54,721 nucleotides of DNA. Source: Oligoflexales bacterium (lineage in GTDB: Bacteria; Bdellovibrionota_B; Oligoflexia; Oligoflexales; JALZUQ01). The stretch spans positions 1-54,721 of the forward strand of contig JALZUQ010000042.1 in NCBI GenBank assembly GCA_023301465.1, written 5' to 3'. A program made the position numbers and the translations under genes. The first letter of the stretch is position 1; every line of letters starts with the position of its first letter. Shown one piece after another: positions 1 to 54,721 of the stretch. The notes beneath the pieces were generated by a model. The model was not told the DNA's origin and did no database searches. It saw only the letters and a list, made by a program, of their open reading frames with translations.

Positions 1-1
1 G

Positions 2-655
2 CAAGCTACTTTGGAGTCCGAGCAAGCTACTTTGGAGTCCGAGCAAGCTACTTTGGAGTCCGAGCAAGCTACTTTGGAGTCCGAGCAAGCTACTTTGGAA
101 CCTGAAAACAAAAGTACCGAGACGGAAGCCATTGAACCTGAATGGGTAGGCTTTAGCCCGGAAAAAAAATCTATTATCGCTATGAAACTTTGCCAGACAA
201 GCGAATTGCCTCACTATTTTATGAAAACTTTAGTGAACCTTGGCTTTGCAAATGGATATTTAATTGAAAGCTTCGAAGACAAAGAACCGCGTTTCTATCA
301 ATGGCGACAACTTGATCAGAAAAGACTTTTCATCACTGGTAACCAACCTGAACATCAACAGTTTTGGATGCAAGAAGAGTTCGTAAACGGCTGGGAAACA
401 TTAGACTCAAACTCTCCTAGCCCACAAACCTCAAAGTGGCCTTTTGTATACGATGAGAGTTGCACCTTAATGACTTACTTTAAAAGTTTTTCTAATCATT
501 CTTTTAGAGCGTTAATGCAGTCCGAAGAAGCAAACAGTTTGATTCAAAAATCTATGTTAAATGCACTCGACCATGTGTTTTCACAAAGGTTAGAAAAATT
601 TGATGAAAATGGATTTTTGAACAGCAGAGAAATTGGGGCAGCAGAGCTGAAGTAA
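2..655 (+). CDS. hypothetical protein with N-terminal heptad repeats (5'-partial)
   Basis: The reading frame is open to the left edge of the window, so the true start is outside. The TTG at 11 is only a repeat-internal codon. The N-terminus consists of identical heptapeptides (LESEQAT) followed by an acidic linker and a globular region of about 170 residues rich in aromatic residues (WVGF, FYQW, FWMQEEF, WPFVYD). No signal peptide is visible in the available part. I do not recognise a family. The C-terminal part ends normally with TAA before a 300-bp spacer. That the ORF is translated is supported by the repeat unit being a multiple of three and by the long open frame in AT-rich DNA. Confidence 0.6.
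   Translation, partial: QATLESEQATLESEQATLESEQATLESEQATLEPENKSTETEAIEPEWVGFSPEKKSIIAMKLCQTSELPHYFMKTLVNLGFANGYLIESFEDKEPRFYQWRQLDQKRLFITGNQPEHQQFWMQEEFVNGWETLDSNSPSPQTSKWPFVYDESCTLMTYFKSFSNHSFRALMQSEEANSLIQKSMLNALDHVFSQRLEKFDENGFLNSREIGAAELK
11..94 (+). repeat. 21-bp perfect tandem repeat, at least 4 copies, in frame
   Basis: Four identical copies of TTGGAGTCCGAGCAAGCTAC plus T (21 bp) lie head to tail, with a further partial copy running off the left edge. Each unit encodes LESEQAT. The copies are identical at the DNA level, which points to recent expansion by slippage. The fifth unit begins TTGGAACCTGAA and has diverged. Copy number changes would alter protein length without breaking the frame. 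Confidence 0.95.
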
Positions 656-1025
656 AAAAGGGAGGGTAGATTGGGTTTCTCAATGAAAAGGAAGAAAGAG
701 GAAAAAGAGCAATAGAGAGGAAAACAACACAAGAAGAACTTTTGATAACTTAAGAAATAATTTTTTCGAATCTTAAGTAAAAGTGATCATTGATCAACCC
801 ACCAATAAGAATGCATTTCTTGTTCCAAACTTTTATTTCAAATTTTAAAAAATACCTATAATTTCAAACAGATAGAACAACGCTTCAAGAATAGGACCCT
901 AAATAAGGCGTCACAAAGCTTTCACCTGTCAATAATATCAACATTTCTTTGAAAATCACTGCTTGGATTTAAAATATTTTATTAAAGATAGACAAAACCA
1001 TAGAAATACCTTATTAATAATTATT
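656..1025. other. intergenic region without recognised gene
   Basis: About 370 bp of AT-rich sequence between the repeat gene and the next plus-strand ORF. A purine-rich stretch (about 658-735) follows the stop codon. An inverted repeat with arms ACTTAAGA (748-755) and TCTTAAGT (771-778) encloses a 15-nt loop that contains a T run. It could be a hairpin in the 3' UTR but lacks a proper U tract after the stem. No tRNA-like or other RNA signature is visible. Confidence 0.4.
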
Positions 1026-1535
1026 ATGGCAGACGTTTTTATGAATTTTATAGTTATAGCACTCCTCACAGTGTGGGTTTTCCCAGCAATCGGGTCACCT
1101 GAAGACGGTGAAATGTGCCATAATGGTTTTCAGCAAGAGCAAACCCCCATTAACCAACACCACAAACAAGTCATACAAATCGCAGAGGACGCCGACGGAA
1201 TCTATATCAACCAACAAGACGACCCATGGACTTTCGGCATGAGCCCAAAAAGAAGATATGATTACTACTTTTTACGTTCAAAAAATGAGCAACCATGGGA
1301 AACCATTGAAAATGAAATTATAGAAGATTCCACTCGAGATATGAGCAGTAAAAATCGTTACCGCAGAGAATACAAACGTTATTTAGCTGTCATGCATTTA
1401 GAGTATCCAAAAGAAAAACGGATTAAATACGCAAATATCATTATCTCAACAGGTCATTCTGAGTTAGGTAAAGCGATCATCCTTTGGCAAAACGACCAAG
1501 AAGAGCCTCCACAATATAAAACTGCGACTCAATAG
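1026..1535 (+). CDS. hypothetical exported or membrane-anchored protein
   Basis: An N-terminal hydrophobic stretch (FMNFIVIALLTVWVFPAIG) followed by SPEDGE looks like an uncleaved anchor or a weak signal peptide. The remaining roughly 140 residues are hydrophilic and contain the basic region RYRREYKRYLAVM. No family is recognised. I placed the start at ATG 1026; ATG 1041 and TTG 963 are in frame and none has a convincing Shine-Dalgarno sequence, so the N-terminus is uncertain. The gene appears to be monocistronic. Confidence 0.55.
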   Translation: MADVFMNFIVIALLTVWVFPAIGSPEDGEMCHNGFQQEQTPINQHHKQVIQIAEDADGIYINQQDDPWTFGMSPKRRYDYYFLRSKNEQPWETIENEIIEDSTRDMSSKNRYRREYKRYLAVMHLEYPKEKRIKYANIIISTGHSELGKAIILWQNDQEEPPQYKTATQ

Positions 1536-1615
1536 TATTGATGATAAAAAAGAAATCAACACCCATTGAGCTATCATATGTTAAGTATTTAGCATTATAA
1601 TAATAGGTGCTTTGT

Positions 1616-2305
1616 ATGGAAAAAATTCTTAAAAACCTCGAAAACTACAAAAAGTTTTGGACTACTCACACTCCAAATGAACCAAACTTACCAATTTATC
1701 TTAGAAACTCTCAGCCAAAAGAAGAGATTCAGCTCATCAAACAATTTGATGCATTGGTCCAAAAAGGCAAAGAAAGAATATTTGATAGAGACTATTTTAT
1801 TCCGGGGCATGTAACTGCATCAGTGATGTTAGTTGATCCAACATTTACGAAATACTTACTCACGCACCATAAAAAACTAGAAAAATGGCTACAACTCGGC
1901 GGACACGCTGACGGTGAGCAATCGCCTGAAGCTACAGCTCTTCAAGAAGCCAAAGAAGAGTCTGGTGTCAACCATATATCAATACTTCCCAGCTCTAACC
2001 TACTTCCTGAAATGCCTAACCCTCTTCCCATTGACTTAGATATCCATGATATTCCAGCTTTTCGTAATGACCCAGCTCATCAACATTTTGACTTTCGGTT
2101 TCTTGCACTTTGCCATAAACCGGACGAAATTTTATGCAGTGATGAGTCACATGATATTGCGTGGTTTTCATTTGATAAAAATGATTACTCCCACCTAAAA
2201 GAACCCAGCCTCAACCGCCTCGTTGAAAAAGCGAAGGCTTTCAAAGAACACCTGCTAGATTTACCTGCAGAGTTTCTCCTAGCAACGAACAAAAAAAAAC
2301 CATAA
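1616..2305 (+). CDS. NUDIX hydrolase
   Basis: Probable pyrophosphohydrolase acting on a nucleoside-diphosphate-linked substrate in the cytoplasm; the substrate cannot be read from sequence. The Nudix box begins GGHADGE and ends QEAKEESGV, so the metal-binding Glu residues of the REUXEEXGU core are present. The Arg of the box is Gln, and the usual Glu five residues after the box Gly is also Gln. A helical extension of about 60 residues precedes the domain, typical of the GGHADG subgroup. I chose ATG 1616, which has AGG eight bases upstream, over GTG 1607. It stands alone between two spacers. Confidence 0.85.
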   Translation: MEKILKNLENYKKFWTTHTPNEPNLPIYLRNSQPKEEIQLIKQFDALVQKGKERIFDRDYFIPGHVTASVMLVDPTFTKYLLTHHKKLEKWLQLGGHADGEQSPEATALQEAKEESGVNHISILPSSNLLPEMPNPLPIDLDIHDIPAFRNDPAHQHFDFRFLALCHKPDEILCSDESHDIAWFSFDKNDYSHLKEPSLNRLVEKAKAFKEHLLDLPAEFLLATNKKKP

Positions 2306-2410
2306 GAGCCTGAATTTATAAGAATAAACACTTAGACCTTTATATATTGCTCTTGACAATTCGGGGTTCATAACCACATTACTACATGAGAACTTTCATG
2401 GAGAGAATAC

Positions 2411-3319
2411 ATGGCTCAAGATTATTACGATACTCTAGGCGTTCAAAAGAACGCATCTGATAAAGATATAAAGTCTGCATTTCGTAAACTTGCCATGAAG
2501 TATCATCCGGACCGCAACAAAGGTAACGCTGCAGCAGAAAAAAAGTTTAAGCAAATCAACGAAGCATATGCTGTTTTAAGTGACCCTCAAAAAAGAAAAC
2601 AATTCGATACTTTTGGTGCCGCAGGCTTTAACCAAAAATTCTCACAAGAAGATATTTTTAGAGGTGCAGACTTTTCTAATATATTTAACGAAATGGGCTT
2701 TGGAGGCGGCGGAGATGTCTTCTCAGAAATTTTTGGTGGCGGTGGAACTCGCGGAGGTTTTGGAGGTGGCAGAGGTTTTCAACAAAGACCTACAAAAGGC
2801 CAAGATGTAGAGTATGAGCTAACCATTAGCTTTGATGAAGCTTACCGTGGAGGCCAACGAGAGATTCAATACCAACTCGACAACGGCCAAAGGCATAGCC
2901 TAAAAGTAAAAATACCTGAAGGTGTTGCTACCGGAAAAAAATTACGTGTTTCTGGCAGAGGGTATCCTAGTCAATATAGTGGAGGAAAAGCTGGAGATTT
3001 ATTTATTTTAATCACGGTTGGCAACCACCCACAATTTCAACGCGAAGATGATCACATTATAAGTGAGGAATCTGTAAAGCTATCAACGATGATATTAGGA
3101 GGAAGCCACGAAATAAAAACTCCTGATGGTGATAAATCTATAAAAATAGCTGCACACATGAAATCAGGTACTAAAATAAGAATTGCGAACAAAGGTTTTG
3201 TGAACCCAAAAACAAAGGTACGTGGTCACTTCTACGCAATTATTAAGCCTTTTATTCCTGAAACTATTACGGCCGAACAAAGACAAATCATAGAGAGCCT
3301 ACAGGAATCTGGTTTGTGA
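2411..3319 (+). CDS. cbpA: DnaJ-class co-chaperone, CbpA-like (no zinc finger)
   Basis: Type II Hsp40 expected to stimulate DnaK ATPase and deliver clients in the cytoplasm. The J domain covers residues 4-70 with HPD at 32-34. A Gly/Phe-rich linker (about 85-125; GGGGDVFSEIFGGGG) follows, then the two-part beta-rich C-terminal substrate domain. There are no CXXCXGXG repeats, which separates it from DnaJ itself; 302 residues match CbpA. The upstream spacer has TTGACA at 2353-2358 but no clear -10, so heat-shock control is possible though not shown. SD GGAGAG precedes ATG 2411. It is not next to dnaK or grpE in this window. Confidence 0.85.
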   Translation: MAQDYYDTLGVQKNASDKDIKSAFRKLAMKYHPDRNKGNAAAEKKFKQINEAYAVLSDPQKRKQFDTFGAAGFNQKFSQEDIFRGADFSNIFNEMGFGGGGDVFSEIFGGGGTRGGFGGGRGFQQRPTKGQDVEYELTISFDEAYRGGQREIQYQLDNGQRHSLKVKIPEGVATGKKLRVSGRGYPSQYSGGKAGDLFILITVGNHPQFQREDDHIISEESVKLSTMILGGSHEIKTPDGDKSIKIAAHMKSGTKIRIANKGFVNPKTKVRGHFYAIIKPFIPETITAEQRQIIESLQESGL

Positions 3320-3468
3320 CAAGTTAAAACAGCACACCAGTATAGTTAGCAGCGATATAAAAAAGGATTAACAACTGCTGGTTTCGCCACTAATTTTAAG
3401 CCATTAAACTACTAACACCACACAAAAAACTATCATCTAAGATGTTTGTTTGACTTCAGAAACCCTCT

Positions 3469-3750
3469 TTGTTAACGAAAACTTCATCTGAAAAAGCACA
3501 TCATAAAAGACTACTTAAAATCTTTCATAAAGATTATCTTGAAGAGTTAAAATCAGCACACCCACTAATAGAAGACCAAAAAGTCCATGATATCACTCTT
3601 GCATATGTTGATTGTGATAAAATGCGGAGTCCAACACTAGCATCTCAAGCAGAACTATCTGACTTTGAAGACAAGGAATTAGAAAGTTTTGAATTATCAC
3701 AATCTTTGATAGAAACTCATAAAATGAATTCCTCGGCTGATATAAAATAA
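3469..3750 (+). CDS. small hypothetical protein, possibly frameshifted at its end
   Basis: A 93-residue charged, helical protein with no recognised domain, starting at TTG 3469 and without a clear SD. The stop at 3748-3750 falls in TATAAAATAAAAAAT. A -1 shift inside 3741-3750 would fuse it to a further highly charged, helix-like stretch (KSELDRTRREIRLKYAQTRL) ending at TAG 3849-3851. Whether that is real depends on related sequences. The gene is weakly supported: no strong start, no family, and AT-rich surroundings. Confidence 0.4.
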   Translation: MLTKTSSEKAHHKRLLKIFHKDYLEELKSAHPLIEDQKVHDITLAYVDCDKMRSPTLASQAELSDFEDKELESFELSQSLIETHKMNSSADIK

Positions 3751-3929
3751 AAAATGTTAAATCTGAACTTGACCGAACGAGAAGAGAAATCCGTTTAAAA
3801 TATGCTCAAACACGTCTGAACTTATTAAAAAACCGCCCAAAATTTCTCTAGCGAGCTTTGGAGGTGTTTGCGTTTTATGGGGCTCTAGGAACTTCTACTA
3901 AACAATAAATATCTAGCCATATTTGAAAT

Positions 3930-4769
3930 TTATTTTTCACCCTTGAACTGATCAATCACCATATAAACACTACCAATAGCAATTTCTGCTTTCACTTGAA
4001 TTAATGGTCGATGAGCATGCTCAACTGCAACCCAAGCATAAACATCTCCCTTTTGTTGCAAACGATCACCAATAGATGTCGTCAGTTTTAATTTTACAGT
4101 TTTAAGCTTACCAAGAGGCGAATCAACATATTCAAAACCTAGAGGCATCACATCAAACCACCAGTTTTTTTCTGATGTAAAAACCAATCCGCGTTTTCGT
4201 TGTCCGATTTTATAATCTTGAGACCTCATCCAATAGACTGCTGACACAGCATCCATTGCTCCATGCTGAAGCTCATAACGCCTAGTTTTATGATGCTTGC
4301 CTTTTCTCGTTACCTTTACTTCAACATCACAACGGTTATCATCAAAAACCAAAGTTTTTGTTTGTAAGAACCTATCTCTTAATAACGCTCCTTCATCTTG
4401 GTCTATAAAAAACCATGAAGCCCCAAAATCAACAGCACGAGAAATTGATCTGACTCTATCTTGGGCAACAAAAACCCACTTATACCAAGAACCAGTTTCT
4501 GCGAATGCGTCAATAACCCTTTGCCAATGCCCATTATAAAAAAATGGCTTACCCACATTCATGGTCCCGAAACCTGCGTGTATTCCCATATAGCTAATCT
4601 TATAAATTGCTCTTTCACCGCTTTTAAACGGGACTTTTTTGAAGACCTGATTCTTGTCTATGGCTGGAATCGCTAGTTCTTGCTTGCACTTTGCTTCTAC
4701 TAGCACTGGTATGCTGAAGATGATAACTACCAACGCTTCAAGCCACCAATGTGTGCTTTTTTTGATCAT
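3930..4769 (-). CDS. DUF3108 domain-containing exported protein
   Basis: Exported protein with an N-terminal hydrophobic signal segment (ALVVIIFSIPVLVEA) and cleavage plausible after VEA. The rest matches what I know of DUF3108: an opening segment (FKSGERAIYKISYMGIHAG), aromatic-rich beta strands and a closing strand of type AWVAVEHAHRPLIQVKAEI. Members are periplasmic or outer-membrane-associated proteins of unknown biochemical role in proteobacteria. SD AAGGCGA lies upstream of the ATG. It is transcribed divergently from rpsA, sharing a 220-bp promoter region. Confidence 0.75.
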   Translation of the reverse strand: MIKKSTHWWLEALVVIIFSIPVLVEAKCKQELAIPAIDKNQVFKKVPFKSGERAIYKISYMGIHAGFGTMNVGKPFFYNGHWQRVIDAFAETGSWYKWVFVAQDRVRSISRAVDFGASWFFIDQDEGALLRDRFLQTKTLVFDDNRCDVEVKVTRKGKHHKTRRYELQHGAMDAVSAVYWMRSQDYKIGQRKRGLVFTSEKNWWFDVMPLGFEYVDSPLGKLKTVKLKLTTSIGDRLQQKGDVYAWVAVEHAHRPLIQVKAEIAIGSVYMVIDQFKGEK

Positions 4770-4892
4770 CTAGTTCGCCTTTTATGTTACTTATGCTTAT
4801 TGTACACACCTGAGCTTAAGGATCGCAAATCACACCAAGTTAATTGGCCTTTTTTAAACACTTCTAAAGAGTAAAACAAACTCCCTACTAAA

Positions 4893-4927
4893 TTGACTAC
4901 CTTGATAGACCGTGATAATGCTATCAC
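4893..4927 (+). promoter_or_regulatory. candidate rpsA promoter with overlapping palindrome
   Basis: TTGACT at 4893-4898 is followed by GATAAT at 4914-4919 (15-nt spacing) or TAATGC at 4916-4921 (17-nt). The -10 lies inside a perfect inverted repeat, GTGATA at 4912-4917 and TATCAC at 4922-4927, separated by ATGC. The palindrome could be an operator blocking the promoter, or it could fold at the very start of the transcript. Confidence 0.45.
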
Positions 4928-4991
4928 CTTGAAATAGGTAAGTTTTGTAGAGTTAATGTTAACCCTTTCACACACGCAGGAGTGTCACAGT

Positions 4992-6758
4992 TTGAGTTTA
5001 TCACAAGAAAACCAACTAACCGGGATTGGTACCGTTCAATGGGAAGATGAAGGATTCATCTTCGAAGCCGAGGACAGTGCAGAACGTAAAGCATTTTTAG
5101 AAATGCTAGAAGCAGAAGGAAACGGCAACGGATCCAATATAAAAGAAGGCACCATTGTAAACGGCAAAGTCTCAAAAATCACTTCTGATTATGTGATTGT
5201 TGATATTGGCCATAAGTCTGAAGGTGAAATACCTGTAGGCGAATTCAAAAAGAACGAAGAAGGCAAAATCGCCATCAATGAAGGCGATGATGTCGAAGTT
5301 TATTTAGATCGTTTTGAAGACGATCAAGGGGCCATGGTTGTCAGTTTTGAGCGAGCAGAAATGCTACGTGCTTGGGACCGTGTTGCTGCTTGTTACGAGA
5401 GTGATCAAACTGTCGAAGGTACAGTGATTTCTCGTGTTAAAGGTGGATTGTCTGTCGATATCGGCGTGAAGGCTTTCTTACCAGGATCTCAAGTAGACCT
5501 TAGACCTCTTCGTAACCTTGATAAGATTCTTGGTACAAAGATGGAATTCAAAATCATCAAGTTTAATAAAAAACGTGGAAACATTGTTCTTAGTCGCCGA
5601 GTTCTTCTTGAGCAAGACCGTGAGCAACTACGTAGTCAGACTCTAGACAACCTAGAAGAAGGCACAAAACTCAAAGGCATCGTCAAAAACATCACCGATT
5701 ACGGTGCATTCGTTGACCTTGGCGGAATTGATGGACTACTACATATCACAGATATGTCTTGGGGCCGTATCAACCACCCTTCTGAGATATTTGAAGTTGG
5801 ACAAGAAGTTGACGTTGTGGTTCTTAACTACGATCAATCAAGACAGCGTGTTTCTCTTGGATTCAAGCAACTTCTTGAAGATCCATGGAAAATTGCAGCT
5901 GCAAACTACCCAGTTGAAAAACGTACACACGGTGTTGTTGTCAGCTTGACTGATTACGGTGCTTTTGTAGAACTTGAAGATGGAATTGAAGGCTTGATTC
6001 ACGTAAGTGAAATGTCATGGTCTAAACGCGTGAAGCACCCATCTAAAGTCGTACAAATCGGTGACGATGTTGATGTTGTTGTATTGGCAATTGATTCTGA
6101 GAACAGACGAATCAGCCTAGGCATGAAACAAATCGAGCCTAACCCATGGGAAATTGTTCAAGGGAAATACCAAATTGGTGACGTTATCCGCGGTAAAATC
6201 AGAAACCTTACAGACTTCGGAATGTTTGTTGGAATCGAAGACGGTATTGACGGCTTGATCCATATTTCTGACGTTAGCTGGACAGATAGATTGAAGCACC
6301 CGGGCGATAAGTTCAAAAAAGGTGACGAAGTCGAAGCGAAGATCCTTCAAATTGACCCAGAAGCTGAGCGTTTTACATTAGGTATTAAGCAATTAACAGA
6401 CGACCCATTCACCAAAGCCGCTGCTGACTTACCAGTTGGTGCAAAAGGCAAAGGTAAAGTAACAAAAATCACTGAGTTTGGTGCGTTTATTGAGTTAGCT
6501 CCGGGAATCGAAGGTTTGATTCACCGTTCAGAACTTGACGTAAATGATTCAAAACCATCTGATGTTGTCAAAGTTGATGAAGAAGTAGAATTTATCGTTC
6601 TTGCTTCTGATGTCGAAGAAAGAAAGTTCAACCTTTCTAGAAAAGCTTTCCAACAAAACTTAGATGCTGATTCATTGAAGCAATACATTAGTACGGTTGC
6701 AGAGCCAAAAGGTATCTTTGCAGAAGCCTTCACTAAAGCAGAAGAAGAAAGTAAATAA
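4992..6758 (+). CDS. rpsA: 30S ribosomal protein S1
   Basis: mRNA-binding protein of the small subunit needed for initiation on structured mRNAs. Six S1 (OB-fold) domains can be seen in order. The first two are divergent (GTIVNGKVSKITSDYVIVDI; GTVISRVKGGLSVDIGVKAF). The last four carry the classic pattern (DYGAFVDLGG, DYGAFVELEDGIEGLIHVSE, DFGMFVGIEDGIDGLIHIS, EFGAFIELAPGIEGLIH). Total length near 590-600 residues is typical. I prefer TTG 4992 as start because AGGAG at 4978-4982 sits nine bases before it. ATG 4956 is in frame but its only upstream purine stretch is poor. lapA follows after two bases, the same neighbour as in enterobacteria. Confidence 0.97.
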   Translation: MSLSQENQLTGIGTVQWEDEGFIFEAEDSAERKAFLEMLEAEGNGNGSNIKEGTIVNGKVSKITSDYVIVDIGHKSEGEIPVGEFKKNEEGKIAINEGDDVEVYLDRFEDDQGAMVVSFERAEMLRAWDRVAACYESDQTVEGTVISRVKGGLSVDIGVKAFLPGSQVDLRPLRNLDKILGTKMEFKIIKFNKKRGNIVLSRRVLLEQDREQLRSQTLDNLEEGTKLKGIVKNITDYGAFVDLGGIDGLLHITDMSWGRINHPSEIFEVGQEVDVVVLNYDQSRQRVSLGFKQLLEDPWKIAAANYPVEKRTHGVVVSLTDYGAFVELEDGIEGLIHVSEMSWSKRVKHPSKVVQIGDDVDVVVLAIDSENRRISLGMKQIEPNPWEIVQGKYQIGDVIRGKIRNLTDFGMFVGIEDGIDGLIHISDVSWTDRLKHPGDKFKKGDEVEAKILQIDPEAERFTLGIKQLTDDPFTKAAADLPVGAKGKGKVTKITEFGAFIELAPGIEGLIHRSELDVNDSKPSDVVKVDEEVEFIVLASDVEERKFNLSRKAFQQNLDADSLKQYISTVAEPKGIFAEAFTKAEEESK

Positions 6759-6760
6759 GC

Positions 6761-7093
6761 ATGAGTTATAAGATTCTCCGATTGATTATCACTGTTGCCC
6801 TGTTAGCCATATTTTTGTCTTTCGCGGCGTATAATCAATCGGAGGTCACTCTTACTGCTCCTTGGCCATTTAATGGCTTGGTCTACTACTCCACTGTTGC
6901 TTGGGTTACTCTCGGCGGATTTATCGTCGGTGTTCTTTTTAGTGTTACATTTCTTGGAAGCACTTACCTAAGCAACTGGAATAGCCTACGTAAAAAACAA
7001 AAAGAAAATACAAAGCTTGAGTTTGAGTTAGCACAAATGAAAAAAAGCCCTATAGACTCAAATGATTCATCTGCCCAGATGATCATCGACTAA
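6761..7093 (+). CDS. lapA: LapA-family inner-membrane protein (DUF1049)
   Basis: Small inner-membrane protein with two transmembrane segments (LRLIITVALLAIFLSFAAY and VAWVTLGGFIVGVLFSVTFL) and a cytoplasmic coiled-coil tail (NSLRKKQKENTKLEFELAQM). In E. coli the homologue works with LapB in regulating lipopolysaccharide synthesis through LpxC turnover. Here the gene follows rpsA directly, as in rpsA-ihfB-lapA-lapB, but ihfB and lapB are absent. The two-base gap to rpsA implies cotranscription, and a hairpin follows the stop codon. Confidence 0.85.
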   Translation: MSYKILRLIITVALLAIFLSFAAYNQSEVTLTAPWPFNGLVYYSTVAWVTLGGFIVGVLFSVTFLGSTYLSNWNSLRKKQKENTKLEFELAQMKKSPIDSNDSSAQMIID

Positions 7094-7119
7094 CAAACTA
7101 AAATAACCATTTTAGTTTG
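7094..7119 (+). terminator. hairpin after lapA
   Basis: A perfect 11-bp stem (CAAACTAAAAT with ATTTTAGTTTG) with loop AACC begins right after the lapA stop codon. It has no strong U tract after it, so it may be a weak terminator or a 3'-end stabiliser. Confidence 0.5.
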
Positions 7120-7376
7120 ATGCATACTTGCATTCTCAAATCTTTCAACCACCACAATTCAAATTGATCAGCTAAAACATAACTGCACTGACCGCATTAG
7201 CCATACTCTCACCTAATGCATATTCATTGAATATAACTAGACATACCTCAAACATTAGTAAAACTAATCATGATTAATAATAACAACTAATTTTATTAAT
7301 GTTTAAAGACTTACTATATTCCTTGTGCTGGGGGAGGAACCACAGCAATTAACCACTAGATATAAAGGAATTTATA

Positions 7377-7913
7377 ATGAAAACATCAATCTTTACAGCC
7401 ATCTTATCAATTATTGTTGCAATGCCTATCTTTGCACAAAGCCAATCTCACACCATGGATGAAATCATGGCAAAAGCAAAAGGCTTACCTGCTCTTTCAA
7501 ATGTAGCTCTAAAATTTAAACCTGCACCAAAGTTTGCAAGCGTTCAACCAACTGCGGATATCAAGTTCTCTTATTCTTCATGTGCACCTAGAGTATTTAA
7601 ATTAAAGCAAATCGAGACAAAAGACCGTATTTTTGCATTGATCTCTCAAACATTAAAAGCTGAGTGTTTTGGGCCATCTGTTAGTAGAAAATATAAACTC
7701 CCGATTGCAAGTGACATCATCAGAAAGCCTGTTGTCGTACTAAACCCAGTTGGATATGATTTTAAACCTTCTCCCATAGGAATCGTCATTCCTCCTCATA
7801 GAATGTGCACTAAAATTGCTGGAGTTCTTACACACAAAATCACTGGCTTGAAAACACCTTTCACAGATGGTTGCCAAAAAGCTCACCTGATAGCAACTGG
7901 TGATTACGAATAA
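7377..7913 (+). CDS. small secreted protein, unknown function
   Basis: A 178-residue protein with a clear signal peptide (TAILSIIVAMPIFAQS, cleavage after FAQ). The mature part has four cysteines (SSCAPR, AECFGP, RMCTKI, DGCQKA), consistent with two disulfides in the periplasm or outside the cell, and it is Pro/Lys-rich. No family is recognised. The start ATG has AAGGAA upstream. Its long leader contains palindromic elements (ATTAGT/ACTAAT at 7254-7268 and TAATCATGATTA at 7265-7276) and a GC-rich hairpin around 7326-7346 (TGCTG/CAGCA). It ends at a strong terminator shared with the convergent lipoprotein gene. Confidence 0.75.
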   Translation: MKTSIFTAILSIIVAMPIFAQSQSHTMDEIMAKAKGLPALSNVALKFKPAPKFASVQPTADIKFSYSSCAPRVFKLKQIETKDRIFALISQTLKAECFGPSVSRKYKLPIASDIIRKPVVVLNPVGYDFKPSPIGIVIPPHRMCTKIAGVLTHKITGLKTPFTDGCQKAHLIATGDYE

Positions 7914-7931
7914 TTGGTATACTATTTTACA

Positions 7932-7966
7932 AAAAAAGAGCCGTCTTATGAAGACGGCTCTTTTTT
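7932..7966. terminator. bidirectional rho-independent terminator
   Basis: GAGCCGTCTT (7938-7947) pairs perfectly with AAGACGGCTC (7951-7960) around loop ATG, flanked by six A on the left and six T on the right. It therefore works on both strands, ending the secreted-protein gene on the plus strand and the lipoprotein gene (stop at 7983) on the minus strand. Confidence 0.95.
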
Positions 7967-7982
7967 GTTTTAAGAAAAATGA

Positions 7983-8564
7983 TTAATTAGGAGCTGGAGC
8001 AGACTCTTCTTCGGTTGGTTCTGCAGGCACTGGATCAGATGTCGCACCATCTCCCGGAGTAATCGTTTCTACCCCTTCCAGTGGAAAGTCGATAGATGTT
8101 GCCTTTCCTAAAACCTCAGCAATCATCCACTTTTGGTTTACTTTAATAACTTGCAAAGTATTCTCTGTTTGAATAGACGGGGCTTTCTCATCTGCCACAG
8201 GGCTATTTTTATCACCTAACACCTTATAAGAAATTTGGAAGGTAACCTCTACCTCTTTAGGAGTCCTATCTTGTCTTTCAACCACTGCGTAAGCCGTTAG
8301 CTTGTATTTTCTATCAATATAGGCTTTACGAATTGTTTCTTCTTTCGCCGAGAGAATAATGTCACGTAACAGACCAGTAGTGTATCTTGCTAAATCAATT
8401 CTTTGGGAAACATCTGTCATGCCAAATGCAGTATCCAAATAAGCCTCTACAACATCTTCTGGACTCATTTGTTCATGAGATTTACTACACATGCTCGTAC
8501 ATGCAGAAGTAAAAATAAACAAACCTAAATAAACTGCTGTTAACTTCAACCACTTGAACTTCAT
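7983..8564 (-). CDS. putative lipoprotein
   Basis: N-terminal signal with a lipobox-like FTSAC, so Cys22 would be lipidated and the protein anchored in a membrane facing the periplasm. The central part (about 35-160) resembles small NTF2-like or DUF4878-type folds in arrangement (EDVVEAYLDTAF...; ending TLQVIKVNQKWMIAEV), though this is a weak impression. The C-terminus is a Pro/Glu/Ala-rich tail. Its ATG overlaps the stop of the PLD-like gene (ATGA), with AGGAG upstream, so the two are translationally coupled. Confidence 0.75.
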   Translation of the reverse strand: MKFKWLKLTAVYLGLFIFTSACTSMCSKSHEQMSPEDVVEAYLDTAFGMTDVSQRIDLARYTTGLLRDIILSAKEETIRKAYIDRKYKLTAYAVVERQDRTPKEVEVTFQISYKVLGDKNSPVADEKAPSIQTENTLQVIKVNQKWMIAEVLGKATSIDFPLEGVETITPGDGATSDPVPAEPTEEESAPAPN

Positions 8565-9337
8565 TCTTTCACTCCTTTTGAAGATGATTCATCACTATCT
8601 AAAAGTTTTTGCATATAAATGGGTAACTTGGGTAACTTTTGTTGTACTTCTACAGGAGCTGTTCTTTGTGGTGCTTGGTTATCATAAGAAAACACACCAC
8701 CCGAAATCGAGCTACCTTGACCAGAAGAAGAACCAGATACTTTTGCATTCGGACCAGCTCCCGACCTTACAACACGAGATTGACTTTCCTTACTTGAAAC
8801 AACAGGCTCCACTTTTTGTCCTCTTTTGTTTGAGCTTGATCGTATAAATGCTTCTCTAAAACGATCATGTAACTTCTTATCTATATATTTTATTTTAAAC
8901 CGAGTGTTTTTTGTTCGAAAATGAAAGGAAGAATTCAAAAGAATGAGTTCATCATCGACCAACGCAGCAGAAACCTCCTTTGAAGCCCCTTCATTCTCTT
9001 TGTAAAACACCGGAACTTTTCTTTTTGCCAAATAGTCACTTAGCTCTAAAGGTTGCCCCACAGATGATCTTTTAATAAGCAGTTTTACATCCAATCGACG
9101 AAGATTGGCTAAATATAAAGCATTCACTAAAGCACCATCAGACAAAAAATCCGTGGTGACCCAAACTGTTTTTTTAGCTTTTGTGATGGCCTTCACCACC
9201 ACACTACTGGCTCGACTATAAATTTCAAAGGTCTGCACCGGACGCGAAAACGCAAGACTCGATACAAACAAAGCTGTAATCACACTTAAGGTTTTAATTT
9301 TTTTGTAGAATAAAACCACTAAAACCATCCATCCCAT
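8561..9337 (-). CDS. exported PLD-like protein lacking the HKD catalytic residues
   Basis: The N-terminus carries a signal-like hydrophobic stretch (TLSVITALFVSSLAFSRP). The next 150 residues follow the half-domain order of phospholipase D-like nucleases: a helix, TVWVTTDFLSDGALVNAL, VKLLIKRSS, and a final AALVDDELILLNSSFHF. In active enzymes that last strand is HxKxxxxD; here the His and Lys positions are Glu and Ser, and only Asp remains. It should therefore be inactive or a structural relative. A Ser/Gly-rich tail of about 80 residues follows. The start overlaps the end of rsmB by 44 bases, and the next gene overlaps its stop. Confidence 0.6.
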   Translation of the reverse strand: MGWMVLVVLFYKKIKTLSVITALFVSSLAFSRPVQTFEIYSRASSVVVKAITKAKKTVWVTTDFLSDGALVNALYLANLRRLDVKLLIKRSSVGQPLELSDYLAKRKVPVFYKENEGASKEVSAALVDDELILLNSSFHFRTKNTRFKIKYIDKKLHDRFREAFIRSSSNKRGQKVEPVVSSKESQSRVVRSGAGPNAKVSGSSSGQGSSISGGVFSYDNQAPQRTAPVEVQQKLPKLPIYMQKLLDSDESSSKGVKE

Positions 9338-10670
9338 CTTGGTTGCCTGCTAATACCAAAAATATATTCCGCCTCGTTACATACTTCTTATAATAGTTTG
9401 GTAGGTGAGGAAGCGGTGATAACACCTCTACTCCATCTCCATACTTTTCTTGTGCCCACTCAAAATGATCTAATAGCTCCTCAGGCTCAAAGGAACAAAC
9501 ACTATAAATAAGCTGCCCACCCTTGGGCAAACACTCTAATGCATGTTCAATAAGTTTTCTCTGAATTTTTGCATGCTTTAAAATGGTTGTCATTTTTTTA
9601 TGAAGTTTGCCTTCAGGATACCTTCTTAACACCCCTAACCCTGAACATGGTGCATCAAGTAATATCTTGTTTGGCGTGAAGTCTTGCGTAGGCTTCCACT
9701 CCTCAAAGTCCTCAACACTAACCAAACTATTTGGGAATTCAAAGCGTTCTAAATTATCATGAGCACGTTCAATTTGTCGCTCATTCACATCAATTCCACG
9801 TATATTTTTATTGTCTTTATCCCCAGCTAACTCAATCATATGAGTGAGCTTTCCAGCTGGACCGCAGCAAGCATCAAGGATTTTATCTTCTGGCTTAGGG
9901 TTCACTAATAAGGAAATTAACTGAGCCCCCTCATCTTGAACTCCAAAAGCCCCTTTTGAAAACAAAGAGTCTTTAATGATTGGAGGAAAACTCTCTAAAT
10001 GCAAACTACTACGTAAAGGCCTACGATCAGATTTTACGCGTTCATCTTTAATGAGTAAGTTTTGGAGAATATGGCTTTCATCTGATTGATACTGAAGACC
10101 ATTGACACGAATAGTTATTGGCGGTGGTTGGTTATTTGCAATTAACATTTTTTCTGTGCGTTCATACTTAAAAGAAGCAAACCATCTTCTGACGATCCAC
10201 TCTGGGTGCGAGTATTGAAGTGCTAAGTACTTTACAGGAAACTCTTCCTTATTTGGTTTAGGAAAGTACGCAGACTTTCTAGCGACTTTTCTCAGAATAC
10301 CATTCACAAAAGAAACGGCGGAGGTTTTTCCACGTGCTTTTACATACTCTACACTCTCGTTGACGGCAGCACGATCAGGAATGCGGTCCATATAAAAAAT
10401 CTGATAAGAACCAAGTACTAATGCACTCAAAACTTCGGGATCTAGTTTTTCTAAGGGTCTAGATGAAATATTTTGAACAATCCATGCAATTTTCTGATGC
10501 CACCGCAAACACCCAAACACAAGTTGTTTGGCAAGGTTACGGTCAATACGACTGATTTTTCGTGTCATATTGCTCAGTTTTCGTTCGAGTAAATAATCTG
10601 GAGATTTTTGATCGCGAATCACCTCTACGTACACATCATATGCAATTTCTCTAGCAATGCTTAAAGCCAT
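9294..10670 (-). CDS. rsmB: 16S rRNA (cytosine-C5) methyltransferase RsmB
   Basis: Methylates a cytosine of 16S rRNA (C967 in E. coli) using S-adenosylmethionine. The N-terminal NusB-like RNA-binding domain (1-140; AVNESVEYVKARG) is followed by the Rossmann methyltransferase domain. The SAM loop DACCGPAGK is at 266-274, the proton-donor motif DAPCSGLG has Cys342, and the catalytic motif YSVCSFEPEE has Cys392. The length of 458 residues is slightly above E. coli RsmB. The SAM loop reads GPAGK instead of the usual APGGK. It heads a coupled minus-strand operon with the PLD-like and lipoprotein genes. Confidence 0.95.
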   Translation of the reverse strand: MALSIAREIAYDVYVEVIRDQKSPDYLLERKLSNMTRKISRIDRNLAKQLVFGCLRWHQKIAWIVQNISSRPLEKLDPEVLSALVLGSYQIFYMDRIPDRAAVNESVEYVKARGKTSAVSFVNGILRKVARKSAYFPKPNKEEFPVKYLALQYSHPEWIVRRWFASFKYERTEKMLIANNQPPPITIRVNGLQYQSDESHILQNLLIKDERVKSDRRPLRSSLHLESFPPIIKDSLFSKGAFGVQDEGAQLISLLVNPKPEDKILDACCGPAGKLTHMIELAGDKDNKNIRGIDVNERQIERAHDNLERFEFPNSLVSVEDFEEWKPTQDFTPNKILLDAPCSGLGVLRRYPEGKLHKKMTTILKHAKIQRKLIEHALECLPKGGQLIYSVCSFEPEELLDHFEWAQEKYGDGVEVLSPLPHLPNYYKKYVTRRNIFLVLAGNQDGMDGFSGFILQKN

Positions 10671-10853
10671 GGAGGTAATGGATCCTTCTTGTTTTTGTAC
10701 TTTACTATAACAGTATCTATTCTAACACATCCCATGACAGGATAGAATATATGCGTTCTTAACAGCATTTTCATCTGATGAAAACGTTTGTTTCACTTTT
10801 AAAAAGCGGTTATAACCAAAGCTTAAAAACCATACGGCTAAGGAGATTCCTAC

Positions 10854-12167
10854 GTGCGAGACTTAAAAGAGCTATTCCAAGAACATATCCAAACCCTTCA
10901 AGCACGAACCGAGAAGGTATTGAGTCATACGAACTACCCGGGAATAGTGATCAACGCAGCAGATGAATTGTTTTATTATGTTGATGATATGGCATACACT
11001 TATAAGCCAACTCCACACTTCCGTTATTTTTGCCCAAGCAAAGGCATTAACCATAAGTTGGTGATTCGCCCGGGCCAAAAGCCAAAACTTTACTACTACA
11101 AGCCAAGCGACTTCTGGGAAGAATTCGAAGATATTGGAGACGAGTACTGGGTTGACTCTTTTGAGATAGAGGTTGTCAGCGACAAAAATTTACTTTGGAA
11201 AAAAATTGAGAACTACCAAAGCTTTGCATTTGTTGGGCCTGAACACCAAAAGTTAGGAAACGCAAAACTTGCAGACAACCCACAAAGCCTTGTAAATGGA
11301 CTTGATTGGGAACGAAGCTTTAAAACTCCTTATGAGATTGAATGCACCAAAAGAGCAAATGAGATCGGTGCAAAAGGGCATATTGCTGCTCAAAAATCAT
11401 TTTTTGAAGGTGGCAGCGAGCGTGATATCTTTATGGCTTATGTTCAAGGCACTGGGCAATTAGAAACAGAACACCCATATCCCGCTATCGTTGGTGTGAA
11501 TGATAAGTCTGCAATTTTGCACTATAGACGCAAACGCACAGCCCCAAAAAATGGAGCATTACTCTTACTAGACGCTGGAGCAACCTACCAAGGCTACGCC
11601 AGCGACATCACTCGGACCTCCTTGACAGACGCTGCCCCCAAAGAGCTCCACGAAATCAAAAAACGCCTCAACGAAGTACAGCTTCAATTGTGCGACAGTG
11701 TCAAACCGGACCTGCCTTGCAGAGACTTTTTATATGACAGCCAAAAGAAAGTGACTCAAATTCTTTTGGATATGGATATTCTTAGAGGGGTCAATCCTGA
11801 AGAAGCCGTCACAAATCGTTTTACAAGGTGTTTCTACCCCCATGGCCTCAGCCACATGCTTGGCATCCAAGTTCATGACGTTGCAGGCCGTCAGGCATCA
11901 CAGTTTCAAGACAATATCCTCAAAAAAGAAAGCGGCGGGATTCAAAACCGCAATCAACGCAATTTGGGTGTTGGCAACATCATTACTATTGAGCCGGGTA
12001 TTTATTTTAATGAAACCCTGCTTGGACCAGTGCGACCAAACACCGAAAACTTTAACTGGGAAATCATTGACCGCCTGATACCCTTTGGTGGAATGAGGAT
12101 TGAAGACAATGTGGTCGTTACAGAAGGAAAAGCAACAAACCTGACTAGGTCATTTTTACCCGAGTGA
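10854..12167 (+). CDS. pepQ: Xaa-Pro dipeptidase / aminopeptidase P family
   Basis: Dinuclear metallopeptidase of family M24B that cleaves Xaa-Pro bonds in peptides, probably in the cytoplasm because no signal peptide is present. The pita-bread domain shows all five metal ligands in order: Asp in LLLLDAGATY, Asp in ASDITRT, His in FYPHGLSHMLG, Glu in ITIEPGIYF and Glu in MRIEDNVVV. A proline-binding His is visible in GIQVHDVAG. The N-terminal creatinase-like domain covers about 170 residues. Length and motifs fit PepQ better than PepP. The start is GTG with AGGAG at 10841-10845, eight bases upstream. Confidence 0.92.
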   Translation: MRDLKELFQEHIQTLQARTEKVLSHTNYPGIVINAADELFYYVDDMAYTYKPTPHFRYFCPSKGINHKLVIRPGQKPKLYYYKPSDFWEEFEDIGDEYWVDSFEIEVVSDKNLLWKKIENYQSFAFVGPEHQKLGNAKLADNPQSLVNGLDWERSFKTPYEIECTKRANEIGAKGHIAAQKSFFEGGSERDIFMAYVQGTGQLETEHPYPAIVGVNDKSAILHYRRKRTAPKNGALLLLDAGATYQGYASDITRTSLTDAAPKELHEIKKRLNEVQLQLCDSVKPDLPCRDFLYDSQKKVTQILLDMDILRGVNPEEAVTNRFTRCFYPHGLSHMLGIQVHDVAGRQASQFQDNILKKESGGIQNRNQRNLGVGNIITIEPGIYFNETLLGPVRPNTENFNWEIIDRLIPFGGMRIEDNVVVTEGKATNLTRSFLPE

Positions 12168-12201
12168 TTTTTGCACTTATTTTTATGAGACTTTAATATC
12201 T

Positions 12202-12231
12202 TTGAGTTTTACCGAAGACTTAGTGTAGAAT
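12202..12231 (+). promoter_or_regulatory. candidate sigma-70-type promoter of the CX4CH lipoprotein gene
   Basis: TTGAGT at 12202-12207 and TAGAAT at 12226-12231 are separated by 18 bases, leaving a leader of about 28 nt before ATG 12265. Confidence 0.5.
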
Positions 12232-12264
12232 AAAAAAAACACTTTTTTGTCAAAGGGGATACTT

Positions 12265-12651
12265 ATGAGAATATTTTATACAATTTTGTTGAGTCTGGCT
12301 TTTGTTGGTTGTGGATCTGATGACCCGGTTGATGCCGCTAATAATCTTGTCGACGAAACAATAGGAGATGTCGTAGATGATGTTGAAGAAGGAATAGATG
12401 ACGTTGAAGATGATGCGAATGAAACCGCAGCAACATTAGCAGCAAGGACACAATTTACTACAAGTTGCGGAACTTCAGTATGTCACGGAACTTATGACAA
12501 CCCAATTCGCAACGTATCTTCAACCACGACTCCCGCACAGTATGCATCTGCCTTGGCAAATGTTTCAACTATGTCTATATTGTCTGGTGATGGCGGACGC
12601 TTAGACTTAACCGATGATCAAATTGCAAGTGCTCTTTCAGCAGTAGAGTAA
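12265..12651 (+). CDS. small lipoprotein with an acidic linker and CX4CH motif
   Basis: The signal peptide ends in AFVGC, a lipobox, and the following Gly-Ser-Asp-Asp would favour release to the outer membrane. A very acidic, repetitive linker (DVVDDVEEGIDDVEDD) of about 40 residues leads to a compact C-terminal domain with TSCGTSVCHG. CX4CH is a rare variant of the heme c attachment motif, and a Met later (TMSILSGDGG) could be the distal ligand. This suggests a membrane-tethered mono-heme cytochrome, but zinc binding or a disulfide is possible. The start is ATG 12265 with AAGGGG upstream, not the TTG at 12247. Confidence 0.7.
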   Translation: MRIFYTILLSLAFVGCGSDDPVDAANNLVDETIGDVVDDVEEGIDDVEDDANETAATLAARTQFTTSCGTSVCHGTYDNPIRNVSSTTTPAQYASALANVSTMSILSGDGGRLDLTDDQIASALSAVE

Positions 12652-12657
12652 TTATGT

Positions 12658-12692
12658 AAAAAACTACCTAAGCTTTAACTTAGGTAGTTTTT
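12658..12692. terminator. bidirectional rho-independent terminator
   Basis: AAACTACCTAAG (12661-12672) pairs perfectly with CTTAGGTAGTTT (12679-12690) around loop CTTTAA. An A run precedes it and a T run follows, so it serves the plus-strand lipoprotein gene and the convergent minus-strand porin gene, whose stop overlaps its edge. Confidence 0.9.
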
Positions 12693-13935
12693 AAAATTGC
12701 ACTGAATAAGAAACATTCAAACTAAGCAACCAAAGCCGATACTCCCCAGCCCCACGAAACTCACTTCCTACATCAGAAAAACCATAAGCAGCATCAAAAC
12801 CGCCGCCTAAAGTACTATTTTTTTGTATTTGATACTCATAACCAAAACCAGCTTGCACCCGGTCTAAGCCAGCAAAATCACCAAACTTCAAACCAGTTAA
12901 ACCAAGATTATCTGGACCACCTTCACCAGAAAACACCGTAGGACCAATCACTTTTCCATGATAAGAAACCCCTGTTAAAACTCTTTCACGTCGACTTAGC
13001 TGGTAATCTCCGTGGATTCCAACGGAGTGAGAGTCTTGAAGGTTTGTACCTTGTGCATCTGCGGGGTTTAATCCAGTTTTAACTTTATCTTTTCCAGCTT
13101 CGTGTGCTGCATAGCGGTACTCCAACCCCAATGCATAACGCTTCCAAAAGTATCTAAAACCGGCCCCTAAAGTTAACGGCTGGTAATCAGTTGTCTCTAC
13201 ACCCAAGACATCTACATCATCTGCATCATTAAATGTTTTTGACTCACCTATAAAAGTGATGAGCTTTGGAAGTTCGGCTGCGACAGCAACTTCAAATTTT
13301 TTTGAACGGTAATGAAAACCTGCAAGAAAACGAAATGATGAACTTTTGTATTCTGCTTCAATAAAATCTGAAAACGGTGCTTCTTCAAGCACGTCTGTTA
13401 AATCAATATCTACTACTGTTTTTTGATAACTATGAACTGCGGAAATCCCCAGCCTTAGGTCTTTCGTTAGTTCAACACTAACGCCAAGAGCGGTTTCAAA
13501 ACCAAGCTGAGTACCTGCAACCTTACTTTTAGCACTTAACCCCTGAGCTAAATCAACTGGTAAACCTGTAAACTCTTGTTTAGATCCTGTTCCAGTTGGA
13601 AACAAAGACAAAGTAATATCAACAGGACCAACCCCATAACCAATACCGAGCAAAATACTTGGAGCAAACACCGCAAGTTGAAATTTTTCAAAGTCAGGAT
13701 GTTTATAAGTATGCTGCAAAAAAATAATACTTAAATCAGCATCTACATAGAAACCATTTTTTTTGTATTCCACCAATGCAGGATTAGAGTAGTTTGAGCC
13801 CATTCCTTGATCTGCAATCACACCCAAAGAAGCCCTTGAACGATGTTCAAACCCCGGCCTTAAAACCTGAAAGTTAGGAACAGCGTAAAGCGTTGATGAG
13901 AACACAAACATACACATAGCGAGTCTCATAAACAT
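12691..13935 (-). CDS. outer-membrane beta-barrel protein, FadL/OmpP1-like
   Basis: A signal peptide (LAMCMFVFSSTLYA) is followed by a barrel with alternating strands and a C-terminal Phe (NVSYSVQF), the usual signature for BAM insertion. An early GSNYSNPALVEY segment resembles the N-terminal SNPA region of FadL-family transporters, which take up hydrophobic compounds. Long loops rich in Gly/Asp (GSKQEFTGLP; GEGGPDNLGLTGLK) fit that family. I chose the second ATG (13935) because AGGTG lies just before it. The upstream lipoprotein gene ends about 30 bases away, so they are probably cotranscribed. Confidence 0.75.
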   Translation of the reverse strand: MFMRLAMCMFVFSSTLYAVPNFQVLRPGFEHRSRASLGVIADQGMGSNYSNPALVEYKKNGFYVDADLSIIFLQHTYKHPDFEKFQLAVFAPSILLGIGYGVGPVDITLSLFPTGTGSKQEFTGLPVDLAQGLSAKSKVAGTQLGFETALGVSVELTKDLRLGISAVHSYQKTVVDIDLTDVLEEAPFSDFIEAEYKSSSFRFLAGFHYRSKKFEVAVAAELPKLITFIGESKTFNDADDVDVLGVETTDYQPLTLGAGFRYFWKRYALGLEYRYAAHEAGKDKVKTGLNPADAQGTNLQDSHSVGIHGDYQLSRRERVLTGVSYHGKVIGPTVFSGEGGPDNLGLTGLKFGDFAGLDRVQAGFGYEYQIQKNSTLGGGFDAAYGFSDVGSEFRGAGEYRLWLLSLNVSYSVQF

Positions 13936-13968
13936 GACACACCTCATGAATTCATAAAAATAAAAAGA

Positions 13969-15087
13969 TTAATAAGAACCTGTAAGTAGCTTGCCGTAAA
14001 ACGGCACACTTAAGCTCAACCCATCAATAATACTATCGTTCACAGTATTATAAATATTGCTAGCGGGAGCATAAGCTTGACTTCGGTTCACAGAAATCAC
14101 CCAAGCACCGGGATTTCTTTCTTCATCCATATCAGCATACACAATAGTTAAAGTAACATTCTCATGCACAGTCGTAGGCCAAAAAGAACTTTCTTTCTTT
14201 TTGGTTAAAAAGTTAAACAAGATAGCAATTTTACCATCGCTTGAAACATCTACTTTGTTAGTACCATCATACTGAGGTGTAATAAGGTTTAAAACTTTTT
14301 TACCTACAAAAGTATAGTCGCAGTTTCCTTTGTTATCATGGTTTTTTGTTGTAACAGTATTCACACCATCAAAAACAATAGCCGGATAAAGCGGGACATA
14401 CTTACCCGCAAAATCATTACAATATAATTTAGAGATTTCAACAACATTGGAAACCTTTGCATTTTTGTGAAAAGAGGCTCCACCAACTTGAACGGATGCT
14501 AAGCTTCCTTCATGCTTATTAAAGTCACCGACTTTACTAATAGCAATCAAAGGGTGATCTGCTTTAGGGTCAATATTTGGCTTATCAAGGTGGCGATCAC
14601 GCATGATATCTAAACCATCTTTTTTACAAAGGTAATCATATATTGAATTCATACGACTAAGAAAAGCAATAGGGCCGGGGCTTGACTTAAGCTTGTTAAC
14701 TTGTGTAGCCAACTCCTGACAAACTGCAGTATCCGCCATCCACTCCGTAGAACTAGTATTTGCATCATCAGTATCAGCAGAACCAGACGGAGAAACATTA
14801 CTTGTATTCGACGACGGACCTCTCGAATCAGAAAAACTTGGAGTTCCGGTAATATCTGCTTCAATTGATGTGTCCCCACCAATAATAGACGAGCTTGATG
14901 AGTCATTTGTCATACTAGCATCATCCATTTGATTTCCAGTTGGCTCACGCTCAACTTTCTTTAGGTAAGTTCCACCTGAAGTGTAGGAGCAAGATATATA
15001 TATGAGAGATGTAAACATCACCGCAATACGGCGATAGAAAGTGCGTATCTTCACTCTAGTTCTTAGACTTAATTTAAATTTAGACAT
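13969..15087 (-). CDS. lipoprotein with Ser/Thr-rich linker, unknown function
   Basis: A basic N-terminus and hydrophobic stretch end in LIYISC, a plausible lipobox. A low-complexity Ser/Thr/Asp linker of about 85 residues probably extends from the membrane. The C-terminal 250 residues form a soluble domain with three Cys and many beta-type segments (TLTIVYADMDEERNPGAWVISV). No family is recognised. A strong GGAGGG lies before the ATG. It precedes the FadL-like porin gene on the same strand and may be its outer-membrane partner, which is inference from position only. Confidence 0.7.
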   Translation of the reverse strand: MSKFKLSLRTRVKIRTFYRRIAVMFTSLIYISCSYTSGGTYLKKVEREPTGNQMDDASMTNDSSSSSIIGGDTSIEADITGTPSFSDSRGPSSNTSNVSPSGSADTDDANTSSTEWMADTAVCQELATQVNKLKSSPGPIAFLSRMNSIYDYLCKKDGLDIMRDRHLDKPNIDPKADHPLIAISKVGDFNKHEGSLASVQVGGASFHKNAKVSNVVEISKLYCNDFAGKYVPLYPAIVFDGVNTVTTKNHDNKGNCDYTFVGKKVLNLITPQYDGTNKVDVSSDGKIAILFNFLTKKKESSFWPTTVHENVTLTIVYADMDEERNPGAWVISVNRSQAYAPASNIYNTVNDSIIDGLSLSVPFYGKLLTGSY

Positions 15088-15395
15088 GTTTCAGCCCTCC
15101 TTTTTTTCGACGCCATTGCTAAAAGACAAGGCTTACAACACTTTAAATGCTGCAGCATATATGCCATATCAATGAAATCAAGTACTTGGGGAGACACTAA
15201 CTCATTTTTAAAGGTATAAAAAACAAAAATTGCGTAAAATGGCTTATTTTTAGGACTTTTGTGTAAAGTAATCTGTAGGGTAGCAATAATGAGAAATAAT
15301 TTCAGAGGCTTATAATGTGTTTAAAATAAACACACTATTGCCTTATATGGTGCATATTCAAAGAATTTCACCACATTAGTATATAAAAGAAACAG
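15088..15395. other. intergenic region between lipoprotein gene and mscS
   Basis: About 308 bp, AT-rich. It must hold the promoter of the minus-strand lipoprotein gene and the 3' end of mscS. An 8-bp inverted repeat (TGTGTTTA at 15316-15323, TAAACACA at 15327-15334) could form a hairpin after mscS, but no U tract follows on that strand. No gene or RNA signature was seen. Confidence 0.4.
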
Positions 15396-16217
15396 TTAGT
15401 TCTTATTGAAAAGATGAACATCTCTTTGAGGAAATGGGATACCAATTCCAGCTTGATCCAACTCAACTTTTACCGCACGAATCGTCGCTTGATATACATC
15501 CCAAAACTCCGCCGGGGATGCAGGAACTCTTACTTGCCAATTGACAGCACTATCACCGAGACCACTTAAAAAGATTTGATGTGGGCCTGATACAGATCGT
15601 TTTACACTTGCTGCAGCTTTTTCAAGAACTGCTCTGGTCTTATCAATGTCAGCAGTATAATCAACACCAACGTCAATATCCGCTCTTAAATACTTATTAA
15701 AACCAATGTTTTCGATGATACCACCAAATGCTTTACCATTTGGGATAATGATTCTTTTGTTTTCTAGAGAGTTCATGTTTGTAGTGAAAATACCAATTTC
15801 ATCAATAATACCTGTTTGGCCTTCAACCACCACAAGATCACCAACTTTATACGGTCTAAAAATAAGAAGCATGACACCTGCTGCGAAGTGACCAAGCGTT
15901 CCCTGAAGAGACATACCAATCGCTAAGGTTGAAGCTGCAATGATAGCTGCAAAACTTGTTGTTTTGATGCCAAAAATACCGAGACAAGAAACAAAAACAA
16001 CCGCAAGAACAATCCACCTTGCTAGCTTTGCTGCAAATTTGCTCAATGTAATATCAAATTTAGCCTTTGCAAGAGCTTTGGTTACCATTCCGCTAACCCA
16101 ACCTGCTACGATAAATCCGATAAATAAAACTACTAAAGCTTGTGCACCTTGGATTGCGTAATTAAAAATACTTTTTGCCATTTCTTCCGACAAACCGTAC
16201 TGCTGTAAAAACTCCAT
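15396..16217 (-). CDS. mscS: small-conductance mechanosensitive channel, MscS family
   Basis: Inner-membrane tension-gated channel that releases solutes on hypoosmotic shock. Three transmembrane segments are visible (about 22-45, 68-87, 90-115). The pore helix TM3 carries the Gly/Ala-packed pattern AIGMSLQGTLGHFAAGVMLLI and is followed directly by FRPYKVGD, the hallmark of the family. The cytoplasmic beta domain (VVVEGQTGIIDEIGIFTT; IIIPNG) and the vestibule domain follow. The length of 273 residues is close to E. coli MscS (286). SD GGGAG precedes the ATG. Confidence 0.95.
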   Translation of the reverse strand: MEFLQQYGLSEEMAKSIFNYAIQGAQALVVLFIGFIVAGWVSGMVTKALAKAKFDITLSKFAAKLARWIVLAVVFVSCLGIFGIKTTSFAAIIAASTLAIGMSLQGTLGHFAAGVMLLIFRPYKVGDLVVVEGQTGIIDEIGIFTTNMNSLENKRIIIPNGKAFGGIIENIGFNKYLRADIDVGVDYTADIDKTRAVLEKAAASVKRSVSGPHQIFLSGLGDSAVNWQVRVPASPAEFWDVYQATIRAVKVELDQAGIGIPFPQRDVHLFNKN

Positions 16218-16375
16218 TTTTTCTCCCTAGTCAAAGATGATTCATGAAGGCAATATGGTAGTAGTTTTTATGTTATCCTACAAACCGAATCGCTCTAGGA
16301 TGACACAGTCTTACTTTTTAAAATGGTTTAGTGGCCATAACTACCAACAAATACAAAATAAAAGCAGAGAATAAA

Positions 16376-17362
16376 ATGAACGCAAATGGATTAAAAGTAT
16401 ATTTCGACAAGAACAGCTATCAATGCCGCCAAGAAGAGTTCACATTAAACTCTCTAAAGAATGGCGAAATTTTATTAAAAACTGACTACTCTTCATTGAA
16501 TTACAAAGACGCATTGGCTGTCACAGGCAAAGGAAGAATTTTAAAGTCTAGCCCACTCACTCCGGGCATTGATACATGTGGCCAAATAATTAAATCCCGC
16601 TCTAATCAATATCAAGAAAAACAAGACATCATTGCTACAGGTTGCGGAATTGGAGAAACTGTTGATGGAGGTTATGCATCCCATATCATTTTACATGAGT
16701 CTCAATGTGTCCCCCTACCCGGCAAACTTACTAAAAAAGAAGCCATGATCTATGGAACTGCCGGTTTTACCGCTGCTCTTGCTGTCCTTCGTTTAAAGCA
16801 AAATGGCCAAGAACCTGAAATGGGACCAATATTAGTTTCAGGAGCATCAGGCGGCGTAGGAAGTTTTTCAGTTTGGTTTTTAAATTCACTTGGGTTTGAG
16901 GTTTGGGCTTTAACCAGTAAAGAATCACAACATAAAAGACTGCTAACCCTTGGTGCTGCAAAATGTATTCAAACAAAAGACTGGTCTGATAAAAGCAAAG
17001 CACTGGAAAGCATAAAAATTGGTGGAGCAATTGATAACCTTGGAGGAACGTTTCTTCAAAAAATGTTAGCAAGTTGTCAGCTATGGGGAAGTGTAGCCAG
17101 TATTGGCCTTGCATCGAGTCACACTCTTGAATCTACAGTGATGCCATTTATCTTGAGGGGTGTATCACTTTTGGGGGTTAGTTCTAACAACTGCCCTAGA
17201 GCATTAAGGCTAGAGTGCTGGAAGCTCATTGAATCTCTACATAGTCATACGCACCTTAATAGTATTCTTGATAAAGAGATCCTACTAGAGTCAGTGGAAG
17301 ATGTTTCGAAGAAGATGATTGATAACAAAACTACTGGTAGAACCATCATTAGAACACCATAA
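16376..17362 (+). CDS. acuI: MDR-family oxidoreductase, YhdH/AcuI type
   Basis: NADPH-dependent zinc-free medium-chain reductase; AcuI/YhdH members reduce acryloyl-CoA. Diagnostic segments are present in order: SSLNYKDALAVTGKGRI, PLTPGIDTCG, IYGTAGFTAALAV, the dinucleotide-binding SGASGGVGSFSV, and STVMPFILRGVSLLGVSS. No structural-zinc Cys cluster is present, as expected. I chose ATG 16376 with AGAG upstream, and not GTG 16331, because the family starts shortly before the first beta strand. It is divergent from mscS. Confidence 0.88.
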   Translation: MNANGLKVYFDKNSYQCRQEEFTLNSLKNGEILLKTDYSSLNYKDALAVTGKGRILKSSPLTPGIDTCGQIIKSRSNQYQEKQDIIATGCGIGETVDGGYASHIILHESQCVPLPGKLTKKEAMIYGTAGFTAALAVLRLKQNGQEPEMGPILVSGASGGVGSFSVWFLNSLGFEVWALTSKESQHKRLLTLGAAKCIQTKDWSDKSKALESIKIGGAIDNLGGTFLQKMLASCQLWGSVASIGLASSHTLESTVMPFILRGVSLLGVSSNNCPRALRLECWKLIESLHSHTHLNSILDKEILLESVEDVSKKMIDNKTTGRTIIRTP

Positions 17363-17538
17363 AAAAGGCCTTAACGAAAAAAGTGCGGCTACCTTATTAA
17401 TATTTTTTACAAGTATTATATGGGGTTGCCGGATTAGCTGTTAAAGTAAAACTAACTGTCAGGGTACTTAGGCTAGCAGCAAAGAAGCTATTACCCTATA
17501 AAATTCAGTCACTTGCAAAATACCTAAAGATACTATTG

Positions 17539-17544
17539 TATAAT
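17539..17544 (+). promoter_or_regulatory. -10 element (TATAAT) of the orphan secreted operon
   Basis: A consensus TATAAT, preceded by TTG as in extended promoters, lies shortly before the first gene of the pair. TTGCAA at 17513-17518 is 20 bases upstream, too far for an ideal -35. A start site near 17551 would favour the internal ATG codons (17600 or 17609) as translation start. Confidence 0.45.
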
Positions 17545-17599
17545 ATTTAATCATGTGCGATAAATGATTTTATCTGAAAAGACAGGATCTTCTAAGCTC

Positions 17600-19006
17600 A
17601 TGCGGTCTATGATTTTTATTATTTTGATATTCATTGCTTATACAAACTCCGGCTTTGCAGAGAACACAAACCAAACGAGAGTGAGATCATTTTTATCAAG
17701 TCAAAATGAAGTCCGCATTTGGATTAGTAATTCTTACCGATACGGGCATTACTCTCACACGCTGAGCGTGATGGACGAACTTAGGCGTATAGGGTTTAGT
17801 GGTTTATTCAGGGTTATATATGCTAATCATATGAAAACATATGAACATGAGTTTATGCAAGTATGGAAAGACCACTTAGATAAATTAAAAACTTTGTTTC
17901 CTAAGTTTGATTCAAGCAAAGAAATACAAGTAATTGAACCGGGACTAGTATTAGAATCAATTATCCACTTTCAAAAAAACCACCATCCTAACATTGATTT
18001 GAGCATTTCGGGAGGAATTGACGGCAATTATGTCAACCTGCATTCTTTACTTCAATCTGAGTTTTCACTGGTTTTAAACCCTCATGGATGGGAATTCCCA
18101 TCACATTTTGCAACAAACCGCACCCTATTTTTCAGAAAAAAATTATTAAATAAAATACACTTGATGCATACCCCAATCAACACAGTGAAAACCAAGCATC
18201 TTGATCAATTTGTCTCAAATCAATACGGTGAGCAAAAACCTTTTATAAAACCCCTCACCTATTTACTAGAAAGTTCGGACATACAAAACCTTGGTTTTAT
18301 GCCTTGGTACGGAAGTGACAGAGATTTTGATATTCCTCTATTCTTGAAGTACTTATCAGACACCCAAACTCAATTACACCGACAGTTTCACAAAGGAATT
18401 GTCATTCCAGTACTAGACCACTCTCTTAATATGACAATGGATAGCTTTGGAGAGGCAAGGGTAGAGACAATAAAATTAACAGACCGTTTATTACAGCAAA
18501 AAATTCAACAGTTAAAACCGGGAAATATTCTCCTAGTCCATGTTGGTGAAGTACCTAAAAATATATTTGAAGAGTTTTATAAAAGAGCAAATTTACCACC
18601 AGTCATTTCCGGAAAAAATTCAAAAAGTATTTGTGATCAGATAGGAATTCCATATATTTCTGCTATTGATCTTAATCTTGAAAGATCTAGATACAACCCT
18701 CAAGGTTTCTTCACTTCGAATTATGGAAGACAACTCATTCATGTTGCTCACGTAAATCACCCTGATTTTTTTTACAAATACTTAACGGGACAAAAAATCA
18801 TGGATTCATTCTGGAGTAATTTCCTGGACCCTAATAGCTCTTTAATGAAAGACGCAAAGAAAAGAGCTAAGAATTTAAAAAAACCAAGATACAATAAAGT
18901 CTATCAAGCCATTTTGCAAACCATCCCCATCATCGATGCTGGGAAATCTTGCCAAATGAGCTTTATTCAAAGAGTGAAATCTCTCCCTTACTTAAGGAAT
19001 TTATGA
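17600..19006 (+). CDS. secreted protein, possible GT-B glycosyltransferase-like fold
   Basis: A signal peptide (MIFIILIFIAYTNSGFAEN) precedes a 440-residue mature protein with no firm family. The opening EVRIWISNSYRYGHYSHTLS and the later segment RANLPPVISGKNSKSICDQI recall the N- and C-domain motifs of GT-B glycosyltransferases, but the resemblance is weak and an exported nucleotide-sugar enzyme would be unusual. Near the C-terminus lies GKSCQMSF (Cys 18th from the end), part of the signature seen in several exported proteins here. ATG 17564 is in frame but has no SD. The next gene starts one base after its stop. Confidence 0.6.
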   Translation: MRSMIFIILIFIAYTNSGFAENTNQTRVRSFLSSQNEVRIWISNSYRYGHYSHTLSVMDELRRIGFSGLFRVIYANHMKTYEHEFMQVWKDHLDKLKTLFPKFDSSKEIQVIEPGLVLESIIHFQKNHHPNIDLSISGGIDGNYVNLHSLLQSEFSLVLNPHGWEFPSHFATNRTLFFRKKLLNKIHLMHTPINTVKTKHLDQFVSNQYGEQKPFIKPLTYLLESSDIQNLGFMPWYGSDRDFDIPLFLKYLSDTQTQLHRQFHKGIVIPVLDHSLNMTMDSFGEARVETIKLTDRLLQQKIQQLKPGNILLVHVGEVPKNIFEEFYKRANLPPVISGKNSKSICDQIGIPYISAIDLNLERSRYNPQGFFTSNYGRQLIHVAHVNHPDFFYKYLTGQKIMDSFWSNFLDPNSSLMKDAKKRAKNLKKPRYNKVYQAILQTIPIIDAGKSCQMSFIQRVKSLPYLRNL

Positions 19007-19007
19007 A

Positions 19008-20294
19008 ATGCTAAAAAAATTACACCCCCTATTTTTACTTGTTTTTTTAGTCAGCTCTCCATTAAGAGCCCAATGGATCAATGCAGAAGAAGCGTTTCCT
19101 GACTTTTATCAAACAATTTCAAACACAAACGGCATCACTGCTGAAATGCGAGATGAGTTCTTTTCTTTTTGGACAACAAAAGAATCACGTTTATTAGAAA
19201 TCGCTATCTCGAAAGTAGAAAAAAGCAGAGAAGAGCATGGGAATTACACTACAGCAAAAAACATAAAAAAATATACCGGCCCTATATATGCAGTATTTGG
19301 AGAGCTAGAAATAGCAGCTTGGGCTCGTTACCGCTTCAAAAATCAACCAAAAATATCTATCATGAACGCTTGGGAAATCGACCAAATAAAAAAAATAAAA
19401 GAGACACAAAACAACATACCTGATGGGGTTATATATGAGATAAACGATGGTTTTGTAGAAATCATCAACGTACTAGAATCTAAAATGGGAAGCACGCTTT
19501 TTAGTCGAAAACAAGCAAAAGGTTATTTCCGAAGTTGGAAAAATAACGGGATTTATCTTTTCAATAAAAAAGGAAAAATCCAACAATTTCAACCAAACGA
19601 TATAAAATTTAACATAGGCTTCAAATTAAAAAGACTAATACCTATCACACATATGACAATTAATGAGTTTTTAGAATATATTGTAACAATACACTCTGAA
19701 AAAAAGCCTCAAGACTTTGGTCAACAACTACAACTAAGCTTTGGAACCAAACAAGCAAAAGAGATCACCCAAAATCATGGTCTTAAAATATTTGAAATTG
19801 ATAATTCCCCAAACAGCAAAAAAGACAAAGACCAACCTAACAACCAATTAGAAAAAATTGATCAAAAAAATCTCAGTAAAAAAATACAAAAATGGTTTTG
19901 GAGTCAAAGAAACAATGACAACCCACAATGGCCTAAAACAGGATTACACTTTGATGACATTTCTGGAAAAGCACTAAAAAGTAGTATGGAAAAAATTGGA
20001 AATAAAGCAAAAATCTTCATATATCACATGTCATTAAGAACAAAATATTTTCTTATATCAAAAAACGCTTTGCCTCACTTAGATTTAATCGAACAAGAAT
20101 TGATCCACGCCGATACAAAAAGCCATGGATTACTCGAAACATTTAAAATATACTTTAGTTTGTTCGAGGAGTCAGATGGTAGTTTCTCTCAAAAAGCTCG
20201 CTCAGGAAAAAAAGTAAAGGCAAACTATGAAAGACTATATATAGCTGATGATGGAAAAAGTTGTCACGAGCATTTTAAATTACCAACGAATTAA
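19008..20294 (+). CDS. secreted protein with PD-(D/E)XK-like motif set
   Basis: A clean signal peptide (LFLLVFLVSSPLRAQ) is followed by about 405 residues. Residues 98-170 follow the order of PD-(D/E)XK nucleases: a helix with GELEIAAW (Glu99/Glu101), PDG with Asp139, then a strand ending in ESK (Glu157, Lys159), and a helix with KQAKGYFRSW (Gln169). This is pattern recognition, not a family match. The only mature Cys is in DDGKSCHEHF near the C-terminus. SD AAGGAA lies eight bases before the ATG, and it is in one operon with the gene before it. Its end overlaps convergent fabH by 15 bases. Confidence 0.6.
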   Translation: MLKKLHPLFLLVFLVSSPLRAQWINAEEAFPDFYQTISNTNGITAEMRDEFFSFWTTKESRLLEIAISKVEKSREEHGNYTTAKNIKKYTGPIYAVFGELEIAAWARYRFKNQPKISIMNAWEIDQIKKIKETQNNIPDGVIYEINDGFVEIINVLESKMGSTLFSRKQAKGYFRSWKNNGIYLFNKKGKIQQFQPNDIKFNIGFKLKRLIPITHMTINEFLEYIVTIHSEKKPQDFGQQLQLSFGTKQAKEITQNHGLKIFEIDNSPNSKKDKDQPNNQLEKIDQKNLSKKIQKWFWSQRNNDNPQWPKTGLHFDDISGKALKSSMEKIGNKAKIFIYHMSLRTKYFLISKNALPHLDLIEQELIHADTKSHGLLETFKIYFSLFEESDGSFSQKARSGKKVKANYERLYIADDGKSCHEHFKLPTN

Positions 20295-21284
20295 CGCAGA
20301 AGCCCATGTGAAACCTGCACCAAAAGCACCTAAGCACATAAACTGACCTTTTTTGACTTTGCCGCTCTCGATGGTTTCGTGCATCAACATTGGAATTGCT
20401 GCAGCAGAACAGTTCCCATACTTCTGAATATTGTTATGACACTTATCAGAAGGAATTTCTAAAATTTTTGCAACCATTTCATTAATACGTAAATTTGCTT
20501 GATGAAACAAGAAATGGTCAATCTCACCAATAGGCATCTTATTATGCTCAAGTACTTCTTCAACACATTCTTTAAGCCTGACAACTGCATGTTTAAAGAC
20601 AAATCTGCCATCCATATAAGGGTAATTTCTAACAAACTCATCTTCAGATGGGAAATAAGTCCCGTTTTTTGAACCGGGTTTTTCGATCCAAAGTTTATCG
20701 TGGAATTGCCCTTGGCTATGAAGATGGTTAGAAACGATCTCTCCATTTCCAGGCTCATCACTTGCTTCTACAATCACTGCACCTGCACCATCTCCAAATA
20801 AAACCGCAACATCCCTACCGCGTGTTGTAAAATCTAAGTTTGAAGAATGGACTTCTGAACCAACGACTAGGACGCGTTTGTACTGTTCAGAAGTTACAAA
20901 TAGTTTTGCGACATTTAAAGCATATAAAAAACCTGAGCATTGACAGCGAATATCCATAGAAGGAGTGGTATCAAGACCTAACTTTGCCTGTAATAATGCT
21001 GCAGATCCAGGAAATTGATGATCCGGAGATAGCGTTGCAACGATAATTAAATCAAGATCTTGTGCGTCAATTCCACGGTTTTTAAGAGCCATTTTACTTG
21101 ATTCAAACGCAAGATCAGAAGTTCCTTGAACACCGATTTCAGGAACATGGTACCTAGTTTCAATTCCAGAACGTTGTTTGATCCACTCGTCAGACGTATC
21201 CATTATTTTTGAAAGGTCGTCATTGGTAACAAGTTTAGTGGGTACGTACATACCCGTAGCTGAAATTCTCGCTTTTGTTTTCAT
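20280..21284 (-). CDS. fabH: 3-oxoacyl-ACP synthase III
   Basis: Starts fatty acid synthesis by condensing acetyl-CoA (or another primer) with malonyl-ACP. The Cys-His-Asn triad is visible: Cys116 in CQCSGFLYAL, His261 in FHQANLRI and Asn291 in YGNCSAAA. The C-terminal GAFGAGFTWASALIRW is typical. At 334 residues it is slightly longer than E. coli FabH (317). GAGGGGAT serves as SD, inside the end of trmJ. It is not beside plsX, fabD or acpP, so it may be a secondary copy with a specialised primer; that is inference. Confidence 0.95.
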   Translation of the reverse strand: MKTKARISATGMYVPTKLVTNDDLSKIMDTSDEWIKQRSGIETRYHVPEIGVQGTSDLAFESSKMALKNRGIDAQDLDLIIVATLSPDHQFPGSAALLQAKLGLDTTPSMDIRCQCSGFLYALNVAKLFVTSEQYKRVLVVGSEVHSSNLDFTTRGRDVAVLFGDGAGAVIVEASDEPGNGEIVSNHLHSQGQFHDKLWIEKPGSKNGTYFPSEDEFVRNYPYMDGRFVFKHAVVRLKECVEEVLEHNKMPIGEIDHFLFHQANLRINEMVAKILEIPSDKCHNNIQKYGNCSAAAIPMLMHETIESGKVKKGQFMCLGAFGAGFTWASALIRW

Positions 21285-21285
21285 A

Positions 21286-21999
21286 TTAATATCCCCTCGG
21301 AACTTCTTTCATGATGGTTTTAAGTATTTTTTTTCTTAAAAAATGCACTAACTGTATTTGCTCGTCATCAAGTTGAGCTAGTTTTTCAAATAATCTTTGT
21401 GTCCGTGGAGCGTAAGGGTCAATATCCACCAACTTAAACATTTCACTTACCTTTGAGCGAAGGGTTTCTCCACATAGTTCTCTTGTGACTTCTTGGCCGG
21501 GAAGTTGTTGATGTTGAAATGACTTTGATAGCTCATAAGCGTAAACCATCACACATTGTGCAAGATTTAATACACCGTAACCTGGGTTACTAGGAATGGA
21601 TGAAACAAGGTCACACTCAGTAATTTCTTCATTCGTTAGCCCAAGGTCTTCTGAGCCAAAAAGGATTCCTATCCGCTTTGTATTTTCTTTACGCTTTTCA
21701 CATAAGGTTAAAATATCTTGTGGAAGGATATATTCGTGATTTATGGCTCTATTTTTGGCAGTTGTGCCAATTAAAAGGTCTATATCTTCTCTTGCCCAAT
21801 GGAGGGATGAGAACCTTTGTGCGTTCTCTAAGACGTCTTTTGCATGACATGCCATCCAAGAGGCTGGTTTTTCATCAACGACTCTTGAGCCTACAATCCT
21901 AAGGTCATGGAACCCCATTGTTTTAATAGCACGGGCTGCAGCACCAATATTCTCAGCTGTTTGCGGCCGACTTAATATAAAACAGACTTCTAAAGCCAA
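21286..21999 (-). CDS. trmJ: tRNA 2'-O-methyltransferase TrmJ
   Basis: SPOUT-class methyltransferase expected to modify the ribose at position 32 of tRNA. All three SPOUT motifs can be read: PQTAENIGAAARAIKTMG at the N-terminus, GILFGSEDLGLTNEEI in the middle and NPGYGVLNLAQCVMVYAYEL forming the trefoil knot. A C-terminal helical extension (160-237) is typical of TrmJ and absent from TrmL. It starts at TTG with AAGGGAA upstream, and its stop is one base before the fabH ATG, so the two are cotranscribed. Confidence 0.9.
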   Translation of the reverse strand: MALEVCFILSRPQTAENIGAAARAIKTMGFHDLRIVGSRVVDEKPASWMACHAKDVLENAQRFSSLHWAREDIDLLIGTTAKNRAINHEYILPQDILTLCEKRKENTKRIGILFGSEDLGLTNEEITECDLVSSIPSNPGYGVLNLAQCVMVYAYELSKSFQHQQLPGQEVTRELCGETLRSKVSEMFKLVDIDPYAPRTQRLFEKLAQLDDEQIQLVHFLRKKILKTIMKEVPRGY

Positions 22000-22049
22000 A
22001 ATAATTCCCTTTCATAACCTGAGAAACTTTTTTGATTATTTTGGCGTCA

Positions 22050-22078
22050 TTGTCAAGAGTCTTTAAATAAAGTAAAAA
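22050..22078 (+). promoter_or_regulatory. candidate promoter of the aldolase gene
   Basis: TTGTCA at 22050-22055 and TAAAAA at 22073-22078 are separated by 17 bases. The strong SD AAGGAG follows just before ATG 22102. Confidence 0.45.
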
Positions 22079-22101
22079 TAGAACCCTAAAAAGGAGTTTA
22101 T

Positions 22102-23118
22102 ATGTCGATGCGTGAAGTTGCACAAAAAATAGTCGCTGGTGGCCGTGGGATCTTAGCTGCGGATGAAAGTACCCCAACCATTAAAAAGAGATTCGATACC
22201 ATTAACCTTGAGTCTACGGAAACATCTAGAAGAGATTACCGTGAACTTCTCTTTAGAACTCCGGGCATCGAAAAGTATATTAGCGGCGTCATTCTCTATG
22301 ATGAAACTCTGCGTCAATCTGCAAAAGACGGAACAACCTTCATAAAATTGCTTAAGGGTCTAGATATAGCTCCGGGCATCAAAGTTGATATGGGAGCAAA
22401 AGAACTCTCTGGAGCTTCAAACGAAAAAGTAACAGAAGGCTTAGACGGACTGCGTGGACGCCTTAAAGAATATAATGAGTTAGGAGCAGTATTCGCAAAG
22501 TGGCGTGCTGTGATCCAAATAGATCAAAACATCACACCAACCTATCAGTGCCTCAAAGCAAACGCGGAAGGTCTCGCGAGATATGCTTCTATATGCCAAG
22601 AAGCTGGGATCGTTCCAATTGTCGAGCCAGAAGTTATCATGGACGGATCTCACTCTATAGAGCGATGTTTTGAAGTAACAAGCCACGCTCTTCAAGAAGT
22701 ATTCAACTCACTGTTTGTACACAACGTTGATCTAGAGTCTATTCTCCTTAAGCCAAACATGGTGATCTCTGGGACTAAAAACAGCACTCAAGCCCCTGTT
22801 GATGAAGTAGCTGATATGACCATAAGATGCCTAAAGAACCACGTTCCTTCATCGGTACCGGGAATTGTTTTCCTCAGTGGTGGTCAAAGCGATATCAAAG
22901 CAACAGAACATTTAAATTCTATGAATGCACGCCATGAAATGCCATGGAAAGTCAGTTATTCATACGGTAGAGCACTTCAAGCACCAACCATCAAAGCTTG
23001 GGGCGGCAAAGAAGCAAACGTCGCTGCTGCTCAAGCACAGTTAATCCACCGTGCTAAATGCAACAGCCTGGCGGCTCAAGGGCAATATTTAAGTAGTGTT
23101 GAAGGCGAGGTTTCATAA
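22102..23118 (+). CDS. fba: class I fructose-bisphosphate aldolase
   Basis: Reversibly cleaves fructose 1,6-bisphosphate to dihydroxyacetone phosphate and glyceraldehyde 3-phosphate through a Schiff base. GRGILAADES at 15-23 and VEPEVIMDG at 174-182 are family signatures, and the Schiff-base lysine is Lys217 in ILLKPNMV. The phosphate-binding LSGGQS segment follows. The enzyme is of the eukaryote-like 340-residue type, metal-independent, less common in bacteria than class II. SD AAGGAG lies upstream of ATG. The redoxin gene begins three bases after its stop, so the two form an operon. Confidence 0.96.
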   Translation: MSMREVAQKIVAGGRGILAADESTPTIKKRFDTINLESTETSRRDYRELLFRTPGIEKYISGVILYDETLRQSAKDGTTFIKLLKGLDIAPGIKVDMGAKELSGASNEKVTEGLDGLRGRLKEYNELGAVFAKWRAVIQIDQNITPTYQCLKANAEGLARYASICQEAGIVPIVEPEVIMDGSHSIERCFEVTSHALQEVFNSLFVHNVDLESILLKPNMVISGTKNSTQAPVDEVADMTIRCLKNHVPSSVPGIVFLSGGQSDIKATEHLNSMNARHEMPWKVSYSYGRALQAPTIKAWGGKEANVAAAQAQLIHRAKCNSLAAQGQYLSSVEGEVS

Positions 23119-23120
23119 AG

Positions 23121-23672
23121 ATGGCTAGAACTCCTTCGACCATGCTGCCTCTAGGGACTCAGATGCCTGAGTTTATACTTCCAAACACAGAGTCAACAAT
23201 GATCAACTCGAAGGAGTTACCTCTACAAAAAGGCTACTTGGTTGCATTCATTTGCAACCATTGCCCTTTTGTCATTCACATCCAAGATAAGATGACCGAG
23301 GTTTTTAAAAGTATTCAAGGCCTAGGTATTTACACTTGTGCAATTAGTTCAAACGATGTTGTCAACTACCCTGACGATTCCCCAGAAAAGATGAAAGAAG
23401 CCCACCAGAAGATTGGCTACACATTTGATTATTTATATGATGAGACTCAGGATACCGCCAAACAATTTAACGCAGCATGCACGCCAGAGTTCTACCTTTT
23501 CGATGACCAAAAAAAGCTTGTTTATAGAGGGCAGTTTGATGGCAGTCGCCCTGGAAATGATATTGAAGTCAGTGGCATAGACTTGATGAGTACAGCTAAG
23601 CAGTTAATTGCAAATCAACCCATTTCAGAAAACCAACTCCCTAGCTTGGGTTGTAATATTAAATGGAAATAA
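23121..23672 (+). CDS. thioredoxin-fold redoxin family protein
   Basis: Thioredoxin-like protein of the AhpC/TSA-redoxin type. The active-site segment FICNHCPFVIHIQDKM has a CXXC motif (CNHC) after the first beta strand, and PEFYLFDDQKKLVYRGQFD is the typical strand-turn-strand with the cis-Pro region (TPEF). No signal peptide is visible, so it acts in the cytoplasm. The CNHCPF variety is widespread next to metabolic genes and its substrate is not known. It is cotranscribed with the class I aldolase. Confidence 0.85.
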   Translation: MARTPSTMLPLGTQMPEFILPNTESTMINSKELPLQKGYLVAFICNHCPFVIHIQDKMTEVFKSIQGLGIYTCAISSNDVVNYPDDSPEKMKEAHQKIGYTFDYLYDETQDTAKQFNAACTPEFYLFDDQKKLVYRGQFDGSRPGNDIEVSGIDLMSTAKQLIANQPISENQLPSLGCNIKWK

Positions 23673-23707
23673 TCACTAGAAATTGATCGTAAGTTTTAAT
23701 TTTGATC

Positions 23708-25537
23708 TTAAAGATTTCGTTTTTTAAAAAGAGATAAACAATCAGTGTTTTCTGTCTGAATCATGGCTTGGTTATCTTTAGCTACTTCCATCTCACCCAT
23801 GCCTTGCATATAAACTCCACGCAAACTCTCAGACTTAATCGCGTGGTTCATTACATCTATGACACGTATAAACGGGACTTGCGAAGCTTCAATCCCTAGA
23901 TCAGAAGAAATCTGTTCGGCTTTTTCTTTTGACGCCAACCATTGAGAATCATTATTCACGATTAACATGGAGCGGTTTTGGTTGACTACCGGCTGAAGAA
24001 AAACTTCCCAATGCGACAAACCAAACAATTGAACACGGTCAGAATCAGAGCTCCAATCCATCCCATTTGCTTCAAATGTTGCAGCATAAAAGGTTTTTAA
24101 TGGATTTGATTTTTGCATCTTAAATGCACCTTGGGTTACAATCTCTTTTGCTAACCCAGCTTGCAGCATTCTTTTAAAACTTGAAAGCCCTACCGGAAGA
24201 TAACCTATATCTAATGCATGTTTTCGAATATAATCAACTGCGGCAGCATCTAAATCTTCTGGGTAAAAAACAGAAAGAGACTCATCTGAATGCTCAAAAA
24301 TAACAATATTTGAAGCTTTCACGGTATCAAATTTAATTTTCTTTGGAACTTCAAAGTTTTTTGCACTCATCTTTGATAAATGTTCCAACACATCAGCTGT
24401 ACCCGCACAGCTTGAATCGTAAGGCTCAACAGGTCTTTGCCTATCAAGGTATTCATTTAGTTCGTCTTCCCAATACTCAAGATCATCATCTGACCATGAC
24501 GTCAAAATATCCCGAGAAAAATCTGCAAGTGCATGTGATTGCATGGCCCTCGCATCGACAAACCCTTCTTCATAGATTATTCGTCTATCATCAATATAAT
24601 TACTGCCAACATAATGATTGTAATCACCATTGTTTTGCACAAATGATATGGAACCAGTAATCCAATCCCATTCATTTTGTTTATCTAAATCCGAGAATTG
24701 ACGAGGGTCATCAAACATAACATCTGAGATGAATTTTTGATCGACAAGGGACTCCAAAAAAACTTTCATTTTAGAAAGTGGAGCTTTACTAATTTCCTTT
24801 ACAACACTAACAAGATTTATATTACTTTCTGGATCTACAAAATCACCAGATGAAACTAAAATGACTACAGATTGTAAATACGCAATATACGACTCTACAA
24901 ATCCTGGATACATGTTGACTGATTCACTGTATTTAAACATAGAAAAAATATTATTCGACTGCAAATTTTTTAACACATTTTCTAAAGCCAAAGTGAATTT
25001 GGCAGTCAACGGAACTCCAGATATTTCTAGATAATAGAAAAGATTAATAATTTTATTGACACTATCCTCAAATAAATTACCACTATAAAAAACATATTTC
25101 TGACGGATTTTAGAACCACGAAATGACATTACCTGACTATCCCACTCACTTTCTGATGCAATCATAATGTCTTCAACAGCATTACGAAGATAAATAATAA
25201 AATAATTTTCTGACAAAGTAATAGTTTTTGAGTCTGAATAATCTATTTCTGTTAAGTTTTGAACGAGATTAACACCATCCCTAGAAAATAGTTGTTCCAA
25301 AATGTGTGCTGGAACACTTTGCATCAATAGCAATTGATTTTCTGAAGGGATCAACATGATCTGCCCTACTGTCAAAGACAAAACAAAATCAGTAGGGTCC
25401 TCTATGGAGTTCAAAGCAGTCAGGGCTTTATCAGAGTCCTTTTGTTGAATAAGCGTTTGATAAGTTGAATTGTAATTATTAGCATACAGAGCCTGAGAAA
25501 CCAGTATGAATGACAAAGAAGTTAAAATTTTCCACAT
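23708..25537 (-). CDS. secreted orphan protein, paralog of the 27163-29004 product
   Basis: A signal peptide (ILTSLSFILVSQALYAN) precedes a 590-residue mature protein of no recognised family. It aligns along its whole length with the product at 27163-29004, sharing LSLTVGQIM near residue 57, ASESEWDxQVMSFRG, FDDPRxFS, a QGAF segment, HWEVFLQP versus NWEVFLQP, and the end TDCLSLFKK. The conserved core therefore defines a family of at least two. The C-terminal Cys is tenth from the end. ATG 25537 with GAGGG upstream is preferred over TTG 25543. It follows the 455-residue orphan gene by about 40 bases and is probably in one operon with it. Confidence 0.75.
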   Translation of the reverse strand: MWKILTSLSFILVSQALYANNYNSTYQTLIQQKDSDKALTALNSIEDPTDFVLSLTVGQIMLIPSENQLLLMQSVPAHILEQLFSRDGVNLVQNLTEIDYSDSKTITLSENYFIIYLRNAVEDIMIASESEWDSQVMSFRGSKIRQKYVFYSGNLFEDSVNKIINLFYYLEISGVPLTAKFTLALENVLKNLQSNNIFSMFKYSESVNMYPGFVESYIAYLQSVVILVSSGDFVDPESNINLVSVVKEISKAPLSKMKVFLESLVDQKFISDVMFDDPRQFSDLDKQNEWDWITGSISFVQNNGDYNHYVGSNYIDDRRIIYEEGFVDARAMQSHALADFSRDILTSWSDDDLEYWEDELNEYLDRQRPVEPYDSSCAGTADVLEHLSKMSAKNFEVPKKIKFDTVKASNIVIFEHSDESLSVFYPEDLDAAAVDYIRKHALDIGYLPVGLSSFKRMLQAGLAKEIVTQGAFKMQKSNPLKTFYAATFEANGMDWSSDSDRVQLFGLSHWEVFLQPVVNQNRSMLIVNNDSQWLASKEKAEQISSDLGIEASQVPFIRVIDVMNHAIKSESLRGVYMQGMGEMEVAKDNQAMIQTENTDCLSLFKKRNL

Positions 25538-25579
25538 ATACAATCTACCCTCAATATTTAGAACATAAAAATAAACTAT

Positions 25580-26932
25580 TTACTCATTTAATCCATCGTG
25601 GCATTTTTTAGAGTCTTGATTTGGTGTATCAATATTAGCATTAACCCACTGCTGCATAGCAGGTGACTTAACCACAATATTTCTTCCCCAACTTGGTTTT
25701 ATAGACATTAATTTTCTTGCAATTTCTTCAGCTCTTTTATCAGCATTTTCAAAATACGATTCATATTTTTCAGAATCGCTTGCAAAAACAGCCTCTGCAA
25801 AAGAAGCGTGAATTATACCATAGTGATTTCTCGAAATAGTCTCTTGAATTTCTTGTAAAAGAAGTAATTTAACACGCGAATCTGGCATCTCTAAAATTTT
25901 TATTATTCGCTCAGGATCTTCAAAGTATCTACTTTTAAAAGATGACCACCTATTCCTAGACTTAGAATAGGTTTTACCCCTAAAATTAATTAAAAAATTT
26001 TTAAAAGATCTCCACAAATGTGAATCTAGCTCACTAAGAGTAGGGTTAATATACAAAGCCAAAAAATCTTCAAGAATATTTATATTCAAACAACCAAAAA
26101 ACTCCTGGTAACTGCTAAGTACCGGTTGCATATTGTTGCCATTCATCACGATAAGTAATTGCGACGCAATAAATTTATATAATGCTCTTGATGGCTTCAG
26201 TGATAACTTCATACTGATTCTTATTAATTTGCTTATCACTTCAGATCTCGCTTTATCATCAGTTAAGCTTGCAGCCCAACTATCTAGATCAGGATAATCT
26301 AACTCTTTTTTAGCAAAGTGCCTCAAAATACCTTTAATTGGTGATTCAGTTGGATTTTCTGAGCTACTTTGGAACTCTTCCCACTGTTTAATGCCTTTAG
26401 AACTGATAACTATTTTACTAAAGTCTAGAGTTTGTGTGTTTGCACTTCTATTTTTTAAAAAATCAGACTTGAAAATAAATTTTTTCTTAGCATAAGCACC
26501 GCTCATATTATTTAAGCCTTCAATCAATTTCTCTGGAGAACCTGAAGAAACAGTTGATCTATCAGCTTGCTCTGCGTGTGGAACAAGTACAAATTGTAAA
26601 TCTTGAGTATTATTTTTAAATGTTTCTATTGTTTTTTTGCTCTTTAAAAATTGCTCCATATTCATGCTGTTTTCACGAAGTATTTTAAAAGTTTCGTGCA
26701 TCAAAAGTATGACACTGTCATCACCTACCATGACAATATCGTAACCATATTGATTTGCTAAACCACTCATTTGATCCATCTGATTTATTTTTGAAAAAAC
26801 TTTACCAAAAGTTTTTGATGTTTCAGATGTAGGGTCTGCCTTAAGCAACACCGGAAATACGAATAACAAACAAAAAAATAAGGCGATCCAATCACAGCGG
26901 ATAGTCTTTAAGTTAAATAAAGGACAAGGCAT
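25580..26932 (-). CDS. secreted orphan protein between two paralogs
   Basis: A hydrophobic signal segment (WIALFFCLLFVFPVLLKADP) is followed by about 420 residues, largely helical after residue 200. No recognised domain. It is not obviously homologous to the two flanking paralogs, but it shares their C-terminal placement of a cysteine (DSKKCHDGLNE, Cys seventh from the end). ATG 26932 has GGAG upstream and gives a better signal peptide than ATG 26947. Its position between the paralogs on one strand suggests the three act together. Confidence 0.7.
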   Translation of the reverse strand: MPCPLFNLKTIRCDWIALFFCLLFVFPVLLKADPTSETSKTFGKVFSKINQMDQMSGLANQYGYDIVMVGDDSVILLMHETFKILRENSMNMEQFLKSKKTIETFKNNTQDLQFVLVPHAEQADRSTVSSGSPEKLIEGLNNMSGAYAKKKFIFKSDFLKNRSANTQTLDFSKIVISSKGIKQWEEFQSSSENPTESPIKGILRHFAKKELDYPDLDSWAASLTDDKARSEVISKLIRISMKLSLKPSRALYKFIASQLLIVMNGNNMQPVLSSYQEFFGCLNINILEDFLALYINPTLSELDSHLWRSFKNFLINFRGKTYSKSRNRWSSFKSRYFEDPERIIKILEMPDSRVKLLLLQEIQETISRNHYGIIHASFAEAVFASDSEKYESYFENADKRAEEIARKLMSIKPSWGRNIVVKSPAMQQWVNANIDTPNQDSKKCHDGLNE

Positions 26933-27083
26933 TTGCTTTATCTCCATCGGGGGTAAAAGAATAAGAGAAAATAGGTAACCATGAATACCACAGAACTGTC
27001 TATTTTTAAAGCAGGGCGTGTTTATTTAAACTCAACCATTATATTTATTTATAAAATCAGCAGCTTACAAAACAAAATCACTC

Positions 27084-27118
27084 GACTACAAAATTTACAG
27101 ACTACAAGTAGACTACAA
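27084..27118 (-). repeat. three direct copies of TTGTAGTC
   Basis: GACTACAA occurs at 27084-27091, 27100-27107 and 27111-27118 on the plus strand, reading TTGTAGTC on the strand of the genes. The copies lie upstream of a TATAAT-type hexamer at 27039-27044 on the minus strand, ahead of the 455-residue gene. They may be activator binding sites. Spacings of 16 and 11 bases are not identical. Confidence 0.4.
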
Positions 27119-27162
27119 AGAGGTGAGCCCTACTATCAAGCTAGCTAGTACTGCTTTAATCA

Positions 27163-29004
27163 TTAGAGCCGGTTTTTCTTTTTAAATAAGGACAAACAAT
27201 CGGTTTTATCACTCAGCTCCAGCATTTGAGTATCCCTTGTCATTTCTAACCCTTCTCTACTATAGAGTCCTTCATCTGGGTTATCTTCTTTAATGATATT
27301 ATTCATCGCTGTCACTATTTGAGATAAAGGGACTTGTCGAACATCTTTTCCCATTTTGTGAGCAAGTCTAAGAGCTTTTTCTTTTGACGCTTCCCACTGT
27401 TCATCTGTCTCTATCATCAAAATAGAACGTTCTTTGTTTACTTGAGGTTGAAGAAAAACTTCCCAGTTTGACATACTAAACAACAAAAGACGGTCAGGGC
27501 TTTCAACATCCCAATGAATACCGTTCGCCTCATAAGCAGCGGAGTAATGTATTTTGGAAGGCACAGAATCTTGAACCACAAAAGCACCCTGGGTTGTAAC
27601 ACGTGCCCCCCACCCTAATTGCAAGAGCCTCTTAAAGCTACCCATGCCAACCAGATAACTCCCATAATTAACTGCATAGTCGTGCATATAATCACTTGCG
27701 GCTACGTCTAAATTTTTTGGATAATATATAGTTTGAGACCCATTAGCATCTTTAAAAATAACAATTTTTGCAGCATCGATTGTATCAAACTTGATTTTGA
27801 TCGGTTTTTTAAAATCATCATGACTTAGCTTTGATAGTTTAAACAAAACATCGGCCGTCTCAGATTGATGTGAGTCGGCTGAAATGTACCTAGGTTTTTC
27901 AAAGTAATGTTTCAAATTTCTTTGCCAATGGGATAAATGTCTATTATCCCACTTCGAATGAAGTGCTTCTCGAAGATTCCCAAGTTCAATCGACATTTCC
28001 ATTGCCGCGCCTTTGAACTCTGTATCCAGATTCATTCTATGTGCATCTGTTGCATTATCTGTTACATCATAATCTTTAGTAGACATGCTCTCCATAAAAT
28101 CATGATAGTCACTAATAGACTTAAAAAGAAAATCCCACTCATCTTGCTCATTGAGATAAGAAAATTCACGAGGGTCATCAAAAGATATCATTTCAATTTT
28201 TCTATTTAATGAAAATTCATCTAAAAAATTAATCATTTGAAGCGTAGGTGCCATGAAAGCATTTTTCGCATATCGTATAAAATCAAAAGTTGACTGTTCA
28301 TCTGGTAAATTTCCAATTAATGCAAGAACATTTATGGACTGAATATAAGAAATATAGGCATGTATAAATGAGGGGTAAACATTAATAGAATGAGACTTCT
28401 GGAACATAGACACAATAGAATCTTGTGACAATGCTTGCATTGTCTTTTTTATACCTTCTAGAAAATCACTCGTAATAGGCATTTGACTTAACTCTAATTG
28501 CACAAATAAATCAGTCATTTTATCTAATGCTTCTTTTACTAAATTACCTCTGTAAAAACGATATTTACCGCGAATAAGAGGCCCACGAAAACTCATGACT
28601 TGTGGATCCCACTCACTTTCAGAGGCTATTTGTATATCTTCAACTAAATCTGCCATAAGACCTAACAAAAAACTTTCACAGATCGTTAATATTTTAGGTT
28701 GTTTGAAATCAATAGAGACAAGGTCTTCAAAAATATCAATCCCATCTCTTTCAAACATGAAATCTACAATATAGAAAGGAACTGACCTCATAACTATTCT
28801 TTGAGACACAGAAGGCAGCTGCATGATCTGCCCTACTGTTAATGACAAAATAAAATCTGCTTTATCTTCAACAGCGTCTAAAGCGTCAATGGCAGCCATT
28901 TTCACATTTGCTTGAGAAAGTTGATGATAAATTTCACCGTAGTCTTCTGCTAAAAGTATTTGAGAGGGTAATGACAGTAAAATGAAAAGTATTAACGTAC
29001 GCAT
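27163..29004 (-). CDS. secreted orphan protein, paralog of the 23708-25537 product
   Basis: A clean signal peptide (LILFILLSLPSQILLAE) precedes a large mature protein of about 595 residues. No family is recognised, but full-length similarity to the 611-residue neighbour is evident, with long matching blocks (SLTVGQIM, ASESEWDPQVMSFRG, SFDDPREFSYL, WEVFLQP, TDCLSLFKKK). The divergent central part (about 300-380) looks like a variable linker. The Cys in TDCLSLF is eleventh from the end. It is the first gene of a three-gene minus-strand set; the 230-bp gap to the next gene may hold its own promoter. Confidence 0.75.
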   Translation of the reverse strand: MRTLILFILLSLPSQILLAEDYGEIYHQLSQANVKMAAIDALDAVEDKADFILSLTVGQIMQLPSVSQRIVMRSVPFYIVDFMFERDGIDIFEDLVSIDFKQPKILTICESFLLGLMADLVEDIQIASESEWDPQVMSFRGPLIRGKYRFYRGNLVKEALDKMTDLFVQLELSQMPITSDFLEGIKKTMQALSQDSIVSMFQKSHSINVYPSFIHAYISYIQSINVLALIGNLPDEQSTFDFIRYAKNAFMAPTLQMINFLDEFSLNRKIEMISFDDPREFSYLNEQDEWDFLFKSISDYHDFMESMSTKDYDVTDNATDAHRMNLDTEFKGAAMEMSIELGNLREALHSKWDNRHLSHWQRNLKHYFEKPRYISADSHQSETADVLFKLSKLSHDDFKKPIKIKFDTIDAAKIVIFKDANGSQTIYYPKNLDVAASDYMHDYAVNYGSYLVGMGSFKRLLQLGWGARVTTQGAFVVQDSVPSKIHYSAAYEANGIHWDVESPDRLLLFSMSNWEVFLQPQVNKERSILMIETDEQWEASKEKALRLAHKMGKDVRQVPLSQIVTAMNNIIKEDNPDEGLYSREGLEMTRDTQMLELSDKTDCLSLFKKKNRL

Positions 29005-29319
29005 AAAAGTAAATCCAAAATTTGTTCAATTTCAATGAGCACTATAGCTGTACTAAAAATAGACAGTTATCGCAACTCATGAGTTTTTGACTAAAATAGT
29101 TTATAAATTACAGTTGGTTATACTTGCACATGACTCAACAAAGAATCTCTCACACCGTAAACACTTAAATAAATTTATAAATTTTGTTTTTTTTGTCTCT
29201 TTTTGTAACGCCAAAAGCAATAGAAACCACCATACGATTCACCAAACATAATAACTAAGAATAAATCATAAAAACCCGATCAATCACTGAACGATAACAA
29301 GAAGATATAGGACGAAAAA
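29005..29319. other. divergent promoter region
   Basis: About 315 bp of AT-rich DNA between two divergently transcribed genes. It includes long T runs (around 29180-29210) and TAAAAACCCGAT at 29269-29280, a motif also found upstream of two other plus-strand genes in this window. No ORF or RNA gene was recognised. Confidence 0.5.
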
Positions 29320-31767
29320 GTGATACAAAAATACTTTAGTATTAGATCATCTTCAGAGCGAATTCAATTCATTGAAAAAATGACAAAAGAAGATAAAACA
29401 CTTCCTAGTCTTTTCTTAATTGATGCCCTAAACCTTGAACTTCCAACGAATGAAAAAATTGCCATACTATCAGCAACTGCAAAAGTTGACCCGATTGTGG
29501 TTGAGTATGTCATTGCAAAATATCTTACTGAATGGGACCAACCCATGGCTGCTGCTGCCATTTGTATTTGGGCAAATAAAACAGATCGCAACTTGTGGCA
29601 ACAAATGCTTGTGATCTCAAAAAACCATAGCTTACCACAACGTATTCGATACACAATTCTTGAAAATTGTGAAAAATTTCACGCTAGAAGTATCATTGAG
29701 CAATTTGCAAAAGATACAGCATTAATGGAAATGTCATCTGCATACCATGCAATGATCCTTGAAAAAAGTGTTCAGTATGGCATAAAACTTGAGGTTTTAA
29801 GCTCACTAGCAGCAAATATCACTTCACACTTGAGTGAGATAACCATCCCTGAAAATAAAGCACTCGTCAATGCAATTGGTTACCTAGCAAGGTTTTCACC
29901 AAGCAAGCTTGAAACTGTTATCAAAGACTCTGAAAACTGGAGAATCTGGTGTGATTTAATCAAAAGTGTAAAGTTTTGGAACGACTACTATCATACTATT
30001 GGGCTTGAAGGTCTCAACAAAAAAACGGGTGATGTCGATAACACCATAAAACACTGGCCACCCATTTGGCTACGTCATCATATTAATTCAGACCACCTTG
30101 AAACCGTATTAAAAGGCTTGTCAAAAGAAACTCATTTAGAACAATACTTATACGGCATTGACCCAAATCAAATCAAACAAGCCATTAAATCACTTATCAA
30201 AAAGAATGAATTGACTACCCACGCTCTATCCATTGCAGAGCCGTTCCTTGATTGGCAAAATGGTACTAATATCTTTAAAACCATGATAAAATTTTTTCAC
30301 GCGACTAAAGAAAAAGATTTACCTAAAAGGTTTGTCAATAATAAGAACACCGTCTTGAAATCCATTCACGATTTATCATGGAATGACAAAAGTTTTGAAA
30401 GAAAGAACTATCATCTAAAAGATGCCTCTAAAATCATTGCCAGTTCACTAGACGGATACGGCGAAGAAATGGAACTGGTTAATCTTTTTGAAAATAATTC
30501 TACTAATCCTCAGTTTAATGACCCTTTCTATACTGCAGTAGCAGATGCTTTTAAAAAACCAGACACAAAAAAACTAGATGATCTATCCATCCTCGCACGT
30601 AAAAACCAAGGACTAAAGACGATATTTTATTTTAAGCTACTGGCTAAATTTAAGAATGATGATAAAGCCACTCTGAAAACTTTGGATTATATCAGGACAG
30701 AGCAGGACTATGAATTATATTACCTTGCAGAGACCTTGACCTCTATTGGTAGTCCGCGAGCAATACAAGAAGTACTATCTCTACTTAGCAGGCCAAATAT
30801 TTCACCAAGGCTCCAAGGTGTTATCTGTGAATGGTTAGGTGACTCTAGCTTGGAGAACGTACAAAATGAATTAAGATCTTCCATTAATGAAATTTCAAAC
30901 TTAATGGTGTCTGCAAAAGAATCTGAAACCAGTCAACACTACATGGAAATCAAAGATGCTCTTACAGGCCTTTTAGCCCCTATATCTTTTGATCAAAAGA
31001 AGAAAACAGGAGATGCCTCCATTGAACTTGATCAGTTTGATTCTGAGCTTAGAGGTTCTATCTCAAAATTTGATGAACTTTCAGGTGAAGTAAGAAAAGC
31101 ACTAAGAACCGCTATGTTTTTTCAATCCCAAGTTGAAAACAGTTCAAATCCGTCGTCTATTGATCTCTCGCCAGTCATTGATATGCAGTACAAAGCGATC
31201 GAATTTTTATTTAGAGAGAGTTTTGAGGAAAGCTGTAAAAAACTGATAGAAAATGGAGTTCTTCAAAGAAAGCTTGATATCATCGGTTACGCCAGACCTA
31301 TCCCTCAAAAAATGGATGAGTTTGAAAAGTATCTTTCAAACCTACCCATCGTAAAAGACATACCATTTTTCTCTAAATTTAAACTTAGAAAAATGCTAAG
31401 GGCAATTTGTCAGTATCGCCCCGGAAAAAGATTTACATTGGACGGGCTCAAAGCATTTGGACTGTTTTTTCTAGCATTTGGAAGACAAGAATGCAGATAC
31501 GGTCTTCAATCAAAATTCCCACTATGTTTTCCTAACGATAAAGAACTCTCAGAGTTCACAAAAGAGCTTCACCTTTTTCAAGATTTCAGAAACCGTGCGA
31601 TTCATGAAGGTTTGCCACCAGACGCTGCAAATAACATGGATGAAATTTGGAAAAAATCATTTCTAGTTATTGACAAAATCATGCAGTTAAAAGAGCTTGA
31701 AAAAATAATATTCAGAACCCATTCAAATGAATCGACTGGACCACAAGTAATTAAAAAAGGTGCTTAG
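29320..31767 (+). CDS. large helical-repeat protein with C-terminal HEPN domain
   Basis: An 815-residue protein without signal peptide or membrane segments. The first 550 residues are almost entirely helical, with HEAT-like alternation (LPQRIRYTILENCEKF; SPRAIQEVLSLLSRPN). From about 570 the layout is HEPN-like: MQYKAIEFLFRESFEESCKK in an early helix and FRNRAIHEG with Arg757, Asn758 and His762 near the end. RN-x3-H is the HEPN ribonuclease motif found in toxins and defence effectors. The start is GTG with AGGACGAAAAA upstream. It is single, convergent with fabG without a gap. RNA cleavage is inferred. Confidence 0.65.
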   Translation: MIQKYFSIRSSSERIQFIEKMTKEDKTLPSLFLIDALNLELPTNEKIAILSATAKVDPIVVEYVIAKYLTEWDQPMAAAAICIWANKTDRNLWQQMLVISKNHSLPQRIRYTILENCEKFHARSIIEQFAKDTALMEMSSAYHAMILEKSVQYGIKLEVLSSLAANITSHLSEITIPENKALVNAIGYLARFSPSKLETVIKDSENWRIWCDLIKSVKFWNDYYHTIGLEGLNKKTGDVDNTIKHWPPIWLRHHINSDHLETVLKGLSKETHLEQYLYGIDPNQIKQAIKSLIKKNELTTHALSIAEPFLDWQNGTNIFKTMIKFFHATKEKDLPKRFVNNKNTVLKSIHDLSWNDKSFERKNYHLKDASKIIASSLDGYGEEMELVNLFENNSTNPQFNDPFYTAVADAFKKPDTKKLDDLSILARKNQGLKTIFYFKLLAKFKNDDKATLKTLDYIRTEQDYELYYLAETLTSIGSPRAIQEVLSLLSRPNISPRLQGVICEWLGDSSLENVQNELRSSINEISNLMVSAKESETSQHYMEIKDALTGLLAPISFDQKKKTGDASIELDQFDSELRGSISKFDELSGEVRKALRTAMFFQSQVENSSNPSSIDLSPVIDMQYKAIEFLFRESFEESCKKLIENGVLQRKLDIIGYARPIPQKMDEFEKYLSNLPIVKDIPFFSKFKLRKMLRAICQYRPGKRFTLDGLKAFGLFFLAFGRQECRYGLQSKFPLCFPNDKELSEFTKELHLFQDFRNRAIHEGLPPDAANNMDEIWKKSFLVIDKIMQLKELEKIIFRTHSNESTGPQVIKKGA

Positions 31768-32496
31768 TTAGTACATCCCACCGTTGACGTGGATTGTAGT
31801 ACCTGAAATATAAGCCGCCGAATCACTTACTAAAAAACCAACCGCAGATGCTATGTCTTCTGGAGTTCCCATACGCTTCATGGGGATTTTTTCCATCAGT
31901 CCAGTTTTTTGTTCATCGTTTAATTTATCAGTCATCGCTGTTTTAATAAAACCCGGTGCAACACAGTTGCAGGTGATACCAACAGAAGCTAATTCACTAG
32001 CAATACTTTTTGTAAATGCCGTCACTGCACCTTTTGTTGAAGAATAAAGGCTTTGTCCGGGATTACCCATATGACCAACCACAGATGTGATATTAACAAT
32101 ACGACCCCACTTTTGTTTGAGCATTAACCGTGAAGCAGCTTTTGACATTAAAAATATAGACTTCATATTGGTAGAAAACATTTTGTCAAAGGCATCTTCT
32201 TTGGCAAGCATTACTAATTGATCCACGCAAACTCCTGCATTATTGACCAAAACATCTAACCTGCCATACTTTGATTTAATTTCTTTCATCATGTTTTGAG
32301 TCGCTTCAGGGCTTGAAAGATCAGCACCAAATGTATCAGCATCTGGAAGAGAGCCTGCAAGAGACAATGCGTCTTCTTTACCTGAACGATAGTGAATCAA
32401 TACCTTAAAGCCTCGCTTTGATAGTTCTGTAACACAAGCTCGACCAATGCCTTTTGATCCGCCGGTGACTAATGCTATTTTCTTCGTATCGTTCAT
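31768..32496 (-). CDS. fabG: 3-oxoacyl-ACP reductase
   Basis: NADPH-dependent short-chain dehydrogenase of the fatty acid elongation cycle. TGGSKGIGRA at the N-terminus binds the cofactor, NNAG follows in the fourth strand, and the catalytic Ser, Tyr and Lys sit in ITSVVG and YSSTKGA. The end AAYISGTTIHVNGGMY is typical of FabG. At 242 residues it is full length. SD GAGGGA precedes ATG. It stands apart from fabH in this window, and other SDR substrates cannot be excluded. Confidence 0.93.
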   Translation of the reverse strand: MNDTKKIALVTGGSKGIGRACVTELSKRGFKVLIHYRSGKEDALSLAGSLPDADTFGADLSSPEATQNMMKEIKSKYGRLDVLVNNAGVCVDQLVMLAKEDAFDKMFSTNMKSIFLMSKAASRLMLKQKWGRIVNITSVVGHMGNPGQSLYSSTKGAVTAFTKSIASELASVGITCNCVAPGFIKTAMTDKLNDEQKTGLMEKIPMKRMGTPEDIASAVGFLVSDSAAYISGTTIHVNGGMY

Positions 32497-32570
32497 ATTT
32501 CCCTCAATTCAAAGTTGTTTTAATATATGTAATTCTTATTAAATAATTAAGATCAGTAGAGATTAACGCA

Positions 32571-34619
32571 CTACTCTAAACTTAGAAACTCTTTTGTCGT
32601 GTAAACCTGAAAAGCCTCTGCACAACTCATAGAGTTATCATCATCAACCTTTAATAAAGTCTTTGCTAATCCTTTATTTCTAACGAGTGCACGTGTCGTT
32701 AAAGACCTTTCGTCTGTTGTTACAACCATATCCAATTGAGACTTATGGAGTTGAATGCTCTTCAATTTTTTACGTAGCAAGTCATCATTAAAACCTTCGA
32801 TTTGAAGATTTTCAACCAACCCTAGTGACCAGTCTAAATAAGCTCCGCGGTACCCAAAAAACAAAGGAGAGAAATCTGGTGAGTTCTTTTGGATTTCTAA
32901 AGTACTTGCTTGCACGAGTTTCTTAGATAATCCATGTGCTCCTCTAGGGTCTGGCTCAGCTGCAAAGTAGATTCTATCGGGATTGCATTCTAGAAGAAGG
33001 TTTTGCATGTTCTGTTTATCATTTTCAGAAAACGCCTCAACTGAGGGGATCCCTCTTCTTTTATAAAAATCTGCATTAAAGAAATGAATTTTGTTCACTC
33101 CTAAAAACATATCAGCATTGCGAGCTTCATCTTCTCGAACAAGCCTCCTTGCCATTTCTTCTATATTGTCATCTTTTTCATCTTTTTTAAAATTATGTTG
33201 AGAAATTTCATTTAGGTGCGTTTGGTACTGAGTTTCCGTTTCCCTCACAGCATTCGCACCACTCGTCACCACTAAAACATAAACTTCATTTCCATTGGCA
33301 ACAAGTTTTTGAATCGTTCCTCCCATACTGATAACATCATCATCTGGGTGAGGAGAGACAATTAAAACCCTTTGATTTTTTGGAAGTTTAGATTTAATCG
33401 CTTTTTGTGTTTTATTCTTAAATTCTTGTTTTTTTTCTTCTAATAATGAGTATTCACTTTGAGGTTTTGACCCTAAGAATTCTAACCAACTTTTTTTGAA
33501 ACCAATTTTCTGAAGGTTTTTAGTTCGGATGTCATCTAATGGAATACCTGTAGACTCTATGATTTCTTGAAAAGCCTGATATAAAATATCATCGCTCATG
33601 GATTCTATGTCATCTCTTTTCTGTGAGTCGACTCTATCTCCTTGATAGCTCTCGTGCCATGGTCTGATCGAAAGTAGAGAAGCAGCTTCTTCATCAAAAT
33701 AAAATAATAAGCTGTCGGCTGTTGTATCTTGCAGGTATGAACTCGTAACATTTTCGTTGATAACTCCTTCAGCACTCCAATACGCTGAAATTCTTTTATC
33801 TTCTCCATTTGCAGCTACGGCAATCTTCTTAGAAAAATACAATATTTCATATAAACCAATGGTGATTGCTTCAGTAGGTATATTTAAGGTTTCTTGCTCT
33901 GTAATCACCCCTCTCTTAATTAAAGAGTTATAACCAAGAAAACCATGAAGAGCTCTTTTGATGGTATGATCAGCTAAAGCAATGATTCTTGTGGGATCCA
34001 TCGACTTTGAGCCTGACTCATTAAATCCAACATGGCTACCTTCGTAGTTTGCTAAGTCAATGACAGAATTTCCAGTATTATTGACAATGGGTGTTGTTCC
34101 ACCAAGACCCAAAGTCATTAGATCAAATTTTTTGTACTTACTTTCTGATAGCCAATTATTTAATATATTAAGTGAGTGAGACAGATTTTGTTCTTCAGTC
34201 ATATTTTCTAGCATACCATGCATAAAAGTATTTTCTGGCTTAGGAGCTCGGCTTGGATCAATGTCACGCATAGGCTTAAATAGAAAATACTCCATATAAA
34301 ACCAATAGTTCATCAAACTATCTTTGGGTAATCCAAGATAATTATCTAAATTATAAAATCTAACCTCACTCAAATCTAAAGAACTATCGTTTGTATAAGG
34401 CCCATTTACAAATGCGGTATATATCTTCTCAAATGTGCCACCCGTCGCTGATCCGATCAAAGCTTTAGGGTTCTCTCGCACTGTGTCAGCAATCAAATCA
34501 GCGTAATTTTTATGAAGGTTTGAGACTTTTTGATAAACATGAATATCATGGTCTGTTTGACCTTGAGCGAACAACCCACAAGAAAAAAACACCACGGTTA
34601 AAATAAAATAAAATCTCAT
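32571..34619 (-). CDS. exported NagB-like / LmbE (PIG-L) deacetylase fusion
   Basis: A signal peptide (MRFYFILTVVFFSCGLFAQ) precedes an N-terminal half resembling glucosamine-6-phosphate isomerase/deaminase: ATGGTFEKIYTAF, YNLDNYLGLP, HVGFNESGS, IPTEAITIGL. The C-terminal half is a zinc-dependent PIG-L/LmbE N-deacetylase with VSPHPDDDVISMGG and DPRGAHGLSKK. The same domain order is known in bacterial NagB-LmbE fusions, but export is unexpected for a sugar-phosphate enzyme. The NagB catalytic DGH is replaced by GSH, preceded by an insertion. SMSCAEAF lies near the C-terminus. ATG 34619 with AGGTGA is the better start. The likely role is on extracytoplasmic amino sugars. Confidence 0.8.
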   Translation of the reverse strand: MRFYFILTVVFFSCGLFAQGQTDHDIHVYQKVSNLHKNYADLIADTVRENPKALIGSATGGTFEKIYTAFVNGPYTNDSSLDLSEVRFYNLDNYLGLPKDSLMNYWFYMEYFLFKPMRDIDPSRAPKPENTFMHGMLENMTEEQNLSHSLNILNNWLSESKYKKFDLMTLGLGGTTPIVNNTGNSVIDLANYEGSHVGFNESGSKSMDPTRIIALADHTIKRALHGFLGYNSLIKRGVITEQETLNIPTEAITIGLYEILYFSKKIAVAANGEDKRISAYWSAEGVINENVTSSYLQDTTADSLLFYFDEEAASLLSIRPWHESYQGDRVDSQKRDDIESMSDDILYQAFQEIIESTGIPLDDIRTKNLQKIGFKKSWLEFLGSKPQSEYSLLEEKKQEFKNKTQKAIKSKLPKNQRVLIVSPHPDDDVISMGGTIQKLVANGNEVYVLVVTSGANAVRETETQYQTHLNEISQHNFKKDEKDDNIEEMARRLVREDEARNADMFLGVNKIHFFNADFYKRRGIPSVEAFSENDKQNMQNLLLECNPDRIYFAAEPDPRGAHGLSKKLVQASTLEIQKNSPDFSPLFFGYRGAYLDWSLGLVENLQIEGFNDDLLRKKLKSIQLHKSQLDMVVTTDERSLTTRALVRNKGLAKTLLKVDDDNSMSCAEAFQVYTTKEFLSLE

Positions 34620-34744
34620 AAAATCACCTATAGAATATCTAGGTGTCGAGGAATAACTGTATCTCACTGAAGTTTCAAGAGAACTTTTTAAATTTTCACC
34701 AACAAAAACAGCTAGTTAGTATAAACCACCTTTCGGCCCTTCCC

Positions 34745-34773
34745 TAAAAACCCGATATGCAAGCAAAGCATAT
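34745..34773 (+). promoter_or_regulatory. leader element: TAAAAACCCGAT plus hairpin
   Basis: TAAAAACCCGAT at 34745-34756 overlaps the start of a perfect hairpin (GATATGC and GCATATC around a 7-nt loop) upstream of the small gene at 34803. The same 11-mer occurs at 29269 and 40233, each time on the plus strand within 60 bases of a start codon. Confidence 0.35.
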
Positions 34774-34802
34774 CATTAAAAGGATTTGTAGGTATAAGTT
34801 TT

Positions 34803-35087
34803 ATGAGTTTTTTTAAGGTAAAATCACGTGAAATATTGATGGAAGAGTATCGATCTGCACTGCAGTTCGCCTTAAAGAACTATCCAAATATAAAAGAAGA
34901 ACTCCATTTCTTAGATAGTGTTGTAAAAGAAATAAAACAACCAACAATAACTTTAAAAGTTTACATAAAACAATTGCAAGACTTAACAAAAGGCAAAAAA
35001 CATCAAATCAGCTTTCAAAAAACAATGCAAAAATTAAAAAAAATGGATTCATTTGCAGCTTCAAATATCAATAAATTTATATCCTAA
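34803..35087 (+). CDS. small helical hypothetical protein
   Basis: A 94-residue, Lys-rich, helical protein (MSFFKVKSREILMEEYRSAL). No signal peptide and no recognised domain. AGGT lies 10-12 bases before ATG, a weak ribosome site. It stands alone on the plus strand, convergent with the following lipoprotein gene. Reality is moderately supported by the ATG, the composition and the leader element upstream. Confidence 0.5.
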   Translation: MSFFKVKSREILMEEYRSALQFALKNYPNIKEELHFLDSVVKEIKQPTITLKVYIKQLQDLTKGKKHQISFQKTMQKLKKMDSFAASNINKFIS

Positions 35088-35093
35088 TATCTT

Positions 35094-36413
35094 TCATAAA
35101 CCGCATTTCGTAAGTCTGGTTTCTGGGTTTTCAAACTCAGCTTCACTACAAACCATTGCTTTAGGAAGATAGTCTCCCTTGTACATAAGCGTATCTGCAA
35201 AACTTTGATCTGGAATTAAGTTTCTGTAAGCCACCCCAACCGTCGCTTGATTATCTGCACGATTATCAGGAACAAAATTATAACCTAGGCCTTCAACAAT
35301 TTCTTGCGTTTTTGCAGAGGTTTTTCCAAATACCGCTACCACATTTCCTTCTGCATCTTTACGTACAATGGAGTCTGCGAGACATGCTAGAGTTTCGTTT
35401 TTAGCAAAATTTTGATAACACAACGACCAGTACCGAACCTGAGGGTCTACTCCACTGTCAGAAACAGAATTAGGTGCCTTGAACTTTATGACAGTAACAG
35501 AGTCATCAAAAAGCTTATTCGTACCTACAACATAATCAGCAATAGCCGAATTACCACCAAGCCCTAAGTTATTAAACCAGCTGGGAGCAGGTTCAAAATC
35601 ATACTCAGTTTTATGCCTAATTCCACGAAATATCGTCAATACAGACTGTGGAATAGAAAAAGCTCTATCAATATAAGGTTCTGGGCAAGCTTTTGGTTCA
35701 CCAGTATCTGGGTCATAAGCAAAAACATCAGGCATGTCTTCTTCTAAGGTGAGGTCTTGTAAGTCTGTTGGAACATACACTCTATAAAACATCGAGCCTT
35801 TTTGTCTTATTAATAAAGGCGGTGCCGGCATATCTAAATTTGCAGTTCCTTCGATGTCTGGAACATCTGCTTCTTTTAAATAGATTTCATATTCTGCATT
35901 GGCGTAATCTGAAGGTGGGGTCAAACTAGACTGACTGAATATTTGAAAATCTGGAGCATAGTCCACTTTCGCTTGAAGAGCACCTTCATAACTCTCAAAA
36001 CTCACAAAACGAGCCGAAGGCACCTTACCTTTTATTTTAAAAACAAAACGTTGGGTACGCGTTCTCTCGTAAGTAAATAAACCATAAGCAGCAACTGTAT
36101 CACCTGTAAAAAATTTTGGGGTAAATGGATCTACCGAGAGCTGACTTGTTTCTACAAAGTTTGCAGAACAATTATTTTCAGCTGTTTCTTCTTTATATTT
36201 AGATTCACTGGGTATGCTAGAAGGTAATTCTGTTGAACCGGTAATCGTTTCAGGGTCTATTGGACTTACAGATGGATCAGGATCTGGGGTCAATGGATCT
36301 GGTGTTACAGACACCGTATCTGATGAATCAACATTTTCTCTCGTAGCTTGTTGCTTTTTTTTACAACTCGTCATCAAGACAAGAAAAACAGAAACGAAAA
36401 TCAATAATCTCAT
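35094..36413 (-). CDS. large putative lipoprotein
   Basis: The signal ends in VLMTSC, a good lipobox, followed by KKKQQ. A Pro/Asp/Ser-rich linker of about 55 residues (DPLTPDPDPSVSPIDPET) leads to a 340-residue domain rich in beta segments and Tyr. Several cysteines are present (NNCSANF, KACPEPY, SLCYQNF, LACLADS, MVCSEAEF, TKCGL) and could be disulfide-bonded. No family is recognised. SD GAGGGAT places the start at ATG 36413 rather than TTG 36425. It is monocistronic. Confidence 0.7.
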   Translation of the reverse strand: MRLLIFVSVFLVLMTSCKKKQQATRENVDSSDTVSVTPDPLTPDPDPSVSPIDPETITGSTELPSSIPSESKYKEETAENNCSANFVETSQLSVDPFTPKFFTGDTVAAYGLFTYERTRTQRFVFKIKGKVPSARFVSFESYEGALQAKVDYAPDFQIFSQSSLTPPSDYANAEYEIYLKEADVPDIEGTANLDMPAPPLLIRQKGSMFYRVYVPTDLQDLTLEEDMPDVFAYDPDTGEPKACPEPYIDRAFSIPQSVLTIFRGIRHKTEYDFEPAPSWFNNLGLGGNSAIADYVVGTNKLFDDSVTVIKFKAPNSVSDSGVDPQVRYWSLCYQNFAKNETLACLADSIVRKDAEGNVVAVFGKTSAKTQEIVEGLGYNFVPDNRADNQATVGVAYRNLIPDQSFADTLMYKGDYLPKAMVCSEAEFENPETRLTKCGL

Positions 36414-36507
36414 TTTATCCCTCAAAAACCATTTTGATCTTATGGTTTTATCGGTTGAATTGGTAAAACCATAGAACTACAGGCAATAAGTATTCAATAA
36501 TATGAGG

Positions 36508-37602
36508 TTATTTCTCAAATATCGGTTGAAAACGTTTGTAAAAGGCATCAAAAGTACCTTGTTCAATCTCTTTTCGGATGCTCGACATCAACTCTAAATA
36601 AAACGTTAAATTATGAAGGGTAAGAAGTCGCATAATAGTTGGCTCTTTTGCCATAAATAAATGACGTAAGTATGCACGCGAATGATTTTTGCAGGTATAA
36701 CATGGGCATTTTTCATCAATTGGGTCATTCATAAATTTATGAATACTTGTTTTAATGTTGATGCGACCATTCCAAGAAAATAAGGTTCCGTTTCTTGCAT
36801 TACGAGTCGGCATCACGCAATCAAACATATCAACACCCATTGCCACAGACTCCAACAGATCACCGGGAGTACCCACTCCCATTAAATATCGAGGCTTTTC
36901 ACGTGGGAGATACTGACAACTTAGATCAGTCATTTCTCTCATGGCAGTTTTCGGCTCACCTACAGATAGACCACCAATAGCCAAACCTTCAAAATCTTGA
37001 TCTATTAAAAAAGAAATATGTTCTTTGCGTAAAGACTCATAGACACCACCTTGACCAATACCAAATTGCATCAAATCAGGTTTTTTCTTGGCTTTTCTGC
37101 ATCTCACACCCCAATCCATTGATAGTTGCATCGACTTTCGTGCTTCTTCAACAGAACAGGGATAAGGAGTACATTCATCTAAAACCATATGAATATCACT
37201 TCCAATAGTTTCTTGAATCCAAGTAGATTTTTCTGGAGTTAATTCAAACTTTGATCCATCAATATGACTTCGAAAAGACACTCCTTCAGAGGTTAATTTT
37301 CTTAGTTTTGCTAAACTAAAAATTTGATAGCCACCACTATCTGTTAAGATAGGTTTTTTCCAATTCATGAAATTATGTAGCCCACCAAAATGCTCAATAA
37401 CTTCCATGCCTGGACGTAAAAATAAATGGTAGGTGTTCCCCAAAATAATACTTGCACCAACATCATCGAGATCAGCACTCGTCAGGGTCTTTACACTTGC
37501 AACCGTGCCCACAGGCATGAAAATAGGTGTTTCCACGACACCATGCTTTAGCTTCATTCTGCCACGTCTTGCTCTTCCAGATTCTTTTATAATTTCAAAC
37601 AC
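36508..37602 (-). CDS. tgt: tRNA-guanine transglycosylase
   Basis: Exchanges guanine-34 for preQ1 in GUN-anticodon tRNAs, a step of queuosine synthesis. The TIM-barrel core shows LTDSGGYQIFSL, GIGQGGVYESLR, GGLSVGEP and the catalytic-Asp region FDCVMPTRNARNG. The C-terminal zinc site reads CPCYTCKNHSRAYLRHL. The length of 364 residues is normal. The start is GTG in a weak ribosome-site context. It is divergent from ybeY. Confidence 0.96.
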   Translation of the reverse strand: MFEIIKESGRARRGRMKLKHGVVETPIFMPVGTVASVKTLTSADLDDVGASIILGNTYHLFLRPGMEVIEHFGGLHNFMNWKKPILTDSGGYQIFSLAKLRKLTSEGVSFRSHIDGSKFELTPEKSTWIQETIGSDIHMVLDECTPYPCSVEEARKSMQLSMDWGVRCRKAKKKPDLMQFGIGQGGVYESLRKEHISFLIDQDFEGLAIGGLSVGEPKTAMREMTDLSCQYLPREKPRYLMGVGTPGDLLESVAMGVDMFDCVMPTRNARNGTLFSWNGRINIKTSIHKFMNDPIDEKCPCYTCKNHSRAYLRHLFMAKEPTIMRLLTLHNLTFYLELMSSIRKEIEQGTFDAFYKRFQPIFEK

Positions 37603-37757
37603 TTAGAGTAACCGCCTTTAATATCACGTATAAAAATGATTCTTTACCATTCTTTGAAAATAAAGATATACTTCAATTGGACGTTTTCTTAAAGCATGGA
37701 CCGAAAAAGGACGAAAGATAATAAAGTGAAACTTTATAATAGGAACTCACGAAACCT

Positions 37758-38288
37758 TTGAGTGCAGACCCCCCCATCAACGTCTTAGTGTCTTCAAATG
37801 ACCAAAGATACCAAATTCACGAACAGGCCGTTCAGGATATAGCCACAGAAATCCTTCGCAAGCTCAATGTGCATAGCTGCGTCATTGATATTAGTTTTAT
37901 CACACAAGAAACCATGCTTGATTTGTGCAAACGTTTTGTTCAAAAAGACTATGCAACAGATGTATTATCTTTTGGTCAAGTAGAGTGGAAGCCTGAAGAC
38001 ATTCGACAACTCAAACCCCTCTTGTTAAATGACCAAACCATCGGCGATGTCGTCATTTGCTTAGATGTAGCGAAAAAGAACAGTCAAAACATTGGTCAGA
38101 GCCTTGAAAGAGAAGTAGCTTTTTTAATCCTACACGGTATTTTACACCTAATGGGTTTTGACCATATTATTGAGGATGACCGAACACAAATGCGAGCACA
38201 AGAAGAGCGTGTGATGAACACACTAAACCAGAACAGCCCTTGGGTTGGAATGGTCACAGAAGGAGTAGCACATGCCACCCCTTCATAA
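37758..38288 (+). CDS. ybeY: endoribonuclease YbeY
   Basis: Zinc-dependent endoribonuclease involved in 16S rRNA 3'-end maturation and ribosome quality control. The metal motif HGILHLMGFDH is intact with three His, and the preceding KDYATDVLSFG is the other family signature. The length of 176 residues is normal. It starts at TTG with AGGAAC some twelve bases upstream. Its end overlaps the start of the CorC-like gene by 17 bases, so the two are coupled, the usual ybeY neighbourhood. Confidence 0.94.
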   Translation: MSADPPINVLVSSNDQRYQIHEQAVQDIATEILRKLNVHSCVIDISFITQETMLDLCKRFVQKDYATDVLSFGQVEWKPEDIRQLKPLLLNDQTIGDVVICLDVAKKNSQNIGQSLEREVAFLILHGILHLMGFDHIIEDDRTQMRAQEERVMNTLNQNSPWVGMVTEGVAHATPS

Positions 38289-39585
38289 TGCCGATTTAGT
38301 TGATATTGGAATCATCCTTACTTGTCTTATGTTCTCTGCGTTTTTCTCTGCTGCAGAAACGGCCATCACATGTATTGGTGCACTGCGTGCAAACCACCTA
38401 TTAGACTCTACCAAAAAACCCATGAAACACCTGAAGCTCTGGATCAAGAAACCATCAAGAGTTTTAACGACTATCCTGATCTTTAATAATACTATAAATA
38501 TTTTTGCATCGGCGATGGCAACTCAAGTAGCAACAAGGTTTTTTCAAAGTCAAGCCGTTGGAATCGCCACTGGTATCATTACCATTTTAGTCTTGATATT
38601 CGGTGAGATTATCCCTAAATCTTTTGCAAAAGCTTTCCCTGAAAAATTTGGTTTATTCGCACTAAAGATCGTACGCGGTCTTTATTATCTTTTATTTCCA
38701 CTTGTAGATGCATTATCTATCATGACAAATTTTTTGATTGAAAAACTAACATCAAAATCCGTTACTGATAAACCACCTATCACTGAAGATGAGATTGAAT
38801 ATCTTATTGATGTAGGTAAAGAATCAGGGGTTATTGATGGTCAACGTAGCGATATGATCTCTGGGGTATTTGACTTTCACGATACTCGTGTTCGGGAAAT
38901 CATGACCCCTAGGACAGATATTAGTGCACTTGATGAAGAGTCTGCAAGCTTTAAAGACGCTATTGATATGGTTGTTGAAGGTGGTCATTCAAGAATCCCT
39001 CTTTATAAAGAACGTATTGATAATATTACTGGAGTTATCTTTGCGAAGGATCTCTTAAAAGCAAGTCAAACACCAAAACAACAAAAGAACATCACAGCAT
39101 TTGCAAAAGCTGCACATTTCACACCTGAGTCAAAGTCTATCATGGACTTATTAAAAGACCTTCAAAAGACCAAAAACCATATGGCTATCGTCGTTGACGA
39201 ATACGGTGGTACGGCTGGCTTAGTAACAATGGAGGACATCATGGAAGAACTCGTAGGAGAGATCCATGACGAACATGACAAAGTTGAACAAGACATCACA
39301 AAGATTGAAGATGGAAAATACACCGTCACTGGAACTGCTAGTTTAAGTGATTTTGCTGAGTTCTTTGAAATAGAAGACAAAAAAGAATCAAAAGAATCTG
39401 AAGTCGATACGGTAGGTGGCTGGGTAACTGAGCTTATTGGTGAATTACCTGAAAAAGGACAAAAAGTCAGTGTAGGCTTCCTTGATATTGAAGTTATTGA
39501 AATTGGACAAAGAAGAATTGATAAGATTCTTGTGGTTAAGAACACCTATGTTGACGAAAACGGTCAACCACTCGAACAAGCATGA
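38272..39585 (+). CDS. CNNM/CorC-family transporter (HlyC/CorC)
   Basis: Inner-membrane protein with an N-terminal CNNM (DUF21) domain of about four transmembrane segments ([40 protein letters not shown]). Two CBS domains follow ([34 protein letters not shown]), then the C-terminal CorC_HlyC domain ([16 protein letters not shown]). Family members are linked to magnesium or cobalt export. It is usually near ybeY, as here. The start overlaps ybeY and the stop overlaps the alkA-like gene by ATGA. Confidence 0.92.
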
Positions 39586-40184
39586 CACCTACTCAAATCA
39601 ATCATTTTAAAAAAAATGATAAAAAACTTTATACTGCTGTAAGTAAAAATCATGATTTAAAAAAAATAAGACTAACCCCGTCTAATGATTATTTTATGTC
39701 TTTATGCAAGACCATCATTGGCCAACAAGTCTCTATCAAAGCAGCAGCATCCATCTGGAATAAATTCAAAGGTTTATTTACAAGACGCTTACCTACTCCC
39801 CGAAAAATAATAAAACTAAGTGATGATGAACTACGAAAAGCAGGTATTTCTCATTCCAAAGCAAAGTACATAAAAGACTTGAGTTCAAAAGTCATATCCA
39901 AAGAGGTCAACTTAAAAACAATTGATACACTAAACCCTGAAGAGGTTTACGATCAGTTAATCTCTGTGAAAGGTATCGGTCCTTGGAGCATTGAAATGTT
40001 TTTGATGTTTAGCTTAGCTAACCCTGATATTTTTTCTAAGGGTGATCTTGGCATTATGAATGGAATCAAAAAAGTATACAACCTATCTGAAAAACCTACA
40101 GACACCCAGCTACTTAGACTTCAAAAAAAATGGGCCCCCTACCGTAGCTTTGCTTGTTTAATGCTCTGGAAAAGCTTAGAATAA
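39582..40184 (+). CDS. DNA-3-methyladenine glycosylase II family (HhH-GPD)
   Basis: Base-excision repair glycosylase of the AlkA type without the N-terminal AlkA extension. The helix-hairpin-helix reads ISVKGIGPWSIEMFLMF and the catalytic Asp is in FSKGDLGI. TIIGQQVSIKAAASIW is the conserved early helix. The length of 200 residues fits the short Mag/AlkA-like enzymes that excise 3-methyladenine and related lesions. ATG overlaps the stop of the CorC-like gene, making it the third member of the operon. Confidence 0.92.
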   Translation: MTPTQINHFKKNDKKLYTAVSKNHDLKKIRLTPSNDYFMSLCKTIIGQQVSIKAAASIWNKFKGLFTRRLPTPRKIIKLSDDELRKAGISHSKAKYIKDLSSKVISKEVNLKTIDTLNPEEVYDQLISVKGIGPWSIEMFLMFSLANPDIFSKGDLGIMNGIKKVYNLSEKPTDTQLLRLQKKWAPYRSFACLMLWKSLE

Positions 40185-40232
40185 AAATCATTGTAATCAA
40201 ACACTTACAAGAATTGAGCTTTTGTTTCTCTC

Positions 40233-40265
40233 TAAAAACCCGAAACGTAAAATCGGAGGTTTTTT
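40233..40265 (+). promoter_or_regulatory. leader hairpin covering the Shine-Dalgarno
   Basis: AAAAACC-CGA at 40234-40243 can pair with TCG-GA-GGTTTTT at 40253-40265, hiding the GGAGG ribosome site of the following lipoprotein gene. The hairpin is followed by the end of the T run and the ATG. It also contains the TAAAAACCCGA 11-mer (40233-40243). It could act as an attenuator or translational switch. Confidence 0.4.
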
Positions 40266-41513
40266 ATGAAAAGCATATGTTTATTATTGTTAAGTTTCGT
40301 AATTTTTGCTTGCGAGAATAATGACTTTAAAGGAAACACTGAAACTAATGTTTCATTAAACTCTGATTCAAACTCAGATTTAGACACCAACCAAAACACT
40401 ATCCCTGATAATTTTGAAGACCCAAAGTTTGTTGTAGATATTGAAAAAAACACGACAGTCAATGATTTAGGAAAACTATTTATTCCTGATGGTGAAGGTG
40501 GTTATAAAGAAGTAGAAGCTATTTACAAAAATTCCAACGAAGGAATCGTTAAAATCAATGAAACTCTAAAAAGAACTGATGAAGGTTTTTTTCAAGTCGA
40601 TAACCCTAACTTTCCAAATGACGGGAAATACCCATCAAACTTAGATCCAGGAAATAATACTATTCCTGAAGGTTATCGTGAGGCCACTGAGGGGATTTTT
40701 ATTAAAACTCCTGAGGGATTTATAAAAGTTGATCTATATGAACCAAAGATAAAAAATGAGGGTGGTGGGTTTACTGACCCAAGTAATCTAAAAGATGATG
40801 ATGTAACCATGATACCAACATTAATCATCCCAAACACTCCAAAATCTACTGCAGAGCCAACACCTAATGGAACTACTACACCAGTTTCTAGTACTCCACC
40901 TGTTCGTGAACCTAATGAATGCGAAACAAAATCAATAGATTTTGAAGACATGATAGGTAGTGTACCAAAAACAAAAATTTCTAAACAATATTACAATGAA
41001 TTTGGAGTTTCGTTTCAGTTAAGTGATGGCACTGATCCAGAGTTAATCGAACACAACAAAGGAACTGTAGAAGATCTGTTCATTGGTTGGATCTGTAATT
41101 GGTGCACAGAAGGAATCCCCTCTCCTTTTACTGGACCCGGAACACTCAATGGTGTGCTAGAAAAAGACCAAAAACGATTAGGAAATTATTCTATTGGAGG
41201 TCCAAATAAAAATCGATCTCTTATTGTCAACTATTCAAACCCAGTTCAAGAATCGAGTGGAACCTTAATTGATGTTGATGGAGCAGAAAAATGGGATGTC
41301 ATTGCATTTGATCAAAATAATAATATTGTTGACAGAATAACTGTTGAGACCAAAGACGGCAATGGTGATGGGGTTGGCACAGACTGGCAGTTAAAGCCCG
41401 GAAGAGACTTCATTAAAATAGAACTTAAATTTTCATTATCAAATGAAAACTTAGGTGGAGGTTTAGCGTTAGATTTATTTTCACCTGCAAAAGCTTGTGA
41501 AATCAACAAGTAA
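40266..41513 (+). CDS. putative lipoprotein with EGF-x-KV repeats and a C-terminal beta domain
   Basis: The signal ends in VIFAC, a lipobox, followed by ENNDFKGN, which would favour the outer membrane. Residues 70-160 hold degenerate repeats around EGIVKINE, EGFFQVDN, EGIFIKTP and EGFIKVDL. A Pro/Thr-rich linker leads to a C-terminal 190-residue beta domain that opens with SIDFEDMIG and YYNEFGVSFQLSDGT. This opening resembles jelly-roll domains of surface proteins, but no family is assigned. GGAGG lies just before ATG, inside a hairpin. A terminator follows. Confidence 0.7.
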   Translation: MKSICLLLLSFVIFACENNDFKGNTETNVSLNSDSNSDLDTNQNTIPDNFEDPKFVVDIEKNTTVNDLGKLFIPDGEGGYKEVEAIYKNSNEGIVKINETLKRTDEGFFQVDNPNFPNDGKYPSNLDPGNNTIPEGYREATEGIFIKTPEGFIKVDLYEPKIKNEGGGFTDPSNLKDDDVTMIPTLIIPNTPKSTAEPTPNGTTTPVSSTPPVREPNECETKSIDFEDMIGSVPKTKISKQYYNEFGVSFQLSDGTDPELIEHNKGTVEDLFIGWICNWCTEGIPSPFTGPGTLNGVLEKDQKRLGNYSIGGPNKNRSLIVNYSNPVQESSGTLIDVDGAEKWDVIAFDQNNNIVDRITVETKDGNGDGVGTDWQLKPGRDFIKIELKFSLSNENLGGGLALDLFSPAKACEINK

Positions 41514-41532
41514 TCAAGACAAAAACTTAAAG

Positions 41533-41560
41533 ACAGAGATTCCATTGCTCTCTGTTTTTT
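41533..41560 (+). terminator. rho-independent terminator
   Basis: ACAGAGA (41533-41539) pairs with TCTCTGT (41549-41555) and is followed by five T. It ends the lipoprotein gene at 41513, just before the convergent yhbY gene. Confidence 0.8.
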
Positions 41561-41567
41561 GCAAATC

Positions 41568-41882
41568 TTAATCAAAGTCTTTAGAAGGGTTCTTAAACTC
41601 GCTATGTAGAACAGCCTCATCATTTTGACGGTAAACTGTGGCTGTAAAACCAACGGTTTGTATGATCTCAAGTTTTTTTTCTACCTTTAAAGACTCAACG
41701 ATTTCTTTCACTTCGTTTTTATCTGCCCCCTGAATTTTAATCTTCACGAGTTCATGATGCATCAATGAGTGCTCTAGTTTTTTGCTTACAGCGTCAGACA
41801 ACCCACCTTTACCCACCATTAACAGCGGTTGTAAATGATGAGCTTTACCTCTTAAAAACATTTTAAATGGTTTATCTAGCAT
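41568..41882 (-). CDS. yhbY: YhbY/CRM-domain RNA-binding protein
   Basis: Small CRS1/YhbY (CRM) domain protein associated with the large ribosomal subunit precursor. The signature LMVGKGGLSD is present, preceded by LRGKAHHLQP and followed by HELVKIKI. The length of 104 residues is normal. Its ATG overlaps the nagZ stop (ATGCTAG), so translation is probably coupled. It is the third gene of khpA-nagZ-yhbY, an operon with two RNA-binding proteins. Confidence 0.92.
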   Translation of the reverse strand: MLDKPFKMFLRGKAHHLQPLLMVGKGGLSDAVSKKLEHSLMHHELVKIKIQGADKNEVKEIVESLKVEKKLEIIQTVGFTATVYRQNDEAVLHSEFKNPSKDFD

Positions 41883-42862
41883 AGGAGGTTAGCCTTTTCT
41901 AAAGAGATAAGTCTCTCTAATGAGTTTTCTATTTTAGTGGTTAAAGCTTTTGAGCCTGCAGATTTTATTGCAAGCGTTTCTGCAGCAATGATACTTCTTT
42001 CGATATCTTCACATACCAGCACCATATTTGAACCGCATGCGACGGCCTCAGTTATGGCTTCTTTCCAACCTTGCTCGTCTTGAGCGATTGCTTTCATATT
42101 CATATCATCACTGAGAATCAATCCTTGGTACCCTAGTTTTTTACGTAGCAAACCTTCCATGACCTTGGATGATAAAGACGCTTGAATCGAATCAAAAGCT
42201 GGATAAATGCAATGGGACATCATTAATAAAGGGCAGTTATTCAGTAAAGGCAAAAATGCAGCGATATCGTTTGTCATGATTTCTTGCTCTGAGCCTTGAA
42301 TCGAGTATGACTCCAAATGAGTATCAGCTTGAGCATTTCCTTGCCCCGGAAAATGCTTGAGGCAACCCATTACCTTTTTTGATTCTTGTAGCCCCAACAA
42401 AAAAGCACCTGCACGTTTTTGGACGGTATCTGCATTCGTCCCAAAACAACGATCACCAATGGCATTGTTATTGTCATTTTGAAGAACGTCTATCACGGGA
42501 GCAAAGTCTATATTAATTCCTAATGCAATTAGCTCATCCGAGAGTTTTCTGCCGTATTCGGTCATTTTTTTGAGAGAGCCTGCATCACATGATGTTTCAA
42601 GAATATCCATCGCAGGCCCAAGGTCAGTTACCCTGCCTTTTAACCTACTAACTCTTCCACCTTCTTGATCAATAGCGATCAATGCGTGTGGAATTAATTC
42701 TCGAATAGATTGTGTTAGCTTTGGAATAGCATCAGATACGTTACGCTTAAAAAGTGTAACGCCTGCGAAATCAAAATTTTTGAAAGCTGATATTTCATGA
42801 TTATGCAAATGGGTGTCAGAGACCGCACCCAAGACGAGTCTAGCAACTTGTTTTTTGTTCAC
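41876..42862 (-). CDS. nagZ: beta-N-acetylhexosaminidase, GH3 family
   Basis: Cytoplasmic glycosidase that removes N-acetylglucosamine from muropeptides in cell-wall recycling. The family motif KHFPGQGNAQADTH keeps the Asp-x-His acid/base dyad, although the usual His of PGHG is Gln. The nucleophile Asp is in LILSDDMNMKAI and IDQEGGRVSRL binds substrate. I set the start at GTG 42862, four bases after the khpA stop with GACGAG upstream. The in-frame ATG 42919 would overlap khpA by 53 bases and add an unlikely N-terminus. No signal peptide, as expected. Confidence 0.94.
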   Translation of the reverse strand: MNKKQVARLVLGAVSDTHLHNHEISAFKNFDFAGVTLFKRNVSDAIPKLTQSIRELIPHALIAIDQEGGRVSRLKGRVTDLGPAMDILETSCDAGSLKKMTEYGRKLSDELIALGINIDFAPVIDVLQNDNNNAIGDRCFGTNADTVQKRAGAFLLGLQESKKVMGCLKHFPGQGNAQADTHLESYSIQGSEQEIMTNDIAAFLPLLNNCPLLMMSHCIYPAFDSIQASLSSKVMEGLLRKKLGYQGLILSDDMNMKAIAQDEQGWKEAITEAVACGSNMVLVCEDIERSIIAAETLAIKSAGSKALTTKIENSLERLISLEKANLLC

Positions 42863-42866
42863 AGAA

Positions 42867-43100
42867 TTACTCGTCGATAATTTGAAGAATATAACGTTTA
42901 GAAACCTTTGCAGCAGCACAGTTTAAAATAGTTCGGATTGCATCCGCTGTTCGGCCCTGGCGTCCAATAACTTTACCAATATCTTCTTTAGCAACTTTAA
43001 GTTCGATAATATTTGTTTGATTACCGGCTATTTCACTAATCTCAATTCTATCAACTTCATCTACAAGTGACTTAGCAATGTATTCTACTAAGCTCTTCAT
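42867..43100 (-). CDS. khpA: KH-domain RNA-binding protein KhpA
   Basis: Single KH domain of about 77 residues; partners with KhpB/EloR in Gram-positives and binds many RNAs. MKSLVEYIAKSLVDEVDRIEI is the typical start and GKVIGRQGRTADAIR holds the GxxG loop. I chose ATG 43100, with GGAG upstream, over the earlier ATG 43124, because family members begin there. In many genomes khpA sits between rpsP and rimM; here it heads khpA-nagZ-yhbY. Confidence 0.92.
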   Translation of the reverse strand: MKSLVEYIAKSLVDEVDRIEISEIAGNQTNIIELKVAKEDIGKVIGRQGRTADAIRTILNCAAAKVSKRYILQIIDE

Positions 43101-43229
43101 TTCTCCATCCACAACACACCTCATTCAATCAATTAGTCATCTATAACTACAACTTAAGATTTACAGTTTCTTCAAGCCATTGTATCAAAGATAAAGAGCA
43201 GCCACAAAACAATTACGGAGGTCTCTCTC

Positions 43230-43655
43230 TTGGCAAAACTAACTACAAACCACCTATTTAACGGCAGTATCAAGCAGGTGTTTAAGGCATTAAGTTCATA
43301 TGAAAAATACCCGGAGTATATTCCAGGGGTTAACGAGATAAAAGTTCTTCCAAGTGACAAAGAAGGTGTCAGTTGTCAGGTCCGCTACGAGGTCAAAGTC
43401 ATTAAAACTATCTTTTATACACTTGAGATGCACGTAGAAGAGCCAAATAAGATCTGGTGGAGTCTCGTTGATTCTAACATCCTCAAGAAAAACGATGGCA
43501 GCTGGACCCTTAAAAAAAGAAAAAATGGCGTTGATGCAGAGTATTGCCTCGATGTTGCTTTTAAAGGCTTTGTACCAAAGGCAATTACCGACAAAGTGAC
43601 CCAAGCAAACCTCCCGGGGATGTTCAAAGGATTTCAAGATCTTATCGACTCATAA
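43230..43655 (+). CDS. SRPBCC-fold protein (RatA/COQ10-like)
   Basis: Small START-like protein (141 residues) of the polyketide cyclase/RatA class. The opening HLFNGSIKQVFKALSSYEKYPEYIPGV, a strand pair, and the closing helix LPGMFKGFQDLIDS are the expected topology for lipid or quinone binding. RatA is a ribosome-associated inhibitor and COQ10 binds ubiquinone; the sequence does not decide. TTG start with a perfect GGAGG at 43217-43221. Confidence 0.8.
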   Translation: MAKLTTNHLFNGSIKQVFKALSSYEKYPEYIPGVNEIKVLPSDKEGVSCQVRYEVKVIKTIFYTLEMHVEEPNKIWWSLVDSNILKKNDGSWTLKKRKNGVDAEYCLDVAFKGFVPKAITDKVTQANLPGMFKGFQDLIDS

Positions 43656-43696
43656 CCCCCTAGAGTGTCAGAAAGGTTGACAGTTGATCATTTTTT

Positions 43697-43716
43697 CTAG
43701 GGTGGCCACACCCTAG
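43697..43716. promoter_or_regulatory. palindromic candidate upstream activator site
   Basis: CTAGGGTG (43697-43704) and CACCCTAG (43709-43716) flank GCCA. A related half-site, CTAGAGTG, lies at 43660-43667. The palindrome is about 90 bases upstream of a sigma-54 promoter, the usual place for an enhancer-binding protein site. Confidence 0.5.
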
Positions 43717-43806
43717 TAACCCCCGCTAAAACCACCCATCATCAGCATAACAAGCTAATATTAATGAACTCTTTATTATTTCCCTGTTTTATCTTTCCTC
43801 AGTTAT

Positions 43807-43823
43807 TTGGCACATAGATTGCT
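43807..43823 (+). promoter_or_regulatory. sigma-54 promoter (-24/-12)
   Basis: TTGGCAC, five bases, then TTGCT matches the RpoN consensus, with the invariant GG and GC exactly 12 bases apart. It lies about 80 bases upstream of the small gene at 43903. Confidence 0.7.
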
Positions 43824-43902
43824 CTTATATATGTGAGAGTTAAGAATTGTTCTTTTCTTTTCAACTACAAAAATGTAGCTGTATGGAACTCGGAGGTACA
43901 AA

Positions 43903-44109
43903 ATGCAAACAGAACAAGCTAAAGTCATTTCCATCTTTAGCAAATCAAAGAAAGCCGTCGCCAAGAAAGCAAAAGATGTCGATAGCGAAGAGTTTGAAGA
44001 GTTATTTTCTAATACTATAGAAGAAAACATGAAAACCAAAAATCGCCTTGCTAGCGATCGTAAAAAAGCAAACAAATCAGTCATTCGTTCTTATCGCTTA
44101 AAAAAGTAA
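43903..44109 (+). CDS. small basic hypothetical protein under sigma-54 control
   Basis: A 68-residue Lys-rich protein (VISIFSKSKKAV; ASDRKKANKSV) with an acidic middle (DVDSEEFEELF). No recognised domain or signal peptide. SD GGAGG lies before ATG, followed by tacaaa, the same context as in the next gene. A sigma-54 promoter and upstream palindrome precede it. The N-terminal VI-x-(I)F pattern resembles that of the following gene. Confidence 0.65.
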   Translation: MQTEQAKVISIFSKSKKAVAKKAKDVDSEEFEELFSNTIEENMKTKNRLASDRKKANKSVIRSYRLKK

Positions 44110-44188
44110 GATATAAGCCTGATTTTCCCCTAGTGTTTCCTATTGAAGTTGTTTCCGTTGTTGTTAATTATTGAAGTGAGTGTACAAA

Positions 44189-44437
44189 ATGAGTAAAAAT
44201 GTTATTAATTTTAAAGATTTCAAACAAAAAAAGATTATCGAAGAAAAACTAGCTGAAGGCCGCCAACCTTTATATGTTAGTCACAAAAACAAAAAAATCA
44301 CTGGCAACCCACACCTAAATGGATCACACCTTGATCAAGATTTCGGTGACCGCGTTCAACGCATCAAAATCAGCCTAGAAAAAATCAATAACTTGATGGC
44401 TGAACTTAAAAAAATGGCTAAATCTGAAGCTAAATAA
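44189..44437 (+). CDS. small hypothetical protein
   Basis: An 82-residue helical and basic protein (MSKNVINFKDFKQKKIIEEK) with a central KNKKITGNPHLNGSH segment and a C-terminal coiled-coil-like helix. Not recognised. I chose ATG 44189, preceded by GAAGTGAG and gtacaaa, over GTG 44180. It follows the sigma-54-driven small gene by about 80 bases and may be read from the same transcript. Confidence 0.6.
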   Translation: MSKNVINFKDFKQKKIIEEKLAEGRQPLYVSHKNKKITGNPHLNGSHLDQDFGDRVQRIKISLEKINNLMAELKKMAKSEAK

Positions 44438-44609
44438 GCAAAGACTTAAACGCCATCATTCATGAAAACGCTTTGAATCCAGAAGGCCCGTATGCTTGAT
44501 ATCTGCCTTCATTCAAAGCTTGTTCATTCCTCCCCTCTTCCCTCCATCAAACCTTGATTCAGATCACAATAAATGATTCCCCTATCTTATTTTTTTGCTA
44601 GTATGTGGC

Positions 44610-47378
44610 ATGACAAAATACGACTTTCAAAATATTGAAAAAAAGTGGCAAGAGTATTGGCGGGATAACCAGACTAACAAAACATCCGACAACTCTGATA
44701 AACCAAAATTTTATGTCCTCGACATGTTTCCATATCCAAGCGGAGCTGGCCTGCATGTTGGGCATCCTCTTGGCTATATTGCGTCCGATATTGTTGCACG
44801 ATATAAACGCCTTTTGGGTTTTAATGTGCTTCATCCCATGGGTTACGATGCCTTTGGTTTACCTGCTGAGCAGTATGCTATTCAAACAGGCCAACACCCA
44901 GCCGTCACCACCGAAAAAAACATCAAACGCTACCGCCAGCAACTGGATCAGGTCGGCCTTAGTTTTGACTGGGACCGTGAAGTACGTACCTGTGATGAAA
45001 ATTATTATAAGTGGACACAGTGGGCTTTTATTCAAATGTTTGAGCACTGGTACAACACAAAACAACAAAAGGCTCTGCCTATTGTGGATCTAGAAGCGGT
45101 ATTTTCTAAAGAAGGTAATACTAAAGTCACTGCAAATCATAGTTGTGAAGATGAGTTTAGTGCTGAAGATTGGAACGGATACTCACAATCTAAAAAAGCA
45201 GAAATACTCCACCACTACCGAATTGCATACCGAACCTATATGAATGTGAACTGGTGCGAAAAGCTTGGAACGGTTCTCGCAAATGACGAAATTAAAGATG
45301 GCTATTCTGTCAGAGGTGGTCACCCTGTCATCCAAAAACCAATGAAACAATGGTGTTTAAGAGTTGGAGCATATGCTGAAAGATTACTTTCAAACTTAGA
45401 TACACTTGATTGGCCATCTTCTCTTAAAGAAATTCAAAAGCACTGGATTGGAAAATCGATAGGTGCGAGTCTTTATTTTCAGGTTGCAAACCATACCCAA
45501 AAACTAGAAGTCTTTACTACAAGGCCAGATACTGTCTTTGGTGCGACCTTTATGGTGATAGCACCCGAACATCCACTTGTAGCTGAGTTAACTACTGAAT
45601 CTCAAAAGTCAGATGTTGATACTTATGTATTGAACGCATCCAAAAAAACAGAACGTGAACGCATGAAAGACGGAGCGGAAGCAACGGGTGTGTTTACAGG
45701 TAGTTACTGTGAACATCCGTTTGAAAAAGAAACTCAGATTCCTATTTGGATCAGTGATTATGTCCTTGCCGGTTATGGCACTGGTGCAATCATGGCTGTT
45801 CCTGCACATGATGAACGTGATTACGCTTTTGCTAAAAAGTTTGATATCTCTATTAAACAAGTTATTTCAGGCGGAGATATTTCTGAAAATGCATTTACAT
45901 CCCATAACGGTAAATTAATAAACTCAGGTTTTCTTGATGGCCTCAAAGTAAAAGTCGCTATCAAAAAAGCATGTGATGAAGCAGCAAAAATTAAAGTTGG
46001 CCTTAAAAAAACTCAATACCGCTTAAGAGACGCGATTTTTTCACGCCAAAGATATTGGGGTGAACCCATCCCGATTTCGTACCAAGATGATCTTGCAAAG
46101 CCACTCGACATGAGTGAACTACCTCTTGTTCTACCTGACATAGATACTTATCAGCCCACTGCCGAGGGTGACCCTCCTTTAGGCCGTGCGAAAAGCTGGA
46201 AAGACAAAGACGGCAACCCTATTGAACTTACCACTATGCCAGGGTTTGCTGGATCTTCTGCTTACTACCTTCGGTATATGGATCCTCAAAATAGTGAAAT
46301 GCTTGTAGACCCTGCAAAGGCAGCATACTGGGGCCAAGTAGACCTTTATGTTGGAGGAGCCGAGCATGCAACCGGCCACCTGATTTACTCACGTTTTTGG
46401 AATAAGTTTTTATATGATATTGGAACGGTTTCCCACGAAGAACCTTTTCAAAAAATTATCAACCAAGGAATGATTCAAGGTAACTCTGCCTTTGTATACC
46501 GTGTCAAAGACACAAACCACTTTGTTTCTTATGGGCTTAGAAAAAAACATGATGTAACGCCTATTCATATTGATATTTCCATGGTGAATGCCACGGATCA
46601 ACTAGATATCGAGGCATTCAAAAAATGGAGAAAAGAGTTTGAGTCTGCCACCTTTGAATTAGAAGATGATCAATATGTTTGCGGACGAAGCGTCGAAAAA
46701 ATGTCAAAAAGCTTATACAATGTGGTGAATCCAGACAATATTTCAAAAGAATATGGTGCAGATACTCTCAGACTTTACGAAATGTTTTTAGGACCTATTG
46801 AGCAATCAAAGCCCTGGAATACACATGGAATTGAGGGAGTCTACCGATTTTTATCCAAGCTATGGAGACTTTTTCACAATGACGAAAGTTTTGAAGTAAC
46901 AAATGACAAACCTACAGATGATGAGCATAAATCATTAAACACGCTTCTTAAGAAAATCACAGAGGATATGGAAAGTTTTTCTTTGAATACGTCAGTGAGT
47001 GCATTTATGATCTGTGTCAATAATCTCGCAAAGAGCCAATGTCGTAAAAGAGAGATCTTAGAGCCATTATTGATTGCTCTATCACCTTTTGCACCACATA
47101 TTTCAGAAGAACTTTGGCAAAAGTGTGGACATAACAAAAGCATTACCCTGGCTGAGTTTCCGAAAGTAAATACAAAATACTTAACAGAAGATGCCGTAAA
47201 GTACCCTGTAAGTGTTAACGGTAAAATGAAATTCCTGCTAGAGCTTCCTAAAACCATGAACAAAGACCAAATCCAAGAATCGCTTCAAGGAGATGATCGC
47301 TTTGTTTCATTAACAGAAGGCAAAACCATCAGAAAGATGATCATTGTCCCCGGTAAAATCATTAATTTGGTGATGTAG
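44610..47378 (+). CDS. leuS: leucyl-tRNA synthetase
   Basis: Class I synthetase that attaches leucine to tRNA-Leu. The HIGH equivalent is in SGAGLHVGHPLGY and KMSKS is in VEKMSKSLYN; the CP1 editing domain (TTRPDTVFGATFMVIAPEHP; GTGAIMAVPAHDERD) is present. At 922 residues it is longer than the 860 of E. coli. Extra segments occur before MKQWCLRV (AEDWNGYSQSKKAEILHHYR) and before KMSKS (VSYGLRKKHDVTPIHIDI). This layout is the one I know from Bacteroidota. ATG 44610 has no strong SD; TTG 44595 is less likely. The next gene starts three bases after the stop. Confidence 0.97.
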   Translation: MTKYDFQNIEKKWQEYWRDNQTNKTSDNSDKPKFYVLDMFPYPSGAGLHVGHPLGYIASDIVARYKRLLGFNVLHPMGYDAFGLPAEQYAIQTGQHPAVTTEKNIKRYRQQLDQVGLSFDWDREVRTCDENYYKWTQWAFIQMFEHWYNTKQQKALPIVDLEAVFSKEGNTKVTANHSCEDEFSAEDWNGYSQSKKAEILHHYRIAYRTYMNVNWCEKLGTVLANDEIKDGYSVRGGHPVIQKPMKQWCLRVGAYAERLLSNLDTLDWPSSLKEIQKHWIGKSIGASLYFQVANHTQKLEVFTTRPDTVFGATFMVIAPEHPLVAELTTESQKSDVDTYVLNASKKTERERMKDGAEATGVFTGSYCEHPFEKETQIPIWISDYVLAGYGTGAIMAVPAHDERDYAFAKKFDISIKQVISGGDISENAFTSHNGKLINSGFLDGLKVKVAIKKACDEAAKIKVGLKKTQYRLRDAIFSRQRYWGEPIPISYQDDLAKPLDMSELPLVLPDIDTYQPTAEGDPPLGRAKSWKDKDGNPIELTTMPGFAGSSAYYLRYMDPQNSEMLVDPAKAAYWGQVDLYVGGAEHATGHLIYSRFWNKFLYDIGTVSHEEPFQKIINQGMIQGNSAFVYRVKDTNHFVSYGLRKKHDVTPIHIDISMVNATDQLDIEAFKKWRKEFESATFELEDDQYVCGRSVEKMSKSLYNVVNPDNISKEYGADTLRLYEMFLGPIEQSKPWNTHGIEGVYRFLSKLWRLFHNDESFEVTNDKPTDDEHKSLNTLLKKITEDMESFSLNTSVSAFMICVNNLAKSQCRKREILEPLLIALSPFAPHISEELWQKCGHNKSITLAEFPKVNTKYLTEDAVKYPVSVNGKMKFLLELPKTMNKDQIQESLQGDDRFVSLTEGKTIRKMIIVPGKIINLVM

Positions 47379-47381
47379 TAA

Positions 47382-47942
47382 ATGATCAAGGTGATGAGTG
47401 CAGCAAAATTTGAAGTAACTCCTCTTCTAGAGGAGCTTAAAAACCGCGGGATTCAACATGAATACCTTGAACTTGGCGTAGGTGTATTTGAGTCTTTAAA
47501 GACTATTCACCACAACATTCATCTATTCAAGAATGCCAAAATTATTTTCATAGGATCTTGTGGAACTCAAACTGAGTTTTATAAACCTGAAACCTTTGAA
47601 ATCAATAAACTTTCATGGCTACCACTAGCAGAACGAACTCAAATGGCTCACCGCATTGAAGACTGCGACCCGGAAATCAATTTAGAAACAATATCCTCTT
47701 TTCCTAAACGGCATGTGGTGTGTTCCAGTAACTTGAGCTTGACCAATAAAGGTCTATCTAAAGATCAAGTAGAGAACATTGAGTCTTATGGAGTTGTTCG
47801 TGCCTTAAGTTCTGTTACAGATAAGATTCATGTTTTTCTAACCTCTACAAACCAAGTTGGAGCGAGTGGGCATGATCAATGGCTTCAGCACTTCAAAAAT
47901 GCTGCTATGGTCATTAAAAGTGATATTGTTGGTATCTTGTAA
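47382..47942 (+). CDS. nucleoside phosphorylase-like protein
   Basis: A 186-residue protein resembling the phosphorylase/nucleosidase superfamily in outline: an N-terminal MIKVMSAAKFEVTPLLEEL, a strand IIFIGSCGTQ in the place of the phosphate-binding GxxG segment, and a late VFLTSTNQVGASGHDQW helix start. It may be a nucleosidase acting on a base or nucleoside such as futalosine or methylthioadenosine; the substrate is not clear. GGTGAT lies before ATG. Cotranscribed with leuS. Confidence 0.65.
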   Translation: MIKVMSAAKFEVTPLLEELKNRGIQHEYLELGVGVFESLKTIHHNIHLFKNAKIIFIGSCGTQTEFYKPETFEINKLSWLPLAERTQMAHRIEDCDPEINLETISSFPKRHVVCSSNLSLTNKGLSKDQVENIESYGVVRALSSVTDKIHVFLTSTNQVGASGHDQWLQHFKNAAMVIKSDIVGIL

Positions 47943-48081
47943 GTTGTTTCTCTATAGGCTATCAAGGAATAAAAGCGTTCAAGAAAACTAAAAACCCTTA
48001 GCTTTTAGATAGTTACTCCGACATTGACATGCTCTCAAGATTAATTATATGACGTGTGCTCATATGTTAGGCGATAAAAAC

Positions 48082-48858
48082 ATGTCTCTTCTTAAAGTTA
48101 TCTCGATTACTCTACTTTTAAACTCTCAGCCACAAGCTGGATTTTTTGATAAATTAAGCCCTCAGCAAAAACAAGAAAAAATTGAAAAAATAATCAAAGA
48201 AAGAACGATAGTTTTACTAGAAGTAAAAGGAGGCGTAAAAAGCAAACTTGTATTCATAGACTCTTTTGACCCTAAATATAACAATGGCCGCATAGCGTAC
48301 AAAAGTGTTTATAAAGGAACAGAACCTACCAATGGCAGAGGTTTTGATAATCTTTCTAACATATACTTGGTCCAGATGTACCCGCAACCAAAGATTCAAG
48401 TTGAAGGTGATTTTAACTCTAATAAAGTAAAAGTTTTTAATCAAATTTGGGGCGGAACTTCCAACCGTAAAATAATCATTGTTAATAGTTGGTTTGAGCA
48501 ATATGAGCAGATACTCCCAGACTCTTACTCCATAAAACCTTTCGACCCAAAAGTTACTATTTACGAAGAAAACAGAATAGAATTCCCACACCTAGGGGTT
48601 TCAAATGAATACGATTTTATTGTTTTATCAAATAGTTATCTCTTGGTATCAAAAAAAAATAAGTATTTTAATTACCCACTACTTTCTAAGACGGAACGAT
48701 CAACCTCAAAACACAACTTGTTAATTCTGTCACCCGAGCAAAAAACAGAAGTGTCTAGACTGAGTAGCGGTGTAGAATTTGAAGCTTACCTAAAGAAAGC
48801 CTATCGTCGTTTGAAACGCAATGGTTTGCTAGGTTGTAGCGATGCATTTACAAAATAA
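48082..48858 (+). CDS. secreted orphan protein
   Basis: A short signal peptide (LLKVISITLLLNSQPQAG) precedes about 240 residues with mainly beta character and several Tyr/Lys-rich segments (VLSNSYLLVSKKNKYFNYP). No family. The mature protein has one cysteine only, near the end in LLGCSDAFTK, with Cys seventh from the end and Phe three residues after SD. ATG 48082 has AGGCG at good spacing; ATG 48049 is less likely. It stands alone. Confidence 0.65.
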   Translation: MSLLKVISITLLLNSQPQAGFFDKLSPQQKQEKIEKIIKERTIVLLEVKGGVKSKLVFIDSFDPKYNNGRIAYKSVYKGTEPTNGRGFDNLSNIYLVQMYPQPKIQVEGDFNSNKVKVFNQIWGGTSNRKIIIVNSWFEQYEQILPDSYSIKPFDPKVTIYEENRIEFPHLGVSNEYDFIVLSNSYLLVSKKNKYFNYPLLSKTERSTSKHNLLILSPEQKTEVSRLSSGVEFEAYLKKAYRRLKRNGLLGCSDAFTK

Positions 48859-49054
48859 AGAAAATAGCAAATAAAACAGAATTGATAAAAAATTTTAGTT
48901 ACTTTTGAGTTTGTAGATCACTGCAAAATACCGCTAGATTTCTCATGTAGTAAGAGCATCAAATTTATTGTGAAAAACCACAAAGGAAATATGCACCCTT
49001 CTTCATTATTTATAACCATGCTATTATTAAATTATTAAAATGATGGAGTGCTCT

Positions 49055-49765
49055 ATGAATTTCTTTATAAAACTTAGTATATTTGTAGTTTTAATGAATG
49101 GTTTAATTTGCAATGGACAAGATAATGAAACAAAAGAACTAATAGTGGAACTAGAGACAGCAAATCATTTTGATGGAACTTTGAAAACATACAATCAAAT
49201 CATCGCCGTTGGTTCTATAGTAGTCTATTTTACGATTTTATCACAAACAGATGACCCTGTTATACATTTTTTAACTATGGCTAGTTTAATTGGAATTAAT
49301 ATAGCAAATAAAGCGATAAGAAATATCTTCAATAAAAAACTTCTTGAGCCTAAGCGAGAAAAGTTTACAAAACTATCTATTACGAGGCTATATTATTTAG
49401 AAAAACTAATTTTGCAGCTACCACGTGAGATAAGGGCTGAGATTGATCTATTCAAAAATGATTTGATAAAAAAATCATTGAATAGCGAATTATTAAAAGT
49501 ACCTGAAAAACAGAGGCTGGCAACAACAACGCTGCTCGCATTTACATCGTGGACAACAAGAAGCCAAAATGCACCTGATTTCTGGTTAACTTATTCGAAG
49601 AGCGAAAAAGGATCTCATCATATTGATAGTATTGTTGCCGTCATGCAATCACTAGAGGTTTTATTTGTTGAAAGAAATCATATCTTGGGTGAACAGATTC
49701 AGCTTAGTTTAAGTGGCTTATCAAAATCATGTAGGTCATTGCTTGAGCAAACAATTACACTTTGA
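49055..49765 (+). CDS. exported orphan protein with membrane segments
   Basis: A signal-like N-terminus (FFIKLSIFVVLMNGLICNGQ) is followed by two further hydrophobic stretches (IIAVGSIVVYFTILSQ; VIHFLTMASLIGINIANKA) and a helical soluble part. No family. The C-terminus reads LSKSCRSLLEQTITL with Cys eleventh from the end, similar in place to other exported proteins here though with Leu in place of Phe. ATG 49055 follows GGAGTG and is preferred over ATG 49040. Confidence 0.65.
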   Translation: MNFFIKLSIFVVLMNGLICNGQDNETKELIVELETANHFDGTLKTYNQIIAVGSIVVYFTILSQTDDPVIHFLTMASLIGINIANKAIRNIFNKKLLEPKREKFTKLSITRLYYLEKLILQLPREIRAEIDLFKNDLIKKSLNSELLKVPEKQRLATTTLLAFTSWTTRSQNAPDFWLTYSKSEKGSHHIDSIVAVMQSLEVLFVERNHILGEQIQLSLSGLSKSCRSLLEQTITL

Positions 49766-50057
49766 GGTTAGCTCATATATTTAATGTTTCTGGTAAATCA
49801 TATAGCAAAGATAGAAAGTTAACTGAACGTAGATCAAAATCTTAAATTATCAATGAATGATACCTTTTGTTGAATCACTCCGTTAACGCAGATTCACGCA
49901 GACACGCAAAGAGTTACACAGACATTTAGAGAAAAAAGACGCTAGGACTCTAAAGCAAATTTCTAGACAGAGTTAAAATCACTTTGTAACAAATTGATTT
50001 GAATAACTAAATTAGACAATGTTTATTATTTGATCACGATGTGTTAGTCAAAAGATC
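49766..50057. other. intergenic region with degenerate ACGCAGA repeats
   Basis: About 290 bp. From 49884 to 49922 it contains ACGCAGA-type units (AACGCAGATT, CACGCAGAC, ACGCAAAG, ACACAGAC), which look like a decayed short tandem repeat. The rest is AT-rich without visible gene or promoter beyond a poor -10 region. Confidence 0.45.
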
Positions 50058-50489
50058 ATGAAAAGACTCTATTACTACACTCTCTATTTTAGCCTTACTT
50101 GCCTTCCCTCTTTAGGGCAAGCTACTCCCACACCGCAGCATTGCTTTCATTCGTTTACTGCTCTTGAAAAAATAATACAAAACCAACCTGTTATTCCAGG
50201 ATTCCCATGGGAGATAAGTCTCAAAGGAGCCTTATTAAGTCAGCGTTCTCGCCAGCAAGCGAGATATGTGGAACCTACTATTCAAATTCAAGGTGATCAT
50301 AATAAAATTTTTTTCCCTCTTAATAAGATAGAGCCTATCGTCGAACATGTTCAATTATTTAGTTTTGGATCTGTTGATCAAGGTAAATTTGACTACTATC
50401 CAAAACCACAAAAAACACTTCTGACATTGATTTTCCATACCCTAAACCACATCCATCCATTATGGATTATTATAGGCGGCAAGCCCTAA
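50058..50489 (+). CDS. N-terminal part of a frameshifted secreted protein
   Basis: Signal peptide (LYYYTLYFSLTCLPSLGQA) and about 120 further residues. The CFHSF right after the cleavage region (Cys29) matches the Cys-x3-Phe pattern seen at the C-termini of other exported proteins in this window. The frame ends at TAA 50487, while the continuation is found in another frame from 50393 on. The A6 run at 50410-50415 is the likely slip point: reading on in the second frame gives NTSDIDFPYPKPHPSIMDYY. The two halves together would be about 418 residues. Confidence 0.6.
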   Translation: MKRLYYYTLYFSLTCLPSLGQATPTPQHCFHSFTALEKIIQNQPVIPGFPWEISLKGALLSQRSRQQARYVEPTIQIQGDHNKIFFPLNKIEPIVEHVQLFSFGSVDQGKFDYYPKPQKTLLTLIFHTLNHIHPLWIIIGGKP

Positions 50490-51313
50490 ACCAAATTAGA
50501 AATAGCTATAAAAAACAAAAAATTCCTTGGAAAGCATGGCAAACCATTGAAACAGATGAATTTTCACTTAGTCAACACCGCAGTTTTCAAGTCGCAATCG
50601 CTCGTCAAAAAAAACTGAGGGCCTACGGTCGGCTGTATATTGGCAGTAAGTTTTTGGGCGCAGAACAAGATCTGTTTGGAGATCAGACTCAATTTGTACA
50701 ATCCGAAAGTTTTGGCATAAAAAACAAAAAATTCCCTAATTATTTACTACCCATTGAACGTCTACTATCAAGGTTCCAAATTGAGGAAAACCCTATTGCT
50801 GATCTTCGCAAACAATTTCCAAATTACACGATCGTTGAAATTGGTCGACTCTATGTTGATAGTAATTACCCTGAAGCTGAACGCCAAGTAGCAAAAAAAG
50901 CATTGTTCAGCACCATGGTTAGAATCATGAAAGAAACTTCTCCTGAATTAAATCTGAATAAAGTAATCATGGTAGTATCTTCTGGACCCTTTGGCAGCCG
51001 TGTCTACCCGGGAGAGTTTGGAGTAGTTCCTATTATGAAAACCAAACTGAAGTTTGCAGATATGCTAGAAGACATTGATGACAAGGCAACTAAAATTGGA
51101 GGCACCCCTATAAAATTTAATTGGGTAGACTCTGCTGATTCTGTATTTGAAGACCACCATCAAGAAAAATTCAGAGATCTTTCAATTTTAGCAACAACTG
51201 CAGATCAAGTAGAACAAAAATTAAAAGAAGGTGGGAATTATTTTTCTGGCTTTCCGAGACTAGAGGAAATACTTTATCAAACCTACGAGTCAAAATTGGA
51301 TGAACCATTATAG
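50462..51313 (+). CDS. C-terminal part of the same protein, GNAT/FeeM-like
   Basis: A 283-residue ORF overlapping the previous one in another frame. A region IVEIGRLYVDSNYPEAERQVAKKALFSTM recalls the core of GNAT-like N-acyltransferases or N-acyl amino acid synthases (EIGRLxV followed by an acyl-CoA-binding-like loop and helix), and SSGPFGSRVYPGEFGVVPI would be the following strand. The match is weak. ATG 50462 has no SD, which supports its being the downstream half of one gene and not an independent gene. Confidence 0.55.
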   Translation: MDYYRRQALNQIRNSYKKQKIPWKAWQTIETDEFSLSQHRSFQVAIARQKKLRAYGRLYIGSKFLGAEQDLFGDQTQFVQSESFGIKNKKFPNYLLPIERLLSRFQIEENPIADLRKQFPNYTIVEIGRLYVDSNYPEAERQVAKKALFSTMVRIMKETSPELNLNKVIMVVSSGPFGSRVYPGEFGVVPIMKTKLKFADMLEDIDDKATKIGGTPIKFNWVDSADSVFEDHHQEKFRDLSILATTADQVEQKLKEGGNYFSGFPRLEEILYQTYESKLDEPL

Positions 51314-51316
51314 TAT

Positions 51317-51898
51317 TTATTTAGTGGTTAAAGCTTCAAAACAAAGCTTTAGTTTATCAAAACTAAATTTTTCGTTTTTCACACGACTTACCGATATCAT
51401 CACAATAGCCCCCATAAGAGCATGGTGTATTATTTGAGAACAAGATTCTAACGAATAACGAAGTATCAACTCTTCTTTTGCAACCCCATGAGCTAGTATA
51501 GAAGAAACCTTACTTTCCCCTTCAGCAAGAGCAGATGACGCAACTCTTCTGAGAGAATTCTCTGGGTCTGGTGCACCTGCCCCCGACAAAAAAATAGCTA
51601 CTTGCTCTGGGTGTTTGGTAGCCCAAGAGAGGTTCCCTTTTAAATAAGCAAACATCTGCTCTTTGGAACCCCGCCCTGAAGCTTTATCTATAAACTTTGA
51701 TGTGATTTCTTGATTAAAACTGACACAGTATTGGATCAATCTATCGTATAAATCTTGCTGTTTTGGAAAATAGTAAAAAACATTGGAAGGTCGCATCTTT
51801 AATCTTGCAGCGATAGCATTAGAGTTTGTCTCTTTTAAACCTCGCTCCCTGATGCATCGAATGGCTTCTTCAAGGATTAGCTTTTCTTTTGCTCTCAC
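51317..51898 (-). CDS. TetR-family transcriptional regulator
   Basis: An N-terminal helix-turn-helix (about 10-50; TNSNAIAARLKMRPSNVFYYFPKQQDLYDRLI) has the classic TetR spacing, followed by a helical ligand-binding domain of about 140 residues. GTG start with GAGG upstream. It is divergent from the HTH gene at 52028, and a 26-bp palindrome lies in between, so it likely controls that gene and itself. The ligand is unknown. Its stop is only four bases from the convergent frameshifted gene. Confidence 0.88.
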   Translation of the reverse strand: MRAKEKLILEEAIRCIRERGLKETNSNAIAARLKMRPSNVFYYFPKQQDLYDRLIQYCVSFNQEITSKFIDKASGRGSKEQMFAYLKGNLSWATKHPEQVAIFLSGAGAPDPENSLRRVASSALAEGESKVSSILAHGVAKEELILRYSLESCSQIIHHALMGAIVMISVSRVKNEKFSFDKLKLCFEALTTK

Positions 51899-51982
51899 TG
51901 CCTCAAAACCTCATTTACTTTTAATATTATGATCATAGGCTAGAACTTATCGAAGATCTACAAATTTAATTGACTTATCTAA

Positions 51983-52008
51983 AATATTAGATTAGTTAAT
52001 CTAATATT
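51983..52008. promoter_or_regulatory. 26-bp palindromic operator
   Basis: Perfect arms AATATTAGATTA (51983-51994) and TAATCTAATATT (51997-52008) with a 2-base centre. It overlaps the region after TTGACT (51970-51975) where the -10 would be, 20 bases before ATG 52028. Binding by the divergent TetR protein would block transcription of the HTH gene. Confidence 0.75.
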
Positions 52009-52027
52009 GATTTTATGAGTTTATTAC

Positions 52028-52408
52028 ATGGCAGTTAAAGCATTAAATTTATTAAAGAAAGAGCTGGATTCTCGAAAAAGCAGAAATCCTAATTACTCTC
52101 TTCGAAGTTTTGCTCGAAGCCTCGATATTTCTCCATCGAGGCTTTCAGAAATTTTATCAGGCCAGCGTATGTCCATGAAAACGGCAAACAAAATTGCGAC
52201 CAAACTAAAACTTAATGAAAACGCTAAAGCTGAGTTTACTAAATCCATACATAACCAAAAAATGATTTTCAAAAAGAGCAACACAGCCCCTAGCCCAGCA
52301 GTTTTTACTTTAAATCTTTCGACAAATGATCTCAAAGTTCTTCTATCTAAACTAGAAAAGCTGTCTCACAACAAGAAAACAAGTTCAATAAAAATCTCGG
52401 TGCATTGA
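52028..52408 (+). CDS. TIGR02147-like helix-turn-helix protein, short form
   Basis: A 126-residue protein whose first 80 residues resemble the N-terminal domain of TIGR02147 regulators (KELDSRKSRNPNYSLRSFAR, then SPSRLSEILSGQRMSMKTANKIATKLKLNE). The usual 200-residue C-terminal part is replaced by a short sheet-like tail (FTLNLSTNDLKVLLSKLEKL). It may be a DNA-binding protein that antagonises full-length relatives. It sits behind the palindrome opposite the TetR gene. Confidence 0.75.
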   Translation: MAVKALNLLKKELDSRKSRNPNYSLRSFARSLDISPSRLSEILSGQRMSMKTANKIATKLKLNENAKAEFTKSIHNQKMIFKKSNTAPSPAVFTLNLSTNDLKVLLSKLEKLSHNKKTSSIKISVH

Positions 52409-52422
52409 ACCTATAAAGACTG

Positions 52423-52449
52423 CCCCCCATTTTGAATTAAAATGAGGGG
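52423..52449. terminator. hairpin between convergent genes
   Basis: CCCC(C)CATTTT and AAAATG(A)GGGG form a stem with one mismatch around GAATT. A T run is missing, so termination strength is uncertain. It lies between the HTH gene and the convergent lipoprotein gene. Confidence 0.45.
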
Positions 52450-52469
52450 AGCTTGCAAATTCAATATTC

Positions 52470-52949
52470 TTAAAAGCCTGTTCGTACGAAGGTCGTGACA
52501 TCATCACTAAAGGCGTTGGGGTAATCAGAATCACACTCTAGTTGCAACTCTCCTGAGAGGTCTAAAATTGTATAAATACAAAAATTTTGCATATCAACTA
52601 TCACTGGAAAATCCTTAGAGCTTTTATCAATTTTTGTAATGACCTCAGAGAACTTACCTTTTTCAGAACTAAGAATTTTTATTTCAAAACTCAACTGAAG
52701 TTCGCCTTCTACATACAGTTCCAAAAAACCTGTTCCGTCTGCATTAAACTTTCTGATTTGCTTAATACCAAGGGCATTTGACATCCACTGCCCCTCGAAA
52801 TCATTAGCCTGCGATTGTGCACTACTCATAATATCTTCTATTTTTCCTTGCTCTGAAATAATTTTATCTACAAGTTTTTCACCTGCGTCTGATGCACCAC
52901 AACTACAAAGAAACCCTACTAGACCTAAAGTGTACATTAAATTTTTCAT
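52470..52949 (-). CDS. putative lipoprotein
   Basis: The signal ends in GFLCSC with a lipobox-type LCSC, followed by GASDAG. A helical segment (KLVDKIISEQGKIEDIMSSAQ) leads to a beta domain of about 100 residues (WMSNALGIKQIRKFNADGTGFLELYVEGE) resembling lipocalin-like small lipoproteins in layout, without firm assignment. ATG 52949 with AGGAG is preferred to the upstream in-frame GTG at 52967. It faces the 645-bp non-coding region. Confidence 0.7.
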   Translation of the reverse strand: MKNLMYTLGLVGFLCSCGASDAGEKLVDKIISEQGKIEDIMSSAQSQANDFEGQWMSNALGIKQIRKFNADGTGFLELYVEGELQLSFEIKILSSEKGKFSEVITKIDKSSKDFPVIVDMQNFCIYTILDLSGELQLECDSDYPNAFSDDVTTFVRTGF

Positions 52950-53593
52950 ACTAAACTCCTTTACCAAATTAATTTCTTTTAAAATATTTAATGTCAGTTT
53001 ATTTGTCTACATATGCACACCGATAACTGTTCGGAACGAACACTTTTTTACATTTATAGAAGATCTCTTTTCGATTTAAACACTAACACCAAGAGGTCTA
53101 TAGTTCTGGTGCATGTAAACAAAATCCTGCATAAAAGCTTAGTTCCTCGAAGCAAAATTTAAAGTCATTTGATACATAGCTACTTCTTTCAAACTAATTC
53201 AGCTTAACGAAAAATATACGACTTCCTACACGTAGCTTACCTTGATATTTGATTGAAAACTAAATACTCATTCTTCAAATTTATTAAACTTTTACGGTTG
53301 GAATGAATAAAAGTATCTTTTATTCGTTAAATATCTATATATTTTAGCAAGTAGGCCACTTGCTAATTAACTAAAACAAGAACTCATGAATAAAATCCAC
53401 CAAGCAACATAAACAATAATAGCTGTAGCACTTTAAAAGCACTACTCAAGTTATTAGAAAAGGGCTAATAAACACATAAATAACCATCTGTTATTACAAT
53501 ATAAATTTTAATATTTGCAATTTTGCTACAAGCCCGCTAGTTTCTGATTGTTTTTTAGGCAATTGCTCAACCTCCCTATATTAGGAAATTAAT
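52950..53593. other. hairpin-rich non-coding region
   Basis: About 645 bp without a gene. Three perfect hairpins can be read: TGTTCG/CGAACA at 53028-53042 followed by six T, GAATAAAAG/CTTTTATTC at 53305-53325 (extendable to 53302-53328), and TTAGCAAGT/ACTTGCTAA at 53344-53366. The last two are only 15 bases apart. The first looks like a plus-strand terminator with no gene upstream on that strand, so a small RNA is possible. Confidence 0.5.
53028..53049 (+). terminator. terminator-like hairpin without an upstream gene
   Basis: A six-bp stem (TGTTCG/CGAACA) with loop GAA is followed after one base by six T. The nearest plus-strand gene ends more than 600 bases upstream, behind a minus-strand lipoprotein gene. 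Confidence 0.45.
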
Positions 53594-54676
53594 TTGAAAA
53601 CATACTTACATATTTCTATTGTTTTATGGGTCTTCATAAATGCACTCACTTCATCTGCTCAGACACCTATAGAAACTAAAAAGAAACAAACAAAAATTGA
53701 GTTTATATTTAAAGATGGCTTTCTTGAAGCTTCTACTGAAAAGCAAACTATTTCAAAACTCACCAAAGAGGAAAAGAAAGTGAGTATATTATGGTGGAAT
53801 GTTTTCAGACAAGGTGTATCACCTCTAGACCTTAATAAAAATCTTTTGGCTTTTATACTACCGCCACACTCTGTAGACATGATCGTTCTTGGAGAGTTTG
53901 ATGCCAATAAAACACTCCACCCAAAAGTACTTTTTGAGATCATAAAACGTTACCCTTATTTTGAGTATTTTCATTACAACGATAACTTTGATGATACTAA
54001 GGCTCGCAGTATTCTTGTAGCTAGTAAATTCCACCCAAAAGACCGCACTTATGAAAAAGGTGGACTAAAGTGGTCGGACCCAAAAGAAACTAAAAAAGAA
54101 CAAAAAGAGTTTATTGCCAGCTGGAAAGAAGACTATGCAAGTAGTACAACAGACTGGGAACGAGCTTTTATTGCATTATCATTTACCGCATTTGATAAAG
54201 ATTTTTCAATTGTTCCAGTTCATTTAGCAAACCCCTGGGCTGTTGTTAAAAATGTTCATAACTACGATTCATTTGGAGTGAGTTCTGTAGTTTGTGCAGG
54301 CTGTTCTGTTGTGTTTGGAGATGACAACCCTCTTTCAAACCAAATAGAGGGACTTCAAGATAAAATAATAAAAAAGTTCAAAAACAAAAAAAATCATACC
54401 GTTTCTGTTTTTGGAGATTTTAATATGCCTCGTTCTGTCATGAGAAAAAACACGAGCTCATATAATTTTCTAATCAAAAGCATGAAAGACACAAAAAAAG
54501 AACACGTTATAACTTTCCCTACAAGTCTCGCAGAAAAACTTGGAAACAAAACCCCTCATGTTGAAATAGATCATTGTTTTTGCTTTCCGAAAAACACGAC
54601 TAATATTCAGTCGCATACTTTACACCTAAAAGGTAGCGATCATTACCCAATGTTAATTCATATAGATTTAAAGTAA
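53594..54676 (+). CDS. secreted endonuclease/exonuclease/phosphatase-family protein
   Basis: A signal peptide (IVLWVFINALTSSAQ) precedes an EEP-fold domain of the DNase I/exonuclease III type. Active-site elements appear in order: Asn69 in LWWNVF, Glu101 in LGEFD, His210 in VPVHLANPW, Asp275 and Asn277 in GDFNMP, Asp326 in IDHCF, and Asp349/His350 in GSDHYPM. All catalytic positions are thus present. The substrate may be DNA, RNA or a phosphoester lipid head group; extracellular nuclease is my best guess. TTG start with AGGA upstream. Confidence 0.88.
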   Translation: MKTYLHISIVLWVFINALTSSAQTPIETKKKQTKIEFIFKDGFLEASTEKQTISKLTKEEKKVSILWWNVFRQGVSPLDLNKNLLAFILPPHSVDMIVLGEFDANKTLHPKVLFEIIKRYPYFEYFHYNDNFDDTKARSILVASKFHPKDRTYEKGGLKWSDPKETKKEQKEFIASWKEDYASSTTDWERAFIALSFTAFDKDFSIVPVHLANPWAVVKNVHNYDSFGVSSVVCAGCSVVFGDDNPLSNQIEGLQDKIIKKFKNKKNHTVSVFGDFNMPRSVMRKNTSSYNFLIKSMKDTKKEHVITFPTSLAEKLGNKTPHVEIDHCFCFPKNTTNIQSHTLHLKGSDHYPMLIHIDLK

Positions 54677-54721
54677 TTAATTTTGCTTTTCAAAATCAAA
54701 TAAAGGCAAGAATAATAGAAT

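Follow-up and report, generated by a model that had tools for sequence, protein, structure and literature searches.

A NagB-LmbE fusion with a signal-peptide-like leader in an Oligoflexales bacterium and its clade of predicted exported relatives

In this study, a gene in a 54,721-nucleotide stretch of DNA from an Oligoflexales bacterium (contig JALZUQ010000042.1, hereafter the window) was investigated. We observed that its product carries the NagB-LmbE architecture with both folds, an N-terminal leader, membership of a distinct clade and a conserved set of active-site residues (Table 1). It is very likely an exported member of this NagB-LmbE clade, and our preferred reading, to which we give a probability of about one in two, is that it is a Sec-exported two-domain amino-sugar enzyme. 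In such an enzyme, the LmbE/PIG-L domain would act as a zinc-dependent deacetylase on an N-acetylamino sugar, while the NagB domain would bind the (phospho)amino sugar and, in most members, isomerise and deaminate it. The protein would act outside the cytoplasm, in the periplasm, at the surface or, in host-associated relatives, possibly in a host compartment. We infer export itself, the order from deacetylation to deamination, and the class of substrate. NagB enzymes are known as cytoplasmic and belong to phosphosugar metabolism; if bacteria lacking NagA have a conserved exported version, then either amino-sugar phosphates are handled outside the cytoplasm or the NagB fold has acquired a new, non-phosphorylated substrate.

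Table 1. Features of the fusion gene, its upstream signal and its protein product in the window.
Feature	Residues	Position	Strand	Basis or remark
NagB-LmbE fusion gene, predicted exported		32571..34619	-	682 aa; intact 682-codon frame, ATG at 34619 to stop ending at 32571, stop within coordinates
Shine-Dalgarno-like AGGTG		34625..34629	-	5 nt before ATG
Signal-peptide-like N-terminus, MRFYFILTVVFFSCGLFAQG	1-20	34560..34619	-	hydropathy; leaders in all clade members
NagB (glucosamine-6-phosphate deaminase) fold	about 25-320	33660..34547	-	profile match, alignment, Foldseek 2bkv
Clade-specific insert before the DGH-equivalent	about 174-193	34041..34100	-	alignments
GSHVGFNE motif	194-201	34017..34040	-	DGH position = Gly194
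LmbE/PIG-L zinc deacetylase fold	about 415-675	32595..33377	-	PF02585, Foldseek
PHPDDD	423-428	33336..33353	-	metal ligands His424 and Asp427, general base Asp426
PRGAH	558-562	32934..32948	-	metal ligand His562 kept; Arg559 at the substrate-binding His position

The protein matched the NCBIfam model for the NagB-LmbE fusion (PRK02122 / NF002557) over residues 27-673 with an E-value of 1e-64, its domains running from NagB to LmbE in one chain in both this match and Foldseek. The score of 218.8 bits is below the curated cut-off of 384, as are those of three clade relatives (202-314 bits). Similarly, the glucosamine-6-phosphate deaminase model TIGR00502 gave 69.7 bits, below its cut-off of 236.9, and Pfam Glucosamine_iso gave 21.8 bits, below its cut-off of 27, which three clade relatives exceeded (36-79 bits); a search with PF01182 alone missed the fusion gene in its own genome. 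The LmbE half scored well above the cut-off for Pfam PF02585 (PIG-L), at 68 bits vs 28.2 (E 1.5e-18). An AlphaFold (AF2) model built from an alignment of 42 fusions reached a mean pLDDT of 78.7 and a pTM of 0.78, and with Foldseek its NagB half matched B. subtilis NagB (2bkv) at a TM-score of 0.89 (of target) and its LmbE half matched archaeal diacetylchitobiose deacetylases. The frame, the PRK02122 match and these folds bear out the description of an exported-looking NagB-LmbE fusion that was given in the first-pass annotation.

The GC content of the gene (0.358) and its GC3 (0.288) are the same as those of the neighbouring genes, and composition thus gives no support to a recent transfer into this genome. 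A misbinned contig is likewise not supported, as LeuRS is found together with a relative of the neighbouring lipoprotein on a contig of another genome of the same family (G001). That neighbour (35094-36425, minus) is a lipoprotein-like protein of 439-443 aa with no Pfam match; the genome encodes two further paralogues of it, and six more genomes of the order also have members. The downstream neighbour of the fusion gene, a FabG-like dehydrogenase, shows no sign of a functional link. Elsewhere in the window, two exported-looking paralogues of 611 and 613 aa (23708-25543 and 27163-29004, minus; 41% identical) and a pair of exported-looking proteins encoded next to each other (480 and 428 aa; 17564-20294, plus) have no Pfam match, and a perfect 21-bp tandem repeat (1-99, 4.7 copies) coding for ESEQATL heptads is cut by the contig end.

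The window protein begins with MRFYFILTVVFFSCGLFAQGQ, a signal-peptide-like N-terminus. Over 12 residues, its hydropathy peaks at 2.46, compared with a maximum of 1.91 and a median of 0.97 among 76 ordinary (PRK02122-type) fusions, which were scored with permissive start choices, the leader being judged by hydropathy alone. These ordinary fusions start without a leader (0 of 76 reach the hydropathy of the clade), whereas the four nearest relatives of the window protein all have a hydrophobic leader directly before the domain. In the AlphaFold model, the leader forms a helix at residues 2-13 with pLDDT below 50 at residues 1-5 and 7-20, and the first NagB strand begins directly after residue 20. 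Residues 1-20 look like a Sec signal peptide, judged by these features, and export looks real; because four relatives from an unrelated group of small-genome bacteria also have the signal, it appears to mark a small exported branch of a known fusion. The first-pass annotation had named homologues that begin after the leader as an argument against export, and such homologues exist in the form of the ordinary fusions, while the nearest relatives have leaders of their own, a mixed outcome that leans towards export. That the protein is a cytoplasmic PRK02122-type enzyme, with a hydrophobic N-terminus created by the choice of start codon, is very improbable: ordinary fusions do begin in the same region without a leader, but a good ribosome-binding site lies at the ATG and the leaders recur in all four relatives.

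With regard to distribution, a genome-contig scan with the single window protein as query gave no match, and an alignment-based scan of GTDB genomes, which returned 80 fusions, nearly all of the ordinary type, then found an alphaproteobacterial MAG protein (L077) far above the other matches (31% identity, E 2e-76). The order of this MAG comprised 10 genomes of 1.1-2.0 Mb, and the fusion was present in four of them (G383, the source of L077, and G388, G390 and G392), with carrier genomes of 1.7-1.8 Mb; the G390 fusion, split over two contig ends, was counted as one gene. In G390 and G392 (L164 and L166), the fusion lies divergently from murJ and trpS. No full fusion was found outside that order among 385 genomes drawn from the class. 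The window protein (P0001) and the four alphaproteobacterial fusions formed one clade in a full-length tree with 16 ordinary fusions (support 100/100), as well as in trees of the NagB half (89/97) and of the LmbE half (98/100), G390 being left out of the latter. All five members have in common an extended stretch following the lid (IDxxRAP) and an insert after the TR motif. The window protein sits on a long branch (3.2-3.3 changes per column, in the NagB tree and the full-length tree), and L077 is on a long branch too, making the branching order within the clade unsure.

In the phylum of the window genome (58 genomes, E 1e-30), the one other exported-looking NagB-LmbE protein came from G013, and since its two halves branch elsewhere, it most likely formed independently. 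Several NagB/PIG-L proteins of about 815 aa (L063-L066 and L075) were rejected as close relatives, as they represent a third, separate and cytoplasmic-looking architecture, and the best plasmid matches were ordinary Bacteroidota fusions, several annotated nagB. One further locus (L069, G145:C80:12500-17500) has an 816-codon frame in which a NagB domain follows a hydrophobic leader and no LmbE motif was seen, suggesting that exported NagB domains may occur elsewhere. Our literature search found no paper on NagB-LmbE fusions, and the exported clade looks like a so far undescribed variant of the known fusion.

Within the NagB half, the residues equivalent to Asp72, His143, Glu148 and Lys208 and the TG[GS]T loop (E. 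coli numbering) are all present in the window protein, its ligands being Thr59-Gly60-Gly61-Thr62, Asp92, His196, Glu201 and Lys275. This agrees with the first-pass annotation, which had noted that the Asp of YNLDNYLGL (Asp92) and the His and Glu of GSHVGFNE (His196 and Glu201) are kept. In S. mutans NagB, GlcN6P is bound through Thr38, His130 and Lys194 (PMC8369159), and these correspond to Thr62, His196 and Lys275 of the window protein, all kept; the position of E. coli Arg172 is not clearly kept in the alignment of the exported clade. An insert of about 15 residues had also been described before the usual DGH; every one of the five clade members has it, though it is about 19 residues long in the window protein by comparison with E. 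coli NagB and about 14 in the relatives. The usual DGH does read G-S-H, as reported, but the altered chemistry deduced from the lost Asp does not follow. All five members of the exported clade have Gly at this position. Ordinary fusions have Thr, Asn or Ser there, and the NagB enzymes of B. subtilis (Asn-Gly-His) and S. mutans (Asn-Ala-His) have Asn, indicating that this branch as a rule lacks the Asp and that its absence is no sign of new chemistry.

The LmbE half contains SPHPDDD at residues 422-428, of which PHPDDD had already been noted, and it retains the complete H-x-D-D plus H metal site and general base (His424, Asp426, Asp427 and His562), matching the LmbE zinc-site motif HXD1D2+H (PMC4101496). 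In MshB, His144 is the substrate-binding His, and its Ala mutant retains <=1% activity (PMC4101496). At this position the window protein has Arg559 and L077 has Asn, the remaining three relatives having His, so that at least the LmbE specificity is probably altered in the window copy. The change had escaped the first-pass annotation, which flagged the NagB half only. By alignment, the main catalytic residues in NagB and LmbE are intact in the less diverged clade members, the variable DGH Asp excepted, as in the orthologues of G388 and G392. We put activity of both halves across the clade at even odds and regard it as doubtful in the window protein itself.

A different explanation is an exported deacetylase with a retired NagB, in which only the LmbE half would be catalytic, acting for instance on periplasmic N-acetyl sugars such as those of peptidoglycan fragments, and the NagB half would persist for sugar binding or as a structural element. 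L077 has lost the catalytic His and phosphate loop of its NagB half (GGRMGAIE; TGQE), suggesting that deamination is not essential across the whole clade; conservation is higher in the LmbE half, which has shorter end branches than the NagB half and FAAExDPxGAHGLS common to the window protein and L077, and it resembles diacetylchitobiose deacetylase in structure. Nevertheless, the window copy and all but one of the four relatives retain Asp72, His143, Glu148 and Lys208, and the damaging-looking change, Arg559, falls in the LmbE half of the window copy, leaving this explanation rather unlikely. It is less likely still that the protein is decaying or non-catalytic in the window organism, the fusion being an evolutionary remnant. 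The long branches of the window protein and L077, Arg559 and the Glucosamine_iso score under its curated cut-off would fit decay, but the frame is intact with a ribosome-binding site, the fold is confident, and most catalytic residues and all metal ligands are kept.

The preferred reading of a Sec-exported amino-sugar enzyme must be weighed against the fact that the NagB fold normally requires a 6-phosphate sugar and that we know of no source of such a sugar outside the cytoplasm for these bacteria. This leaves three options: an unphosphorylated substrate, a NagB half that only binds, or action in a host compartment. Also against the preferred reading are the NagB losses in L077, Arg559, the unclear Arg172 position and the NCBIfam scores, all of which, for nagB as for the fusion model, are under the cut-offs. 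The first-pass annotation had proposed a periplasmic or extracellular enzyme on amino sugars, for example from peptidoglycan; an exported enzyme with amino-sugar folds is supported by our data, while for the peptidoglycan substrate location is the sole argument.

Regarding the pathway, NagA gave no match in any of the six genomes with exported fusions and matched in all 14 control genomes; the fusion is the sole PIG-L protein in each of the six carriers, and no separate NagB-type protein was found in the window genome, though these absences are not proof, as the carrier assemblies are partly incomplete. The lack of NagA together with a sole PIG-L protein is expected if the fusion replaces NagA plus NagB. 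MurQ, with matches that were weak or below cut-off, was rejected as a pathway hint. Beside the L077 fusion, proteins with an F-box-like N-terminal motif were observed (114-2093 and 2309-4573), hinting at a host-associated lifestyle. The fusion might accordingly be imagined as an exported substitute for NagA and NagB that scavenges amino-sugar phosphates outside the cytoplasm of the bacterium, such as in the cytosol of a eukaryotic host, and yields fructose-6-phosphate, acetate and ammonia. The kept phosphate ligands, the lack of NagA in every carrier genome, the alphaproteobacterial genomes of 1.7-1.8 Mb and the F-box-like starts near L077 would agree with this; however, nothing points to an intracellular window organism (2.77 Mb), and a Sec leader alone reaches the periplasm only, so we consider it quite improbable. 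The broader proposal that the exported lineage deacetylates and deaminates an N-acetylamino-sugar(-phosphate) outside the cytoplasm in place of NagA and NagB, with host-associated carriers tapping the host hexosamine pool, is unlikely on present data.

Comparatively, the closest known systems to the predicted exported clade are the PRK02122 / NF002557 fusions, named 'glucosamine-6-phosphate deaminase-like protein' and found in Bacteroidota, Planctomycetota, Gemmatimonadota and others, which share with the window protein the domain order, overall length, both folds and a non-Asp residue at the DGH position, but have no leader in the 76 members checked, lack the clade inserts and keep the His in DPHGTH. 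The G013 protein, from the same order as the window genome and about 757 aa from its presumed ATG, also combines a leader, NagB and LmbE; unlike the window protein, its NagB half groups with E. coli-type NagB, its LmbE half branches elsewhere and the linker is long. The monomeric NagB enzymes of B. subtilis (2bkv) and S. mutans (2ri1), solved as glucosamine-6-phosphate deaminases, the latter with GlcN6P, are similar to the NagB half in fold, ligand set and a non-Asp residue at the DGH position (Asn, against Gly194 here), whereas they are single-domain proteins with neither a leader nor the insert before DGH. On the other hand, archaeal diacetylchitobiose deacetylase (8bgo, 3we7) and other LmbE/PIG-L enzymes such as MshB and BshB share the fold and the His-x-Asp-Asp plus His site of the LmbE half and carry no NagB fusion, and in MshB and BshB the substrate-binding His is retained at the position of Arg559.
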